Shown one piece after another: positions 1 to 64,000 of a DNA stretch of 64,000 nt (within the stretch, counting starts at the first letter, position 1; each line of letters begins with the position of its first letter). The notes beneath the pieces were generated by a model. That model searched no databases, was not told the origin of the DNA, and saw nothing but the letters and a program-made list of their open reading frames with translations. The stretch is from contig NZ_JAKZKV010000008.1 in NCBI RefSeq assembly GCF_022808675.1, positions 4,711 to 68,710 on the forward strand, written 5' to 3'. This stretch comes from Parabacteroides sp. FAFU027. GTDB lineage: Bacteria > Bacteroidota > Bacteroidia > Bacteroidales > UBA7332. The position numbers were made by a program, and so were the translations under genes.

Positions 1-35
1 CTATCCAGAAAGATGGCCACAGCAGCATAATCCAC
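1..35 (-). CDS. Possible 5' end of a gene leaving the window
   Basis: On the minus strand an AAGGAGGTG sequence (about 41-49) stands 8 bases before a GTG codon at 33-35, and the frame stays open to the window edge (reads M/V-D-Y-A-A-V-A-I-F-L-D). An ATG at 27-29 in another frame is farther from the Shine-Dalgarno sequence. Such a strong Shine-Dalgarno is unusual for this phylum. Only 11 codons are visible, so no product can be named. The call rests on the ribosome-binding site alone and could be chance. Confidence 0.3.
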   Translation of the reverse strand, partial: MDYAAVAIFLD

Positions 36-166
36 CCTATACACCTCCTTTTTTGCTTATTCTGCAACTCTTTGGCCAGACTCCGATAAAAAACAATCTT
101 TCGCAATATTAATGCTAACGCCTGCCTGGTGAGTTCTTAATTGAATGAAATGGGCAAAAATGAAGA

Positions 167-191
167 GAGGATGCCCTTTTGGGACACCCTC
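167..191 (-). terminator. Terminator of the ABC-F gene
   Basis: A hairpin with GAGG..CCC against GGG..CCCTC arms, a TTTT loop and one bulge lies just after the ABC-F stop. On the minus strand it is followed by a T-rich stretch (TTCATTTTTG). The 16 bases 176-191 recur exactly at 24265-24280. Confidence 0.6.
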
Positions 192-207
192 ATATATTAT
201 TGTGCGA

Positions 208-1839
<1,632 letters not shown>

Positions 1840-1856
1840 CTATATTATTTTGGGCG

Positions 1857-1864
1857 CAAAGGTA
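1857..1864 (-). promoter_or_regulatory. Promoter -7 box for the ABC-F gene
   Basis: The minus strand reads TACCTTTG, matching the Bacteroidota -7 consensus TAnnTTTG, about 33 bases before the ATG. No clear -33 TTTG is seen. Confidence 0.5.
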
Positions 1865-1932
1865 CGACTATTCGCCCATTAACTAAAGCAATCTGGGTTA
1901 ATTATTGATTAATAACCTGACAATGAATCTCA

Positions 1933-2472
1933 TTACATAAAGAGAAAGAACCCATTGAAGAAATAAAGCACACCGGCCACCCCTACCCCAATACTCAGAA
2001 TCCAGAGAATTTTCTTTTTGATCAACGCTGCTACCGAAGAAAGCAAAATAGCAATCTGCAAGAAAATAACAGCTATACCAAACGCCGAAGAATGTAATTG
2101 GCAGTTATCGCGCTCTTTTTCGAATGCTTCTGCCTTTGCCTTGATATCCGCTTTATCGGCATCATACTGTTTCAATTTCTCGTTATAAGTATCTATTTTC
2201 TTCTGATATTCAGTTGAGATAGCTTTTGAATTTGGCGAACCAGCCAATAAGTCGCGCTGCAATTCCAGATTATCTTTCTGATTTTCAAAAATGTAACTTT
2301 TGATACTTTTTGACTGATAATAAGACCATTGGTTAGCCGCATTGGTTTGGTTCATCAACGCCTTACTCCCATACCCTCCACCTTTAAATGTGGACAAGGT
2401 GGCACATACAGCAATCAACACCGTGGACAACGCCAAATAATTAAGCCATTTCTCTTTCTTTTCTTCTGCCAT
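1933..2472 (-). CDS. DUF4337 family membrane protein
   Basis: This 179-residue protein has a short charged N-terminus, a membrane segment at about 12-28, a long soluble helical region (about 40-125) rich in K, E and Q that is likely coiled coil, and two C-terminal membrane segments (about 127-148 and 153-178). The opening, WLNYLALSTVLIAVCATLSTFKGGG in two parts (WLNYLALSTVLIAVC, then ATLSTFKGGG), and the ANQW..YQSKSIKSY stretch are typical of DUF4337, a family of unknown function. It is monocistronic, between the ABC-F gene and the divergent rel gene. A -7 box (TAATTTTG, 2526-2533) lies upstream. Confidence 0.85.
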   Translation of the reverse strand: MAEEKKEKWLNYLALSTVLIAVCATLSTFKGGGYGSKALMNQTNAANQWSYYQSKSIKSYIFENQKDNLELQRDLLAGSPNSKAISTEYQKKIDTYNEKLKQYDADKADIKAKAEAFEKERDNCQLHSSAFGIAVIFLQIAILLSSVAALIKKKILWILSIGVGVAGVLYFFNGFFLFM

Positions 2473-2525
2473 ATATTCTGATTTTTAGATTAAATGAATG
2501 TAATGCGACGATAATAATTGGTTTG

Positions 2526-2533
2526 CAAAATTA
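2526..2533 (-). promoter_or_regulatory. Promoter -7 box for the DUF4337 gene
   Basis: The minus strand reads TAATTTTG (TAnnTTTG), about 54 bases before the ATG at 2472. Confidence 0.45.
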
Positions 2534-2619
2534 GAAAATGAAGAGCGATTGACGAAAACATCTGATTCCAAATTATCTTTTTGATATCAATATATTGTGA
2601 TTAATGACATCTCTATTAA

Positions 2620-2650
2620 TTGGGTATATCTGATAAAGATTGTATATTTG
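2620..2650 (+). promoter_or_regulatory. Promoter of the rel gene
   Basis: A TTG (2620-2622, -33 type) and a TATATTTG -7 box (2643-2650) are spaced by 20 bases, which fits the Bacteroidota housekeeping sigma pattern. The start codon follows 22 bases later, so the leader would be very short. Confidence 0.6.
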
Positions 2651-2672
2651 AACCAAATAAAATCCTAAAGAA

Positions 2673-4892
2673 ATGAGTAGTCAGGAATATATCAGTGCAG
2701 ATGAAGCCAGGGAATTTATTATCAACTACAGGCGATTATTGAAAGCTCTGGAAGGGACAGTTACTTCTCCGGAAATTGATTTAATCAAAACAACAATAAA
2801 AGAGGCAATTAATCAGGGATTATACCAGCGTAACGCATACGGTATCCATCCACTGATACGGTTAATTGTGACCGCTAATATACTCAATGAAGAGATTGGG
2901 TTGAAGAAAACTTCTATTATCTCCTGGTTCCTCTATGAAGCAGTCGTCAACGGTATATACCAGTTAAATGATTTACAGACGAATTTTGGAGCCGATTCAA
3001 GCACTATCATTCGCGGATTATCCAAAATCAACGAACTGTATGCGAAGAATCCCTCGATAGAATCAGAAAATTTCAGCAAACTCTTTATCACCTTCTCTGA
3101 AGATGTTCGGGTAGTATTAATCATGCTTGCCGACCGTCTGTTTCTGCTTCGCTCAATCAACCATCATCCCAATGATGATTTCAGGCGTCAGGTAGCGTAT
3201 GAGGCTTCATACCTCTATGCGCCATTAGCACACCGGCTCGGTCTTTACCGCGTTAAGTCGGAGATGGAAGACCTTTCGCTAAAATATACCAACCGGGAGA
3301 TTTACACCGAAATTGCAAAGAAGCTGAGTGAAACCAAACGTTCACGTGACACTTATATCTACAATTTCATCGAACCGGTTAAAACCAAACTGGAAGCAGC
3401 CGGATTAAAGTTTTCGATAAAGGGACGGACAAAATCGATTCACTCAATCTGGAATAAAATCCGGAAACAGGAAATCGCATTTGAAAAAATATATGACCTT
3501 TTCGCCATCCGTATTATCATAGACACTCCTTACGAAAAGGAAAAATCAGATTGCTGGCACGCCTACTCTATCGTTACCGATATGTACCAGCCTAATCCTA
3601 AGCGTTTGCGCGACTGGCTCTCCATACCTAAAAGTAATGGTTACGAATCATTACACATCACCGTGATGGGCCCGGAAGGAAAGTGGGTTGAAGTCCAGAT
3701 CCGTACAGAACGTATGGATGAGATAGCCGAAAAGGGTCTGGCCGCCCACTGGAAATACAAAGGAGTAAAAGGAGAAAGCGGGCTCGATGAATGGCTGAAT
3801 AACGTACGTGAAGTATTGGAAGCCTCTGATGCCAGCCCGCTCGATGTAATGCAAGAACTAAAACCGGACCTTTACGATAAAGAGATCTTCGTCTTTACCC
3901 CTAAAGGCGACCTGCATAAGTTACCGAAAGGTGCTACTATTCTCGATTTTGCTTTCCTGATCCACACGAAACTGGGAAGTAAATGCGTTGGTGCCAAAGT
4001 CAATGGTAAGAATGTGACCATCAAGCACAAACTAGCTAGTGGTGATCAGGTGGAAATCCTGACAGCAGCCACACAAGTCCCCAAACAGGACTGGCTCAAT
4101 ATTGTCACAACCTCCAAAGCGCGTATCAAGATCAAACATACGCTCAAGGAAATGGCCTCTAAAGAGGCAGAATACGGCAAAGAGCTTTTGCAACGTCGAT
4201 TTAAAAACCGCAAAATTGAGATTGATGAGTCAATCCTGATGAAACTGATCAAGAAAAACGGCTTCAAACAGGCAACTGACTTTTTTGCAGATTTAGCTAC
4301 TGAAAAACTGGACATCAACAAGATACTAGAACAGTACCTGAGCCTCGAGGTGAAAGAGAAAGAACCATCGTCAGAAGGTCGTACTGCTACTGGATTCGTA
4401 GCACCGGCTCCAACACCTGAACACACTCATAAAAAGGACGATGAACTTGTTATCGATCAAAATCTGAGAGGAGTTGAATACAAACTGGCTAAATGCTGTA
4501 ACCCTATATATGGGGACGAAATCTTTGGGTTTATCTCGACACTAGGAGGTATTAAAATCCACCGTACTTCTTGCGCCAATGCTCCGCAGATGATCTCCAG
4601 GTTTGGATATCGCATTGTAAAAGCTAAATGGACCGGTAAATCCGATTCTCAATATGCAATCACCTTGCATGTCCTCGGAAATGACGATATCGGCATTGTC
4701 ACCAACATAACCTCTGTTATTTCAAAAGAGAAAAATGTCATTCTACGCTCAATTTCCATTGATTCTCACGATGGTCTTTTCAGCGGAAATATTACAATAT
4801 CCATTGGTGACACAGGTCAACTTGAGGCACTAATTAAAAAAATACGCACCATAAAAGGTGTAAAGAAAGTTGAGCGCGGAAGCCAGATATAA
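2673..4892 (+). CDS. RelA/SpoT family (p)ppGpp synthetase with decayed hydrolase site
   Basis: This is a long RSH protein of 739 residues that makes the alarmone (p)ppGpp from ATP and GDP/GTP. In order it has a hydrolase-like region (about 20-200), a synthetase (about 230-365), TGS (about 403-465), a zinc-finger/RIS region with KLAKCCNP near 595, and a C-terminal ACT domain (about 660-739). The synthetase looks intact: YDLFAIR with D274, NGYESLH, and EVQIRTERMDEIAEKG with E339. In the hydrolase region the HDxxED motif is replaced by YEAVVN (residues 88-93), although LADRL (D154) and IHPLIR are kept. Loss of the metal-binding HD pair predicts no ppGpp hydrolysis, so this is a RelA-like synthetase and a second RSH protein elsewhere should be the hydrolase. 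It is monocistronic and convergent with rplI across a shared terminator. Confidence 0.93.
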   Translation: MSSQEYISADEAREFIINYRRLLKALEGTVTSPEIDLIKTTIKEAINQGLYQRNAYGIHPLIRLIVTANILNEEIGLKKTSIISWFLYEAVVNGIYQLNDLQTNFGADSSTIIRGLSKINELYAKNPSIESENFSKLFITFSEDVRVVLIMLADRLFLLRSINHHPNDDFRRQVAYEASYLYAPLAHRLGLYRVKSEMEDLSLKYTNREIYTEIAKKLSETKRSRDTYIYNFIEPVKTKLEAAGLKFSIKGRTKSIHSIWNKIRKQEIAFEKIYDLFAIRIIIDTPYEKEKSDCWHAYSIVTDMYQPNPKRLRDWLSIPKSNGYESLHITVMGPEGKWVEVQIRTERMDEIAEKGLAAHWKYKGVKGESGLDEWLNNVREVLEASDASPLDVMQELKPDLYDKEIFVFTPKGDLHKLPKGATILDFAFLIHTKLGSKCVGAKVNGKNVTIKHKLASGDQVEILTAATQVPKQDWLNIVTTSKARIKIKHTLKEMASKEAEYGKELLQRRFKNRKIEIDESILMKLIKKNGFKQATDFFADLATEKLDINKILEQYLSLEVKEKEPSSEGRTATGFVAPAPTPEHTHKKDDELVIDQNLRGVEYKLAKCCNPIYGDEIFGFISTLGGIKIHRTSCANAPQMISRFGYRIVKAKWTGKSDSQYAITLHVLGNDDIGIVTNITSVISKEKNVILRSISIDSHDGLFSGNITISIGDTGQLEALIKKIRTIKGVKKVERGSQI

Positions 4893-4948
4893 TCTGACTT
4901 CCGCTTTCACAATGTTTTGAACATTGGAAAGTAACCTCAAATCACACA

Positions 4949-4982
4949 AAAAAGGCTGTCTTCGAATGAAGACAGCCTTTTT
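4949..4982. terminator. Bidirectional terminator between rel and rplI
   Basis: A perfect 15-bp stem (AAAAAGGCTGTCTTC / GAAGACAGCCTTTTT) with a GAAT loop has A and T tracts on both sides, so it can stop both convergent transcripts. Confidence 0.9.
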
Positions 4983-5003
4983 CAATTTATAATGTAGCTA
5001 AAA

Positions 5004-5447
5004 TTACTCAGCAACAACTTCGAAAGGAATCTCAACGCTAACTTCTTTGTGAAGTTTCAAAGTAGCTTTGAATGAACCCAACTCTTTAACAGCTTCTTTA
5101 ATGATGATCACTTTACGATCAACTTCGAAACCAAGTTTAGCCAAAGCTTCAGCAATCTGAATGTTGTTTACAGATCCGAATACTTTACCGGTAGAGCTTG
5201 CTTTTGCACCGATTGTCAAAGAAACACCATCAAGTTTAGCTGCCAACTCTTGCATATCAGCTTTTATTTTAGCCAATTTGTGAGCACGCTGTCTAAGGTT
5301 TTCTTCCAACATTTTGATTGCAGAAGGTGTAGCGATGATCGCTTTTCCCTGAGGAATCAGGTAGTTTCTGCCATATCCGTCTTTAACGGTTACGATATCG
5401 TCTTTGTAACCCAGGTTGGTTACGTCTTCTTTTAATATTAATTGCAT
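5004..5447 (-). CDS. rplI: 50S ribosomal protein L9
   Basis: At 147 residues this is full length for L9. The N-terminal RNA-binding domain has the family pattern [20 protein letters not shown] followed by [14 protein letters not shown] central helix with K, E and R residues (about 45-75) leads to the C-terminal domain (about 80-147). It is the last gene of rpsF-rpsR-rplI, 24 bases after rpsR, and ends before the shared hairpin at 4949-4982. Confidence 0.98.
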
Positions 5448-5471
5448 AGTTGTATTTCCTCCTTCTGATTA

Positions 5472-5741
5472 TTATTTCATCATATCAGTAACATACGGAA
5501 GCAACGCCAGGTGACGAGCTCTTTTTACAGCCTGAGCAATTCTTCTTTGGAATTTCAGTGAAGTACCGGTGATACGACGTGGTAAAATTTTACCCTGCTC
5601 GTTCAGGAATTTTTTCAAGAACTCAGGATCTTTGTAGTCGATGTAACGAATACCGCTTTTTTTGAAACGGCAATATTTTTTTCTGTTTACGTCAACAGAA
5701 GGGGGAGTTAAATATCTGATTTCAGAATTTGCTTGTGCCAT
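5472..5741 (-). CDS. rpsR: 30S ribosomal protein S18
   Basis: This 89-residue basic protein has the S18 core: [22 protein letters not shown], here split as [13 protein letters not shown] and KDPEFLKKF, then [18 protein letters not shown] and a [12 protein letters not shown] ending. S18 pairs with S6 on the 30S platform. It lies between rpsF (12 bases upstream) and rplI. Confidence 0.98.
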
Positions 5742-5753
5742 GATTGATTCTCC

Positions 5754-6092
5754 TTACGCTTTAGTTGCTTTAATACTTTTTCTTTTAGCTGCATACTCAG
5801 CGGCAAATTTATCCATTTTGAAAGTAAGGAAACGGATAACGCGCTCGTCGCGACGATAGTTAACTTCTAACTTAGCGATAGTGGCCGGAGAAGCTTTAAA
5901 CTCGATCAATTGGTAAAAACCGGTAGATTTTTTCTGAATTGGATAAGCCAGTTTTTTCAAGCCCCAATTCTCTTCATTCACGATTTCTGCGCCTTCAGCT
6001 GCCAGAATACCTTTGAATTTTTCTACCGCTTCCTTCATCTGTACATCAGACAAAACGGGAGTCAAAATGAAAACGGTTTCGTAATGGTTCAT
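5754..6092 (-). CDS. rpsF: 30S ribosomal protein S6
   Basis: S6 is 112 residues when started at the ATG of [16 protein letters not shown]. The frame is open farther up to an ATG at 6179, but the extra 29 residues do not match S6, and a -7 promoter box (6125-6132) lies inside that extension, so 6092 is the start. The Y-E-T-V-F-I-L-T-P start and the [17 protein letters not shown]-like region ([17 protein letters not shown]) are typical. S6 is the first gene of the operon and binds S18. Confidence 0.97.
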
Positions 6093-6124
6093 TTGTTTAT
6101 AATTTGGTTTATTAAATTGCGGTG

Positions 6125-6132
6125 CAAAAGTA
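6125..6132 (-). promoter_or_regulatory. Promoter -7 box of rpsF-rpsR-rplI
   Basis: The minus strand reads TACTTTTG (TAnnTTTG), 32 bases before the rpsF ATG at 6092. It lies within the longer open frame and so rules out the upstream start. Confidence 0.6.
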
Positions 6133-6218
6133 GCGATTATTTTCCGTCCGACAAAACAGAATTCAAAATTTCGCAGCATTAAAATGCTCAGCCACTTAAT
6201 TTTCGGCCTACATTCGTT

Positions 6219-6938
6219 TTACTTCAATCCTAAAGATATAACGCTATGACATTTTTCCATCAGTGATGGAATATCATCAACTGATAAATCGTCCGTTGAA
6301 ATTGGCTCATGAATAACCAGTTTCAGATGCATCGGACGCAACGTATGTGCTCCTCTGGGCATAATACGAAAAGGACCATCTATTGAAATCGGCACTATAG
6401 GCAGATTCAGATCTGTTGCCAATTGAAATGCGCCTTTTTTAAACCTGCCTATTTTTCCGGTTTGAGTACGGCTTCCTTCCGGGAATACAACAACAGAAAG
6501 CCCACCGGAAAGTTGTTTCCGGGCATTTTCAAGACTCTCCTTAATGGATTTGGGATTGCTCCGGTCTACAAAAATATGTCCGGCAGACGCACAGGCTGCG
6601 CCAACAAAAGGCAAACTCCGCAACTCCTGCTTCATAATCCATCGAAAGTTATGATTTAAGAATCCATAGATCAGGAAAATATCAAAGGCCCCCTGGTGAT
6701 TCGCAACAAAGATATACGAGTGTGACTTCATCAGATTATATCTGCCCTCAACTTTTACAGGGCAGAATGCCAGATAACAGGTTATTATAGACCACAAACG
6801 AGCCGGGTAAAATCCCCAAAAACGGTTCCCAAACAAGAAAGAACCGATGATAGTCGTTAGCGCCGTAAAAACTGTCACTACGATAAAAACCGGCAAAAAA
6901 ACAAGCCATTGATACAGAAAGAGAACAATTCGAATCAT
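6219..6938 (-). CDS. plsC: Lysophospholipid / 1-acylglycerol-3-phosphate acyltransferase
   Basis: This 239-residue PlsC-family acyltransferase makes phosphatidic acid or acylates a related lysolipid at the inner membrane. A hydrophobic N-terminus (about 4-36) anchors it. The acyltransferase motifs are visible: NHQGAFD (NHx4D box) near residue 80, FVDRSNP near 124, FPEGSR near 153 and a P-I-V-P-I-S block near 181. Length and motif spacing fit the family. It stands alone between rpsF and the rprY terminator. The exact lipid acceptor cannot be told from sequence, and Bacteroidota often have several such genes, including some for ornithine lipids. Confidence 0.88.
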   Translation of the reverse strand: MIRIVLFLYQWLVFLPVFIVVTVFTALTTIIGSFLFGNRFWGFYPARLWSIITCYLAFCPVKVEGRYNLMKSHSYIFVANHQGAFDIFLIYGFLNHNFRWIMKQELRSLPFVGAACASAGHIFVDRSNPKSIKESLENARKQLSGGLSVVVFPEGSRTQTGKIGRFKKGAFQLATDLNLPIVPISIDGPFRIMPRGAHTLRPMHLKLVIHEPISTDDLSVDDIPSLMEKCHSVISLGLK

Positions 6939-6990
6939 TTTTGGAAGATATTAAATTCTGGGAAGAATATATTTATCCGGCAAAAATAGA

Positions 6991-7026
6991 ATAAAAAAGC
7001 CGCCGCGAAATTCTCACGGCGGCTTT
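6991..7026 (-). terminator. Terminator of rprX-rprY
   Basis: A 10-bp GC-rich stem (AAAGCCGCCG at 6996-7005 / CGGCGGCTTT at 7017-7026) is followed by a T-run on the minus strand. It lies 22 bases after the rprY stop. Confidence 0.85.
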
Positions 7027-7047
7027 ATAATCATTTAATAAACAGAA

Positions 7048-7752
7048 TTAAGACTGTTCGATTTCCGGTGCTATCAATTTGTATCCTTTACCGTGGATAT
7101 TGATGATTTCAATTTCCGGATCATCTTTCAGGTGTTTACGAAGTTTTGTGATGTAAACATCCATGCTACGAGCATTGAAATAGTTATCATCCACCCAGAT
7201 AGCTTTCAAAGCAAAATTACGCTCCAGAATTTCATTTGCATGAGCGCATAACAAGCTCAACAAGTCTGATTCTTTCGTAGTAAGTTTGGTTGATTTTGTT
7301 CCAATAGAGAGAATTTGTTTCTGGGTATCGAAAGTAAATTTACCGATACGGTAATTTTGAACTTCTTTTCCTTTTTTACCTTTGATACGACGCAGGATAG
7401 CTTCGATACGAAGGATCAACTCTTCCATAGAGAAAGGTTTAGTGATATAATCGTCAGCTCCAAGCTTGAAACCTTCAAGAATATCTTCTTTTAATGTTTT
7501 TGCTGTAAGGAAAATAATGGGCACTTCACTGTTGGTAGCTCTGATTTCCTGAGCGAGTGTAAATCCATCTTTTTTAGGCATCATGACATCAAATACACAA
7601 ATGTCATAGCTACCTTTCATGAAAGCTTTATAACCAGCTTCGCCATCCGGACAAAGTTCTGCGTTATAACCTTTTGCCTGGAGATACTCTCTCAGCAACA
7701 TACCTAGATTTTCGTCATCTTCGCAAAGAAGGACATGCAATTTTTCTTCCAT
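7048..7752 (-). CDS. rprY: OmpR-family response regulator, RprY-like
   Basis: This 234-residue two-domain regulator has a receiver (about 5-120) with the acidic pair CEDDE, a phospho-acceptor Asp in CVFDVMMPKKDG (near 55), the LTAK threonine region and lysine in ITKPF. A winged-helix DNA-binding domain follows (about 135-230), with the RSMDVYITKLRKHL recognition helix and the GKGYKLI wing. The sequence closely resembles Bacteroides RprY (from memory of the family). It starts 5 bases after its kinase gene, so the two are co-translated. Confidence 0.92.
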   Translation of the reverse strand: MEEKLHVLLCEDDENLGMLLREYLQAKGYNAELCPDGEAGYKAFMKGSYDICVFDVMMPKKDGFTLAQEIRATNSEVPIIFLTAKTLKEDILEGFKLGADDYITKPFSMEELILRIEAILRRIKGKKGKEVQNYRIGKFTFDTQKQILSIGTKSTKLTTKESDLLSLLCAHANEILERNFALKAIWVDDNYFNARSMDVYITKLRKHLKDDPEIEIINIHGKGYKLIAPEIEQS

Positions 7753-7757
7753 AGTGG

Positions 7758-9299
7758 TCAGTTTTTAGTTATTTGTAGTGAAATAATGAATTTAGTTCCA
7801 ATGTTAACTTCGCTTTCAGCACGAATACTTCCGTTATGATCATCAACAATTTTCTTCACATAAGCCAATCCAAGCCCAAAACCTTTAACATCGTGCAAAT
7901 TACCGGTATGGACACGGTAAAAACGTTCGAATATTTTTTTCAGATTTTCCTTTTTAATACCGATCCCATTGTCCATAATTGAAATATGTAACTTACCGGC
8001 ATCATTCCAGGTTGCAACACTTAATTTCAGTGGATCTTCCGGCCTACTGTATTTTACAGCATTATCCAGAAGATTAAAAACCACATTGGTTATGTGCATT
8101 TCATCAGCCATTACCCGACTATGCACAGCCTGAAGTTCACATTCGATAGTCCCGCCGTATTTCTCAACCTTCAATCTGAATTTATCAACGACATCAGCAA
8201 TCAGGTTATTCATATCAACCTCTTTAAATTTCAACACCACTTTCTGGCGATCAAAGAGCGACATTTGCAGAACTTTCTCAACCTGAAAACTTAAACGTTT
8301 TGTTTCATCAGTTATTACACCAGAAATATGTTGAAACATTGTCGGATTTTTGGCTACAGCTGAGTCTTTCAACATTTGCGCCGCCAACGATATCGTTGAC
8401 AGTGGCGTTTTAAACTCATGGGTCATATTATTAATAAAATCATTCCGCATCTCAGACAAACGCTTCTGCCTGAATATCACAATAATGGTAAATCCAAACG
8501 TTATCAACAGGACGAAAGTAAAAATAAAAGACGGTATCATAAACCTCACGGAGTTAAAGATATAACTACGTTTAGTCGGGAAATAGACTTTCAGCAAATT
8601 CAAGGTCAACGGGGTATCATTTGGAAACAATATCTGAGTATAAACCTCATCTTCCCGTTGCATTGCAACATCTGCACTCTTATATATTACCCTCTTATTA
8701 TTATCAATCACCTCATACTCAAAGAGTAAATTCAGCCCATTATTCTGAAATTCAGATTTAAGCATATCTTTGAGGTCCTTTACCTCAATACGCTCAGACA
8801 GAGGTTTTGTACCAGATTTGTACAAAATATTCAGAATCACATCATCCAAAAGAGCCTTTTCATACAAATATCGTCCTTTCAGAACCTCCTGCAATTCATT
8901 TGAAGTCTTCAGTATCGATTTCACGCCATGCTCTGAAGAAATATAAACTCTGGGAGCACTTTGTTTAGTCGAAGGATTAACACCTGGCTTTGTAAGGTTT
9001 TTCGACTTAGCCATCCGATAATCCTGATTCAGGATTTTCTGATACTGGTCTGTTAGTTCATCAAAATTATATTTATGCTCTGTTTTAGCAGTTGCGATTA
9101 TATCTTCTTCCAGATAATGTTTTGTCTCTTCGTTTTCCAGATTCTTAGAGACTTGATAAAGGCTTCGCATCACAGCTTCGTTAAACTGCTCTTTTCGCAT
9201 CTTTACCATCTCGTTAATGTAGTCAATCTGAAGAGCGAGGAGCGTAACGAAAGTCAATACCATTACAATGATTAAAAGCCAAATCGTAGATTTTCTCAT
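7758..9299 (-). CDS. rprX: Sensor histidine kinase, RprX-like
   Basis: This 513-residue membrane kinase has a first membrane segment at about 7-26, a large periplasmic sensor region to about 250 and a second segment at about 253-277. The DHp domain has its H-box in NNMTHEFKTPLST (near 293). The ATP-binding domain has N-box NLLDNAVKYS, G1 DNGIGIKKE and G2 GFGLGLAYVKKIV. It should phosphorylate the adjacent RprY. A good promoter at 9438-9469 leaves an untranslated leader of about 130 bases. The stimulus cannot be inferred. Confidence 0.92.
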   Translation of the reverse strand: MRKSTIWLLIIVMVLTFVTLLALQIDYINEMVKMRKEQFNEAVMRSLYQVSKNLENEETKHYLEEDIIATAKTEHKYNFDELTDQYQKILNQDYRMAKSKNLTKPGVNPSTKQSAPRVYISSEHGVKSILKTSNELQEVLKGRYLYEKALLDDVILNILYKSGTKPLSERIEVKDLKDMLKSEFQNNGLNLLFEYEVIDNNKRVIYKSADVAMQREDEVYTQILFPNDTPLTLNLLKVYFPTKRSYIFNSVRFMIPSFIFTFVLLITFGFTIIVIFRQKRLSEMRNDFINNMTHEFKTPLSTISLAAQMLKDSAVAKNPTMFQHISGVITDETKRLSFQVEKVLQMSLFDRQKVVLKFKEVDMNNLIADVVDKFRLKVEKYGGTIECELQAVHSRVMADEMHITNVVFNLLDNAVKYSRPEDPLKLSVATWNDAGKLHISIMDNGIGIKKENLKKIFERFYRVHTGNLHDVKGFGLGLAYVKKIVDDHNGSIRAESEVNIGTKFIISLQITKN

Positions 9300-9630
9300 T
9301 TCAGGGTTACATTATAATCATTGATTAGTTCTTAATCAACACAAACACGCCAACCTGTTTAATAATTAAACACATGATTGGTTAATTTGTTTAGGTCATC
9401 TTCAAAATCAGGGTCTTTTCCTATTAACATGCAACTGCAAATTTAACAGGTTGGCTGTTAATATCCAAATTTTTATTTGCGTTTTTTTGAAAGGCCACCC
9501 ACCTGATTACTGTTATTTAACTTTATCGCCTCACGACAGGTAAATATTCTTAATACAAAACAAAGAGACTATGTATTAGTTTTGGAGATATTTTTAGTTA
9601 ACAAGGGGGATTAATGAGAACTACTATAAC
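9300..9630. other. Intergenic region between hemW and rprX
   Basis: No gene is seen. It holds the rprX promoter and leader. A 7-bp inverted repeat (TAATACA 9551-9557 / TGTATTA 9572-9578) lies in the 3' region of hemW but has no clear T-tract. The rest is AT-rich without visible structure. Confidence 0.6.
9438..9469 (-). promoter_or_regulatory. Promoter of rprX-rprY
   Basis: On the minus strand a TTTG -33 box (9466-9469) and a TAAATTTG -7 box (9438-9445) are separated by exactly 20 bases. This is the best match to the Bacteroidota promoter consensus noticed in the window. Confidence 0.75.
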
Positions 9631-10761
9631 TTAATCTACACACATTAGTTGCGCCATAATCGCATCAGACATAAAAAGGCCACAATCTGTGATTTTCAGA
9701 CACTTACCATCATCAACCAGCCACTTTTTATCAATAAAACCACGGGCTTCATCGAGACAATAACGGTAGAGTTCATTGCCAAATTGAGTCTTCAAATCAT
9801 CAAGATTTAACCCCCACATGGTACGCAGAGAGGTGATGATAAGGTCATTATATCTGGAGTAAATATTTGATTTTTCAATCTCAGGTGACCAATTCCCAGT
9901 CTCAATATTTTCAATATAATTCTTCAGATCGGCTCTGTTTGAAGACCTATTTATCCCATTATAAGAATGAGCGGATGCTCCGATACCCAGATAAGGCACT
10001 CCTTTCCAGTATGAAGAATTGTGCTTTGAAAAATATTTATCAAGAGCAAAATTGGAAATTTCGTAATGAACAAACTGATGTGCGGATAGTTTTTTCCGCA
10101 AAAGGTCGAACATATCCAGGCTTAATTGCTCATCAGCTTCTTTGACTTTTCCTGCCTTTAATTGACTATGTAGCTTTGTCCCCTTTTCATAAATCAGATG
10201 ATAAGCCGAAATATGCTGAACAGGAAGTTTTATTGCCTCATTAAGATTATACGACCAGTCTGATAATGTTTGACCGGGCAATCCATACATCAAATCAATG
10301 CTGATATTTGAAAAACCCAAACGACTACAGCACCACACTGCATCCTTTGCTTGTTGAGCGGAATGACGACGGTTAATCTTTTCAAGTTCACCATCAATAA
10401 AACTCTGAATTCCAATACTAATACGATTGAATGGCAACTGGAGTAAGCCTCTGATATAATCCTCACTCAGGTCATCCGGATTGGCTTCGAGAGTAATTTC
10501 AGCCCCGGAATCAACCCGATAATATTGATTAATGACAGAAAACACCTTTTCAAAATCAGTTATCGAAAGCTGGGAAGGTGTACCTCCGCCGAAATAGATG
10601 GTCTGAATTGTGATATCCGGAAGCTCATCTTTTCGCAACTGCAACTCTTTACAAATCGCATCAACATAGCGCTCCACCCACTGTTCTTGAGTGGAAGAGT
10701 AAAAATCGCAATAACTGCAACGCGTTTTGCAAAAAGGGATATGGATATAGATGCCTGCCAT
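9631..10761 (-). CDS. hemW: HemW-type radical SAM heme chaperone
   Basis: This 376-residue radical SAM protein begins at the AdoMet/cluster motif: IHIPFCKTRCSYCDFYS, with CxxxCxxC at about residues 10-17. GGGTPS near 58 and the EANPDD block near 93 follow. A C-terminal HemN-type domain includes YLGIGASAHSY. The family was long labelled oxygen-independent coproporphyrinogen oxidase, but HemW-type proteins act as heme chaperones. It lacks the long N-terminal extension of true HemN. It starts 5 bases after the glycosyltransferase gene stop, so the two are probably co-transcribed. Confidence 0.9.
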   Translation of the reverse strand: MAGIYIHIPFCKTRCSYCDFYSSTQEQWVERYVDAICKELQLRKDELPDITIQTIYFGGGTPSQLSITDFEKVFSVINQYYRVDSGAEITLEANPDDLSEDYIRGLLQLPFNRISIGIQSFIDGELEKINRRHSAQQAKDAVWCCSRLGFSNISIDLMYGLPGQTLSDWSYNLNEAIKLPVQHISAYHLIYEKGTKLHSQLKAGKVKEADEQLSLDMFDLLRKKLSAHQFVHYEISNFALDKYFSKHNSSYWKGVPYLGIGASAHSYNGINRSSNRADLKNYIENIETGNWSPEIEKSNIYSRYNDLIITSLRTMWGLNLDDLKTQFGNELYRYCLDEARGFIDKKWLVDDGKCLKITDCGLFMSDAIMAQLMCVD

Positions 10762-10766
10762 ATATA

Positions 10767-11717
10767 TTATTTTGTAGAAGCCATAAGTCTCAGCTTCAAA
10801 GGATAGATTGCCACAAAGGGTAAAACAACCAAAGCGTAAAGTGCAATTGCGGGTAACCGGTTATAAAATAAAATGACAACCAACGAAACAATCCCCTGAA
10901 GCAGAGCATAGGAGAAAGAAACAACACGATGGTCTATCTTTTGCTCATTGGCCAGAATCTGATAAAAATGAAGTCGATGCGGCTGAAAGATATTCTGTTT
11001 GAGATAAATACGGTGAATCACTGTAGCGGCAGCATCTACGCCATAAACGGTAAGTAGTAATAACCATGAGGCATTGCCGGTTTTCATTACCAATTGCAAC
11101 AACAGCATAATAATCCAGAATGCAATGGAAACGCTGCCCACATCACCGGCAAAGCATTTTGCACGCTTCCTGTAATTAAAGAAAAGGAATACAAGTGAAG
11201 CAAAAACCGGATACCAAATAAAATCAGATTCGGTAAAAGCAACTATCTTGTTATTGATAAAAGCCAATGCCAAAAGGATAGAGAGGCTGTACAGACCTGT
11301 AATGCCATTAATCCCATCCATGAAGTTATAGGCATTTATCACTCCCACAACAAAGAAATAGGCCAATGTTATTTGCCAGAAATTGAGGATTTCAAATAAT
11401 CCGATACCGTAAAATGCCAGGGAAACGGCTGTCATGTGGATTGCAAAACGTACCCGTGAATGCAGATTCTGAATATCATCCATAAAGCTGATAAGGCTTA
11501 TCAGTGTAAAACCGGCCAGAAACCAGCCGCTTTCCTGAATATGCAAGCAGGAGTAAATTGCCCCTGCTACCCAGAAAATTACGCCACCTCCACGAAGCGT
11601 AATATCACTGTGAGAACTACGCTCATTCGGTTTATCGATAATATTGAATTTGTCCGCAATTTTGAAATAGATGAGTAAGGCACCAAAAAGGGCAGCTAAC
11701 AATAATAGATAGTTCAT
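10767..11717 (-). CDS. Polyprenyl-phosphate sugar-1-phosphate transferase (WecA/WbpL-like)
   Basis: This is a 316-residue polytopic membrane protein, with about ten hydrophobic segments, of the MraY/WecA family. Family motifs seen are DDIQNL (near 85), NAYNFMDGINGI (near 127), GDVGSVS (near 190) and a histidine-rich loop QPHRLHF (near 246). It should move a HexNAc-1-phosphate from a UDP-sugar to undecaprenyl phosphate, starting a surface polysaccharide or glycan. The epimerase gene just upstream (101-base gap) recalls the WbpV-WbpL pairing in O-antigen loci, so it may supply the sugar. The peptidoglycan role (MraY) is less likely because no mur genes are near. Its substrate is inferred. Confidence 0.85.
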   Translation of the reverse strand: MNYLLLLAALFGALLIYFKIADKFNIIDKPNERSSHSDITLRGGGVIFWVAGAIYSCLHIQESGWFLAGFTLISLISFMDDIQNLHSRVRFAIHMTAVSLAFYGIGLFEILNFWQITLAYFFVVGVINAYNFMDGINGITGLYSLSILLALAFINNKIVAFTESDFIWYPVFASLVFLFFNYRKRAKCFAGDVGSVSIAFWIIMLLLQLVMKTGNASWLLLLTVYGVDAAATVIHRIYLKQNIFQPHRLHFYQILANEQKIDHRVVSFSYALLQGIVSLVVILFYNRLPAIALYALVVLPFVAIYPLKLRLMASTK

Positions 11718-11818
11718 TGGGATTATTTCTGGGTTCCTTCGAATGGTAAAAAATTTATTGCTCCGCGGTGTTCAGTATGGCGACCTCCCTGAATTATGGT
11801 AGGTTAGGTAGGTGTTTA

Positions 11819-12793
11819 TTATTTTCCACAGATAAAATCTAGTGCCAAAAAAGATTTAATCGTTTGCTGCAATCCCTCTTTAGCTGAAACAGGCATTTTC
11901 TCTATCCCCAACGCTGTCTTCAGTTTTGCATTCGAAACGACATAATTTTCGGTCAGCTTCTTGAGACGTTCCGAATTCAATGGCAAATGAAGAGTATCTC
12001 CGGCTTTTGCGACAGAGCGGATAAGTCCTGCATTGATATTCCATATTCTTGTACGCGAACCAAGCGTCCCGGAAATGACAGATATCAGTTCATTAGTCGA
12101 AAGCGCCTCGTCGTCCCCAATCTGATAAATACCTGATTCGACATTCCCCTCAATCAATCGCATTAATACAAAGCCTAAATTGTCGATTGAGGTAAAAGAG
12201 CGTTTATTTTCAAAAGCGCCCAAAGGATAGGGGATACCTTTTTTCACTAAACGGTACAAGAGGTTCAGATTACCCTTATTGCCCGGACCATGAATCATAC
12301 AGGGACGGAGGATATAGACTCTCTTTCCCGTACTTTCCAGTTTCTGCATTTCCGATTGAATGTATTCTTCAGCCTTAAGTTTTGACTGCCCGTAAGGAGT
12401 CTGTGGATTAGCTTTGTGACTTTCAAGCAATATATCACCTTCAACTGTATCAGCTGCGGCTTTTACCGAACTGAAAAAGATAAAGGTTTTCGCTTTGGAT
12501 TGCAGGAAAAGGTCAAATATCTGTTTGGTCAGGCCATAATTGACATCAAAATAGGATTGAGCGTCAGAGGTATTTTTAGTATCGTGAGCTTTGCCCGCGA
12601 GGTGAATAACAGTATCAACAGTATCCCAATCGATTGGTTTTAGGTATTCCCATATAAACTGTCTCTGATAAAGAGCCGTTGCATAGTGTATAACATCCAA
12701 CGCATGAAGTTCAAACCAGGATTTCTCTTTCAGATAAGCGGCAACATTCTTGCCCACAAATCCATAAGCTCCTGTAATTAATATTTTGGTCAT
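11819..12793 (-). CDS. NAD-dependent epimerase/dehydratase (nucleotide-sugar SDR)
   Basis: At 324 residues this is an extended short-chain dehydrogenase. The N-terminal Rossmann motif TGAYGFVG follows MTKILI directly. A VIHLAGKAHD strand, FFSSVKAA and a YGQSKLKAE (YxxxK) catalytic motif near 135 are present. The frame extends to a TTG at 12814, but the ATG at 12793 gives the normal start for the fold and lies just after a -7 box at 12825-12832. It probably makes a UDP-HexNAc epimer or deoxy sugar for the adjacent WecA-like transferase. WbpV/WbpK-type 4-epimerases or reductases are the closest functional idea, but the exact product is unknown. Confidence 0.88.
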   Translation of the reverse strand: MTKILITGAYGFVGKNVAAYLKEKSWFELHALDVIHYATALYQRQFIWEYLKPIDWDTVDTVIHLAGKAHDTKNTSDAQSYFDVNYGLTKQIFDLFLQSKAKTFIFFSSVKAAADTVEGDILLESHKANPQTPYGQSKLKAEEYIQSEMQKLESTGKRVYILRPCMIHGPGNKGNLNLLYRLVKKGIPYPLGAFENKRSFTSIDNLGFVLMRLIEGNVESGIYQIGDDEALSTNELISVISGTLGSRTRIWNINAGLIRSVAKAGDTLHLPLNSERLKKLTENYVVSNAKLKTALGIEKMPVSAKEGLQQTIKSFLALDFICGK

Positions 12794-12824
12794 ATAGCTC
12801 TTTCTTAATTTCAATTCTGGAATG

Positions 12825-12832
12825 CAAAGATA
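12825..12832 (-). promoter_or_regulatory. Promoter -7 box of the epimerase gene
   Basis: The minus strand reads TATCTTTG (TAnnTTTG), 31 bases before the ATG at 12793. It lies in the 84-base gap after the radical SAM gene and separates the sugar genes from the peptide cassette transcriptionally. Confidence 0.5.
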
Positions 12833-12877
12833 GCCATCTTATCAATATTTGCTTTTGATAAAGAGTGATAAAAACAA

Positions 12878-15076
12878 TTACAAGAGTAACAGGCCGTTTT
12901 CCCTCAGCTCTTCCACCGTGCGGCTGTTCCAGAATATCTGGAAATCGCCCAGTTTTGCCGATTCATAGCTCTCTTTAAGTTGTTGGAGTTTCACCGGCTT
13001 GTCGCTTTGAAGCGAGATTGATGTCATTGCCTCTGCCAGCCATCTGCCTAAATCCTGCGAAACCTTCAGCGCCAGGTCGTATTTCTTATTGTGGAAAATC
13101 AGTTCCGAAGCCTGGACGGTTTTGCCCTTTTTCTTCTTTTCGTAGAAACGGATTTCGGGAAGATTGCCCAACCAAATCACCTGCCGGTTCAAAGGCAATC
13201 CCGTTTCATCCGGTGCTGCGAGGGCTTTCTGGATAAAATTGGACGGGATGGTGGTCACCGGCACCTTGAAATCAAACCACTGGCTGAGCGGAATATCAAA
13301 ACCAACGCCGTGCATGTAATTGAACAAGGATTTGCGCAGTCCTTCGCCGAACATCTGGTGGTCTGCCCCGATGCGGTCGATGTGCGGCACATCATTATTG
13401 GCAAATTTGCCTTTATTCTTGATAGCCTGCACGCCAAAAGGCTGCGGATTGAGTCCGATAGGGCTGTGAGCCGTCATGGTAAAGAGGTGCCAGAAGCCCG
13501 ATTGCAACACACCTTCCTGAAATAGCTGACGAACCATTTCGAGTGAGTCGATGGTTTCGCGGTCAGTCTGCGTAGGAAATCCATACATCAGGTAAGCGTG
13601 TACCATGATGCCGCATTGGGTGAAATTGTCGGCTACCTTGGCCACCTGTGCCACGGTAACGCCTTTATTAATGAGTTTCAAAAGACGGTCGGAAGCCACT
13701 TCGAGACCACCCGAAACAGCGATGCAACCCGCCTCTTTCAGCAAAGCACAAAGGTCTGCCGTATAGTTTTTCTCAAACCGGATATTGGTCCACCAGGAGA
13801 CGCGAAGACCGCGTCGCAGGATTTCCAGCGCCAAATCACGCAACAAAGCGGGTGGTGCGGCTTCATCCACGAAGTGAAAACCGTTTTGTCCGGTCTGACG
13901 GATAATCGCCTCCATCCTATCGCATATCAAAGCGGCGGAATTGGGCTCGAAACGGCGGATGTAATCGAGCGAACAGTCGCAGAAGGAGCATTTCCCCCAG
14001 TAGCAACCGTGCGCCAGGGTCAGTTTATTCCAGCGTCCGTCACTCCAGAGGCGGTGCATCGGATTGACAATCTCGATGACCGAGAGATATTTATCCAAAA
14101 GCAAATCGGAATAATCAGGCGTACCCACTTCGGATTGCGGAAAATCCTTTTCATCTGACTCATTGAGGTAGCACACCTCGTCATTGAGGAGTGTGAAAGT
14201 GCGTTTGAGGTCGTCGAGCTTGCATTTTCCCTCAAAATATTCCAACAGGCGAAGCAAGGGCAATTCGCCGTCGTCGAGAGTTACAAAGTCGACGTATTTA
14301 AAGAGTAATTCTTCACGTAATGATCGCAATTCGGTATTCGGATAGCCGCCCCCCATCACCACTTTTATCTCCGGGTGATTGGCTTTGAGCCATTGGCCGC
14401 ACTTGAGTGCGCTATAGAGATTACCGGGAAACGGCACGGAAAGTCCGACCACGGTTGGCTTTTCCTGATTGATTTTTTCCTGTAAAAGTGAAAGAAGAAT
14501 CTCATCCACAAAGCTCGCCGGAGCATTGAGTCGCTCCTCCAGCGCATCGAATGAGGTGGCGCAACGGCCCAGACTCTCGGCATAACGACTGAATCCAAAC
14601 TGCGGGTCAACCGCCTCTATGATCAGGTCGGAAATATCTTCGAGATAGAGGGTAATGAGGTGTCGCGCCTTGTCACGCGTCCCCATCGTGCCAAAGGCCC
14701 ACTCCAGCTCCTCGGTCTCTTCGGTAAAGCGGGAGGCTTCGGGCAGGAAACTGCCTTCGCAGATGACCTGTGCCAGGGTGGAGTTTTTATCTTGCAGAAA
14801 AGCAATGGCCGCATCGATGGTCTGAATATAGTCGCGCTTCAGACTGACCATGCGTTGGGCATTAGACGAAAGTTCGGGTTTATTTTCCTCAATATATTGA
14901 AAAAGGGAGCAGAATCCTTCGGATGAAAACAGCCTCAGAATCACCTCAATTCCCAAATCGGCCTGCACGGAGGCGATACCGCGGGTGTTGAAAAAACCTT
15001 TGAGGTACATGGTCGCCGGATAGGGCGTATTGAGTTGGGTAAACGGTGGCGTGATGAGCAGTATCTTCTGATTCAT
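12878..15076 (-). CDS. B12-binding-type radical SAM protein, CX4CX2C cluster motif
   Basis: This 732-residue protein combines a cobalamin-binding-like Rossmann region (about 1-300; VVGLSVPFPGN near 210, VVMGGGYPNTEL near 240, VDFVTLDDGELPLL near 262) with a radical SAM barrel. The cluster motif is GCYWGKCSFCDC, so C358, C363 and C366 are spaced CX4CX2C rather than the canonical CX3CX2C. A further C368 is adjacent. Downstream, FVDEAAPP, WWTNIRFE and VSGGLEVASDRLL follow the usual barrel strands. B12-type radical SAM enzymes often methylate unreactive carbons or act on peptides, but the substrate is unknown. It lies 307 bases after the exporter-protease gene on the same strand. Its bases look more GC-rich than the flanking polysaccharide genes. 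Confidence 0.85.
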   Translation of the reverse strand: MNQKILLITPPFTQLNTPYPATMYLKGFFNTRGIASVQADLGIEVILRLFSSEGFCSLFQYIEENKPELSSNAQRMVSLKRDYIQTIDAAIAFLQDKNSTLAQVICEGSFLPEASRFTEETEELEWAFGTMGTRDKARHLITLYLEDISDLIIEAVDPQFGFSRYAESLGRCATSFDALEERLNAPASFVDEILLSLLQEKINQEKPTVVGLSVPFPGNLYSALKCGQWLKANHPEIKVVMGGGYPNTELRSLREELLFKYVDFVTLDDGELPLLRLLEYFEGKCKLDDLKRTFTLLNDEVCYLNESDEKDFPQSEVGTPDYSDLLLDKYLSVIEIVNPMHRLWSDGRWNKLTLAHGCYWGKCSFCDCSLDYIRRFEPNSAALICDRMEAIIRQTGQNGFHFVDEAAPPALLRDLALEILRRGLRVSWWTNIRFEKNYTADLCALLKEAGCIAVSGGLEVASDRLLKLINKGVTVAQVAKVADNFTQCGIMVHAYLMYGFPTQTDRETIDSLEMVRQLFQEGVLQSGFWHLFTMTAHSPIGLNPQPFGVQAIKNKGKFANNDVPHIDRIGADHQMFGEGLRKSLFNYMHGVGFDIPLSQWFDFKVPVTTIPSNFIQKALAAPDETGLPLNRQVIWLGNLPEIRFYEKKKKGKTVQASELIFHNKKYDLALKVSQDLGRWLAEAMTSISLQSDKPVKLQQLKESYESAKLGDFQIFWNSRTVEELRENGLLLL

Positions 15077-15383
15077 TGATGCGTGTTAGTTATTTGTCTG
15101 TCATTAAACAAATAAGAGAGGATAAAGTTAGGATATTTACGAGGATGGGGCCGGTTGGCTTTGGGTTAATTAACGAATTTCGAAAAGATAAAGCGCTGAC
15201 TTAGCGGTCAAGAGCGGCAAGTTAACGCTCCGGAGCGACAATCTGACGGTCGGGAGCGATAAATTGTCGGTCAAGAGCGACAATCTGACGGTCGCGACCG
15301 ACAACTTAGCGGTCAAGAGCGGCAAGTTAACGCTCCGGAGTGGCAATCTGGCGGTCGAGAGCGACAAATTGCCGGAAACTATC
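15077..15383. other. Intergenic region carrying a tandem repeat
   Basis: It lies between the exporter stop and the radical SAM start. The right half is the 21-bp tandem repeat listed separately. The left half (15077-15200) is AT-rich, with no promoter box or start signal that I can support. Confidence 0.7.
15204..15371. repeat. Eight tandem copies of an imperfect 21-bp unit
   Basis: Units begin at 15204, 15225, 15246, 15267, 15288, 15309, 15330 and 15351. Typical units are GCGGTCAAGAGCGGCAAGTTA in two parts (GCGGTCAAGAG, CGGCAAGTTA) and ACGGTCGGGAG, CGATAAATTG. Units 1 and 6 are identical, 2 and 7 differ at two bases, and 3 and 8 at three, so a 105-bp (5 x 21) block was duplicated. Because 21 is seven codons and no stop occurs in the unit, both strands read as heptad repeats (for example N-L-S-L-x-T-A on the minus strand, S-D-N-L-x-V-x on the plus). 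The array starts 13 bases after the exporter stop. No ATG or ribosome-binding site supports translation, only TTG codons. Confidence 0.9.
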
Positions 15384-17615
15384 TTATTCCGAAAACTCCT
15401 TGTTGACAAACTGCCAGTAACGTCCCTGCATAGCCATCAACTCAGCGTGCGAACCGGCCTCAACTATACGTCCTTCCTCAAAATGATAGATAATATCGGC
15501 CCATTGCACCGTCGAGAGGCGGTGGCTGACGATAACAACCGTTTTTTGGCGAGAGAGCTGTTTCAGTTTTTGGAGAATCAAAGCCTCCGATTCCACATCC
15601 AACGCACTCGAAGGCTCATCCATAAAGAGTACCGGAGAATCCCGGTAAAAGGCACGCGCGATGGCCATCTTCTGCCATTGGCCGATGCTCAGCTCCTCCC
15701 CTCCTTCGAAGAGATTACCGAGCATGGTATTATAACCTTTGGGCAAATGCTCTAACACATCCGAAACACCGGCCAGTTGAGCCGCTTCGGTGACTTTATC
15801 CGGATTAAAATCGAAAGCCAGACGGCCCAGACCGATATTTTCGGCAGCCGAAATATTATAAAGGGCAAAATCCTGAAACACCGCCGTCACCTGGTGGCAT
15901 ACGGACTCGGGACTTTGTCCGCTCAAATCGGTATCATCGTAAAGAATACGGCCGGATTGGGGTTGGTAAAAACCACACAGCAACTTAATCATGGTGGTTT
16001 TACCCGAGCCATTGCCCCCGACGAACGCGACCGTCTTACCCGCCGGAATGGTCAGGCTGACATTATCCAACGCTTCCCGATGGCTCGTTTCGTACCTGAA
16101 ACTCACCTGTTCGACTGCGATTCCCCGCTCCAGGAGAGGGATTTGCCTGCGCTTTTTATCTTTACCCGAATCTTTCATTTCCACAAATGAGACAAAATCA
16201 TCGAGGTAACTGTTGTCTTCGAGCATCAGTGTCAATGAACGGAACAGGTCATTTATCACTGTAAATCCGCGTTGGAACAAAAAGAAGAAAAGCACCACTA
16301 TGCCCAGGCTAATCTCACCATGCAACTTGAGATAAGCCACAAAACCGAGCATCAGGAAAATCATCACAGCCGAAGAAATCTGAGCAATGAAATCCAGTTT
16401 CAGTTCCGAACGTAGCAGGGTCGCCTTCTGGTCAAACAGCTGCTCCTGCACCTTATTGAAACGACTCCGGAAGAAAGGCGCAAAGCCAAACAACCGCATC
16501 TCCTTGGCAAATGGGAATCCGGTCAGTACACGGTTGAAGTAATACATTTCGCGTTCGGGCGCACTCTGCTCCTGCTTGAGTTTGTAAAAACGGGCCGATG
16601 TCTTCAACCGCACCAATACGCCCGGAATAACAACCAAGACCAACGGCAGAATCAGGTACCAGCGAATCATCGAAAACATCCCCAGCATCACGAGCACAGC
16701 CACCAGTGATTTGGCCACCGAGATAGATTCGTTGATGAGCTTCACAGGACGAAATCCGGCTTGCTGAATGGCGCGGTGCATCTTATTTTGCTCCTCAGGA
16801 TTTTCATAATGGGAAAGCTCCAGCGTCTCATGCTTCGAATGGAGTAATTCGTATATCCAGCGGGAGACCGAATGGTTTAGCTTTTCGGAGAAATAGCTTT
16901 TGATGCCGTTCAGCAGTGCATTTCCCATAAACAAAAATGCGGTCAGCGCCAGCAAAAGCAACAATTGGCGATTCACACCCTCTGATTGGGTCGTTTTTGA
17001 CAAAAAGTCAATCAACAGCTTGATGCAATAAATCATACCGAGCGGTATAATCCCCTGCAACAGCGCCAATAGGGTATTGATGAAAATCATTTTGCGGGAA
17101 TGGGTAGAAACCAGCCGCAAATTGTGCCTCAACGTATGAAATGAGGTAGAGTAATGGATAAACAACAGCCCCAGCCGGATTCGAAACCGGTTAACAGGCA
17201 ACACCAGTCCGGGCAAATACCCCGAAAACAACCCCTGAAGAATCACCGTCAGGCTATCCAGCCGGCGTTTCTTCCCGTTTCGGGTAAAGGATTCCACTTT
17301 CCCAATCAACGCCTCCTCCCTGAAAGGAGTATCGGTGTGGCGGTTATTATCCCCTTTAGCTATATAAAAATGGGTATTCTTTTTCTCAACGATTTTGACT
17401 AAGCGATGGGCAACCAGCTTTTGTGCGGTACGAAAGACGATGATATCGCCCGTGTACAAATCTTCCGGGGCGCACTTTTTGACCAAACCAACATCACCCG
17501 GTTTCAGGGTCGGATACATGCTGTACCCTGCCATCGTAAACGAAACGGTACGCCCTTCCTGCAGCAGGGAATCAGCGATTCCAACCAGTTCCTCGTGTGC
17601 CAATTCAGTCTTCAT
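15384..17615 (-). CDS. S26-type peptidase / ABC exporter fusion
   Basis: This 743-residue protein joins two functions. Residues 1-110 resemble an S26 signal peptidase of the Ser-His type: GYSMYPTLKPGDVG with Ser32, GDIIVF, and VAHRLVKI with His70. Residues about 165-480 carry about six membrane segments of an ABC exporter. The nucleotide-binding domain has Walker A GGNGSGKTT (about 533-540), signature LSIGQ (642-646, second G replaced by I) and Walker B VLFMDEPSSALD (about 662-673). The fused layout parallels C39-peptidase exporters (PCATs) that cut a leader and export a peptide, but uses a different protease fold. The frame extends to 17666; I chose the ATG at 17615, where MKTELAHEEL begins, giving an 11-base overlap with the kinase gene stop. 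The cargo is unknown. Confidence 0.88.
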   Translation of the reverse strand: MKTELAHEELVGIADSLLQEGRTVSFTMAGYSMYPTLKPGDVGLVKKCAPEDLYTGDIIVFRTAQKLVAHRLVKIVEKKNTHFYIAKGDNNRHTDTPFREEALIGKVESFTRNGKKRRLDSLTVILQGLFSGYLPGLVLPVNRFRIRLGLLFIHYSTSFHTLRHNLRLVSTHSRKMIFINTLLALLQGIIPLGMIYCIKLLIDFLSKTTQSEGVNRQLLLLLALTAFLFMGNALLNGIKSYFSEKLNHSVSRWIYELLHSKHETLELSHYENPEEQNKMHRAIQQAGFRPVKLINESISVAKSLVAVLVMLGMFSMIRWYLILPLVLVVIPGVLVRLKTSARFYKLKQEQSAPEREMYYFNRVLTGFPFAKEMRLFGFAPFFRSRFNKVQEQLFDQKATLLRSELKLDFIAQISSAVMIFLMLGFVAYLKLHGEISLGIVVLFFFLFQRGFTVINDLFRSLTLMLEDNSYLDDFVSFVEMKDSGKDKKRRQIPLLERGIAVEQVSFRYETSHREALDNVSLTIPAGKTVAFVGGNGSGKTTMIKLLCGFYQPQSGRILYDDTDLSGQSPESVCHQVTAVFQDFALYNISAAENIGLGRLAFDFNPDKVTEAAQLAGVSDVLEHLPKGYNTMLGNLFEGGEELSIGQWQKMAIARAFYRDSPVLFMDEPSSALDVESEALILQKLKQLSRQKTVVIVSHRLSTVQWADIIYHFEEGRIVEAGSHAELMAMQGRYWQFVNKEFSE

Positions 17616-18456
17616 GATCAAGAATATATTGAACGATACTACAATCCGGCACAAAACCGGTTTCATAAACCGATACCGATGAGCAAATCACACTCATCAC
17701 CCGAAGATTATTTTGCACAAATCGTTTGTCGTAATTATTCTGAATGCAGAAAGCCAAAACTTTGGAAAGCGCTTTAGCTCCGGCCACCTTCTCCACAATG
17801 TTTTCCGGCGCATGCCGAATCAGGTGAATACTGTTTAAACGCTCTTTTTTCGGAATATCCCGGTAAAACATCGGCGTGTTATAGAAGTAGATTCCGTCAG
17901 CACATTTGCGGATAATCAGACGGTCGTCATTTACCACCCGGGAACCGTTTTCAGCCCATATCCGGGACATGGTACTCTTTCCCCGACCTGAAAAACCGGT
18001 AAATATCCGGCCTTTCGCTCCGTCAAAAATACCGGATGCGTGAATCATTACCGCATCAGAGTTCACCGTCAGATAGTACATCATAATCGGACCCATCGGA
18101 TATTTCAATGGCATCAATTCGCTCTCTTCATTCGGCTCTGAGTAGATTTTCCAATGGGTAAACGACACATCAAGCAGGGCAATCTGCTGAATATCCTGTC
18201 CTTTTTGCGGTTCATAAATGGCAAATCCTAGTCCGGACTCCATCTTGTATATGGAATAAAAACGCTGCTGCTGATTTTTTGCCTCAAACAAAAGCTCTTT
18301 ACCGTCAATCACTTCGTAGGGAATGCCCTTATAACAGGTAATTTCGACATCAGGCTGTACCTCTTTTTCATTCACAAAAAGGTCATAGCCCTCTTCGAGC
18401 ATAACCGGGTATTCTGAAGTTATTCGAATGTGAAAATCAGCGATTGATAGAATCAT
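17605..18456 (-). CDS. HprK-like P-loop kinase
   Basis: This 283-residue protein resembles the C-terminal kinase domain of HPr kinase, without the HprK N-terminal domain. The family hallmark is VMIHASGIF (His139), then a P-loop GFSGRGKST (154-162) and VVNDDRLII (D177, D178). Stand-alone HprK-like kinases occur in peptide (RiPP) loci; in lasso-peptide clusters such enzymes phosphorylate the precursor. Such proteins are often misannotated as PEP carboxykinase. It follows the PqqD gene by 35 bases and overlaps the exporter gene, so the three are one operon. Its substrate is not known, and no HPr or PTS gene is near. Confidence 0.85.
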   Translation of the reverse strand: MILSIADFHIRITSEYPVMLEEGYDLFVNEKEVQPDVEITCYKGIPYEVIDGKELLFEAKNQQQRFYSIYKMESGLGFAIYEPQKGQDIQQIALLDVSFTHWKIYSEPNEESELMPLKYPMGPIMMYYLTVNSDAVMIHASGIFDGAKGRIFTGFSGRGKSTMSRIWAENGSRVVNDDRLIIRKCADGIYFYNTPMFYRDIPKKERLNSIHLIRHAPENIVEKVAGAKALSKVLAFCIQNNYDKRFVQNNLRVMSVICSSVSVYETGFVPDCSIVQYILDHED

Positions 18457-18491
18457 TGTTTACTGAAAATCTGTGGTGCGGAATTGTAATA

Positions 18492-18764
18492 TTAAAGCAT
18501 TTGTTCTAAACGGGCAAGAAAAGCTTCGATATCTTTATGTGCCGTCTCACGGTCAATCTCAAACTCTTGCACGACGATATCCTCCAATTCATCAACAGTG
18601 ATGCCTTCCGAAATATTTTCCCAGATGAAACGTCCCGTCTCATTCATGGTAAATAGTTTATTCATGTGAGCAACGCTTTCGGTCAGGGGAACCAAGACAA
18701 GCTCTTTATCAACTTCCCGGGCAACAAACTGTGATTTCGATTTATATATTCTCTCTATGTTCAT
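18492..18764 (-). CDS. PqqD-like peptide-binding protein (RRE fold)
   Basis: This 90-residue protein has the PqqD pattern: FVAREVDKELVLVPL strand pair, an HMNKLFTMNETGRFIWENI helix (the N-E-T-G-R-F-I-W core is characteristic), then a D-E-L-E-D-I-V-V-Q-E-F-E-I-D helix and an E-A-F-L-A-R-L end. PqqD-type domains bind leader peptides and hand them to modifying enzymes, commonly radical SAM proteins. It is the first gene of the operon with the HprK-like kinase and S26-ABC exporter, and a radical SAM gene lies downstream. No precursor peptide could be found between it and the neighbouring gene. Confidence 0.88.
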   Translation of the reverse strand: MNIERIYKSKSQFVAREVDKELVLVPLTESVAHMNKLFTMNETGRFIWENISEGITVDELEDIVVQEFEIDRETAHKDIEAFLARLEQML

Positions 18765-18779
18765 ATTCTATCAAATAAA

Positions 18780-18815
18780 CAGAGCCCCTGAAAACTCAGA
18801 AGCTCTGCAAACTTA
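18780..18815 (-). promoter_or_regulatory. Promoter -7 box and 5' hairpin of the pqqD-like operon
   Basis: The minus strand reads TAAGTTTG (18808-18815, TAnnTTTG), with no clear -33. Directly after it lies a hairpin, CAGAGC (18780-18785) / GCTCTG (18802-18807), with an inner CTGA/TCAG stem. The hairpin sits at or near the transcript's 5' end, 15 bases before the pqqD-like start codon, and could stabilise the message or hide the start. This is inference from pattern only. Confidence 0.45.
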
Positions 18816-18890
18816 GTGATTATTTGTTTAATATTGGTGTTTCAGCGGTTTGGAAGTGAAAATAGAGAATAAGAAAATAGCCTATTAATG

Positions 18891-18920
18891 AAAACGAGGA
18901 TGCCACATCTGACATCCTCG
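18891..18920 (-). terminator. Terminator of the T9SS binding-protein gene
   Basis: An 8-bp stem (CGAGGATG 18895-18902 / CATCCTCG 18913-18920) is followed on the minus strand by TTTT. It lies 30 bases after the stop at 18950. Confidence 0.8.
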
Positions 18921-18949
18921 CTTTAGGTTATATTCTTAATGGTCAAATG

Positions 18950-21265
18950 TTATTTCACCACTTTCAGTACTTTGTCATTTACTTTGATTACATAAACGCC
19001 TGATTTCAGATTCAATGATGTTGCATCTGAAAGTGCTACCACGGTTTGAACCAATTGACCGTTTACGCTGTAAACTTTTACATCATCACCAACCTGGGTA
19101 CCATTAAGAACTATTTGATCTCCAATTCTTGAAACAGTCAGACTTTTAGCAACGTCTGTTGAATTAACAGAAGTCGGAACGCCGGTAATATCATACAATT
19201 CCCAGTTATCAATTAATCCTAAAGTACCTGTTCTACTCCAGTTGTTGAAGTAAACAAATCCAGAAGTTGCATTAGTTCCTGCTGTAATAGTAAAATCTAC
19301 AGGTTGCCAAACACCGTCTGTACTTGTAAGCTGCTGTTCGTAGGTTGCATTTGTACCATCTGCATAAGTATTTTGGAACCCAAACTGGAATACGCCTGTT
19401 GTATTGATCATGGCTTTCATGCGATATGTGTGTCCAGGTGTCCAGGTATAATTTGAAGTCGTAATTGATCCGCCATTAGCTCCGGTTACTTTACCAGCAC
19501 CGTAACCACAATATGCATCTGAACCAGTCACTACAGATGTAGCTCCCCATGAATTTGTATAGACTGACAAATCATTCATATACGGATTTGCAATCATATT
19601 GGTCAAATTAGTATATAACGGAGTAAAACATCCTGCATCCGCTGAAGCATTTACAGTAATTGTGCGGGTTACTGATCCTGTTGTTGCTGAAATAGATCCG
19701 GCAGTAATAGAAGTTGTACCATCAAAAGTTGCTGTAACAGTTGAGCCAGCAGCCACTTCTGCGGGTGTCAATGAAGTTTTATTCAGTGTAATACCAGTCG
19801 GAGCACTTAGTGAAAGATTGCTGGTCAGGTTTCCACCACTAACATTGAATGTTTTTGACAGGTTTACGCCATCAAACAACAGCGCACCCGGAGTTAGTAC
19901 AACATAAGGAGATCCATCACTGATATATGACAATCTGAAGTTATCAATTGCCACCCAGTTACCGGTAGAAACTACGTTATATCCAATCTCAAGTGTATTA
20001 TTTGTAACTGTAGTTGTTACAGAATAATCATTTGTTGAGAACACCTCTGTTTGCTGGTTATTTGCATACAGAAACGCACCTCCCGGATAAGTTCCTCCAG
20101 TCTGTTGTGTTGCCATCGCAGAGGCTGTTACCAAATAAATACCATTCGGCAGATTCTTGATGACTTGCGAAAGCTTCAAACCCGACAAAGAACTACCTGA
20201 ATTTATCCATTTTTCAACATAATTGGTTCCGTCTTTTTTAGTAAATGAAGTATTGGACTGTCTTACAAATGAACCGACATTAGTCCATCCGGTTGCCAAA
20301 TCAGACTCAAAACTTGGATTTACAATAACTGAAGATGCATTATAAGGAAGAGAAGTCCAGGTAGAAATTCTTGATTGCAATAGAATTGCTCCATAAACAT
20401 TTGTAATAGCGGTTTTCAGAGCCTCCTCCTGGCCTAATACCTGTTCAGACGTTGCACTTGAATTATCGTAAACCACTTGAGCAGCTGCGATTGTAGTATT
20501 CAAATCTGTATAAACGGTAGATGAAGCAGGCACTGGTTGAGGATTATTATACATCACTGTCGCTGAATCTTTCAACTGTTTAAGTGATGTTTTATCAACC
20601 GGCAAAAGAGTCAATTTGACATAATCAAAGAAAATTCGTCCAACAGTTCCTGAACCCGAATTTGGAGAGCCCACTCCGATCTGAATCTTACCAGAAGTCG
20701 AACTTGCTACAGTAAAGGTCAGGGTTTCAGTACTCCAGGCAGCCTGGGTAAAGGATGTCTTACTGGATATTACAGATGTACCGGAAGATGGAACCCAACC
20801 AACTTTACTGTAAGCTGCAGCAGCAGGGCCTGAATTATATGCTGCATATTCGAGAGTATATTTACCTGCTGGTAAAGTCACATTCTGATAATAAGTGATA
20901 GTTGAGGACCATGCAGCAGAAATACCCAATGCTCCATGACCACTACCGGTAGCACCATCATAACCTTGAGAAGGAATAAAGCCATAAGTAGTACCAGACA
21001 AATTTAATGTTCCGGCGTATCCATATTCAAAAGTTGAAGAGGCTGTGTTCGCTGCTGAAGCAGTTAATGTCCAGCCATTAATTGTCTGGTTGTTTGTGCT
21101 TCCGGATGCAAGGTTACTTGCCGTAGTTGTTGTGAGATAATTACAGCTATTATCAAACCCGGCATTGGTTAGGTACGTTGCTGTGACATCGGTTTGAGCC
21201 TGCAAACTGAATGCTCCGGCAAACAGGACAAAGGCTGATGCAATTAATGAAGTAATTTTCCTCAT
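18950..21265 (-). CDS. T9SS-secreted multidomain carbohydrate-binding-type protein
   Basis: At 771 residues from the ATG at 21265, this begins with a signal peptide (MRKITSLIASAFVLFAGAFS, then LQAQ). The frame extends to 21316, but the added residues are not signal-like. Next are beta-rich modules: an N-terminal CBM-like domain (about 25-215), a linker helix (about 220-295), a second module with NPSFESDLATGWTNVG (about 315-455), an Ig-like domain (about 460-545) and a third CBM-like module beginning after CFTPLYTN (about 555-695). The C-terminal type A sorting domain (about 705-771) ends in GVYVIKVNDKVLKVVK, so T9SS exports it. No catalytic domain is recognised. It is a paralogue of the 61120-63369 gene at the other end of the region. 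It probably binds plant glycan at the cell surface. Confidence 0.75.
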   Translation of the reverse strand: MRKITSLIASAFVLFAGAFSLQAQTDVTATYLTNAGFDNSCNYLTTTTASNLASGSTNNQTINGWTLTASAANTASSTFEYGYAGTLNLSGTTYGFIPSQGYDGATGSGHGALGISAAWSSTITYYQNVTLPAGKYTLEYAAYNSGPAAAAYSKVGWVPSSGTSVISSKTSFTQAAWSTETLTFTVASSTSGKIQIGVGSPNSGSGTVGRIFFDYVKLTLLPVDKTSLKQLKDSATVMYNNPQPVPASSTVYTDLNTTIAAAQVVYDNSSATSEQVLGQEEALKTAITNVYGAILLQSRISTWTSLPYNASSVIVNPSFESDLATGWTNVGSFVRQSNTSFTKKDGTNYVEKWINSGSSLSGLKLSQVIKNLPNGIYLVTASAMATQQTGGTYPGGAFLYANNQQTEVFSTNDYSVTTTVTNNTLEIGYNVVSTGNWVAIDNFRLSYISDGSPYVVLTPGALLFDGVNLSKTFNVSGGNLTSNLSLSAPTGITLNKTSLTPAEVAAGSTVTATFDGTTSITAGSISATTGSVTRTITVNASADAGCFTPLYTNLTNMIANPYMNDLSVYTNSWGATSVVTGSDAYCGYGAGKVTGANGGSITTSNYTWTPGHTYRMKAMINTTGVFQFGFQNTYADGTNATYEQQLTSTDGVWQPVDFTITAGTNATSGFVYFNNWSRTGTLGLIDNWELYDITGVPTSVNSTDVAKSLTVSRIGDQIVLNGTQVGDDVKVYSVNGQLVQTVVALSDATSLNLKSGVYVIKVNDKVLKVVK

Positions 21266-21313
21266 GATAAAAGAATTAAATAGTTTATAGATAGGTAATT
21301 GTTTTTTATATCG

Positions 21314-21321
21314 CAAATATA
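21314..21321 (-). promoter_or_regulatory. Promoter -7 box of the T9SS binding-protein gene
   Basis: The minus strand reads TATATTTG (TAnnTTTG), 49 bases before the ATG at 21265. A TTG lies 17 bases farther upstream, closer than the usual 19-21. Confidence 0.5.
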
Positions 21322-21486
21322 TCTACATGGCTGTAGCACAAGGAGGAATATTCATTCAATTAGGAAGATGAAACACATGTCACTCCCTTTTGACAATAAA
21401 TCAGACCTGTTTAAAATGTCTCAATATTATCTTCCGTGGTATTCTTATTTGAATATATCCTCTCCCCCATTCTTTCTCAATCAATC

Positions 21487-21494
21487 TATTTTTG
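21487..21494 (+). promoter_or_regulatory. Promoter -7 box of the GH105 gene
   Basis: The plus strand reads TATTTTTG (TAnnTTTG), 53 bases before the ATG at 21548. No -33 box is apparent. Confidence 0.4.
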
Positions 21495-21547
21495 CTTCTG
21501 AGAAATAAGAGCCAAACATTAACCCTCTAATCAAATAAAAAACACAG

Positions 21548-23593
21548 ATGAATCGACGATGTACCTTTTTTGGAGCATTACTACTTTCAACCAGTCTGAT
21601 GGCTCAGGTACTTCCTTCGAAACTGGAGATTATCTCATCCATGAAATCGGTCAACAATTACTGGATAGAGCAGAATACCGACCCGGGCAACAACCAATGG
21701 GCCAGAGCGGTCTATTTTACCGGGAATATGGATTTCAATAAAATCTATCCGAAAGATACTTACCTGAACTATTCAACCTTATGGGCAAACAATAATAGCT
21801 GGTCACTCAATGGGGGCACCTCTACCCGTAGCGCCGATAACCAGATATGCGGTCAAACCTACATCGATCTCTATAACCTGGATCCGTTAAAGCCGGCCTC
21901 GAAAATCAACGCCATCAAAACTTCGGTGGACAATATGGTCAACAGCTCCACAGTCAATGACTGGTGGTGGATCGATGCCCTGAATATGGCCATGCCGGTT
22001 TTCACCCGTCTTGGTGTGATGTACAACAATACCAGCTACTTCAATAAGATGTACGACCTCTATTCTTATGCCAAAGTCACGCTGGGATTGTACAACAGCG
22101 CAAAAGGCCTTTGGTACCGTGACGCATCATTCAAACCGCCTTACAAAACCATTAACGGCAATGAGTCTTACTGGTCACGTGGTAACGGATGGGTGCTTTC
22201 TGCTCATGCACGTGTATTGCAGATGCTTCCACTGACCGATCCTCACCGTACAGAATACATCGAAACTTTTCAAAACATGGCCGCAGCCCTAAAAGACCGC
22301 CAGCGTACAGACGGTTTCTGGAACGTCAGCCTCGATGATCCGAATGAATACGGAGGGCCGGAGACAAGTGGTACAGCCATGTTTGCCTATGACATGGCAT
22401 GGGGGATCAACAACGGATTCCTCGACAGTACCACCTACTATCCTGTGGTGGTGAAAGCCTGGAATGCGTTAACCAGCGTAGCAGTCCAGTCCAATGGGTT
22501 CCTGGGTTATGTACAGGGCGTGGGTAGTAATCCGGCCTCTTCACAGCCGGTTACGGTCGCTTCCACGGCAGACTTCGGAGTAGGTGCATTTCTTTTGGCG
22601 GGTAGCGAGGTGGTCAAACTGGCTTCCGGAGAGATGCCTGTTCCCTCACCTTTCGTCCTGATTTCGGCAACAGCGACTGACCCGAATCATATCAAAGTAA
22701 AGTTCAATAATATGATTGACAGCAATACCTCATTGGTGGCTTCGAATTATACCGTGAGCAACGGAGTAACAGTCTCCACTATCGCTAAAACCGGCAATGA
22801 TAGTTGCTGTGTGCTTACGGTCAGCGGAATGACTTTTGGATCTTATAAACTTACCGTTCAGAATATAACGAGTGCCACTGGTTATGTAGTCGAAAGCGGA
22901 GATTCAAAGACCTTCGCCTATTCGGGGATTACAGCAGTAACAGCCAGTGGATACCAAAGCGGAACCACCAATACTCCGGATAAAACAGTCGATTTTGACT
23001 TCAACACCCGTTGGTCGTGCGATGGTAAAGGTCAATGGATCATGTATGATCTTGGAGATACAAAGCTGGTAACCTCCGCCGATATTTCTTTTTATAGCGG
23101 GAATTCCCGTAAAAGTTATTTCAGTATCAACCTTTCAAGCAATGGTACTGACTTTACGGAGGTCTATAATGGACAATCGAGCGGAACAACGACCAGTCTG
23201 GAAAACTTTGACTTTACCGATCAGAATGCCCGCTACGTGAAAATCATAGGAGGCGGCAATAACCAGAGCACCTGGAACAGTTATACGGAAGTGCGAATCA
23301 ACCATGGCACTGCAGCCGGAGTTAATGACCTCTTCAATGGTGGTAAGAATCGTTTGGTGATATATCCAAATCCGATGGTTGGGCATGAACTGACTCTTGT
23401 TCTTAAAGCAAATGAAACTGGAAGCGTGACCGTTCAGATTACTGATGTGGCCGGGAAAACTTTAATTTCCAAGACGCGTAACATCGAAGAAAACAGCATT
23501 CATCTTTCTGATCTAAATCTCCCATCCGGCCAATATTTAATCAAGGTAAAAGCAAATGATATCGTACAAAGTGGATTGCTTATCGTGAAATAG
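21548..23593 (+). CDS. GH105 unsaturated glycuronyl/rhamnogalacturonyl hydrolase, T9SS-secreted
   Basis: This 681-residue protein is the only large plus-strand gene of the polysaccharide region. After a signal peptide (about 1-19), an alpha/alpha-barrel of GH105 type spans about 25-360, with WWWIDALNMAMPVF (catalytic-type Asp near 143), SYWSRGNGWVLSAHARVL near 210 and ETSGTAMFAYDMAWG near 275. An Ig-like domain (about 375-460) follows, then an F5/8 type C (CBM32-like) domain (about 462-590) with FDFNTRWSCDG, and a T9SS type A sorting domain from VIYPNPM (about 608-681). GH105 removes the unsaturated uronic acid left by polysaccharide lyases, mainly on rhamnogalacturonan or other uronic-acid glycans. 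No lyase is in the window, so it may act on products made elsewhere. Confidence 0.85.
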   Translation: MNRRCTFFGALLLSTSLMAQVLPSKLEIISSMKSVNNYWIEQNTDPGNNQWARAVYFTGNMDFNKIYPKDTYLNYSTLWANNNSWSLNGGTSTRSADNQICGQTYIDLYNLDPLKPASKINAIKTSVDNMVNSSTVNDWWWIDALNMAMPVFTRLGVMYNNTSYFNKMYDLYSYAKVTLGLYNSAKGLWYRDASFKPPYKTINGNESYWSRGNGWVLSAHARVLQMLPLTDPHRTEYIETFQNMAAALKDRQRTDGFWNVSLDDPNEYGGPETSGTAMFAYDMAWGINNGFLDSTTYYPVVVKAWNALTSVAVQSNGFLGYVQGVGSNPASSQPVTVASTADFGVGAFLLAGSEVVKLASGEMPVPSPFVLISATATDPNHIKVKFNNMIDSNTSLVASNYTVSNGVTVSTIAKTGNDSCCVLTVSGMTFGSYKLTVQNITSATGYVVESGDSKTFAYSGITAVTASGYQSGTTNTPDKTVDFDFNTRWSCDGKGQWIMYDLGDTKLVTSADISFYSGNSRKSYFSINLSSNGTDFTEVYNGQSSGTTTSLENFDFTDQNARYVKIIGGGNNQSTWNSYTEVRINHGTAAGVNDLFNGGKNRLVIYPNPMVGHELTLVLKANETGSVTVQITDVAGKTLISKTRNIEENSIHLSDLNLPSGQYLIKVKANDIVQSGLLIVK

Positions 23594-23608
23594 TTGAAAA
23601 ACCCAAAG

Positions 23609-23639
23609 ATAGGATGTCAGTACGGCATCCTATTTTTTT
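23609..23639 (+). terminator. Terminator of the GH105 gene
   Basis: An 8-bp stem (ATAGGATG 23609-23616 / CATCCTAT 23626-23633) is followed by a run of T, 16 bases after the stop. Confidence 0.85.
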
Positions 23640-24024
23640 GTCTTTAATCCAACGCACCGGCGTTTTTCATTCCGGAGAAACTTATTGTCGCCACTTGCTT
23701 GTGATATTATTTCTACAAATATTATTATCCCTACAGCAATCTATCTCTATATGACACATTCTTAAGCATCCCCAAAATGCATAGCACCGTAATCTTGTTG
23801 AATAGTTTGCTCAGGTAAATATCCGCACTATCAAAATATGCAGAAAACACTCTTTTATTAGATACTTTCGAGAATTATATCTTAAATTCCTGCTTATCAA
23901 TTCACGCAGGCACAACTTACAATCTATCACACAAATAGGCTATTTTATATCAATTCAACACTAACAAACCCCCTCAAAACACAAAACCAACACAAGCCTA
24001 CAACCTCTCTTTACTAGAGTATCT

Positions 24025-24090
24025 CTGGAGCATCTGTAGAGGATCACTGGAGCTAGAGCGGAGGATGAGTGGAGTTAGAGTGTTTCTTGA
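24025..24090. repeat. Three degenerate 22-bp tandem units
   Basis: Units start at 24025, 24047 and 24069 with CTGGAG, CTGGAG and GTGGAG. The second and third share GGAG.TAGAG, and the first and second share the GAGGAT.A end. A partial copy (CTAGAGTATCT) precedes them. Similarity is low, so this may be a decayed minisatellite. Confidence 0.5.
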
Positions 24091-24401
24091 CCAATTTACA
24101 CATATGAGATAAATACTTACAGGAATCAATTATTGTAAAGTAGCTACATATTGCGACAATATACTTTGAAAGTGCATATCAGGACCGAAATTCCACTCTT
24201 CAAAGTCCCCTTTAGATTTAGGGGAGATAAGAACAGACGAACTATCAATATGTGAGTTTAATGACTTTTGGGACACCCTCTTCCGAATATACACCCCAAC
24301 AATCCATCTGACATCGTGCCGAACCATCAGGTATGTAGGTGTCCTGTTTTTCTGAATTAAACAGGTTGACTATAATTCTAAATTCTCTGCGGATTGACAT
24401 T

Positions 24402-24435
24402 AAAAAAGGGAGAAGCCAGAATGACCTCTCCCCTT
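24402..24435 (-). terminator. Terminator of the 24459-27440 gene
   Basis: GGGAGA (24408-24413) pairs with TCTCCC (24427-24432), and an A-run on the plus strand gives the T-tract on the minus strand. Confidence 0.65.
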
Positions 24436-24458
24436 GGTGATAGTGTGTGTATTTGGGA

Positions 24459-27440
24459 TTATTTTACTACTACCTTAGTAACAAATCCGTTTACTTTCAC
24501 GATATACATGCCCGGAGTCAATGCAATCACAGATGGGTTAGTCACTTGGAACTGGCGACCGGTTACATCAAATACAGATACTTTCTCGCCACCTGCAAGG
24601 CCTGTGATTTTAATAGCACCTTCAGTTGCGATTACCTGATATTGTGAAGCTTTTACCTGTGATACACCAGCTGCTCCTGAATTTGCATTATATGCGGCAT
24701 CCAGTAAAGAAATTGTGTTGCCTACATTCAGATCTGTTGTCATGATCTCTTCAGCACTCAAAGCTTTACGGTACAGACGGAAGTCATACACCATAGTCTT
24801 GCGAAGATAAACGTCACCGGTATAGCAAGAACGACCAATCCAGTTATACAAAGTACCAAGAACTCCATCTTTTGGAAGAGTTGTGCTTAGCAGATTAGTT
24901 ACAGCAGCTGTAGCTACCGGCATTCCGTCAACATAAATAGTACCTGTAGTACCACTTTGAGTATAGGTAAAGTTGTGCCAGCTACCCATCAATGCAGCAG
25001 TAGCAAAGGTTACAGATTGTTCACTGTTCCAGTTGCTAGAAGAGAGCGTCTGAACTTGTGATCTCAAGCTAGCGATAAGATAACCAGTTGGGTTATTAAT
25101 AATATCTTTTGAGTTGGAGAAATTCCAGATAAAGTTACCAGCTTTAGTCAGATTAGCATAAGTATTATCAATACGATAATAAGCAGTCATGGTGTAATCA
25201 TTGAGATGATACATGAGTTTACCCACTTCAGCACCCATATCGAAATAACCGATACTATCACCCAATGCTAAGACTTTATAGGTTCCTGTTTCAGCAGTAC
25301 CGATAGTACGGATACCTGCATAACTGGCATTTTTCACCACACCGGTAAAGTGTTTCTCTGCAGCATCTGTTACGATGGTATCGTTAGTTACGTTTGCAAA
25401 ATCATATTTAACCAAAAGGTCATTAGCAAACTGTGTACCTGGTTTAACCAATACGGTTGGGTGGAAAACTTTACTTACTTTCTGACCATTCAATGATAAA
25501 TTAGCAGTCAGAGTAACTGTGTAAGGATAGTAATCAGGACGTGTTACCTGACCAGCCGCTGTTATCACTTTGTCATTTGACGTGCTCCATGTTATGGTAA
25601 CATTATTGTGCAACAATCCGGCAGTAGGTAAAGTCAGATTTGTGGTTACCTGAGCAGAGTCTTCAGAGGTCAATTTTGCAAATGTCAGGTTAGCAAGTTC
25701 ATCATTGAGGTCTGTATTTACATAGTTCGGATTTTCAGCATAAGCCGCTTCCAGGTTACCCAGGGTTGAAATAACGCCTTCTTCACCTTCGTTCCATCCG
25801 GTCACTGCGATATCATCTGGTGTCAATGCTGTGCTCAACACCTGGAAATCGTAAAGCATAGTTTTACGCAAGTAAGAGTCAGCCACATAATTTGAACGGC
25901 CCAACCAGTTGTAAAGGGTTCCGGTCAATCCTGCTTTAGGCAAAGTTGTAGCAGGTAGGTTGGTCATAGTAGTGCTCTGAGCCACTTGTACTCCATCAAT
26001 ATATACCGTTCCGGTATTTCCACTCTGAGTATAGGCAAAATGGTGCCATTTACCCAATCCGGCATTTACATTGGCTCCGGTAGCCTGGTTTCCGTTATCG
26101 TAACGATTGGAAGATACACTCTGGCTTTCAGCCTTCAAGCTACCGATGATATAACCGGTTGGTTTGGTCATAGCCGAGTCAGTGTTAGAGAATGTCCAGT
26201 AGAAGTTACCGTTACTGTTAATGGCTGTATAATCATCATCAATACGGAAATATCCACACATTGTATAGTCAGTCAATGAATATATCGCTTTACCAATCTC
26301 AGTTCCCATATCCAGATAACCGGAACCATTACCTGTATATAAAACGTTATATTGCGCAGAACCCGGATTACCGATAGTTCGGATACTTGCCTCATTTTTC
26401 ACTGTTCCGACAAAACCGCTGTACTGATCTTTAACCGTTACAACACCGTTTGCTGAAGTAATATCGCTGTTATCAAATTTCCAACGAGCCATGTAAGTGG
26501 GCATTTCAGTAACCGGAGCAACGATAACTCTAAAGCTTTTTGTCTGGTTGTAAGTCTTTCCATTTAAGACCATAGACAGCGTAGCAGTAAGAGTTGCCAG
26601 CGCATTGTAAGTCTGCGGACGGGTCACAACACCAAATGTATCCACAACGGCATTGTTTGACGAAGCCCATTTAATGGTCACACCCTGTGTTCCTGCTGTC
26701 GTCGGCAAAGTTAAATTAGAAGATATCGGTTTACTTAAATCACCTAAGGTCAATGCATCAGTTTGTTTCTGTAATTCTGCAAGCGCAGCATAGTCAGTTC
26801 CTTTATCTACAAGTGATAAATCCCGGATAGCACAAAGTGACGCGGTATTAGCACCGAATGAGATATAATAATCACCATCTTTAGACGCCAAAAATGTAAG
26901 GCTACCAGTCGTCATTGATTTTGCAGTAGTACTTAACGGGAAAGTGGCACTTGTACCAGAGATAGCTGCGTTTGTACCGGTTACCTCTAATGGAGCTATT
27001 GCACCTGAACCATCTCTTGCAGTACAAACGGTTGTAGTAATTGTAGGAGCTGATCCATTACTATTCCAGGCATAACTCCATGTAAAAGTGTAAGCATGTC
27101 CAGCGGTAAGTTTTGTTGTGTTTATTGTATCCAACTTCAGGTAATACTTTCCGGAAGTAGAAACAACGCCATCCCAACGGATGTACATAAGACGACCTGC
27201 ATCATACCCCGATACATTATCCATATAACGAATATTCCCTGAACCATTCGCTGTGTTCCAGTTTGTAACTGCAGTAGCCGGGTTAGTTGACCAGCCCCAT
27301 TTATTTGCCTGAGACCCCTCGCCTGTTGCATAAGTGGCCGTAGAGGCGGTATAACCATTCCAGAAATCTATAAGATTCTGGGCATTCGAAGTGAGTATCA
27401 TGCAAAATGACACCACAATAAAAGTCAAGATTTTCTTCAT
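24459..27440 (-). CDS. T9SS-secreted protein with two LamG-like and Ig-like modules
   Basis: This 993-residue protein opens with a signal peptide (MKKILTFIVVSFCMILTSNA). A unique N-terminal beta-rich domain (about 21-215) precedes an Ig-like atrophied module (about 217-308; IKWASSNNAVVDTFGVVTRP), a LamG/ConA-like module (about 313-545; YLDMGTEIGKAIYSLTDYTM, YIDGVQVAQ), a second Ig-like module (about 560-660) and a second LamG-like module (about 668-895; YFDMGAEVGKLMYHLNDYTM). A type A sorting domain ends in GMYIVKVNGFVTKVVVK. There is no catalytic domain, so a glycan-binding or surface-adhesion role is inferred. It is a close paralogue of the 54874-57912 gene except at the N-terminus. Its promoter is likely at 27541-27548. 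Confidence 0.82.
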   Translation of the reverse strand: MKKILTFIVVSFCMILTSNAQNLIDFWNGYTASTATYATGEGSQANKWGWSTNPATAVTNWNTANGSGNIRYMDNVSGYDAGRLMYIRWDGVVSTSGKYYLKLDTINTTKLTAGHAYTFTWSYAWNSNGSAPTITTTVCTARDGSGAIAPLEVTGTNAAISGTSATFPLSTTAKSMTTGSLTFLASKDGDYYISFGANTASLCAIRDLSLVDKGTDYAALAELQKQTDALTLGDLSKPISSNLTLPTTAGTQGVTIKWASSNNAVVDTFGVVTRPQTYNALATLTATLSMVLNGKTYNQTKSFRVIVAPVTEMPTYMARWKFDNSDITSANGVVTVKDQYSGFVGTVKNEASIRTIGNPGSAQYNVLYTGNGSGYLDMGTEIGKAIYSLTDYTMCGYFRIDDDYTAINSNGNFYWTFSNTDSAMTKPTGYIIGSLKAESQSVSSNRYDNGNQATGANVNAGLGKWHHFAYTQSGNTGTVYIDGVQVAQSTTMTNLPATTLPKAGLTGTLYNWLGRSNYVADSYLRKTMLYDFQVLSTALTPDDIAVTGWNEGEEGVISTLGNLEAAYAENPNYVNTDLNDELANLTFAKLTSEDSAQVTTNLTLPTAGLLHNNVTITWSTSNDKVITAAGQVTRPDYYPYTVTLTANLSLNGQKVSKVFHPTVLVKPGTQFANDLLVKYDFANVTNDTIVTDAAEKHFTGVVKNASYAGIRTIGTAETGTYKVLALGDSIGYFDMGAEVGKLMYHLNDYTMTAYYRIDNTYANLTKAGNFIWNFSNSKDIINNPTGYLIASLRSQVQTLSSSNWNSEQSVTFATAALMGSWHNFTYTQSGTTGTIYVDGMPVATAAVTNLLSTTLPKDGVLGTLYNWIGRSCYTGDVYLRKTMVYDFRLYRKALSAEEIMTTDLNVGNTISLLDAAYNANSGAAGVSQVKASQYQVIATEGAIKITGLAGGEKVSVFDVTGRQFQVTNPSVIALTPGMYIVKVNGFVTKVVVK

Positions 27441-27540
27441 GATAAATTGATTAAAATGTTCATTACCTAATTACATTTGATTTGTGAGTAAATTCAAGTA
27501 AGCATAAGGCTCTAAAAGGGTTTACCCTTTTTACCCGTTA

Positions 27541-27548
27541 CAAAACTA
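27541..27548 (-). promoter_or_regulatory. Promoter -7 box of the 24459-27440 gene
   Basis: The minus strand reads TAGTTTTG (TAnnTTTG), about 100 bases before the ATG. The AAAAGGG-TTTA-CCCTTTT hairpin (27514-27531) lies in the predicted leader and could be an operator or a leader structure. Confidence 0.45.
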
Positions 27549-27661
27549 ATAGGAGACTCACTCAACCATGAGGAAAATTAATTCAAAAAGGAGGAGACAA
27601 TCTGAGCGGCTTGTAAAAAACGATTCTTTGAAAATATAATGGCCCCGACTGACCTAAAATG

Positions 27662-27698
27662 AGAACGGTAAACACAGATGCACTGTATTTACCGTTCT
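27662..27698 (-). terminator. Terminator of the GH43 gene
   Basis: An 11-bp stem (AGAACGGTAAA / TTTACCGTTCT) with an inner ACAG/CTGT stem lies about 50 bases after the GH43 stop. The T-tract is short (CATTTTAGG on the minus strand). Confidence 0.75.
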
Positions 27699-27746
27699 TT
27701 GCTACTATCACTTAACCTGAGAAGGAATGAAAAAAAGCAGATTTTT

Positions 27747-30215
27747 TTACTTTACGATGAAGCGGGTTAGGCCTGTGACTTTTTCGTCCGCCACTGATTG
27801 AATCAGATAGACACCGGGAGTCAGGGTTGAAATATCCAGGGTTGAATTTGGAGAGGTTACTTCCTGACGTTTTACCTGTTTTCCCAGCATATCATAAATA
27901 GCCACATATGATTTTACCGCATCTGATTTCGGTAGATTTAGATTCAAAACATCTTTCGCCGGAACCGGATAAACCGAAAATCCATTATCGTTTTTTTCTG
28001 AAGTTACTGCTGATGGATTCCATTTCGCATTCAAAGCATTCAACTCTGCCGCTGTAATCGGGATAATCGTTCCGTGACGCGGAGTGAAATCAAATGATAC
28101 GGGATTAGGTACTACTGAGAAGTTGATCAGATCTCTACTTACCGTAAACTGATATGCCCCGCTGGTGTACATGTCGTAAATCAGAATCCAGTCATCGGTG
28201 TTGTACATTCTGTAAACGCAGCCGCCTTCTACCGCATTGGTGGTTGACTGAAGGTATTTATCGTACAATACATATCCTCCGGTGAGTGTATTGGAAACCG
28301 CTCTTTTTATCCCATTGCCATTGCCTTCGGTTTTAAAGAACATATGGTACTGTCCATCTTTATAAACTATATCAGCATCAATTGTTGACAACCCGTTATT
28401 ATTAAACAATAACTGAGGAGCCGATTCCAAAGCGGTGAAAGTACTGTTTGCATAAGCGTAATAGATTTTGTCAAAATCAGAAGATCCCAAACGCATGGCG
28501 AAATAGACCATGTATTTACCAACCTTCGGATCAAAAATGGTCTGTGGTGCCCATACACGGTCAGCAGCAGCATACTGCGAATACAACTGTGGAATATTCA
28601 GATCGACATGAGTCCAGTTGATCAGGTCTTTGGACTTCATGAGAACCATTGCCCGGTTTGAACTCCAGCCTAATGAGGATCTCATATCCGTTGCCACCAT
28701 GTAATAATCGTTATTCTCTCCTCGAAGGATATGCGGGTCACGCAGGCCGTAACTCGTAGTAGCGACAGTATCGGCACTCACTACTGGGTTATTATTGTTC
28801 AAAGCTTTATAGATGAATCCGTCGTTGCTGGTAGCAAATCGGATCTGCTCTTGCGAGCTACTATTCCCTGTAAAGAAAGCAAACAAATAAGCAGCAAACC
28901 CCTCATCCTCAGCCACTGAAATGGAAAATTGTTTTTGGACCGAAACACCACCTTTGGTAAGGGTAGCCGTTAGAATTACAAGTGAATTTCCACTCCCGTG
29001 TGCCGGACGATTTACAATCGCACCTGCATTCGACAGAACTGTTGGTTTATCCGAAGTCCAGGTGATGGTCGACCCCTGAGCACCTGATGCCGGAAGAGTG
29101 AGACTAGAATGAAGATTGGTCAGATTTCCGTTCAGGTGAAGGCTGTCTGCATCCATTTGCACACTCACCTGATTACTGTAGGAAGGAACAACCTTAACAG
29201 TGATCACACGGACAACTTTGATAAAGCCGCGTGTCACTGTAGCCGTCATTTGAACTATAGCGGTATCCGAGCCACTGGCAGGACGGGTTACCACTCCACT
29301 GTTTGAGACGACTGCGGTATTAGACGAACTCCATTGAATCGTAGAACCATTGTTGTCGGAAAGTGGCAATGTCAGGTCTGTTGTAACGGCATTCACATCG
29401 CCCAATGAAATAGCGGCAGCCGCCTCTTGTGCCTGTTGGGTAAAAGTAAGCGTGTCGAGCGACGCGATATTCGAGGCCAGACCTGCAACTTCTGTTGCCG
29501 AAAGCGCCCGGTTGTAGATGCGGAAATCGTTGTACATCGAATTGAGCAGATACTGATCAGAGGCATAGGCTGATTTACCTAAGTAATTAAATGGAGTCGC
29601 GCCCAAAGCAGAAGGTAACATTGTCACGGTGCCGGTCTTTTGGGGTACACCATCAATATAGACCGTTCCTGTTGAACCCGACTGAGTATAGGTGATGTGC
29701 GTCCACTCCCCCTTAGTTGCAGCCGTACCGTAACTCACCGATTTCTCTGTACTCCAGTTAGTAGGGCAAATAGCATACCGTGATTGTTTGGCAGAATAGA
29801 ACATACACCCTGTAGCAGTCGTGTTGATGTCTGCTGAATTGGAGAATGACCACACAAAATTCCCGTTATTGGTCAAGACCAATGAAGGGTCAATGTATAA
29901 ATAGGTCGATATTGTAAAATTTGACAACGAACTGATAACCTCCCCAAGCTTTGCCCCCATATCAGCATACCCGGTTGTAGAGCCAATTTGCATCAGGCTG
30001 AATTTCCCCAGCTTTTTGAGTTGTGCACTACCCATCAGACGGGCATTATAGCCGTGACCTGTTTCATCTATAATTGAGTCCGTATTGGTTTTACCATTAA
30101 ATCCATACTGCACTCTCAACGAAGTATCCTGCGCATGTATGACATTTGCAAATAAAAGACTCCCCATCACAATTATGCCTTTAAAGCCGGCTTTCAGACT
30201 CCGGCTCCTGAGCAT
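27747..30215 (-). CDS. GH43 arabinosidase-type enzyme with LamG and Ig-like modules, T9SS-secreted
   Basis: Started at the ATG of MLRSRSLKAGFKG, the protein has 822 residues. The frame also opens at a GTG at 30242, but the ATG has an AGGAAAAG just upstream and gives a better signal peptide (cleavage after VIHAQ, near 29). A LamG-like module (about 30-245), two Ig-like modules (about 260-440) and a five-bladed GH43 propeller (about 440-735) follow. Catalytic-type residues are in YGLRDPHIL, STIDADIV and AVEGGCVYR. A sorting domain begins at VYPVPAK and ends RFIVK. It should release arabinose or xylose from side chains outside the cell. It follows the GH51 gene by 65 bases, so the two are probably co-expressed. 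Confidence 0.87.
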   Translation of the reverse strand: MLRSRSLKAGFKGIIVMGSLLFANVIHAQDTSLRVQYGFNGKTNTDSIIDETGHGYNARLMGSAQLKKLGKFSLMQIGSTTGYADMGAKLGEVISSLSNFTISTYLYIDPSLVLTNNGNFVWSFSNSADINTTATGCMFYSAKQSRYAICPTNWSTEKSVSYGTAATKGEWTHITYTQSGSTGTVYIDGVPQKTGTVTMLPSALGATPFNYLGKSAYASDQYLLNSMYNDFRIYNRALSATEVAGLASNIASLDTLTFTQQAQEAAAAISLGDVNAVTTDLTLPLSDNNGSTIQWSSSNTAVVSNSGVVTRPASGSDTAIVQMTATVTRGFIKVVRVITVKVVPSYSNQVSVQMDADSLHLNGNLTNLHSSLTLPASGAQGSTITWTSDKPTVLSNAGAIVNRPAHGSGNSLVILTATLTKGGVSVQKQFSISVAEDEGFAAYLFAFFTGNSSSQEQIRFATSNDGFIYKALNNNNPVVSADTVATTSYGLRDPHILRGENNDYYMVATDMRSSLGWSSNRAMVLMKSKDLINWTHVDLNIPQLYSQYAAADRVWAPQTIFDPKVGKYMVYFAMRLGSSDFDKIYYAYANSTFTALESAPQLLFNNNGLSTIDADIVYKDGQYHMFFKTEGNGNGIKRAVSNTLTGGYVLYDKYLQSTTNAVEGGCVYRMYNTDDWILIYDMYTSGAYQFTVSRDLINFSVVPNPVSFDFTPRHGTIIPITAAELNALNAKWNPSAVTSEKNDNGFSVYPVPAKDVLNLNLPKSDAVKSYVAIYDMLGKQVKRQEVTSPNSTLDISTLTPGVYLIQSVADEKVTGLTRFIVK

Positions 30216-30280
30216 AAATTCTTTTCCTAATCGTTTTTTCACGTTCTAAATGTATTATGAGCTGTATTAATGTTTGAATC

Positions 30281-32944
30281 TTATTCTTTGATGACTTTAG
30301 TTGAATAGCATTGACCGCCTTTTATCGCTTTGACAATGTACATAGCCGACGAAAGTGATGACAAATCCAGTCGGCCCTTCTCTCCTATCTGTTTCTGCAA
30401 CACGGTTTTTCCGTTCAAATCAAAAACGGAAACCTGTACCGTTTCATTTCCGGCTCCTTTAAGGTAAATGAAATCCCTGGTCATCTGTGGGTAAAAGGTT
30501 ATTCCATGTGCAGTCTGCTTTACTTCTGAAATTGCACTGGAATTGGAGGTATTCAATTGCATTACAGTTACGGAATTGGCTTTAAATGTTTGGCTGAACG
30601 ATTTGTTCAGAACTCCAAGAGTAGATGCCACCGGAGCTACTTTCAACGGTTCGGTGAGTGAGTTTTCGTCAGTCTGACTTGATGATGTCAACACAGTGGA
30701 CATGCCACCTGTGAAACCGGTCAGGCTCTTGAAATCTAATGCAGTCGTAACATCTGATGTTGTCGGGTTAATAACCTTCAGATAGAGCTGCTTGCTGTTT
30801 TCATCCAATGTTGCAGAGGTATAAAGTAACGGAGTTACCGTTTTGAGCGTATGAATCAGCACATTATCGAGATAACATTTCACCTGGGTTTTACCCACTT
30901 CGATGCGAATATCATACCATTTCCCGGTAGTTACACTCCCGGCTGCCGAGGCTACTACCGATTTGGTCCCGCTTACACACTGCTCGATGGCATGTTGCGT
31001 ATTGCCCCATCCACCGATATTCCACCAGTAGAAGTTACTAGCATCTTTGTAACCGAAAATAATGAGGAACCCTTCGTTGCCACTATTCTTACGAGCTTTA
31101 AGGGAATAGGTATAAACCGAATCGGAAATATTCGCTGCTACCGAGCGACAATCAGTTGAAGTCGCCGTTTGCGAATAGACACCGTTCGATACGCTCCAGG
31201 TTCCGGAAGTTGGTGTCCAGTTGGCGCTATTGGCAAACTGGTCGGAGAATAGCGTAGTTCCTGCTCCGTTTTGCACCGTCACATTACTATAATCAGAAAC
31301 GGTTGACCAGGTTCCCAGTCCGACTTTTCCTGTTATGATATTGTAATTCTGGCATAATGAATCGTTTACGGCTACATTGACAGTTCCGACATTATTGGAA
31401 AACATCTTCTGCACATAATAGGATGGCGTGCAATAGACATTCGAAGCGTTATAATCAATCATATCCGGCGACCACTTCCGGTCATTTACATTGACAAAAA
31501 TAGGAGCGTAAGAGTTCATGGGAACAATGTCCGAGTTACGTTCCATCCCAGCCATATAGACTGCCTCCCCAATTGCTGCGCTAAGATTACCCAAACCACA
31601 ATCGGAAGTTACGGCATATTCACCCGCATAAACCTTGGGACCTGTACGGCTGTAGGTATCGTATTTATTATACTGATTAATAAACCATTTAGGATTCCGG
31701 TAATAGTGCTCATCTACGAGGTCAACCGGATAAGTGAATGTCCAGCTTGGATTATCTGTTCCCCATGCAGCAACATTTCCGATACACTGGATATCAGGAT
31801 ACTTCGCCTTAATTGCGTTGTAGAACAAGATATAACGATTGCCATAATTATTTCCGAAATAGTTTTCATTTCCAATCTCGATGTACTTGATATTGAAAGG
31901 TTCCGGATGGCCGTTAGCAGCGCGGATAGCGCCGTATGTGGAAGTTACCGGCCCGTTGGCATAATCTATCGCGTCGAGTGCATCCTGAATGTAACCGTTC
32001 AGGGATGTATAAGCCTGGTAATCATTGTGAGCCAAACCAACATTGACTACATATAAAGGCGCTGCACCCAAATCTTCGCAAAGTTGCAGGAACTCGTGAT
32101 AACCCATTCCGTCAGAAGTATGATAGCCCCAAAGGTTGGAATGTCTGGGACGCTCTTCTATTTTACCAATCGTATTTTTCCATTGGAAACGATTCGCCAG
32201 ATAATCGCCTTCGATAAAGCAACCACCGGGGAAACGCATGAATTTAGGCTTCAAATCCACCAGTAGTTGAGCCAAATCAGGTCTCAATCCATTTTCCCGG
32301 TTATTGAATGTAGGTGGAAAGAGAGAGACAACATCCAGCCACAATGTACCGGCCGATTTCATGATGAGTGAAAAACGGGCAGCCGGGTCACTGCCGGTTG
32401 CAGTCAGTGTACAGGTATATTTTTGCCAGTCTGTGCCGGTCACGTTGATTTCGGTCTGTGCATACTGCACACCGGTTGCACTTTCAAGTGTTGCATTGAT
32501 TAATCCGCTGAACGCTGCATCGCGTTTAGCATAAAATGACAAGGTGTATTGGGTACCTTTCACTACATTGATGCCCCAGAAGCCGGTATTCGCCAGCTGT
32601 GCTTTTGTGGAAGAAGTTGCGCTGCTAACATTTAGCTTTAAGGCTTTTGTCTGAGCTGAATTCAACAGGTTAGCAGTTTCAATCGTTGCAGTAGCGGTTC
32701 CATTGGTTGTGGTAAATGTCCAATAGTCTGGTGTTGTGGCATCTTCAAATGAACGGTTACGAATCAATTCAGCATACAATCCGCCATCAGCCGCGTGGTT
32801 GATATCTTCGAAAAATACCCCATAGTGCATCGGGCTGATCTTTGCCCCTTGTTTGCTCAGATCAATAGTAAGTTTAGGTTGGGCAAAGAGAGAACTTAAT
32901 ATCGCCAAGAAAAATGCAATAAATAAAGTTAGCTGTGTTTTCAT
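30281..32944 (-). CDS. GH51 alpha-L-arabinofuranosidase, T9SS-secreted
   Basis: This 887-residue enzyme has a signal peptide (about 1-21) and a GH51 catalytic region with an inserted carbohydrate-binding-like domain (about 70-210). Key motifs are PMHYGVFFEDINHAADGGLYAE (here PMHYGVFFEDINHAAD), RFPGGCFIEGD near 237, and the two catalytic glutamates: acid/base E360 in IEIGNEN and nucleophile E442 in VYAGEYA. A LamG-like domain (about 560-710) and a T9SS sorting domain (about 815-887) follow. It cleaves terminal alpha-L-arabinofuranose from arabinan, arabinoxylan or arabinogalactan. It lies 154 bases after susD with a hairpin in the gap. Confidence 0.93.
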   Translation of the reverse strand: MKTQLTLFIAFFLAILSSLFAQPKLTIDLSKQGAKISPMHYGVFFEDINHAADGGLYAELIRNRSFEDATTPDYWTFTTTNGTATATIETANLLNSAQTKALKLNVSSATSSTKAQLANTGFWGINVVKGTQYTLSFYAKRDAAFSGLINATLESATGVQYAQTEINVTGTDWQKYTCTLTATGSDPAARFSLIMKSAGTLWLDVVSLFPPTFNNRENGLRPDLAQLLVDLKPKFMRFPGGCFIEGDYLANRFQWKNTIGKIEERPRHSNLWGYHTSDGMGYHEFLQLCEDLGAAPLYVVNVGLAHNDYQAYTSLNGYIQDALDAIDYANGPVTSTYGAIRAANGHPEPFNIKYIEIGNENYFGNNYGNRYILFYNAIKAKYPDIQCIGNVAAWGTDNPSWTFTYPVDLVDEHYYRNPKWFINQYNKYDTYSRTGPKVYAGEYAVTSDCGLGNLSAAIGEAVYMAGMERNSDIVPMNSYAPIFVNVNDRKWSPDMIDYNASNVYCTPSYYVQKMFSNNVGTVNVAVNDSLCQNYNIITGKVGLGTWSTVSDYSNVTVQNGAGTTLFSDQFANSANWTPTSGTWSVSNGVYSQTATSTDCRSVAANISDSVYTYSLKARKNSGNEGFLIIFGYKDASNFYWWNIGGWGNTQHAIEQCVSGTKSVVASAAGSVTTGKWYDIRIEVGKTQVKCYLDNVLIHTLKTVTPLLYTSATLDENSKQLYLKVINPTTSDVTTALDFKSLTGFTGGMSTVLTSSSQTDENSLTEPLKVAPVASTLGVLNKSFSQTFKANSVTVMQLNTSNSSAISEVKQTAHGITFYPQMTRDFIYLKGAGNETVQVSVFDLNGKTVLQKQIGEKGRLDLSSLSSAMYIVKAIKGGQCYSTKVIKE

Positions 32945-33000
32945 TTGTAGAGTATTTCAAAGTGAGTTTAAGGGAAATTTGCCTGGTATATAATTAGCAC

Positions 33001-33032
33001 AGGAGAGACTGCTCTCACGAACAATCTCTCCT
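33001..33032 (-). promoter_or_regulatory. Intercistronic hairpin between susD-like and GH51 genes
   Basis: AGGAGAGA pairs with TCTCTCCT in an 8-bp stem with a 16-base loop. No T-tract follows on the minus strand. It may be an mRNA stability or processing element that lowers enzyme expression relative to SusC/D, a common arrangement in such loci. The role is inferred. Confidence 0.5.
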
Positions 33033-33098
33033 TCAAACTAATTTCAAAACCATTTATATAAGAACTTATCTTTCAAGAACAAAGTTCAGAGTATGATC

Positions 33099-34739
33099 TT
33101 ATTTTCTAAGATACCAATTGCTGCGATCCATCAACTTGGTTTTGATCGCGTCGCTATTGGATTTATATTTTGCCGATATTTTATTTGCCAGATAAGCATT
33201 ATCATTCCGACGAATAGCTACACGCATCAGGTCATGGAAACGGTTACCTTCGAATGCGGTTTCAAGAGCTAGCTCATTTACTATAAGGTCTTCAACATAT
33301 TTCACTGAATCTGTTCCCAGTTTTGACAAAACTGCCCCCTTGGGTATAATGTAGTATAAAGTATCATTTTGCAGATTGCCTAACACCCGTGCTCTAAGCC
33401 CAAAATTATTGGTAAAACGGGTATCGTTGAAATTCATATAGTTGGGCAAAGAAGTTCCAATTTCTTTTGCCGGTATAATTTTACGGTTATCCAGAGTTGC
33501 CTTTTTCAATCCATTTTTAAGTACAGCCATCGCCAGATTTGGTTTACCTAAACGGTTTACGGCTTCTGCATAACGTAAATAAAGCAATGAGTTCCGATAA
33601 ATCCTAACCTGACGACTGGTCTTAATATTAGTAGTCTTAGGATTCATGTTTATATACTTCAGAATTGCACTATCTTTAAAGGATTCCGATACAGATGCAT
33701 AAAGGCTACTGCCATAAGAAAGTTGTCTCCGGAAATCGCCCATTTTATACACGGTATCATTATAAAAATACATCTGGCTGTCCCAGTTCTTTCTGGCAAC
33801 ATCAGATGCAGCCAACATATTATTACGATTCAGGCTATCGAGGTGGAATATCTGTCCATACTCATTAGAAGCGACAATATTGGTAAGCGCCTCTGATGAA
33901 TATGCTGTAAACATATAATTCCAACTGTAATCTATACTCCCTGTAAAAGCATAATTGGTTACCTTGCGATCAACGTCATAACCCAATAATAAGTTTGAAC
34001 CCTTGTACATCAAATCATGATACTCATTGGCAGCGTTTTCATACTGACCAGACCATAAGTACAGATCACCCAATACAAACCGGATCGGGAAGAATGAAGT
34101 GGAAGTATCATAAGAATACAATGATCCCAGATTCGGATTTTCAACATCTTTGTAAGGTTTAATGTCATTGATCAATATGGGTGCCAGCTCTTCAATAGTC
34201 AACTTAGGGGCATTCTTCTCGATATTTTCTGCGTCTGTCAGGTTGAGAATAGGTTGCTCATAATAAGTTGCAGTCTTGAAGTTAAGAGCAACCTGCATGT
34301 AAGTCCATGCACGGATCGCTTTGGCTGCAGCATAAACCCTCTTCATCACCAGCTTACCACCTTTTACTTTAGTGGTATCAACGGTTTTGATTACGTAGTT
34401 ACAGTTGTTGATTACAGCATAGTAATCCTTGATGTTGTTAGTGTATGGATTTTCTGATGAGAAATTAAAATTATTGATCTCATTCAGATATACATCGGAT
34501 TTATCAGTTACATCCATCAAATCTCCACGAAGCTCACCCAACAGGACATAACTGTCTGCCAGTTTTTCCAGCTTGTTAAAGATGCCAAACATCGCATAAA
34601 GGCTATCGTTGGCTGCATTCATCTGATATTCGTCTTCGGTTACGATTCTATCAGAATTCACATCCAGCAAGTCATTACAACTCACTAGTGCAAACGATGA
34701 TAAAAGGAGGAATATCAATATTTTACTGAATTGTTTCAT
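33099..34739 (-). CDS. SusD-like outer-membrane lipoprotein (pair 2)
   Basis: This 546-residue SusD/RagB family protein has a lipoprotein signal (LVSCNDLLDV, Cys21). The helical TPR scaffold, the IRAWTYMQVALNF block near 145, YLRYAEAVNRLG near 380 and the C-terminal LETAFEGNRFHDLMRVA block near 505 are typical. It should cap the SusC-like transporter encoded 44 bases upstream and bind the glycan at the cell surface. Confidence 0.94.
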   Translation of the reverse strand: MKQFSKILIFLLLSSFALVSCNDLLDVNSDRIVTEDEYQMNAANDSLYAMFGIFNKLEKLADSYVLLGELRGDLMDVTDKSDVYLNEINNFNFSSENPYTNNIKDYYAVINNCNYVIKTVDTTKVKGGKLVMKRVYAAAKAIRAWTYMQVALNFKTATYYEQPILNLTDAENIEKNAPKLTIEELAPILINDIKPYKDVENPNLGSLYSYDTSTSFFPIRFVLGDLYLWSGQYENAANEYHDLMYKGSNLLLGYDVDRKVTNYAFTGSIDYSWNYMFTAYSSEALTNIVASNEYGQIFHLDSLNRNNMLAASDVARKNWDSQMYFYNDTVYKMGDFRRQLSYGSSLYASVSESFKDSAILKYINMNPKTTNIKTSRQVRIYRNSLLYLRYAEAVNRLGKPNLAMAVLKNGLKKATLDNRKIIPAKEIGTSLPNYMNFNDTRFTNNFGLRARVLGNLQNDTLYYIIPKGAVLSKLGTDSVKYVEDLIVNELALETAFEGNRFHDLMRVAIRRNDNAYLANKISAKYKSNSDAIKTKLMDRSNWYLRK

Positions 34740-34783
34740 ATCTCGTTATTTTAATATTAAATGCTGATTTCGTTGAGTCTGGA

Positions 34784-37700
34784 TTATAGATTCAACTTAA
34801 TTCCAAAATAATAGCTTCTGGTAGCAGGTAGCAATCCGGCATCAACTCCCTGGTAATAAACAGAGTTCTTAGCTGATACTTCCGGATCTACACCAAGGTA
34901 TTTGGTTAAGGTAACCAGATTGTTAGCTGACACCCAAAGGGTCACACCCTGGATAAAGTTATTTTTCAGAGCCAAATCGTAAGAGAGGGAGACTGTTTTA
35001 AGTTTCAGATATGATCCGTCTTCAATCCAACGGTCTGAGAAACGGGCATTTCCCATCGGGTCACCATATACGGCTTTAGGCTGAGAGGTTATCTGGCCAT
35101 CAGCTGTCCAGCGGGCATTCATTGCGGTTGACTGGTTGCTCAGGTCCTTTCCTGATTCGAGCTGACTGCGATAGTAGTTATAGATATCATTACCCAACGA
35201 ATAGGTGAAGATCGTATTCAGTGTCAGTTTTTTCACAGCAATCTTACTTGTAATCGTTCCGTAAACATCCGGGTTAGGATTACCGATCACCTGCTTATCT
35301 TTAGCATCAATGATACCATCCTTGTTTACATCTACAAAATGAATGTCTCCGGCGCCAAATGTTGCATAAGTACCATCGCTTATTTTTGTTTTTAGATTAG
35401 CGACAGCAGCTTCTGGTGACGTTGAGAATACACCCAAAGTTTTGTATCCATAAAAAGTACCTGCTGCTTGTCCTACTGCTGTAAGCACTTCACCTTCATA
35501 TACCGATGTGGTGTAATCGCCATTAGGTAAAGTGGTGATTTGGTTTTTGTAATGACCAACGCTTAGGCCCAGTTCCCATTTGAGAAGCTTCGAGTTCAAT
35601 GCTTTTACATTTGCCGAAAATTCAAAACCTTTATTGGTCATGGTACCGCCGTTGCTCCAGTATTTACCCAAACCGGTTACTTCCGGAAGATCTTTGAGCG
35701 TCAGCAGATCAGAGGTTTTGTTTGAGAAATAATCAAAGTTAAATGAGGCTCTATCATTCAAAATGGACAAATCCAGACCAACGTTTGCTTTTGCGGTGGT
35801 TTCCCATTGCAATTTATTATTAGCAACGTTGTCAATAGCAAGACCGTTAGCCACATTCATCAGACGTACTGATGAAAAATAGGCCATTGACTGATAATCC
35901 TGAAGACCGTCATTTCCGGTCAGACCATATCCGGCACGCAACTTACAATAATTTATCACATCCACATTTTTCATAAACCGCTCAGAAGAGAGTAACCAGC
36001 CTGCATTTACAGAAGGAAAAACACCCCATGAATGTCCGAAAAGTTGAAATCCGCCTCTGGTCTCATTACCAAAACGAGAAGATCCGTCAACAGCTGCCAT
36101 TGCATTTACAAAAATGCGGTTATCGTAGTTATATTCTGCATTCAGATAGTTTGACAGCGAATTGGTCAGATTGTTGATACCTGTTGTGGTCAGGAATTCA
36201 TAATCTCCGGTAATCGTTGTCTTGTTATTTGACTTCGAGTTATACTCAGCCAAATAGTCTGATTCGTAGTAATTTGACATATATCGCCATCCCAATATAG
36301 CCTTCAAATGATTCGATTTATTGAAGGTTTTCTCATAGGTCAGGCGGGTATCATCATAAATAGCAGTATTGCGCATCACCTGACTGCTGGTCTTATTGTA
36401 GAATGCGCCAAAATCCTTCAGTTCTCTTGTAGGAACATATTGATAAGGATCGAAATGGCCTTCTACTGATTTGTCTAGATTGTAATCAAACTGAGAACTC
36501 AATGACAATTCAGGTGTAATCTTATAAGTTGGCAATAATCCGATGTTGAAACGATATTGTTTCAGGTTATTCACTGCATTATAGATCACCCCCATTGGAT
36601 TACTAATACCGAATTCATCAGCAAAAGCATAGTTATGGGTGATTTGTCCGCTATTCGTAAACTTATACATGCTCAGGAATGGTGACTTCAGCATACTTAC
36701 CCAGGTTGGTGAAGTATAGTTGTTTACACCGTCATCCTGCAAAATCCGTTCATTACGGGTAAAACCGATATTCATTCCCAGGCTCAGGTCTTTCATCATT
36801 TTGAAATCGGCATTGAAACGGGCATTGTAACGCTGAAGGTCTGTTGTTTTTACAATACCGGTATTTCCTGTATAACCTAATGACAGATAATACATGGCCT
36901 TTTCATCACCTCCGGTTACATTGATCGAATAGCTTTTATTCACTCCTCTTTGGTATACGACATCCGACCAGTCTGTATTGTTGTGATAGGTATTGTAAAC
37001 GGGATTGCTTTTGTTGGTTTGCAGGAAGCCCATCGAAGAAACCTCACTTCCCGAAAGACCTTTTGAACCAAACATATCACTGGCATAGCTTCTGAACTCT
37101 TCACCGTTCATCAGCGGCAGAGTTTTAGGCTGCCCCACAATACCGTGCAGGATACTTACATTGATTTTGGTAACCATTGATTTCGCACGTTTGGTCTTGA
37201 TCAGAATCACGCCATTACCACCTTTACTGCCATAGAGCGATGTTCCGTCTTTAAGTAAGGAAATGCTTTCAATATCATTTACATCAATACTATTCAGGGT
37301 ATTTGCGAAGTATCCGTCATGAAGGGAAACTGCATCGTACTGATTATTCCAGATTACACCATCCACTACGAAAAGCGGCTGGGCATTTGCATTCAAAGAG
37401 TTGAGACCACGAACGAACAACGAAGCTCCTTCTCCCGACAAACCGGAACGAGTGATCGCACGCACATTACCTCCAAGTGCTGTTTGTAAAGCGTCATCGG
37501 CGGCGACTGCTTCTGACAGGCTTAGATCATCAATACTGTTAGCTGATGCTCCTATCGAGGAATTATCAGTAGTACCGGTCAATCCTTCAATTTTCTTGTA
37601 CTTATTGGTAAATACATCGGAATAGAGATCGACAATGATCGAATCTTTACCTCTCAATGTAATCTCCTGTGGATTATAATCGTAAGCGCTTACCCGCAAG

Positions 37701-37987
37701 ATGGATCGTATGGAAGATACTTTGATGCTGAATTTTCCCTTATCGTCAGTCACCGCTGATATCATAAAATTTGGAACTGAAATTTCAGCGGCGCTGATAG
37801 GTTGTTTAGTATGAGCATCACGCACCAGACCAACAATCGTCTTGCCTGTGTTGGACTGCTTACTTTTGTTCTGTGCACAGATTACCGATAAAGGTAGAAT
37901 GAATGCCACCAAAGCTATTGCTCCGATGCGTTTTACCCGATCAGATTCCCGGCCCATTCCTATTATATTTATATATTTTTTCATCAT
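34784..37987 (-). CDS. SusC-like TonB-dependent transporter (pair 2)
   Basis: This 1067-residue outer-membrane transporter has a signal-type N-terminus (hydrophobic stretch about 22-38), a carboxypeptidase-like beta-sandwich (GKTIVGLVRDAHTKQPISAA, from about 48), a plug domain with FVRGLNSLNANAQPLFVVDG and the VNDIESISLLKDGTSLYGSKG motif typical of SusC, then a large beta-barrel ending in YYFGIKLNL. It imports oligosaccharide with the SusD-like protein encoded 44 bases downstream. It starts 25 bases after a FAS1 lipoprotein gene in the same operon. Confidence 0.95.
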   Translation of the reverse strand: MMKKYINIIGMGRESDRVKRIGAIALVAFILPLSVICAQNKSKQSNTGKTIVGLVRDAHTKQPISAAEISVPNFMISAVTDDKGKFSIKVSSIRSILRVSAYDYNPQEITLRGKDSIIVDLYSDVFTNKYKKIEGLTGTTDNSSIGASANSIDDLSLSEAVAADDALQTALGGNVRAITRSGLSGEGASLFVRGLNSLNANAQPLFVVDGVIWNNQYDAVSLHDGYFANTLNSIDVNDIESISLLKDGTSLYGSKGGNGVILIKTKRAKSMVTKINVSILHGIVGQPKTLPLMNGEEFRSYASDMFGSKGLSGSEVSSMGFLQTNKSNPVYNTYHNNTDWSDVVYQRGVNKSYSINVTGGDEKAMYYLSLGYTGNTGIVKTTDLQRYNARFNADFKMMKDLSLGMNIGFTRNERILQDDGVNNYTSPTWVSMLKSPFLSMYKFTNSGQITHNYAFADEFGISNPMGVIYNAVNNLKQYRFNIGLLPTYKITPELSLSSQFDYNLDKSVEGHFDPYQYVPTRELKDFGAFYNKTSSQVMRNTAIYDDTRLTYEKTFNKSNHLKAILGWRYMSNYYESDYLAEYNSKSNNKTTITGDYEFLTTTGINNLTNSLSNYLNAEYNYDNRIFVNAMAAVDGSSRFGNETRGGFQLFGHSWGVFPSVNAGWLLSSERFMKNVDVINYCKLRAGYGLTGNDGLQDYQSMAYFSSVRLMNVANGLAIDNVANNKLQWETTAKANVGLDLSILNDRASFNFDYFSNKTSDLLTLKDLPEVTGLGKYWSNGGTMTNKGFEFSANVKALNSKLLKWELGLSVGHYKNQITTLPNGDYTTSVYEGEVLTAVGQAAGTFYGYKTLGVFSTSPEAAVANLKTKISDGTYATFGAGDIHFVDVNKDGIIDAKDKQVIGNPNPDVYGTITSKIAVKKLTLNTIFTYSLGNDIYNYYRSQLESGKDLSNQSTAMNARWTADGQITSQPKAVYGDPMGNARFSDRWIEDGSYLKLKTVSLSYDLALKNNFIQGVTLWVSANNLVTLTKYLGVDPEVSAKNSVYYQGVDAGLLPATRSYYFGIKLNL

Positions 37988-38012
37988 ATGCCATTTATAG
38001 ATTTACACAATA

Positions 38013-39617
38013 CTATTGTACAGGTTCCAGAATAATACAGTCAATGCGTATTGTTCGGTTGTAATTTTTCGTTTCGGTAGTTGAAGTTCCGGTCACATTC
38101 TCCACCTTCAGAAATACAGACGTTTTTTCTGACGTGGTAGAACTTCCGGATTGATCTACAATGTTACAGAACGGGAACTGAAAATTCTCAGCCACCAGCA
38201 TTTTAGTTGGTGATGATCCATCTGTTGTAAATGTGGCAATCTGAGATGTTACGGTGGTCAACTTATGATTTGCATCAAATCCGGCTTTACTATACGGAGC
38301 CACTGCATTTACTTTATTACCATTAGCATCAACATAAGTCATATAAAACTTAACTTTATATGGTCTTTTATCTGCTGTATCAACAATAGATGACGGTACG
38401 AACCGGCAATAGATATTGTATTTAGTGGATAAAGTATTAGGGATCGGGAATCTTACATACAATTTAGATATACTACTAGTTGTAGTCGGAACGCAAGTCA
38501 AATAATATTTGTTAGAAACTGAGACTCCGGTACCAATACTTGAGGTTGCAACCATTGAATAGTTACTTTTCAATGAGTCTGTTGCGTAAATATACTCAGC
38601 TTCCGGGCGGATTTCCTTATACCACGACTCGGTCGCTTTGTGCTTCAGGAGACTCGTCTTATAAGCAAGTCCGTTACTTAAAGTGTCAGGCTGTATTCCA
38701 CCGATTATCTCATTTATATTTGAGATTTTATTTCCATTCGTTGAAACCACAGTATCTTTTTGACTCGGAACTGTAATTTTTCCGCTGAAAAACAGATCCT
38801 GAATCAGCGTTGATTTAGCATAAGCTACCTGAGTAGCTGTCCCTCCGCTTGCAGGCAATGTTTTGAAGAACGGAAAAATGCGGTTGTATGCCTCTGACCA
38901 GGCAGCATTGTCAGGGAAAACGGTAGTATAAGTACTGTCTTCCGACTTCATTTTACACAGATAGGTAAAGACCGGATTGTAATCGTAAAATACAGAGTCA
39001 ACAAAAACACCGTCAGCATTGAAACTGGTACTGGCATCGTATTTCTTTTGTGTCAACGAATTAACAAAAGTACGTACCGAATCAAGTCCGGGTTTTTCAT
39101 TCAGGTATTCCCATACATTCAGCTTATAAGGCACATAATTACCCAACACATGTACAATACCATTTCTCATTGCTTTATCCGCCTCTACGATCGGCTTTCC
39201 CGCCAGGCTGTAATCAGATCCGCTTCCGGCGAAAGTAAGTAACTTATTATTCAACATGGTCAGGGTTTTACTTGTGATCCCAGCCGTTGGAATGGAAAAC
39301 TGCGTAATGTGGTTTTGTAGAAGCCGACGCACAGCCAGCGTATCATTTACATTAAAACCACTTAATGAGCTGTTAGTCGGCGCCCATACCGTGAAAGTCT
39401 GGGCGCTGTTTAATGTACTATCATATCCTTTTGATTTAAGCAGTTGTGCAAACGTGCTCATATCGGGACGAGACTGGATATATTCGTATAAACTCAAATT
39501 ACTCTTTCCGTTGATTTCCGGATAAAAGTGGCTATCCCAGTCATCCTTACATGATCCTAACAGCAATGTTATCAAACAAAGCGTGAATAGAGGAAGACCA
39601 TAAATTCTTTTTCTCAT
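38013..39617 (-). CDS. FAS1 (fasciclin) domain surface lipoprotein
   Basis: Started at the ATG of MRKRIYGLPLF, this has 534 residues and a lipobox LLGSC, followed by CKDDWD, matching the acidic surface-export signal of Bacteroidota lipoproteins. The frame opens at 39656, overlapping the upstream gene, but those residues are not signal-like. Two FAS1-type domains are seen (about 30-155 and 160-330): SLYEYIQSRPDMSTFAQLL, TFTVWAPTNSSL, NGIVHVLGNYVP. A C-terminal beta-rich region (about 345-534) may be carbohydrate binding. It lies between a larger FAS1 gene and susC, in the place where surface glycan-binding proteins are normally encoded. Confidence 0.83.
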   Translation of the reverse strand: MRKRIYGLPLFTLCLITLLLGSCKDDWDSHFYPEINGKSNLSLYEYIQSRPDMSTFAQLLKSKGYDSTLNSAQTFTVWAPTNSSLSGFNVNDTLAVRRLLQNHITQFSIPTAGITSKTLTMLNNKLLTFAGSGSDYSLAGKPIVEADKAMRNGIVHVLGNYVPYKLNVWEYLNEKPGLDSVRTFVNSLTQKKYDASTSFNADGVFVDSVFYDYNPVFTYLCKMKSEDSTYTTVFPDNAAWSEAYNRIFPFFKTLPASGGTATQVAYAKSTLIQDLFFSGKITVPSQKDTVVSTNGNKISNINEIIGGIQPDTLSNGLAYKTSLLKHKATESWYKEIRPEAEYIYATDSLKSNYSMVATSSIGTGVSVSNKYYLTCVPTTTSSISKLYVRFPIPNTLSTKYNIYCRFVPSSIVDTADKRPYKVKFYMTYVDANGNKVNAVAPYSKAGFDANHKLTTVTSQIATFTTDGSSPTKMLVAENFQFPFCNIVDQSGSSTTSEKTSVFLKVENVTGTSTTETKNYNRTIRIDCIILEPVQ

Positions 39618-39652
39618 ATTTCTTTGGTATTTAGAGCTATGATGCATCGTTA

Positions 39653-41563
39653 TCAATAAATATCTTCAGTTTCAATTGCACTTGTTGGCACAAACTCCAG
39701 GAAGTCAAACATAAACTCTCCGTTACTCAACCCTTTTACTGTCAATTGGTGTTTTCCTGCTGAGGTAAAGGTATATGTTCCTAAAATGCGCCGTAAAGAG
39801 TTGGCATTTTTACGAGCCGGGCCAACTGTCTGCCATCTTAGGTCAGGTGCAGTATAGCCAGCAGGACCTTTCATATATCCACGGTTACGCATCATTTTAT
39901 CATTCTGATATCCGTATGGGTCCTCTGCAACAGAACCGATTGTCTGATAACCAATTGCAGAGTTAGTGGCTGAGTTATTGAGGTTAAGTGGCAATCCGGC
40001 CGGTGTACCATCAACATAGAATTGAGCAACACCGCGTTGTCCGTTAGTCAGATATCCGAAACGAACCTCATAAGTTCCAGCTGGGATCGGAGGAGTAGTC
40101 ACCGTAAAGTCGTAAAGCTTACCGTTTGCAGCACTCAGAAAGATCTCATCGCCCTCATAATCCAGAAACGCATCAAATGCAGTTAAATAATTTATAGTGG
40201 TTTGCTCTGACCATGTTAATCGGTCTAGATATCCTCGCGGAATGTAAAACTGAAGGTTCTTTTGATCATATTTGGTACTTCCTAACCCGCGCATATTGTT
40301 ATTAGCAAACTCATTAAAGAAACTGGCAACATCAAAACGCAGACGCTTACTGGATAACATAGCATCAACATCCTGGCTATAAACCAACATTTTATCAATT
40401 TCGTGATATACCCCGTTTGAAGCATCTTTATCACTATTTGACGTTACAACATTGACAGCCAATCCGGTTTCGGGCATTCTGTTCAACTGATTGGTTTTGT
40501 TGGTCGATCTGATCTTTGAAACTTCAATAAGTGTATTCGGACACATTGTTTCAAGGTATTCGAACATATCGATAGTCTTAAGCATGTGACCGGTATCATA
40601 CGCATCGATTAATTTAGCCACATTCAACTGTTTTTCGATAATGTGATAAGCGATAAAACGGTTAAGGCTGTTACGACGATCATGAATGTCTGAAATATTG
40701 GCATCTTCCGGATATACCTGATCATACACGCTTGCAGCATAGGCTTTCATAGAAGCCAGATCGGTAATTCCATTTGCATTCATGGTGGTGTTGCTTTCCA
40801 TCAATAGGGTGTATCCATACTTTCTGGATGCTGGAACTTTTAAGATAGTCCATGAACCTTCACTTTCAAGACTTTTGTAGGCTGTAGCATTATAATTTGG
40901 ATCCTTATCCTTTAATAGTGAATCAGCCAGCCCGGTAGCTACCAAAGCCTCGTTAAATAACGAGAAGGTCTGATCCTGAGCGACAACACTTGCAAGACCA
41001 AAACGGGTAGGATTCAAAACTTCACCAATCTGGAATACTACACCATTGTGCAATCTGATATCCTTTTCGATAATCTGCGATGTATTGTTCAGAAAAGTTG
41101 TATCTCCGGAAATACGAATCGAAAAGTAGCGATCACTCATGGAAAGCTGAGATAGACGTTGGCCATTTAAAAAGCTTCTTGACAATACAGTATCACCACT
41201 TACAATATGATCGTAAGCGATAAGCTTTAATGAATCCAGAGTAAAGTCTGACAACTTAGCCTTTCCTTTCTTTTTATAAAATGCGGCCATCGCCTTATTA
41301 TTGGGAGCGAAACAGGAATAGGTGCCATAAGCATCCAAAAGGCCGATTACACCAGTCGTATCCAGTAAACGTGTAAATTCAGAATACTGTGCCGGATTAT
41401 TTCTAAGATATTCTCCGACGTTCTTATCGGTGAAGGTGTATAGATTACCTCCTACATCATCAGAGTTATAACATGCGGTAAATAGCAAATTCGACAAAAT
41501 TGCCAATGCTATACCGACAATGAGTTTATTATAAAATGCTGTTTTCAATATATTTCTTTTCAT
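39653..41563 (-). CDS. FAS1 domain surface lipoprotein with C-terminal binding-type domain
   Basis: This 636-residue protein has a lipoprotein signal (LLFTACYNSDD, Cys31). Two FAS1 domains (about 45-190 and 195-400) show VGEYLRNNPAQYSEFTRLL, TYSCFAPNNKAMAAF and NGVVFQIGEVL. A C-terminal beta-sandwich (about 470-620), with YDFTVTTPPIPAGTYEVRFGY and KHQLTVKGLSNGEFMFDFLEF, resembles carbohydrate-binding modules. It lies 14 bases after susD of pair 1 and just ahead of the second FAS1 gene. A surface glycan-binding or scaffold role is inferred from location. Confidence 0.83.
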   Translation of the reverse strand: MKRNILKTAFYNKLIVGIALAILSNLLFTACYNSDDVGGNLYTFTDKNVGEYLRNNPAQYSEFTRLLDTTGVIGLLDAYGTYSCFAPNNKAMAAFYKKKGKAKLSDFTLDSLKLIAYDHIVSGDTVLSRSFLNGQRLSQLSMSDRYFSIRISGDTTFLNNTSQIIEKDIRLHNGVVFQIGEVLNPTRFGLASVVAQDQTFSLFNEALVATGLADSLLKDKDPNYNATAYKSLESEGSWTILKVPASRKYGYTLLMESNTTMNANGITDLASMKAYAASVYDQVYPEDANISDIHDRRNSLNRFIAYHIIEKQLNVAKLIDAYDTGHMLKTIDMFEYLETMCPNTLIEVSKIRSTNKTNQLNRMPETGLAVNVVTSNSDKDASNGVYHEIDKMLVYSQDVDAMLSSKRLRFDVASFFNEFANNNMRGLGSTKYDQKNLQFYIPRGYLDRLTWSEQTTINYLTAFDAFLDYEGDEIFLSAANGKLYDFTVTTPPIPAGTYEVRFGYLTNGQRGVAQFYVDGTPAGLPLNLNNSATNSAIGYQTIGSVAEDPYGYQNDKMMRNRGYMKGPAGYTAPDLRWQTVGPARKNANSLRRILGTYTFTSAGKHQLTVKGLSNGEFMFDFLEFVPTSAIETEDIY

Positions 41564-41577
41564 AGCACTGAGTATTA

Positions 41578-43173
41578 TTATCTTGAAGAACTACTTGAAA
41601 CCGTGTAGTATGGATTTTGCTTCAGGTTTGGATTTGCTTTCAATTCAGACTGTGAAATAGGCATATACAATCCGTCCAGCGAAGAGACAGCCAGCGAAGC
41701 ACCGCTTGTAGAGGCTTTATGGTCCACATACTCATTTAATGATGAGGTAGATTGCTCGCGGCGAGCTAAACGAACCAGGTCAAACCATCTTTTACCCTCA
41801 AACATCAACTCACGCTGACGCTCACGCAACACCAGTTTCTCCATCTCCGATTTGGTAGGATAATTGGTTACATACAAGGAGTCTGCTACTATTCCGTTAG
41901 ATGTGTTGGCTCTTAAATAAGGAATATTGACCATCTTGATCGCTTCATGATAATTGGATTCACCCATCTGTACCAATGCTTCCGCTTTCATCAACATAAC
42001 ATCTGATAGTCGGTAAAGAATCCAGTTACAGGTGTTGGTTCTGTAGAAATAAGAACTGATTCCATTAATGTTTTCTATTCTACGAATACCGGAGTATTTG
42101 AAAATGTAATACTTACCGCCGGAGGCTAATGACATATTTAAGAAATCCTTCTGACGAATATCATTAGCGCTTTCATGCAACGTTGAAGATAAAGAATAGT
42201 TGAATGGGCTATAGGCTCCATAATACTTATTCTGGACATCATACGCCAAGGTCGCCGGGAAACTAAAATCGCCTAAAACATCGCTACTATAACCATATAA
42301 GTTAAATACAGGATTATTCTTCTGTACTTTATCGTCAAACTGTAGTTCCAGAATACTTTCTGTTGAGTTACCGTTATTAAATACTGTACTGTACATGAGT
42401 TCAGATTTAACCAGTTTCAGTTGTTTATCTGCAAGTACACTGTTACAGGTTTCCACGCATTTGTCGTACTGTTGATTCCACAAATAGACATCTGCCAACA
42501 AAGCATTTACAGAGTTTAGCGTGAACCGGCCTTTGTTGTAGTTTTCATTTCCAAAGTCAGTCCGTGCATATTGTTGCGCAAATTGCAGGTCTGCGATGAT
42601 ATGAGCGATAAGCTCGGGTTCTTTCGACTTTTCCTTATTAAAGTTCTGAGTATCATCGATGCTGGCATCCTCAATCCAGGGAACCTCCTTGAAGGTTCTT
42701 ACCAGATAGAAATAGCAAAGGGCTCGAATGGCTCTGGCCTCTGCCTGAACATGATGCAAATCATCTTCGGTGAAGTTTTCATCACGGTCTATTACATATG
42801 GAGCATAATACAACAATGTATTGCAATAGTTGATTACACTGTAAAATGAGCCCCAGCTACAGTAGGAATTGGTTGGGCTGATATTTCCCTCCAGCAATCG
42901 TTGAAGATCGTATCTTTCATTGGGGATAGAACCGCCATAGGTTAAGTCATCAGAGCGAAGTTCTCCCCAGACGATCATCCTGTAAACATTATCATCCGAA
43001 ATCAGTCCCCGGTAACAAGCTGCCAGCACGGCATCCACATCAGACTCCGATCGCCAATAATCTTCAAGAATAATCTGGCTTTCCGGCTTTACATCCAACC
43101 AGTTGGAACAACTAGTTCCTCCAAAAAGCAATAATACCGACAATGCGATTATATATAATTTACTTTTCATCAT
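41578..43173 (-). CDS. SusD-like outer-membrane lipoprotein (pair 1)
   Basis: This 531-residue SusD/RagB protein has a lipoprotein signal (LLFGGTSCSNWLDV, Cys22). Conserved blocks are LDVKPESQIILEDYWRSESD in parts (WLDVKPESQ, DYWRSESDVDAVL), EARAIRALCYFYLVRTF near 140, WILYRLSDVMLMKAEAL near 385 and LRERQRELMFEGKRWFDLVRLARR in parts (RERQRELMFEGKRW, FDLVRLARR) near 450. It follows its susC by 12 bases. This is the more canonical of the two SusD proteins. Confidence 0.96.
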   Translation of the reverse strand: MMKSKLYIIALSVLLLFGGTSCSNWLDVKPESQIILEDYWRSESDVDAVLAACYRGLISDDNVYRMIVWGELRSDDLTYGGSIPNERYDLQRLLEGNISPTNSYCSWGSFYSVINYCNTLLYYAPYVIDRDENFTEDDLHHVQAEARAIRALCYFYLVRTFKEVPWIEDASIDDTQNFNKEKSKEPELIAHIIADLQFAQQYARTDFGNENYNKGRFTLNSVNALLADVYLWNQQYDKCVETCNSVLADKQLKLVKSELMYSTVFNNGNSTESILELQFDDKVQKNNPVFNLYGYSSDVLGDFSFPATLAYDVQNKYYGAYSPFNYSLSSTLHESANDIRQKDFLNMSLASGGKYYIFKYSGIRRIENINGISSYFYRTNTCNWILYRLSDVMLMKAEALVQMGESNYHEAIKMVNIPYLRANTSNGIVADSLYVTNYPTKSEMEKLVLRERQRELMFEGKRWFDLVRLARREQSTSSLNEYVDHKASTSGASLAVSSLDGLYMPISQSELKANPNLKQNPYYTVSSSSSR

Positions 43174-43185
43174 TTTCTGCTATAA

Positions 43186-46100
43186 TTAAAATCCTAGTGA
43201 GACTCCCAGTGTAAAATCTTTTGTACGTGGCGTGCTTGAGCCATCGGTACTTACCCCCAATGATCCATAACCAACCTCGGGATCTACTCCGGTATATTTT
43301 GTAAATACATACAGGTTGTTAAATGTCAGATAGGTCGTTAGCTTGTTGATTCCAAATCTTTTCAACTTGGAAGATGGTACTGAATAGTTAAACGTCAGGT
43401 ATTTGAAACGAAGGAATGAACCATCTTCCACGTAGCGGTCACTGCCCAACCAGTTGTATCCGTATTTATGTAATGCTCTCGGAATTTCTGTAACATCTCC
43501 ATCTTTGCGCCATCTCCAGTTAACAGCTGCGCTCTGGTTGTCGTCATAATACATGTTCTCTGCATTCATACGGGCAGCATTGATAATCTTGTTTCCGTAG
43601 CGGAAGTTGAAGAACATGGTACATGAGAGGTTTTTATAACGGAATGTAGGGCCAAATCCACCATTGAGTTTCGGATTACTGTTTCCGAGATAAACGATAT
43701 CGAGCTCATCGATATTTCCGTCATGGTTTATATCTTCATACATGGCATCTCCACCACGGAAACGATATGCACCAACACCTCCTTTTTTGTAGTAATTGAA
43801 CCACATTGGTAGTGCGTTTCCATCCTGATCCGTCAAAACGTTACCTTTTGCATCACGGGCAACAGGTGCACTTTCGTGAATGACTGTATTTCCCTTGCTA
43901 TCAGTACCCTTATATTTGTCGTATTGATAAACGCCCTTATATTTAAATCCATAAATAGATCCAAAGGAGTTACCTAATTGAACTCGGGTAAGATACGAAC
44001 CGTTGGCATAGTTAAACTCACCATTGTAGCTGTTCAGCAAGGTTTGGTCAAGGTCAATCAGTGTATTCTTATAATTGGAGAAGTTACACTTAAAGTCCAT
44101 ACTGAAATCTTTCGTTTTGATAATCTTGGTCGCATAGAAGTTTAACTCCCAACCATTATTATCCATGGTACCACCATTGATATAAGGCAATGTCGTATAA
44201 CCGGATGATGTCGTGATCGCTACATCTTTAAACAATAAATCTTTTGTCCGTTTATTGTAGTAGTTCAGGTCAAATACATACTTATCGTTTAAGAATCCGA
44301 GGTCCATACCATAATTGTAAGATGTGGTAGTTTCCCATTTCAGGTTACTCAAACGAAGAGACAAAGGTCTTACGGCATTCATATCAATATAGCTTCCGTA
44401 AGCGTCATATTTACTAAAGTGCAAATATTCGTAGGCTGGCTGGTTACCACTTACCCCCCATGCCGGACGAAGTGCCAGTGTACTTAACCATTTCTGGGTA
44501 GGTTTCATAAAAGGCTCATCCGAAATGATCCATTTCAAGGAAACTCCGGGGAAATTACCCCACTTATTGGCATTACCGAACTTGGTACTACCATCACGAC
44601 GCAAAGTTCCATCAATGATATATCTTGATTTGTAAGCATAGTGACCGCGAGCCATCAAAGCCAACGATCTCCAGGATGAGTGGCTTGAACTACCATCTGC
44701 CAGATAACCGAAGTTAGATGCGTCAATTGCTTCACCTGAAGGTAATGAGTACGATACAATACCCTGAGCGGTTGAATTACCTAGGTTAGTCTGGAACGAA
44801 CCATACAATAAGAGACTATGATCTTTGTTCTCAAAAGTGGGTTGCCATGCAATATTATTATCTGTATAAATAGTAAGACTTTCAGAGTCATAGTTCTCAG
44901 CACGGTTCACATTCTTGTCCGACCAATAGAGGTTTGATACCTCCTGCGGTAAAAACATGGTAGTTTTGCTGTTATTGATGTCAAACGATACATACATGTT
45001 ATATCTTAACATCGATTTCTGTGGATCCATCAGATCATATTGCAAACGGAAAGTCGGCAAAATACGAAATGATTTCAGCTCATTCTTTGCCAGATGAGCC
45101 AGTGCAACGGGGTTTCTGAGATCCCTTTGTGAAGCATCCAGTGACGAAGATCTGGGTATATTATAATAGGAGCTTGTATTATTTCCATTTGAATCCTGTG
45201 CATAAATGCTAACGTTTGGCATTTTATTGTATGCAATACCAAGTAAATTGTCGTAGTTTCTGCTATTATCCGAATTGGTCAGGGAGAATTCCGAAATAAA
45301 CTTAATCCGGTCAGAAACCGCATACTCCAAATATGCGCGTGATGAAACACGGCTTAATTCCTGTCCGATTACAGTTCCGTTCTGACGGAAAAAACCACCG
45401 GATACACGGTAAGTTGCACGGTCTCCACCTCCTGATAATGTCAGGTAATGGTCACTGATATTACCAACCTGAGTTACTGCTTTCACCCAATCGGTATTGT
45501 TATTGTAATTCTCGTATTCAGGGAAGTTTTTATCATAGTTGTATTCGTTCTGATTGCTTGCAGTTTCATCCAGAGCAGGATTCAAATATGACTGTTTCAT
45601 CAACATGGTAAACTGGTCACCATTCAACATATTCAACCCTTTAGGTTGTACGGTGCGGGTATAACGGTAAGTATAATCCACCCGGGTTGGACCGGCAACA
45701 CCTTTTTTGGTGGTAATCATGATTACACCGTTAGCTCCCTTAGACCCCCAGATAGCAGAAGCGGCAGCATCTTTCAATACTGAAATCTCCTGGATATCAT
45801 CCGGATTGATACTCAACATATTGGCATATTGCTCCTGATTGGAGTTGGCAAAGTCAAAACTGGCATCAATCTGTACTTCATAAGGCACACCGTTTACAAC
45901 GATCAATGGCTCGCTACTCCCGTTGATAGAGGTTACCCCACGAATACGCATTGAAGAGCCACTACCCGGGTCACCGGAGTTGGATACGATATCAAGACCG
46001 GCAATACGTCCCTGCAGAGCCTCATCTACCGATGATACCTGCAGCCCCTCAACGTCTTTCATATCCAACGTCTGGATTGCAGTACCCACCTCACGGGTAG

Positions 46101-46500
46101 GAATCACATAACCGCCCTGACCAGTCTTTCTAGTTGCTTTTACCTCAACGACTTTAAAGGTGTGGCTGTCGTCCTGCATGACGATATTGATCTGTCGTTT
46201 ATTATCTATTTTGCGGATTTGTTTGGCAAAACCGATATAACTTACTGAAATGCGATTCTGCATATTCTTAACTCGCATCACGTAGTGACCATTTACGTCC
46301 GTAATGGTTCCGCTGACCACACGGTTATTGGCATCGAGTTCTGTCACGTTTACCCCGATCAACGGACTGCCATCCGAGGATGAGGTAACCACACCCTGTA
46401 CAATTGTTGTCCCTCCGTTCTGGCTATAACCCCGCATTGGAAGCATAACAATCAACAGAAGGATAAAAAAGGCTGTTCTGAATTTCATTATATTTCTCAT
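43186..46500 (-). CDS. SusC-like TonB-dependent transporter (pair 1)
   Basis: This 1104-residue transporter has a signal peptide (about 1-26, ending GYSQNGG), a carboxypeptidase-like domain (IVQGVVTSSSDGSPLIGVNV, about 33-110), a plug with VDEALQGRIAGLDIVSNSGDPG, SMRIRGVTSINGSSEPLIVVNG and INPDDIQEISVLKDAAASAIWGSKG (here IQEISVLKDAAASAIWGSKG), and a beta-barrel ending LGVSLGF. It begins 2 bases after the large FAS1 gene, so expression is tightly coupled. It pairs with the SusD-like protein downstream. Confidence 0.96.
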   Translation of the reverse strand: MRNIMKFRTAFFILLLIVMLPMRGYSQNGGTTIVQGVVTSSSDGSPLIGVNVTELDANNRVVSGTITDVNGHYVMRVKNMQNRISVSYIGFAKQIRKIDNKRQINIVMQDDSHTFKVVEVKATRKTGQGGYVIPTREVGTAIQTLDMKDVEGLQVSSVDEALQGRIAGLDIVSNSGDPGSGSSMRIRGVTSINGSSEPLIVVNGVPYEVQIDASFDFANSNQEQYANMLSINPDDIQEISVLKDAAASAIWGSKGANGVIMITTKKGVAGPTRVDYTYRYTRTVQPKGLNMLNGDQFTMLMKQSYLNPALDETASNQNEYNYDKNFPEYENYNNNTDWVKAVTQVGNISDHYLTLSGGGDRATYRVSGGFFRQNGTVIGQELSRVSSRAYLEYAVSDRIKFISEFSLTNSDNSRNYDNLLGIAYNKMPNVSIYAQDSNGNNTSSYYNIPRSSSLDASQRDLRNPVALAHLAKNELKSFRILPTFRLQYDLMDPQKSMLRYNMYVSFDINNSKTTMFLPQEVSNLYWSDKNVNRAENYDSESLTIYTDNNIAWQPTFENKDHSLLLYGSFQTNLGNSTAQGIVSYSLPSGEAIDASNFGYLADGSSSHSSWRSLALMARGHYAYKSRYIIDGTLRRDGSTKFGNANKWGNFPGVSLKWIISDEPFMKPTQKWLSTLALRPAWGVSGNQPAYEYLHFSKYDAYGSYIDMNAVRPLSLRLSNLKWETTTSYNYGMDLGFLNDKYVFDLNYYNKRTKDLLFKDVAITTSSGYTTLPYINGGTMDNNGWELNFYATKIIKTKDFSMDFKCNFSNYKNTLIDLDQTLLNSYNGEFNYANGSYLTRVQLGNSFGSIYGFKYKGVYQYDKYKGTDSKGNTVIHESAPVARDAKGNVLTDQDGNALPMWFNYYKKGGVGAYRFRGGDAMYEDINHDGNIDELDIVYLGNSNPKLNGGFGPTFRYKNLSCTMFFNFRYGNKIINAARMNAENMYYDDNQSAAVNWRWRKDGDVTEIPRALHKYGYNWLGSDRYVEDGSFLRFKYLTFNYSVPSSKLKRFGINKLTTYLTFNNLYVFTKYTGVDPEVGYGSLGVSTDGSSTPRTKDFTLGVSLGF

Positions 46501-46502
46501 TA

Positions 46503-49076
46503 TTATTGGAAAGTCAATACATTATCAATTTGATGGATGACTGCTGAAGCAGACGATGTTATGGAAGAAGAAGAGAAATTTGATCCCGTTGCATTTCCTG
46601 TTCCATCAATATTTTTATACTTGCTTGGCACCTGAGCAAAAATGTAGTCCTTAACTATGATGTTATATAAACCGTCCTTGGTCTCTACATTTGCGGTCTT
46701 GTTATTCTCGGTTGTTAAAGTCAGGCTACTGTTATTCCCTACAACCCCGATTTTATAATATTTATTTTTGGCTGTGCCCCAATGGGTGGCAAGGTTGTCA
46801 TTTTTTATCGTAGCCGATTGATATACAGCGTTAACGTTTTGGCCAAAGAAGACGGCATTATCCTGGAAATGGTAACGCAGGAAACGGATCATCTTATTGA
46901 TTGCCGCACTCTGTATTTTACCCGGAGTAAGGGTGTAGATCTGACTCCATGGAGTAATAGTCCCATTATCCAATGCTGCCTGAACAGCATCATTAGTCGG
47001 TACATAAATGGTATAACGGAAAGCATTGAAGAAGTTAATGCGGTTATCAACTCCCTGTTGAGTAAAGATCTGTGAGACGCAGGTATCAGGCACACCATTC
47101 AACAATTCAAAGAATTTAGAGAACTGAGGGGTTTCACTCAACACTTTGTATGAAGATCTTAGCGCCGACTGAATAGGCTTATTGATAAAGAATGTTTTAC
47201 CATTTTCCTGACTGTAATATTTATCTGAAACCACCTCCGCTTTCGCATTCTTGGCCAGATCCTCTCCACCCTGAACAACAAGGGATGTCCCGGTTCCGGA
47301 TACTTTAATCAGATCATTTGCTTTGGTCACGTAATATCCGGCACCCGACTCCACATTACCGACAACAATATGGCTGTCCAGCAAATTATGCAAACGGTTG
47401 ATGATAAAAGCTGGTTCTGTAATCAGGCCCACAGAATCGCCAACCACATCTGTCGTTTTGTTGTATTTATAGACTGTGGCTTTTACGGCTGCATCCTTTT
47501 CATCATACCAGAATTTCAACACACCCTGTACATCCTGACCGTATGCTATGGGGTCAATGTATTTGGTTAAATAATTATCAGTCGGAATAAACAGGCTATA
47601 ATTAGCCGCCAGCGAGTTAAGGTATAATTTATAGAAAGCAAACGGAGTTCCGTCTTTTGCTTTTTCTGTTTCATATTTTATCGCCCAGTTCAGAATCTTA
47701 GAATCATCACTAAACAAAACCGGACTATAAACAGAGATGTAGTCAACCGGAGGATAAACGGCATTAGTTGTATATACGACACCATTCACTCCGGCATAAG
47801 TATCTACGACATGGTTTTTCTCAACCGGCAAGGCAAAATTTTCGGCATCGATCATCTTACTGAATTTACTGGGAACCGATTCAATCAGCGATGCACGCAT
47901 GTGACGTTTTACCAACGGCAGGGCAATCGCATCAGGAACATTATCCCAGGTTTGGAAACGAGCCTTAAGCAGCTTACCAACGCCATTGTTGAAATATTCA
48001 TTCATGGCATCGTCAGAGGGAACAAACATTGCCGCCATGTCAGACTGAAGCTGTGCATCCGAAGAAGTTTTGTAGGAATTCCATCCCGGATCAAATGCTA
48101 ACAGGTTCACAGCAGGAGTAATACCATTTCTCAAAGTTTGAACTCCTCCATTCACGGCAAAATATTTTTTCTCAAACAGCGTGTCGTTAAATTCAGGGTG
48201 ATTCTGATGGTAATCACTCGTAAGTTTAGCGGCCTTAGTTGTGTAATAAGGAGTGCTATAGCGTTCCAGTAACTTTGAAAAAATAGTGGTTTTAGGATTT
48301 GAGAAGATGTATTGAGCCATATTCACCGGTGGAACCAACACTTTATTCAGAATATTGACATAACCATTCTGACAGGTAATGTCACGTTTCTCTATTTTAC
48401 AGTTGAAAAGATGAGCATCATTGGTCTCCCGTGTCATTCCACCGGTAATGATGCTGACATCCTCATTCGTTATGGCATTTTTATCGAGGAAAGGCTGAAA
48501 AAAATAGACGATAGGGCTTGAAGTTCCGTCTTTCATCAGATAAAGCCCCTTATCTTTATAATAGGTCCAGTTGGAATTCGATGGTATTTTGTCTCCTTTA
48601 TCAAAAGAGATACTGTCCAATGGTGAATTTGCTGTCGCACGACGCATAGCGTTATCCTCCACCAAAGTACCGCTATTATTATAGCTGGTCAATTGCTGAA
48701 TCAGGAACGCGTTATTAATCATCGTGTAATTCAACAGCATTTTCTTTTGTGAAAGAGACAATTGTTCATAACTGGTTACACCCCAGTCGTTCTTTTTAAA
48801 GAACTCATTATAGGCACTGTCAGTAGCCACAAACAATGTCTTACTACCGGTTCTCTTTAATACTTCAGCATAATCAAGGTCATCTGCAAGTTTTAAGGTG
48901 TACTTATAGTTCCCCTGTTGTTGAAGATAATCATAAATACTTGATCCTAACCAGGATGGCATCGTGTCATCGTAAAAATAATCATCCTTACAGGAAACAA
49001 ACATAGATATCCCTAACGCCAGGCTAATGATTAGCTTGGAGAGTCGAAAACCTGTTCTCCTAAAATAATTTTCCAT
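46503..49076 (-). CDS. Large multi-FAS1 surface lipoprotein
   Basis: This 857-residue protein is the first gene of the SusCD operon. Its N-terminus has a hydrophobic segment and Cys29 in FVSCKDDYFYDD, where the acidic residues after Cys fit a surface-export signal. FAS1-type units begin at SSIYDYLQQQGNYKYTLKLA (about 43), at QYIFSNPKTTIFSKLLERYS (about 250), at LNWAIKYETEKAKDGTPFAF (about 455) and near LSETPQFSKFFELLNG (about 665), with LFVATDSAY, MFVPSDDAM, LFIPTDNYL and IYVPTNDAV strands at matching places. Four FAS1 domains in one lipoprotein is large for this context. Its job is probably surface glycan binding or matrix adhesion, inferred from operon position. Confidence 0.83.
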   Translation of the reverse strand: MENYFRRTGFRLSKLIISLALGISMFVSCKDDYFYDDTMPSWLGSSIYDYLQQQGNYKYTLKLADDLDYAEVLKRTGSKTLFVATDSAYNEFFKKNDWGVTSYEQLSLSQKKMLLNYTMINNAFLIQQLTSYNNSGTLVEDNAMRRATANSPLDSISFDKGDKIPSNSNWTYYKDKGLYLMKDGTSSPIVYFFQPFLDKNAITNEDVSIITGGMTRETNDAHLFNCKIEKRDITCQNGYVNILNKVLVPPVNMAQYIFSNPKTTIFSKLLERYSTPYYTTKAAKLTSDYHQNHPEFNDTLFEKKYFAVNGGVQTLRNGITPAVNLLAFDPGWNSYKTSSDAQLQSDMAAMFVPSDDAMNEYFNNGVGKLLKARFQTWDNVPDAIALPLVKRHMRASLIESVPSKFSKMIDAENFALPVEKNHVVDTYAGVNGVVYTTNAVYPPVDYISVYSPVLFSDDSKILNWAIKYETEKAKDGTPFAFYKLYLNSLAANYSLFIPTDNYLTKYIDPIAYGQDVQGVLKFWYDEKDAAVKATVYKYNKTTDVVGDSVGLITEPAFIINRLHNLLDSHIVVGNVESGAGYYVTKANDLIKVSGTGTSLVVQGGEDLAKNAKAEVVSDKYYSQENGKTFFINKPIQSALRSSYKVLSETPQFSKFFELLNGVPDTCVSQIFTQQGVDNRINFFNAFRYTIYVPTNDAVQAALDNGTITPWSQIYTLTPGKIQSAAINKMIRFLRYHFQDNAVFFGQNVNAVYQSATIKNDNLATHWGTAKNKYYKIGVVGNNSSLTLTTENNKTANVETKDGLYNIIVKDYIFAQVPSKYKNIDGTGNATGSNFSSSSITSSASAVIHQIDNVLTFQ

Positions 49077-49119
49077 TTTCTATTTGTGTTATAAACTATA
49101 ATTTAGAGTATAAAGAACC

Positions 49120-49144
49120 GCAACACAGTCTGATACCGTGTTGC
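49120..49144 (-). terminator. Possible terminator of the GH128-like gene
   Basis: A 7-bp stem (GCAACAC / GTGTTGC) lies 22 bases after the GH128-like stop and 44 bases before the FAS1-susC operon start. The T-tract is weak, so read-through into the SusCD operon is possible; no TAnnTTTG box is seen between them. Confidence 0.5.
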
Positions 49145-49165
49145 AGTCATTAAATTTTTCGGGAT

Positions 49166-51898
49166 TTATAATTTCACGAACTTCTTGGTTCCGTAGGACG
49201 TGCGCAGAATATAACATCCTGCCGGTAAATCTCTTACATCGATCTGGTTTTCCATAACACTCAGGCGTTTTACCATCGCACCAACCATGTTATAGATTTC
49301 AACGTTCAGAGTTCCCAAATCGGCAATATTCAGATAAAGATAATCTCTCACAGGATTAGGATAAATCTTAAATCCTTCAGTGGAAGGAACATCTATACCC
49401 TGTGGAATGGCAGCAGGCTTTATTAATATCCAACCTACGGTTTCCGCTGCAGCTGTTGTCGCCTGATTATATGATCTCTCGCGCTGTTTTACTATGGTCG
49501 CTGATTTTATGCCGATTGTCAGACAACGTAAGGTTGCCGTTACAGTATCGTCATTACAGGTTTGCATTTGTGGCAGGAAAATAGGATTCGCCACACTGTC
49601 ACCATATAATATAGATGAATAGGTTGTACCAACAGTGTTACCTGTTCTGCCCACAGTGATTTTATCGTTGTTGTAAGAACCAACACCCGGAGTGATTGCC
49701 ATATAAGAAACTGTTTCTGATGGTAATGCAGTAGTCACTTTTGACTCTTTCTGCAATTTCACCTGAAACCCTGTTTTGGTCACATTTCTAATCCGTGTAG
49801 TAATCGGGAAGGTTGATGAGGTATTATACTCAGAAGTAAGAACCACCGGAATAGTATCAAAAGCTGTTGGGAATGTTACAGAAACCCAACTTCCACTGAC
49901 ACCGGTTACCCGATCTGAAATTACTTTTAAACCACCTAAGTCATAAGTGCCTTTATTCGTAATGAAATAAGAGATCTTCTCTTCATTTGACAATGAAGAA
50001 ACGCCCTGATATGACCACGGTGCCAATTGAACTCCGAAGCGGCTGGATGCACTAATCAATTTTGTTCTGGGGCATAGCAATACAGATATATTCTTATTGG
50101 TTGGAGAACCCATAATTACAACCGGATTAGTTATCCCCTGTTTGAAAAATACAGTATTCCAGTCAACATTCCCTAATGATAAGTTTCCGTAATGAACATC
50201 AGATGTTCCACTGGTGACATCATAACCGACTTCATTGGAATAAGCCGACAAAAGTCCTCCGGGAAGTTTTGAGCGCACCCGGTACCGGATTTTGCTGGCA
50301 GCATTGAGATCCAGGGTGTCAAGATAATTTACAGTCGAATGATTATCGGTATTAAATAACTCAACATATTCACCATTATCCATCTTCTTCTCTAAAATCA
50401 TTCCTGAATAATTTTCAAGGTTTGGATCAAAAACTGATATGGTTGACTTTTTGGATAGTACAGAAAATGAGATTGATAGAGATGGGGTTCCGTAATTAAA
50501 TGTAGGGATTACCTCATTGACGCGATTGAAAGCCATTGGGGCATTATCGGCTGCATAATATTTTCCGGCCGGAGTCAATGTGTCGGCCAAAATCATTGCA
50601 CGACAATCCTGTACCCAATCATAAATAGCATAACGCTCAACAAAATGAGCAGTATCCAACACCTGAAGAATTCCTTTTATGTCACTCAACTGTTTTGCAG
50701 CATTTGCGGGTGAAAGGGAATGATCTGATGTTGGCCAATATTCATTTGTCCAGTTAGCACCGTTATTCCATTCAGTAATCCAAATTGGGCGACCGGTTCT
50801 CTCATGTATTGCTTTCAGATCATTATACCAGTTTTGCGGAGATTTTCCACCCCAGTAAGCATGCCATCCTACGAAATCCACACGATAGTTTTTAGCTTTA
50901 CAACTATCCATAAAGGCATAAAGCCAATTTGCATCGGTACACGAAGGTGCACCCAGTCGCAATCCGCTTTTTATCATATCGGGCCATTGAGCCAAAGCCT
51001 GAGAAACAGTCAGCGCCTTTCCGCCATTATCATCCTTATGCTGTTCGGGATGGTCCGGCTCATTAAACCCAAGACTTTGAGTCACAAATTGCAGTGAATT
51101 GATTTGAGTAAACGGAGCCCAGGTTAGCTTGGCATGCATTGGTACATATTCAAAATTAGCAGTTGTTGCACCATATGCGCTCCAATCATACCCCCAGGTT
51201 GCATTTACTTTATTCAAAGGAGTCGCATCGGAACTGCAATATCCTTTTTTAGAGACATAATTCCAGGCAAATACACGGATAAAAGACACTTTCTGATCCA
51301 ACAATTCAGGCATTACCGGGACTTCCAAATCAGAGTTATCAGCTATGAAACAACGGCTGTATCCTGTACCATCTGATTTGGTAGCCATTGTAACCATGTA
51401 ACCTCTTTTCAATTTAAAAGACTGGATCTTGTTATCCATGGCTCCCAGCGAATTGTAGTATGTAAAAAGTGAATACTTCTGGGAAGTACCTGTAAAATTC
51501 TGATCGTTATAAACTGTCAGCGGCTGGAAAGTTGACGTTTGAGGAATGATTATAGTACCTTGTTTATACATTGATACCCGCACGTTTGTATTAAGAGCTG
51601 CGGCTTGCCCATTTACATAAATACAGGAAAGCAAAGAACTGACAACATTTGCAGGACGGATATTATCAATAATAACCCATGAATCTTCAGAATTAAGATT
51701 GATAACACTATTAACCAAAGGATTAAACAAAGCTGTCAGATGTAAATCTGTTTTTCCGTTTATAACAATAGAATCATTGGTATAAGAAGAAACAGTTACT
51801 ACACCTTCGGGAAGAGTAATGGTCGTACGCGTAGTCTGACCAAATGAGAGCAAACAACATGAAATGAATAACAAGAATAGAGTAAGGTGTTTTCTCAT
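49166..51898 (-). CDS. GH128-like glycosyl hydrolase, T9SS-secreted
   Basis: This 910-residue protein has a signal peptide (about 1-20), an N-terminal beta-rich region (about 25-195) and a barrel of the glycosyl-hydrolase catalytic-core (GH128/Asl1) type at about 200-455. The likely catalytic glutamates are E280 in LGFNEPDH and E376 in IWITEWNNG, with VDFVGWHAYWGG between. A C-terminal H-type region and a T9SS sorting domain follow (GFKIYPNPV, ending YGTKKFVKL). GH128 enzymes cut beta-1,3-glucans, but this assignment for a distant member is inference. It lies directly upstream of the SusCD operon on the same strand, so its product may feed that importer. Confidence 0.8.
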   Translation of the reverse strand: MRKHLTLFLLFISCCLLSFGQTTRTTITLPEGVVTVSSYTNDSIVINGKTDLHLTALFNPLVNSVINLNSEDSWVIIDNIRPANVVSSLLSCIYVNGQAAALNTNVRVSMYKQGTIIIPQTSTFQPLTVYNDQNFTGTSQKYSLFTYYNSLGAMDNKIQSFKLKRGYMVTMATKSDGTGYSRCFIADNSDLEVPVMPELLDQKVSFIRVFAWNYVSKKGYCSSDATPLNKVNATWGYDWSAYGATTANFEYVPMHAKLTWAPFTQINSLQFVTQSLGFNEPDHPEQHKDDNGGKALTVSQALAQWPDMIKSGLRLGAPSCTDANWLYAFMDSCKAKNYRVDFVGWHAYWGGKSPQNWYNDLKAIHERTGRPIWITEWNNGANWTNEYWPTSDHSLSPANAAKQLSDIKGILQVLDTAHFVERYAIYDWVQDCRAMILADTLTPAGKYYAADNAPMAFNRVNEVIPTFNYGTPSLSISFSVLSKKSTISVFDPNLENYSGMILEKKMDNGEYVELFNTDNHSTVNYLDTLDLNAASKIRYRVRSKLPGGLLSAYSNEVGYDVTSGTSDVHYGNLSLGNVDWNTVFFKQGITNPVVIMGSPTNKNISVLLCPRTKLISASSRFGVQLAPWSYQGVSSLSNEEKISYFITNKGTYDLGGLKVISDRVTGVSGSWVSVTFPTAFDTIPVVLTSEYNTSSTFPITTRIRNVTKTGFQVKLQKESKVTTALPSETVSYMAITPGVGSYNNDKITVGRTGNTVGTTYSSILYGDSVANPIFLPQMQTCNDDTVTATLRCLTIGIKSATIVKQRERSYNQATTAAAETVGWILIKPAAIPQGIDVPSTEGFKIYPNPVRDYLYLNIADLGTLNVEIYNMVGAMVKRLSVMENQIDVRDLPAGCYILRTSYGTKKFVKL

Positions 51899-51946
51899 GA
51901 TAAATTACTTAGTTGAATAAACCTAATTAGCGATATTATTTCAGTA

Positions 51947-51954
51947 CAAAATTA
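51947..51954 (-). promoter_or_regulatory. Promoter -7 box of the GH128-like gene
   Basis: The minus strand reads TAATTTTG (TAnnTTTG), about 49 bases before the ATG. Confidence 0.45.
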
Positions 51955-52396
51955 CATGCGTTGGAAAAAACGAGGGAAACTATACGTTCAAATAGGGTGA
52001 CTATATATTCACCGCTGAAATTCAGGTGTAAAAACAGTTAATTGACCGTTTTCACCATCATTAAAAACGCCATTCCCAGGCAAACAGAGCGACAAAAACC
52101 GTGTTTTTTGTGCATTTCAGACAAATCATGCAATCAAATGAAAAAATCCACAGCAAATATGAGATATTTCACTCTTTCTGGTTCATCCCACCACAATCTG
52201 GAGATTTGAAACAATTATCAACCCGGAAGTTATCAATTCCGACAATAACAAGACCAATCAGAGTGGAAAATCCCGGGCAAATACCGGTAATGGCTTTGAA
52301 TTTTCAATTCTCATCAGCTTTAAAACAGCTTTCAAAGAGAGAACCTGACAAAAGCAACTGTCATAAAAAACTGTTATTCAGCAGATAAAACCTGAC

Positions 52397-52434
52397 CTGT
52401 TGAACAATGGCCGTTATTATCGACTGTTCAACAG
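52397..52434. repeat. Perfect 10-bp inverted repeat
   Basis: CTGTTGAACA (52397-52406) and TGTTCAACAG (52425-52434) are exact reverse complements with an 18-base spacer. There is no T-tract and no adjoining gene start within 100 bases, so it could be a protein-binding site, a transcript hairpin or a relic. Confidence 0.6.
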
Positions 52435-52521
52435 TTTCACTCATTTGGGAAAAGCGAACTTATAGAAGTAACCGCGTTTAATCAGGTAAGGCCAGGGTTT
52501 TCATTTCATGAAAACCTCGAC

Positions 52522-52555
52522 AAAAAAAGAGGCAGACCGGATAGTCAACCTCTTT
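52522..52555 (-). terminator. Terminator of the HEMAH metallopeptidase unit
   Basis: AAAGAGG (52526-52532) pairs with CCTCTTT (52549-52555), with inner GAC/GTC and a T-run on the minus strand, 6 bases after the stop. Confidence 0.75.
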
Positions 52556-52560
52556 ATCAT

Positions 52561-53892
52561 TTATAATCCACAATCAAGCTTACACATCGCTTGCACAATT
52601 TTTGTATGGATAATGAGTCCGTTCTTCTGGGCCGTCGCATCGCCTAATGAAGTGATCTCCGATTTGTAATTTATACCATAAGGCCAGAAGTGCATTGCAT
52701 CCCCTTTGAGCGTTTCGCCGGTTAATGTTTTAAGCAAAGTAGAGGCGTTTGTACCGGTCCAGACATTACTCACCATTTTACCCTGCCAAACCGACGTGGT
52801 ACCTGATCCGAAATAGTGAGCCATCTCATGCATGGCAGTACCTACCCACATATAAGTAGTATTCGATCCAAATCCGATGCTTCCATGATAAGAGGCCTGA
52901 GCCGTTGGAATACCGGAATTATAATACACATATATATTAGCCGTAAATGAGGTATAGCGGTTGTAATAATAACAGGCACTATCCATTGCAGCTTTAATCA
53001 GGCGAAACGGTTCTGGATTAGCCGTCGAGTCAATACCCATCGTAAAGGTCACGTTACCCATCAATGCTCTTACCACCAATTGATTTCCATAAGAGGTACC
53101 GGCGCAGTTTGTTGCAAAAGAGCGAACATAGTAAGTAGCATTGACTGACAGATTTGACATCATAGCGTAAAACTGTCCGGTAGTTATACCACTGGAATAT
53201 TTAGAGTTGGCAATAGTCGGGTTAGGAGAAGTGGACCAACAAATACCACGTTCAGTCAACGCGCATCCTCCGTTGCTTTTCACGTTTACCACGCAGGTTG
53301 CTTTATTGGTGCTATAATTATAGGTCGCTGACACGGTTTCTACGACCGGCAATGAATAACTGCTCGTTGTGAAGCTGACCTGGCTGCCGTATGTTACACC
53401 GAAGGCATTACTGGCATAAGCTCTTGCGTAATATTTAGTACCTGCTGTCAATGATGCGATGCTAACAGTCGAAGAGTCGGTTCCCTGTGTTGTGATTGCT
53501 TTTGTATCATTCATAGTCGGGTTTTGTGATGTACTCCAGCAAATACCTTTTTCGATAACCACAGATGCTCCGGTTGAGATTTGTTTCATTCCACAGGTTG
53601 CCGTTGTATATGAAACGCCGGAAACAGTACCGGTAACCACAGCTGGCAAATCCTGCGGATCAACATCATTAACGGTAATACTATCAATCGCTGCAACCGG
53701 GAGAGTTGTTACGGATTTGTCCGAATTATGGATATTCATGCCGGTTTTGTCACTGCTAAAAGTAATGCTGTCAACGGCACCAATAGCGACTCCCAGTTTT
53801 GATGTATCTGTTTTAAATATACTGAGTTTCTTTTGAGCAAAAAGAGTGACTAGCGAAATCACGCAAAGGGAAATGAGTCCGTATTTCTTCAT
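52561..53892 (-). CDS. Secreted putative zinc metallopeptidase (HEMAH) with two FN3-like domains
   Basis: This 443-residue protein has a signal peptide (about 1-20), an N-terminal beta region (about 22-80) with two AIDSITV/AVDSITF-like strands, two FN3-like repeats (about 84-180 and 182-275; both contain EKGICWSTSQNPT- or ERGICWSTSPNPT-type motifs), and a C-terminal domain (about 278-443) with GTAMHEMAHYFG. His355 and His359 of HEMAH are the likely zinc ligands and Glu356 the base. A later His401 in AMHFWPYG could be the third. I do not recognise a named peptidase family. It lacks a T9SS sorting domain, but the gene upstream encodes one and overlaps it by 4 bases (ATGA), so the two are translated together. 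Confidence 0.75.
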   Translation of the reverse strand: MKKYGLISLCVISLVTLFAQKKLSIFKTDTSKLGVAIGAVDSITFSSDKTGMNIHNSDKSVTTLPVAAIDSITVNDVDPQDLPAVVTGTVSGVSYTTATCGMKQISTGASVVIEKGICWSTSQNPTMNDTKAITTQGTDSSTVSIASLTAGTKYYARAYASNAFGVTYGSQVSFTTSSYSLPVVETVSATYNYSTNKATCVVNVKSNGGCALTERGICWSTSPNPTIANSKYSSGITTGQFYAMMSNLSVNATYYVRSFATNCAGTSYGNQLVVRALMGNVTFTMGIDSTANPEPFRLIKAAMDSACYYYNRYTSFTANIYVYYNSGIPTAQASYHGSIGFGSNTTYMWVGTAMHEMAHYFGSGTTSVWQGKMVSNVWTGTNASTLLKTLTGETLKGDAMHFWPYGINYKSEITSLGDATAQKNGLIIHTKIVQAMCKLDCGL

Positions 53893-54374
53893 ATTTTGGA
53901 GAATTTTGCAACCTGATTATTGACTTTGATCAAATACAATCCTTTCGGTAAACCACTCACGTTAATCTGGCGGGAATCAGAATCAAGTTGAAGATTTAAT
54001 ACTAAAGAACCTGCTACCGAATAAACAGCAACATTCAACTCACCCTCCGGGGTATTCTTCAATTCTATGTAGGTTGTTGCAGGATTGGGATAAATCCGGA
54101 TAGCTTTACGGTCAGCCATGATCTGGGTTACTCCCGCAGCCTGGGTAAATACGATTTTCTTTACAGACGAGAGGGTTACCGGTTCATCGTTGCCTACGGA
54201 GTAGTTCAGTATAAGATTTACATCGGAAAATGTTATCTTACCAAGAGTAGTCAGATTCAGAAATTTGTCAGTGCCATCAAACTTTTTAATGTTCAATAAA
54301 GTTTGGGCCTGCATGCTGATGTATCCTATTCCCAGAAAAAATAAGATATATGTCAAAAGCAGTTTGTTTCTCAT
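53889..54374 (-). CDS. Miniature T9SS-sorted protein
   Basis: This 161-residue protein is little more than a signal peptide (about 1-23), a short beta region (about 24-80; LTTLGKITFSDVNL and LSSVKKIVFTQAAG) and a type A sorting domain (about 92-161; IRIYPNPATTYIELKN, GLPKGLYLIKVNN). The beta region resembles the N-terminal part of the adjacent HEMAH protein. Its stop overlaps the start of that gene by 4 bases (ATGA). Function is unknown. It could be an anchor or partner for the peptidase, or a stub left by loss of a larger domain. Confidence 0.82.
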   Translation of the reverse strand: MRNKLLLTYILFFLGIGYISMQAQTLLNIKKFDGTDKFLNLTTLGKITFSDVNLILNYSVGNDEPVTLSSVKKIVFTQAAGVTQIMADRKAIRIYPNPATTYIELKNTPEGELNVAVYSVAGSLVLNLQLDSDSRQINVSGLPKGLYLIKVNNQVAKFSKI

Positions 54375-54579
54375 TAGAATAATTTTTAAGATCAGAAAGC
54401 GATCTGTTTAGATTCGGACCCATTTAGCCCGAAGATATTTGTTGTAAAAAAAGGAAAAGTCCGGCTCAAAAGCCTCCTTAAAACCGGTTAGAATACGAAG
54501 TATTATTCCCCCATAAGCAGTGTTTAAAGTATTATTTATTTGACCAGGTATTTTCTGTACAAAGTCTTTAAATCTGACA

Positions 54580-54587
54580 CAAAGTTA
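54580..54587 (-). promoter_or_regulatory. Promoter -7 box of the miniature T9SS / HEMAH unit
   Basis: The minus strand reads TAACTTTG (TAnnTTTG), about 206 bases before the ATG at 54374. If used, the leader is long and hosts no obvious structure. Confidence 0.4.
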
Positions 54588-54789
54588 CATACACGGCTAA
54601 AGAGCATGGTATAAAATATGGTCATATAGGATGATTATCCTACCACAACCCTTTAACGATTAAATGGCTACAAGATATTTCCTTGTTACCTGGCCGGAAT
54701 GAATTACTACCGACCAGAATGCGCCAGCGTAAGCTCAGAATTTACCTGTAACTGTACAAAATGGAATTCTCTCAAGATTTCGGCAACCA

Positions 54790-54839
54790 ACAAAAAAGAA
54801 AAGCGGTAAACAGTGGGCATTTACCCAACCGTTTACCGC
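54790..54839 (-). terminator. Terminator of the 54874-57912 gene
   Basis: A 9-bp stem (GCGGTAAAC 54803-54811 / GTTTACCGC 54831-54839) with an inner TGGG/CCCA stem is followed on the minus strand by a T-rich run (TTTTCTTTTTTG). Confidence 0.85.
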
Positions 54840-54873
54840 AATAATAATGAAGTTTTCTATTTCACAGAAGCGA

Positions 54874-57800
54874 TTACTTAACAATCACTTTAGTTACATA
54901 GTCATTTACTTTTACAATATACATACCTGACTTGACCGTAATTGAAGAAGGTGTAGTTACTTTAAACTGACGACCTGTGATGTCAAACAAAGATACTTTT
55001 TCGCCACCGTTCAATCCCTGAATTGTGATCAGGCCTTCAGATGCAATTACTTTGTATTGGCTTGCTTTTACTGAAGCTACAGACATTCCGGTATTTGCAG
55101 CATAAGCAGCATCAAGAGCACCCATCATATCATTGATAGCTAATCCTGTTTGAATTTCTTCTTCTGTCAATGCCTTACTGTACACTCTGAAATCAGCTAC
55201 AAGCGCCTGACGAAGATAAACATCACCGGTATAACAAGAACGACCGATCCAGTTGTATAAAGTTCCAAGACGTTGGTCTTTAACTAATGTATTGATTGGA
55301 TTTTGTTTGACTGTTCCAGACTGTACTACCATACCATCAACATAGATTGTACCGATTGTATCTTTTTGAGCATATAGAAAGTGGTGCCAGTTACCTGTCA
55401 AAGCTATAGAACCCAACGCAACAGTTTGCTCACCACCCCAGTTTCCACCGGTGATAGTAGCAGCCTGATTTCTAAGGCTACCAATCATATAACCTGTAGG
55501 ATCGTTGATGATATCTTTTGAGTTAGAGAAATTCCATAGGAAGTTACCGTTTGAGCTAAGAGCTGTGTAAGCAGGATCAATGCGGTAGTAAGCACCAACG
55601 GTATAATCACTTAAACCGTACATAACCTTACCTACTTCTGTCCCCATATCAAAGTAACCTTTGGTATTCAAGCTATCGCCCAATGACAATACTTTGTAAG
55701 TTCCGGTTGCAGAAGTACCGATTGTACGGATTTTCGCATCATTTTTCACAATACCTGTAAAGTGTTTTTCAGCGCCATCAGTAACGATAGTATCATTGGT
55801 TACATTGCTGAAATCATATTTTACAACCAGGTTATTGGTAAACTCAGTACCTGCTTTTGGCAATACATTTACATTAAATACTTTGGTTACCGTCTGTACA
55901 CCTTTTGACAAAGTAGCCGTCAGTTTTACTTTGTATGCGTGGTAAAAAGGACTTGTTACCACACCGGTATTACTGATGATCTCATTGTGGTTAGATGCCC
56001 ATGCGATAGAGATAGTCGGATCCAATATACCACTTGTAGGCAAAGTCAGATTTGCTGTCACTGCAGTAGTATCACCTATAGATAAATTACTTGCTTCCGT
56101 AATAATACTAGTGCTTACATAGTCTGGATTTGCAGTGTATGCTGCATTCAGTTTACCAAGCGTAGTTGGAACAGCAAAATCACCTTGAGTCAAGTCATCA
56201 CCCGAAACAGCAACATTCAACAACTGGAAGCCATAGTACAAAGCATTTGGAGTATAAGCATCACCGGTATAACCAGATTTACCTAACCAGTTGCAAAGCG
56301 TACCGGCCTGGTCATTTCTGCGTAATGTTATACCCGGCACATTCGTCATTGTAGTATTTTGTGCTACCTGTGCACCGTCAACATAAAGTGTTCCAACATT
56401 TCCTTTCTGAGCAAAACACATATGATGCCAAGCCCCTACACCGGCATTAGTACCAGTCTCTAGTCCTTGTTCACCATACCATGTGGTTGGGCTGATCGCA
56501 TATCTTTGGTTATTCAAACCGAGGATGATATTACCGATAGGATTTTGAGTACTACTGTCACGGTTAGCAAAGTACCAAAGAAAGTGACCATTTCCACTGA
56601 ACGAGAAGTTTTCCGGCAGACGGAAATAAGTTTGAACAGTATAATCTGCCAATCCATACATAGCTTTACCGAACTCGGTTCCCATATCAAAGTAACCGTT
56701 ATTGCTTCCCAGGTCAACTACATTAAACTGATCTCCGGAAGGATCGCCAATTGTACGGATTCTTGCGCCATTTTTACAGGTTCCCACGAAACCGCTTTCA
56801 TTATCGACCACGGTTATCACACCATTCTGAGAAGAAATTTTATCCGTATCGAAATTCCAGGTTGCCAGGAAATCAGGTACAGCAGTCGGACCGGCTACGA
56901 TGAACATGATATCTTTAGTAGCAGTATAAACTTTACCATTTACGGTTTGAGACAGAGTCGCAGTCAATCTAACAGGAGCCTGATAGATATTCGGACGTGT
57001 AACTACACCAAAGGTATCAATAATACTATTATTCGAAGATGCCCATTTAACAGTCACATTTGGACCCATCTGAGTTGGCAATGTAATATTGGATGTTACA
57101 GCCATACTATCCTGAGTAGTCAGGTATTTAGCGGTCAAAAGCGCTTTTTGTTGATCCAACTCAACCGGATATCCCATCAATTTGAGAATATCAGCGCGGG
57201 TCAACGCTCTGCTATAGAAGCGGAAGTCATCCAGGCTACCATTAAAGCCCGGGTCTGGCCATTGTGATTTCGCAATATAGTTTTGAGTAGTTGAGCCCAG
57301 AGAGGATGGGTTAAGAGTCATACTGGTGTTTGTAGCTACAACGGCACCATTAACATACAATGTACCGGTTGTACCTGACAAGGTTACAGCCACGTGTGCC
57401 CATTGACCTGTTGTCAGACCTGAAGGTCCGTTAAGTTGCTGCTCATTGACAGAAGTCGTTCTGATAGCAAAACGAAGATTACCGGTTGCAGAACCCTGGT
57501 TAGGACACAAGAACATATAGTTCGAAGTATTTGCTCCAAAGTCAAAGATACGCGCCCAACCTCTTGGGTTGTCCACTTTCACCCAGGTAGCAACTGTAAA
57601 ATCAGTCACGGAGGTGGTAAAGTCGTTCGGCATTAGCAGATAGTCTGCTGCTGGTGAAGCCACGGTGGGGAAGTTCATTGAATTTCCACTGTAACCGGGT
57701 ATTGCGGTTGCAGCTCCGAATACTGTTGCCGAAAGGCCATTTCCGGAATCATCATTTACAACACCACCGGCCACTGATTCAAACGAATAGAGAGCCTTCA

Positions 57801-57912
57801 ATCCGGTTGTCACATCCTGTGCGTAGGTAGAAGCAGCAGCCAGCATCGCTAACGAAAAGAGGCCAAGCTTGTTCCACCTCTTTACGTTCAAAAAGATAGA
57901 CGTCTTTTTCAT
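54874..57912 (-). CDS. T9SS-secreted protein with three LamG-like modules
   Basis: This 1012-residue protein has a signal region (about 1-32) and then LamG-like (about 35-245), Ig-like (about 250-345), LamG-like (about 350-590), Ig-like (about 595-690) and LamG-like (about 695-920) modules. Repeated signatures are FDMGTEFGKAMYGLADYTV and FDMGTEVGKVMYGLSDYTV, plus GTLYVDGAQV and GTIYVDGMVV. A sorting domain ends SGMYIVKVNDYVTKVIVK. No catalytic residues are seen. It is a close paralogue of the 24459-27440 protein from its first Ig-like module to the C-terminus, but has a classical LamG module at the N-terminus. A surface glycan-binding role is inferred. Confidence 0.83.
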   Translation of the reverse strand: MKKTSIFLNVKRWNKLGLFSLAMLAAASTYAQDVTTGLKALYSFESVAGGVVNDDSGNGLSATVFGAATAIPGYSGNSMNFPTVASPAADYLLMPNDFTTSVTDFTVATWVKVDNPRGWARIFDFGANTSNYMFLCPNQGSATGNLRFAIRTTSVNEQQLNGPSGLTTGQWAHVAVTLSGTTGTLYVNGAVVATNTSMTLNPSSLGSTTQNYIAKSQWPDPGFNGSLDDFRFYSRALTRADILKLMGYPVELDQQKALLTAKYLTTQDSMAVTSNITLPTQMGPNVTVKWASSNNSIIDTFGVVTRPNIYQAPVRLTATLSQTVNGKVYTATKDIMFIVAGPTAVPDFLATWNFDTDKISSQNGVITVVDNESGFVGTCKNGARIRTIGDPSGDQFNVVDLGSNNGYFDMGTEFGKAMYGLADYTVQTYFRLPENFSFSGNGHFLWYFANRDSSTQNPIGNIILGLNNQRYAISPTTWYGEQGLETGTNAGVGAWHHMCFAQKGNVGTLYVDGAQVAQNTTMTNVPGITLRRNDQAGTLCNWLGKSGYTGDAYTPNALYYGFQLLNVAVSGDDLTQGDFAVPTTLGKLNAAYTANPDYVSTSIITEASNLSIGDTTAVTANLTLPTSGILDPTISIAWASNHNEIISNTGVVTSPFYHAYKVKLTATLSKGVQTVTKVFNVNVLPKAGTEFTNNLVVKYDFSNVTNDTIVTDGAEKHFTGIVKNDAKIRTIGTSATGTYKVLSLGDSLNTKGYFDMGTEVGKVMYGLSDYTVGAYYRIDPAYTALSSNGNFLWNFSNSKDIINDPTGYMIGSLRNQAATITGGNWGGEQTVALGSIALTGNWHHFLYAQKDTIGTIYVDGMVVQSGTVKQNPINTLVKDQRLGTLYNWIGRSCYTGDVYLRQALVADFRVYSKALTEEEIQTGLAINDMMGALDAAYAANTGMSVASVKASQYKVIASEGLITIQGLNGGEKVSLFDITGRQFKVTTPSSITVKSGMYIVKVNDYVTKVIVK

Positions 57913-58358
57913 AATTGAGTAATTTGGTTATTAAAATAAAGGGAAAAAGAATATTCAGTCATTATGAGAGCAGTTTACTCATGTGTAAATATTAATTCAG
58001 TAATAAGGTTAATGTAAAAAAGAATCGTCAAAGAGATAAACAACTATCATGATTATATAGTTCTGTTACCTTTTCTATAAACAAAAAAAAAGAGAGAGAA
58101 GTATCGATCCGACTGGATATTGATTTTCTCATGTATTCAGATTTCAGGGTTGGTTAATTGAAAATAGCTAACCTGTTTGCTTTGTCAAAATGCACACAAT
58201 GTAAAACTCCGTTCTTCACACAGGACAGGGAAGTTCGCAATCGCAGACTCGACTCAACATCACAAAATTAGGCATCGAGCCTATCGGAGACGGCATATAA
58301 ATCGGTCAAATACCACTCACGAATTAAGCACGACGCCTAATAACAGGCTATTTGCAGT
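57913..58358. other. Intergenic region between GH2 and the LamG gene
   Basis: No gene and no clear TAnnTTTG box is seen. A short AGGC/GCCT hairpin near 58270 and GCCT-AATAAC-AGGC near 58340 lie downstream of the GH2 gene but lack a T-run. The frame at 58177-58509 overlaps GH2 antisense and is not supported. Confidence 0.55.
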
Positions 58359-60785
58359 TTACAGTTCTACAGGCAATGATTTAATGATGACAGAAGCTTC
58401 CGATAATCCATTTCCACGAATACTCAGCCTTATTTCACCTGCGTTTTTAATGCTCTTGATTACCACCATCGCCCGGCCATGCCATGTCTTGCGGTTGTTG
58501 GATACATAATTATCTGTGTCTTTCAGATCAGCATTATCCGCCCCGGCAATTACTCCCGGACCTGTTACTGTAAATTGCAATCGGTTATCGGCATTGGGTT
58601 GCAATATGCCATATTTGTCAACTACCTCAACGGTTACATAAGATAAATCCTGTCCGTTTGCCTTTATCTCTTTTCGATCCGCGGTCAGTTTAATTGCGGC
58701 AGGTGCTCCGGCTGTTTTCAGGAGTTTACTTTCGACCTCTTTTTCACCAACTACGCCTACAGCCTTCAACACGCCTGCTGTATATACGACCGGAAAAGTT
58801 GCTTTAAATTCTTCGGCTTTTGTGGTTTGCTTTTCCCCGACCAATTTATTATTCAGGTAAAGACGTACTTTCGGATATTTCGAGTAAATCTCTACCTCAA
58901 TTTGTTTCTCTTCACGACCGGGCCATGTCCAGCTTTCCCATGTTGGCCAGACTGACCAAAGCGTTTCACTGATTTTACCATTATCGGGATTGGGTTCACG
59001 TATCGCCAGATAAAGTTTCTCGGTATCGTTCCACAGCAGATTGCGGTAGTGGGAAATCGGCTTTCGCCAACCGGTCAGGTCGATATCACCGCAATAAGCT
59101 CCGTGCCATGGATAAAAATCACGTTCCCAGTGTTCTCCTTTAGGATCGCCCGGATAATAATAACGGCCAATGCCCGACTCACCCAGATAGTCCATGGCCG
59201 TCCAAACAATATCACCGGTGATGTAATTATGGGTTTGCACCATATTCCAATTACTGAAGGCATCCCGTGGATAGGATTCTGTCTGGAGAATAACACGGGA
59301 AGGTACCCGTTGATGATCCGATTCCGCCTTGTGCATTTGATAATTATATCCGCAAATATCATGCGCCGCCATCAGGGAATCGAATATTTCCCAATCCTTA
59401 TCCCATGTGGTCATGGCAGAGGTAACAGGACGAGTCGGGTCAATGTGCCGAACATAACCGGCAAGTCTTTTTGCTGTTTCAACTGCTTCTGGCTTCTTGC
59501 GTTCGATGATTTCATTGCCGATACTCCACATGATTACGGACGGGTGGTTTCGGTCTCGCAACACCATCGACTCGATATCGCGTTGTGACCAGGCATCAAA
59601 CACTTTCGAATAGTCGTGCGAATTCTTACTGACCCGCCATCCATCAAATGCTTCATCCAACACCATCAATCCCAGTTTATCACAATAGTTCAGGAATGCT
59701 TCCGAAGGAGGATTGTGTGAAGTCCGTACCGTATTGTATCCTGCGGCTTTCAGCAACTGCACTTTCCGTTCTTCGGCCCGGTCATAGGCCGCTGCACCCA
59801 GGCAACCATTATCATGGTGGACACAACCACCGTTAATCTTGATTGTTTTACCATTAAGCTGAAATCCTTTTTCAGCAGAATATTGGATGAGGCGGATACC
59901 AAAGTTTTTATTCAACACATCCACTATTTTACCATCAAGGGTTACGCTGATTTTTGCCTGATATAAGTGAGGAGTCTCGGGGCTCCAGAGCAACGGTTTA
60001 TTAACAGAAATAATTTGTGTTATTTCCTTTGTACTATTTGCCTCAAGCTGTACATGAATAGGATTAAGAGCCTGCTTAATTCTGTTTTCACCAGTGAGCT
60101 CTGCGTTTAGAATTATATTTTGAGGTTTTCCCGTTTCATTTTTGACAAGAGTCTTGACCTCAACGGTGGCTTTTTGAGCCGAGACTTCAGGTGAGGTAAT
60201 CGCTACTCCCCAATTCGCAACATGGACAGGATTGTTCACATACATCCATACATGCCGGTAGATGCCGGACCCACTATACCAGCGACAGTTGATTTGTTGC
60301 GAGTTATCCACCCGAACGGAAATGACATTCTCTTTGCCATAATCCACAAAGGAAGTAAGGTCATATTCGAATGACGTATAGCCGTAAGGATGCACACCAA
60401 CGGATTTCCCATTGACAAAGACTTCTGAATTCATATACACCCCTTCGAAGTATATAGAGATGCGTTTGCCTTTCCAGTCAGCCGGCACATTGAATTGCTT
60501 CCGATACCATCCCGTTCCGGCAAGGAAATACCCTCCTGCCCCACTCATCGGGTTCCTCGGATCTGTTTTTCCTTCAATACTCCAGTCGTGTGGCAAATCA
60601 AGTTTCCGCCAACCGGTATCGTTGAAATTTATAGCTCCGGCATCGGGAGCATCGCCTAAATTGAATTTCCAGTTGTAGTCAAACAGCTGTTTACGTTCGG
60701 AGATATTCTGTTTTTGGGCATTTGAGCCAATACATCCGGCGATGAATAAGACGATGGTAAGTAATTGTTTTTTGTGTCTAATCAT
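58359..60785 (-). CDS. GH2 family beta-galactosidase-type enzyme
   Basis: This 808-residue GH2 enzyme has a sugar-binding domain (about 35-190; SGAGGYFLAGTGWYRKQF, IYFEGVYMNSEVFVNG), an Ig-like domain (about 195-300), a TIM barrel (about 302-590) and C-terminal Ig-like domains (DUF4982 type about 600-690, then about 695-800). E425 in MWSIGNEI is the acid/base and E503 in ILQTESYP the nucleophile. The signal region has FIAGC, so it may be a lipoprotein on Cys18, or be cleaved after SNAQ. It has no T9SS sorting domain, unlike its neighbours, so it is probably periplasmic or membrane-anchored and acts on imported oligosaccharide. Beta-galactosidase is the default; beta-glucuronidase or similar cannot be excluded. 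Confidence 0.88.
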   Translation of the reverse strand: MIRHKKQLLTIVLFIAGCIGSNAQKQNISERKQLFDYNWKFNLGDAPDAGAINFNDTGWRKLDLPHDWSIEGKTDPRNPMSGAGGYFLAGTGWYRKQFNVPADWKGKRISIYFEGVYMNSEVFVNGKSVGVHPYGYTSFEYDLTSFVDYGKENVISVRVDNSQQINCRWYSGSGIYRHVWMYVNNPVHVANWGVAITSPEVSAQKATVEVKTLVKNETGKPQNIILNAELTGENRIKQALNPIHVQLEANSTKEITQIISVNKPLLWSPETPHLYQAKISVTLDGKIVDVLNKNFGIRLIQYSAEKGFQLNGKTIKINGGCVHHDNGCLGAAAYDRAEERKVQLLKAAGYNTVRTSHNPPSEAFLNYCDKLGLMVLDEAFDGWRVSKNSHDYSKVFDAWSQRDIESMVLRDRNHPSVIMWSIGNEIIERKKPEAVETAKRLAGYVRHIDPTRPVTSAMTTWDKDWEIFDSLMAAHDICGYNYQMHKAESDHQRVPSRVILQTESYPRDAFSNWNMVQTHNYITGDIVWTAMDYLGESGIGRYYYPGDPKGEHWERDFYPWHGAYCGDIDLTGWRKPISHYRNLLWNDTEKLYLAIREPNPDNGKISETLWSVWPTWESWTWPGREEKQIEVEIYSKYPKVRLYLNNKLVGEKQTTKAEEFKATFPVVYTAGVLKAVGVVGEKEVESKLLKTAGAPAAIKLTADRKEIKANGQDLSYVTVEVVDKYGILQPNADNRLQFTVTGPGVIAGADNADLKDTDNYVSNNRKTWHGRAMVVIKSIKNAGEIRLSIRGNGLSEASVIIKSLPVEL

Positions 60786-60814
60786 AATGGTTATCAGGTT
60801 TCAATAAGTACTCA

Positions 60815-60822
60815 CAAAGATA
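60815..60822 (-). promoter_or_regulatory. Promoter -7 box of the GH2 gene
   Basis: The minus strand reads TATCTTTG (TAnnTTTG), 29 bases before the ATG at 60785. A TTG lies about 23 bases farther up, a little beyond the normal spacing. Confidence 0.5.
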
Positions 60823-61035
60823 GCTATTGCCTAAAATATATCCGACAATAAATCATTCATTAGTCGCCCTCGAAATCAGCATTTTCATATCCGGAATATT
60901 GCCCTATCTTTTTTCATCGCCTCCCTCGTATTTCCGGATGTAGTCTTGCATTTCAGAGTACCGCCATCGCATTTTCAGGTATTACTCACCACCTTTGCAT
61001 GAGCATTCACCTTCGTGAGAACTGACAAAGGCGGT

Positions 61036-61080
61036 ATAAAAAAGCCGGATCAGAATCTGTTACAGATCCTTGATCCGGCT
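61036..61080 (-). terminator. Terminator of the 61120-63369 gene
   Basis: A 10-bp stem (AGCCGGATCA 61043-61052 / TGATCCGGCT 61071-61080) with an inner ATCTG/CAGAT stem is followed by a T-run on the minus strand. Confidence 0.88.
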
Positions 61081-61119
61081 GTCGGTAAACCATCAAAATC
61101 TACCTCAACAATATTAATA

Positions 61120-63369
61120 TCATTTGATTACTTTCTTCGAAACGGAGAATTCATCAGAAGTGACTTTTACGATATAGATTCCGGTAGGCAAAGTGGTATC
61201 AATCACTTTTTTGTTGCTGCCTGCACTAAACCATTTGGTGTATTTTGCCATCAGTTTGCCCTGCACGTCATAAACTGCCATAGTAACATCCGATTCTTTT
61301 GCCAAAGCAAATTCAGACACAATGTAATTTCCGCTCAGATATACATTCTTAACTTGCTCAGATACAGTTTTTACGTTCGTCGGAGTCTGGACTTCATATA
61401 ACTCGTAGTTGTCAATAAAGCAAGTATCTGTAATTGCTGGTGAGGTTTTGCCCTGGTCAGCTGCACATGAGTTGAAATAAATACCTTTTTCGGCTACTAC
61501 TGCCCCTGTTGTAAAAGTCCAATCTTTTTGTTCCCAACCGTTTGTTGCAGGGAGATCAAAATATATGGTATTCGTCCCACCAACATTCACTCCGTCAACC
61601 ACAATTTGGAAAATTGTACCAGTAGAAGCCTGTGATTTGATCATCGCTCTGAGTCGATACGTAGTATTAGATTTCAATGCGTTGCCGTTTGCAGCAGATA
61701 ATGCACGATCAATAGACCCCCCGTTAGGCCAGCAACTACCGAAAATGTAAGCGCTACCTCTACCGCAATATGGATTTTTACGGTCAATACCGGTCGGGCC
61801 CCATCCGCCAAAACCGCCATCAGCTAATGAAGCAGCACTAAATGTTGGGTCTGCAATCAGGTTGCCAGTAGTGTAAAGAGGAGTATAACAGGGTGCATTG
61901 GAAGATGCTTTAACAGGAATGGTAACCACGTTACTGCCACTGGTTATAGTAATGTTTCCATTAACTGTTGATGTTCCGTCATAAGTAACCGAAATGGACG
62001 CACTGGTTGTATTAGCCGGGAGTGAAGTCGAACCTAAAGTTATGCCGGCAGGAGCTGTAATTGTGATCGGAGCTGACAGATTGGCTGCTGCAACAGTAAA
62101 CGATGAAGGAGTCTTGTAAATATCATCATAATTGAGTGATGCAACTGAAGCTGTTAAAACAGGAGTTACCACCGGTCCGAAATAATAGAGTCTGAAATTA
62201 TCAAACCCGGTCCAGTTACAAGCTACCGTACCTTGCAGCGCATATCCAATTGTCAATGTTCCGTCTGCAACATAAGCGTAATCACAATTATAATCGTTTC
62301 CTGAGGAAATTTCAGCAGAAGATGCTCCGGCAGTAATAAATGCACCGGTATGAAGTGGGTTGGCTCCGGCTTGTTGAACGGCATGACCCGAAGCTACGAT
62401 ACCATACAATCCATTTGTAAGGCCTGATACAGTTTGAGTGATACTGCCTGTACCTAAATTTCCTCCTCCAGAGGTCCATTTCTCACAGAAATAGGTACCA
62501 TCTTTTACCCAGCCTTGTCCCGGAGTATTACTTTGTAAAGCAAAGCTTCCACTATTGGTCCACCCTGTAAAACTATTCGTTTCAAAACTTGGATTAGTAA
62601 TAGAAGAAGTCACTTCTGTTCTTCCAAGCACAGTCAACAGATTAGCAGCAGCTGCGTTGATATCAGCTGTTACGCCAGCATTGTAAGTGGTGATATAAGA
62701 TGCAATGTCAATGCCACCTCTGAGTTTTGCGTAGGTCATGTATCTATCCAACAACACTCTTGCATTATAGAGGTCAAAATCTGCCTGAGACACAAATTTC
62801 CACTGGATATAACTATCACCGCTGGTTCTGTTAAATCTCACAACATTAGCAATACCCTTGTTTGTTGACTCTGTGGTTGCACTTGAACCCAGATATTGCG
62901 ATGCCATATAACCTGCAAAAGTACTTGGTGCCTGAATGGTGTAAATGTTATTTATTGCATCTGTCAATACGACATCCCAGGTATTGTTTGATGAATTATC
63001 AGTATAAACATCACCGGAGTTAGGGTCTGTACTGGCCGCAAACAGATAGTTATTAGAAACATTGGAGCCATTATTATACTGGAATGTCCAGATTGAGCCG
63101 GAGGTGTTTGTCGGAGTCCATTTAATAATTGTTGCAGGAGTTGCGTTAGCAGTAGGTGTTGCTGACACTACTGCCTGCATAGCCCAGTATCCACCACGGT
63201 TTAAGAATCCTTTTGAACCCACATTATAGATATAATAGGTGGTTCCGGATACCGGGACACTTCCGTTGTAAGTAGGAGCTGTCCACGTCTGGGCACTACT
63301 GTTCGCAATACTCAATACGCCGAGTATAGCTAGTAAAAGCCCGCATTTCAGGTAGTTTTTCAATCTCAT
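61120..63369 (-). CDS. T9SS-secreted protein with lectin-like N-terminus and CBM-type modules
   Basis: This 749-residue protein has a signal peptide (about 1-26). The N-terminal domain (about 28-200), with TYYIYNVGSKGFLNRGGYWA and WKFVSQADFDLYN, looks like a beta-trefoil (ricin-like) fold. A short helical linker precedes a CBM-like module beginning NPSFETNSFTGWTNSG (about 258-395), an Ig-like domain (about 400-490), and a second CBM-like module after CYTPLYTTGNLIADPTF (about 495-665). The sorting domain ends GIYIVKVTSDEFSVSKKVIK. From the NPSFE module on it matches the 18950-21265 protein in order and motifs, so they are paralogues with different N-termini. No catalytic domain is recognised. 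Confidence 0.75.
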   Translation of the reverse strand: MRLKNYLKCGLLLAILGVLSIANSSAQTWTAPTYNGSVPVSGTTYYIYNVGSKGFLNRGGYWAMQAVVSATPTANATPATIIKWTPTNTSGSIWTFQYNNGSNVSNNYLFAASTDPNSGDVYTDNSSNNTWDVVLTDAINNIYTIQAPSTFAGYMASQYLGSSATTESTNKGIANVVRFNRTSGDSYIQWKFVSQADFDLYNARVLLDRYMTYAKLRGGIDIASYITTYNAGVTADINAAAANLLTVLGRTEVTSSITNPSFETNSFTGWTNSGSFALQSNTPGQGWVKDGTYFCEKWTSGGGNLGTGSITQTVSGLTNGLYGIVASGHAVQQAGANPLHTGAFITAGASSAEISSGNDYNCDYAYVADGTLTIGYALQGTVACNWTGFDNFRLYYFGPVVTPVLTASVASLNYDDIYKTPSSFTVAAANLSAPITITAPAGITLGSTSLPANTTSASISVTYDGTSTVNGNITITSGSNVVTIPVKASSNAPCYTPLYTTGNLIADPTFSAASLADGGFGGWGPTGIDRKNPYCGRGSAYIFGSCWPNGGSIDRALSAANGNALKSNTTYRLRAMIKSQASTGTIFQIVVDGVNVGGTNTIYFDLPATNGWEQKDWTFTTGAVVAEKGIYFNSCAADQGKTSPAITDTCFIDNYELYEVQTPTNVKTVSEQVKNVYLSGNYIVSEFALAKESDVTMAVYDVQGKLMAKYTKWFSAGSNKKVIDTTLPTGIYIVKVTSDEFSVSKKVIK

Positions 63370-63835
63370 AGAATAAAATTTAATTGATTAATAAAATGCA
63401 CTCCAACTTCTATTCTGGTAAACAAAAAGCTATTGTGCGTTTTCGATGAATATTTGTATTGATAATAATCAGGATCAAATGTGTATCGAGAAAATACACT
63501 GATGCAAGGAGAGAGATAACAACTTTCTCATGATAGGAATTTAAGGGTTAAACTATTTGGCCAGATCCTATATTGCAATCACATAAAAAGAGTTTCTTCT
63601 GATTGTCTGTATCTTGATTAGGCTCAGTTGCAAACATAGGCAAAGCAGAGACATTACACCGCTTCAAAATCGGTCATTCACAGAACACAAATCGGTCATT
63701 ATGCAATTCGCACCCTATCTATAAGCCGACTATGTACAGCTACCCCCCTACTAGACATCTCATAGGACATTCTATCCAAATAAGAAGACGATAAAACGTT
63801 TCCTGATTCTCATTTTTCAATGAGGGAATAAATAC

Positions 63836-63875
63836 AAAAAGCAGCTCCAGACACTTTATTGCTGAAACTGCTTTC
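63836..63875 (-). terminator. Possible terminator of a gene beyond the right edge
   Basis: AAAGCAG (63838-63844) pairs with CTGCTTT (63868-63874), and the minus strand continues with TTTT. It lies just downstream of the possible partial frame at 63901-63999. Confidence 0.5.
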
Positions 63876-63900
63876 TAATTGTTTCTATCGATACGTTTGT

Positions 63901-63999
63901 TTACGTTGGCTTGGATCTGTTATAAGCGAGGAATAAACGGTGCATTTCACAGACACTGAGCAGTAAGAAATAGTGAAGCCAATTAGGATTGCGACAAAT
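63901..63999 (-). CDS. Possible 3' end of a gene entering from the right
   Basis: One minus-strand frame is open from the window edge for 32 codons to a TAA at 63901-63903, ending LFLAYNRSKPT. The terminator-like hairpin 26 bases farther on supports a real gene end. The visible residues match nothing I recognise, and the frame is short enough to be chance. Confidence 0.3.
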   Translation of the reverse strand: MCRNPNWLHYFLLLSVCEMHRLFLAYNRSKPT

Positions 64000-64000
64000 C

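What the first reader, a model, noticed from the sequence alone, without database searches (positions are those of the whole stretch)
12878..18764. PqqD-like protein, HprK-like kinase, S26-peptidase/ABC exporter fusion and B12-type radical SAM: a peptide modification and export cassette with no visible precursor
Seen: four same-strand genes, the first three tightly spaced or overlapping. Known: PqqD/RRE proteins bind leader peptides, HprK-like kinases phosphorylate precursors in some lasso loci, protease-fused ABC exporters cut and export peptides, and radical SAM enzymes modify them. Inference: a RiPP-like or modified-peptide system in a Bacteroidales. No lasso cyclase, no C39 peptidase and no classical precursor is present, so it does not fit a standard class that I can name. 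The precursor may be encoded elsewhere or be very short.
Basis: partly seen in the sequence, partly recalled or inferred. Interest (0 to 1): 0.88.

Follow-up and report, generated by a model that had tools for sequence, protein, structure and literature searches.

The report
Dispersed lasso-like peptides paired with adhesins
The four-gene observation hides a conserved bacterial system in which one central set of genes (a peptide-binding protein, a kinase, a protease and an exporter) appears to process small peptides whose genes lie elsewhere in the genome, mostly just behind genes for giant secreted surface proteins; neither the peptides nor that link appear in the papers I could search.

Summary
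Three of the four genes (PqqD, HprK-like kinase, S24/S26-peptidase-ABC fusion) form a real conserved cassette. The B12 radical SAM gene is an unrelated neighbour. The missing precursor exists. In 15 relatives it is a 37-77-aa ORF at the PqqD/HprK cassette. In the window's genome it is in trans: two intact and two degenerate copies on other contigs. All 53 distinct precursors in which the leader motif could be placed have Ser/Thr 20 residues after the Tyr of a lasso-type leader. Precursor and kinase co-occur (26 genomes both, 5 kinase only, 6 precursor only, 356 neither). The precursors sit behind large type IX secretion (T9SS) proteins: 34 of 45 upstream neighbours carry the T9SS type A tail. 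The kinase has all eight residues of the lasso precursor-kinase motif at identical spacing, the RRE is closest to lasso B1 proteins, and a PsmN/BsfN-type nucleotidyltransferase adjoins 10 cassettes. The lasso protease B2 is absent from the window's genome. Best reading: a RiPP-like phosphopeptide system using lasso tailoring parts without lasso ring formation, with a signal-peptidase-type protease on the exporter, serving T9SS adhesins. Its chemistry and the peptide's role are inferred.

The parts
18492..18764 (-). PqqD-family RRE (precursor-binding) protein, 90 aa
   Evidence: PF05402 2.2e-16; best PDB relatives are lasso B1/RRE proteins TbiB1 (5v1u) and 9x90; next to the precursor gene in about 15 cassettes and relocated beside it in four other genomes
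17605..18456 (-). HprK/PEPCK-fold kinase, 283 aa, predicted precursor-peptide Ser/Thr kinase
   Evidence: H139, G154, G157, G159, K160, S161, D177, D178 at the same spacing as in the lasso precursor kinase BsfK; AF2 pLDDT 94.2; PEPCK Z 13.8 and HprK/P Foldseek hits
15384..17666 (-). S24/S26 signal-peptidase domain fused to an ABC exporter, 760 aa
   Evidence: PF00717, PF00005, PF00664; Ser49 and His87 invariant in five fused homologues; separate adjacent genes in most relatives; PCAT1 is the top Foldseek hit, from a weak model
17262..17615 (-). S26-type peptidase domain within the fusion (likely start at the internal Met18, about 17615)
   Evidence: Model residues about 20-135; S24 match 29-124; fused relatives align from this region

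Best explanation
The window holds the central processing and export station of a dispersed RiPP-like system. (1) Small precursors (about 40-90 aa) are made elsewhere in the genome, usually from the last gene of an operon whose preceding gene encodes a giant T9SS-secreted surface protein. (2) PqqD binds the lasso-type leader (Y-x-x-P-x-hydrophobic ... D). (3) The HprK-fold kinase phosphorylates the precursor, most likely the invariant Ser/Thr at Y+20. In many relatives, and possibly in trans here, a PsmN/BsfN-like nucleotidyltransferase then acts. (4) The S26 protease domain removes the leader and the attached ABC exporter moves the core peptide to the periplasm. (5) There the peptide acts with the T9SS protein made from the same operon, as a stoichiometric partner in folding, sorting or anchoring. 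Shown by computation: the gene set, the precursor family and its conservation, kinase motif and fold, co-occurrence, the T9SS adjacency, and absence of the lasso protease B2 from this genome. Inferred: steps 2-4 as chemistry. Conjecture: step 5.
For: Conserved synteny. Precursor at the PqqD/kinase cassette in 15 relatives and in trans in the window's genome. Kinase and precursor co-occur 26/5/6/356, Fisher p=5e-30, uncorrected for shared ancestry; one of the six 'precursor only' genomes, G219, in fact holds the exporter of the cassette at a contig end. In an independent phylum-wide sample the only two other precursor genomes are among the seven other kinase genomes. 34 of 45 upstream neighbours carry TIGR04183, against 112 such tails in the whole 4.9-Mb genome. 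T9SS-PqqD-precursor operons in G027 and G236, PqqD-precursor in G029 and G256. Invariant Y, P, D and Ser/Thr at +20. Lasso-kinase motif at identical spacing. RRE closest to lasso B1. Purifying selection on leader and core, dN/dS mostly below 0.35. Experimental precedent: RRE-assisted kinase BsfK phosphorylates Ser3 of the BsfA core (PMC10368454); PsmK/PsmN in pseudomycoidin (PMC9266682).
Against: No biochemical data. The Ser/Thr at +20 is one residue beyond BsfK's site (+19). Some genomes have the kinase but no detected precursor (G038, G112, G314), and some cassettes lack a nearby PqqD. The leader-core boundary and the S26 cleavage site are unknown, and whether the S26 domain faces the cytoplasm is uncertain because a weakly hydrophobic segment follows it. 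The adhesin link is by gene position only, and 11 of 45 neighbours lack a T9SS tail.
Confidence: 0.66

Rival explanations
1. The peptide is a secreted signal (pheromone-like) that controls expression of the adhesin operons rather than a physical partner of the adhesin.
For: In two G085 loci (L101, L108) the gene just downstream of the precursor, on the same strand, encodes a protein with an apparent signal peptide, TPR repeats and a LuxR-type C-terminus, which could be a peptide sensor. Precursor cores within one genome are near identical, as one receptor would demand.
Against: Such a regulator is seen at only 2 of about 40 loci. A signal needs one gene, whereas here each adhesin operon tends to carry its own copy.
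Confidence: 0.2
2. An ordinary lasso peptide pathway whose B2 protease and cyclase are encoded elsewhere.
For: Lasso-type RRE, leader motif, kinase motif and nucleotidyltransferase. Five of 25 cassette genomes have a B2-type domain on other contigs.
Against: No B2-type domain (PF13471) in the window's genome or in 19 of 25 cassette genomes. In the lasso register (Thr(-2) = Y+15) the core would start with Val/Ile in 44 of 52 peptides, not Gly/Ala/Ser/Cys. An S26 peptidase is conserved instead of B2.
Confidence: 0.08
3. The peptides are antimicrobial (bacteriocin-like) RiPPs, and the T9SS neighbours are incidental or help deployment.
For: Dedicated exporter and lasso-like tailoring; multiple copies per genome.
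Against: Cores within a genome are conserved rather than diversified; T9SS adjacency is strong and recurs in another family of the phylum.
Confidence: 0.12
4. One reading: a cassette that includes the B12 radical SAM enzyme as peptide modifier.
For: Same strand in the window and in sister species G219; best NCBIfam hit is a RiPP C-methyltransferase family, sub-threshold (86 against 282 bits).
Against: The other 18 rSAM loci fetched show no cassette beside them; no cassette outside the genus has this rSAM next to it.
Confidence: 0.05

Closest known systems
Lasso peptide clusters with kinase and nucleotidyltransferase (bsf of Bradymonas sediminis, pseudomycoidin psm, paeninodin pade)
   Same: Discrete PqqD-type RRE (B1), YxxPx-hydrophobic leader, HprK-like precursor kinase with the same eight-residue motif and spacing, PF14907 nucleotidyltransferase in many relatives, ABC exporter
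   Different: No B2 leader peptidase in this genome, no cyclase seen in the cassettes, an S24/S26 peptidase instead, precursors dispersed in trans behind T9SS genes, no lasso-type first core residue
PCAT peptide exporters (C39 peptidase-ABC, e.g. PCAT1)
   Same: N-terminal protease domain fused to an ABC exporter; PCAT1 is the top Foldseek hit
   Different: The protease domain is S24/S26 signal-peptidase-like with invariant Ser and His, not a C39 cysteine peptidase; no conserved double-glycine leader
HprK-related kinase A/B families (TIGR04352, TIGR04355) of PqqD-containing systems
   Same: Kinase fold family and company of a PqqD protein
   Different: Scores far below the curated cut-offs (33 and 22 bits against 200); different neighbours and a lasso-type precursor family
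T9SS type A cargo proteins of Bacteroidota
   Same: The genes upstream of the precursors carry TIGR04183/PF18962 tails and adhesin-like domains
   Different: I found no paper in the searched library that joins T9SS with PqqD, lasso peptides or RiPP precursor peptides

Membership tests
Lasso peptide biosynthesis | Leader motif YxxPx-hydrophobic recognised by an RRE | tested here: met
   Y+0 and P+3 in 53/53 (they define the register), hydrophobic at +5 in 52/53; binding itself not tested
Lasso peptide biosynthesis | Discrete PqqD-type RRE (B1) | tested here: met
   PF05402; PDB best hits lasso B1 proteins; below the lasso_PqqD NCBIfam cut-off (38.7 against 80 bits)
Lasso peptide biosynthesis | B2 leader peptidase (PF13471, Transglut_core3) | tested here: not met
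   Absent from G000 and from 19 of 25 cassette genomes; above cut-off in 5, all on other contigs
Lasso peptide biosynthesis | Asn-synthetase-like cyclase (C) | not tested
   No conserved cassette neighbour of that kind was noticed in the gene clustering; no genome-wide search was run
Lasso peptide biosynthesis | Core begins with Gly/Ala/Ser/Cys | tested here: not met
   Y+17 is Val/Ile in 44 of 52, assuming the BsfA register
Lasso-type precursor peptide kinase (BsfK/PadeK) | Motif H-G-G-G-K-S-D-D with BsfK spacing | tested here: met
   H139-G154-G157-G159-K160-S161-D177-D178 against H148-G163-G166-G168-K169-S170-D186-D187; relatives have Ser or Thr at 161
Lasso-type precursor peptide kinase (BsfK/PadeK) | HprK/PEPCK kinase fold | tested here: met
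   AF2 pLDDT 94.2; PEPCK Z 13.8, rmsd 4.7, 232 aligned; HprK/P Foldseek E 6e-6
Lasso-type precursor peptide kinase (BsfK/PadeK) | Phosphorylates the precursor peptide | not testable with these tools
   Needs biochemistry
PCAT exporter | N-terminal C39 cysteine peptidase domain | tested here: not met
   Domain is Peptidase_S24/S26
PCAT exporter | Protease domain fused to an ABC exporter | tested here: met
RiPP radical SAM C-methyltransferase (TIGR03975) | Score above the curated cut-off and linkage to the cassette | tested here: not met
   86 against 281.85 bits; no linkage outside the genus
T9SS cargo adjacency | Type A sorting domain on the gene upstream of the precursor | tested here: met
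   34 of 45; 31 of 45 with Pfam; all three precursor sites of G000 and three of three in f140 genomes G414 and G504 (by eye)

The most novel reading that the evidence does not exclude
A new RiPP class dedicated to the cell surface: a phosphorylated (in some species perhaps phosphoglycosylated) peptide, made from trans-encoded lasso-type precursors, exported by a signal-peptidase-ABC fusion to the periplasm, where it serves as a species-specific partner, sorting tag or anchor for the T9SS adhesin encoded just before it.
Probability: 0.3. Interest if true: 0.88.

Novelty: new variant of a known kind. Interest (0 to 1): 0.73.

Why it matters
It would show that lasso-peptide tailoring parts (RRE, precursor kinase, nucleotidyltransferase) work outside lasso formation, that a signal-peptidase fold can take the place of C39 or B2 proteases on a peptide exporter, and that type IX secretion has a dedicated small-peptide partner. 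It gives a concrete precursor family and a predicted phosphosite, so the question can be tested directly. It also shows why such precursors are easily missed: a BAGEL4 survey of 1,136 Bacteroidales strains (PMC10352776) reports mainly radical SAM and C39-PCAT clusters, and the passages I read mention no such system.

Tried and rejected
Precursor inside the window: regex and profile searches of all six frames gave nothing. The 79-aa ORF in the intergenic repeat array (15170-15409) was rejected as precursor: it is a 21-bp tandem repeat without leader motif. Radical SAM as cassette member: rejected on distribution and neighbourhood. Plasmid search with the kinase: no match. Profile of the precursor against the PDB: only chance hits. 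Tail module (Y.F...RF) as an exclusive mark of precursor-linked adhesins: not exclusive, since other T9SS proteins of G000 share it (C7:269504, C14:13389, C7:274210; the three top G000 hits come from proteins in, or near copies of those in, the query alignment). The exporter model is weak (pLDDT 67.6), so its fold matches and the side of the membrane on which the S26 domain lies were not relied on. PF14907 in cassette genomes (21 of 25) has a high background (83 of 247), so only adjacency (10 of about 34 loci) was counted.

Full report
Observation. Pfam and NCBIfam confirm PqqD, an S24/S26 peptidase fused to an ABC exporter, and a B12 radical SAM protein; the kinase is only weakly HprK/PEPCK-like by sequence. 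Its AlphaFold2 model (pLDDT 94.2) matches PEPCK (Z 13.8) and HPr kinase/phosphorylase (Foldseek E 6e-6). PqqD and kinase are 35 bp apart and the kinase and exporter frames overlap. The radical SAM gene is set off by 307 bp with a 21-bp tandem-repeat array.

Conservation. The kinase has relatives in 49 of 393 genomes of the order at E<=1e-8, 31 at E<=1.3e-15. In fetched neighbourhoods PqqD, kinase, S26 peptidase and ABC exporter recur in that order. In most relatives the peptidase and exporter are separate adjacent genes; they are fused in the window's clade (L032, L034, L035, L036, L037). A PF14907 nucleotidyltransferase adjoins the cassette in 10 loci. The radical SAM gene has a different history: 58 of 295 order genomes, and of 20 fetched loci only the window's own and that of sister species G219 have the cassette beside it. 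I drop it from the system.

The precursor. Small ORFs at the cassettes of 15 relatives share a sequence with invariant Tyr, Pro and Asp. A profile of these finds the family in trans in the window's own genome (window = G000:C8:4711-68710): intact copies at C2:168596-168787 (+) and C3:475963-476139 (-), and degenerate copies near each, at C2:164349 and C3:476175. The intact C2 copy is conserved in G219 with one amino-acid change. An enlarged profile (A2) finds the family in 32 of 393 order genomes. Against the kinase (about E<=1e-15) the table is 26 both, 5 kinase only, 6 precursor only, 356 neither (Fisher p=5e-30; related genomes are not independent). G219, scored 'precursor only', does carry the exporter at a contig edge. 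In a phylum-wide sample of 296, the only other genomes with precursors (G414, G504) are among the seven other kinase genomes.

Anatomy of the precursor. In 53 distinct peptides aligned on Y-x-x-P...D, position +5 is hydrophobic in 52, +15 is Ser in 43, and +20 is Ser or Thr in all 53. Lasso leaders of the bsf type have YxxPxL from -17 to -12, with a penultimate Thr or Ile (PMC10368454). In that register +15 is the penultimate residue, and the residue BsfK phosphorylates (core Ser3) is +19, next to the invariant Ser/Thr here. The expected first core residue would be Val or Ile in 44 of 52, which does not suit lasso ring closure. Cores are proline- and acid-rich and often end in Pro-Phe/Tyr-Lys/Glu. 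Paralogues within a genome are under purifying selection in the core as well (for example four copies in G305, dN/dS 0.16 or less; G085, 0.13-0.52 where finite).

Enzymes. The kinase has His139, Gly154, Gly157, Gly159, Lys160, Ser161, Asp177, Asp178. These match residue for residue and in spacing the motif reported for lasso precursor kinases (BsfK H148, G163, G166, G168, K169, S170, D186, D187; PMC10368454). PqqD is closest in the PDB to lasso B1 proteins. The peptidase domain keeps Ser49 and His87 in all five fused homologues, and a stand-alone homologue passes the archaeal-type signal peptidase I model (61.8 against 51.85 bits), which suggests a Ser-His rather than Ser-Lys enzyme. The lasso protease B2 is absent from this genome and above cut-off in only 5 of 25 cassette genomes, always on other contigs.

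Link to type IX secretion. I took the nearest ORF of at least 100 aa upstream of each precursor. Of 51 references, six were left out: three were PqqD itself, two were short probable non-genes, one was a duplicate. Of the 45 kept, 34 carry the T9SS type A sorting domain TIGR04183 and 31 PF18962. The whole window genome has 112 such tails, about 3 percent of genes if it has roughly 4,000 (my estimate), and its precursor copies lie directly behind three of them. The proteins are large and several carry adhesin-type Ig, cadherin or CshA domains. In the distant f140 genomes, all three precursors again follow T9SS-type tails. In four genomes PqqD itself has moved next to the precursor: T9SS-PqqD-precursor in G027 (L107) and G236 (L151), PqqD-precursor in G029 (L096) and G256 (L155). 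This ties adhesin, RRE and precursor together independently of the kinase cassette.

Mechanism. Shown computationally: the parts, the precursor family, motif and fold, selection, co-occurrence, positional link to T9SS. Inferred from characterised relatives: PqqD binds the leader and presents it to the kinase (BsfB1/BsfK, PMC10368454; PsmK/PsmN, PMC9266682); the S26 domain removes the leader during export, as C39 domains do in PCATs. Conjecture: what the peptide does. A separate, nearly identical copy behind each adhesin gene fits a stoichiometric partner (folding, sorting or anchoring) better than a signal or a toxin, but two loci with an apparent TPR-LuxR regulator directly downstream keep signalling open.

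Known or new. No paper in the searched library joins PqqD or lasso peptides or RiPP precursor peptides with type IX secretion. Most subscription journals and all preprints were not searchable. It works like a lasso tailoring pathway up to export, but it is not a lasso pathway by the tests run. I class it as a new variant of a known kind.

Limits. Genome G000 has 4.3 percent estimated contamination, but G219 carries both the exporter of the cassette and the same precursor. Several relatives are fragmented metagenome assemblies, so missing parts may be assembly gaps. The co-occurrence test ignores phylogeny. The profile was built partly from genomes counted in the co-occurrence table.

Noticed in passing
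15201-15367: A 21-bp tandem-repeat array between exporter and radical SAM genes (about 7-8 units, 69-77 percent matches) that reads as heptads in an open 79-aa frame; sister species G219 (L159) has a related open frame at the same place.
   Followed up: partly
12878-15076: The B12 radical SAM protein belongs to a family found in 58 of 295 order genomes, usually one copy, with no constant neighbour; function unknown.
   Followed up: partly
L086:9670-9807 and L087:7727-8100 (genome G000 C3 and C2): Two degenerate precursor copies with in-frame stops, each beside a T9SS gene and near an intact copy, suggesting turnover by duplication.
   Followed up: partly
L101:1050-3411 and L108:135-2164 (G085): A protein with TPR repeats and a LuxR-type C-terminus (apparent N-terminal signal peptide) lies just downstream of the precursor on the same strand; possible peptide sensor.
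   Followed up: no
G047:C625, G157:C544, G170:C283, G263:C277, G354:C8: In five cassette genomes a lasso-B2-type domain (PF13471) and a nucleotidyltransferase (PF14907) occur within about 10 kb on another contig, looking like separate lasso-type loci.
   Followed up: no
L186 (G577) and the long frames at L189-L191: In family f136 the kinase domain is fused to the C-terminus of a radical SAM protein, with a second radical SAM and a PqqD gene next to it: a different PqqD-kinase system.
   Followed up: no
10767-12814 and L106:10820-12892: An epimerase-WecA pair lies next to the cassette in the window and about 1 kb from a precursor in G354; may be chance.
   Followed up: no
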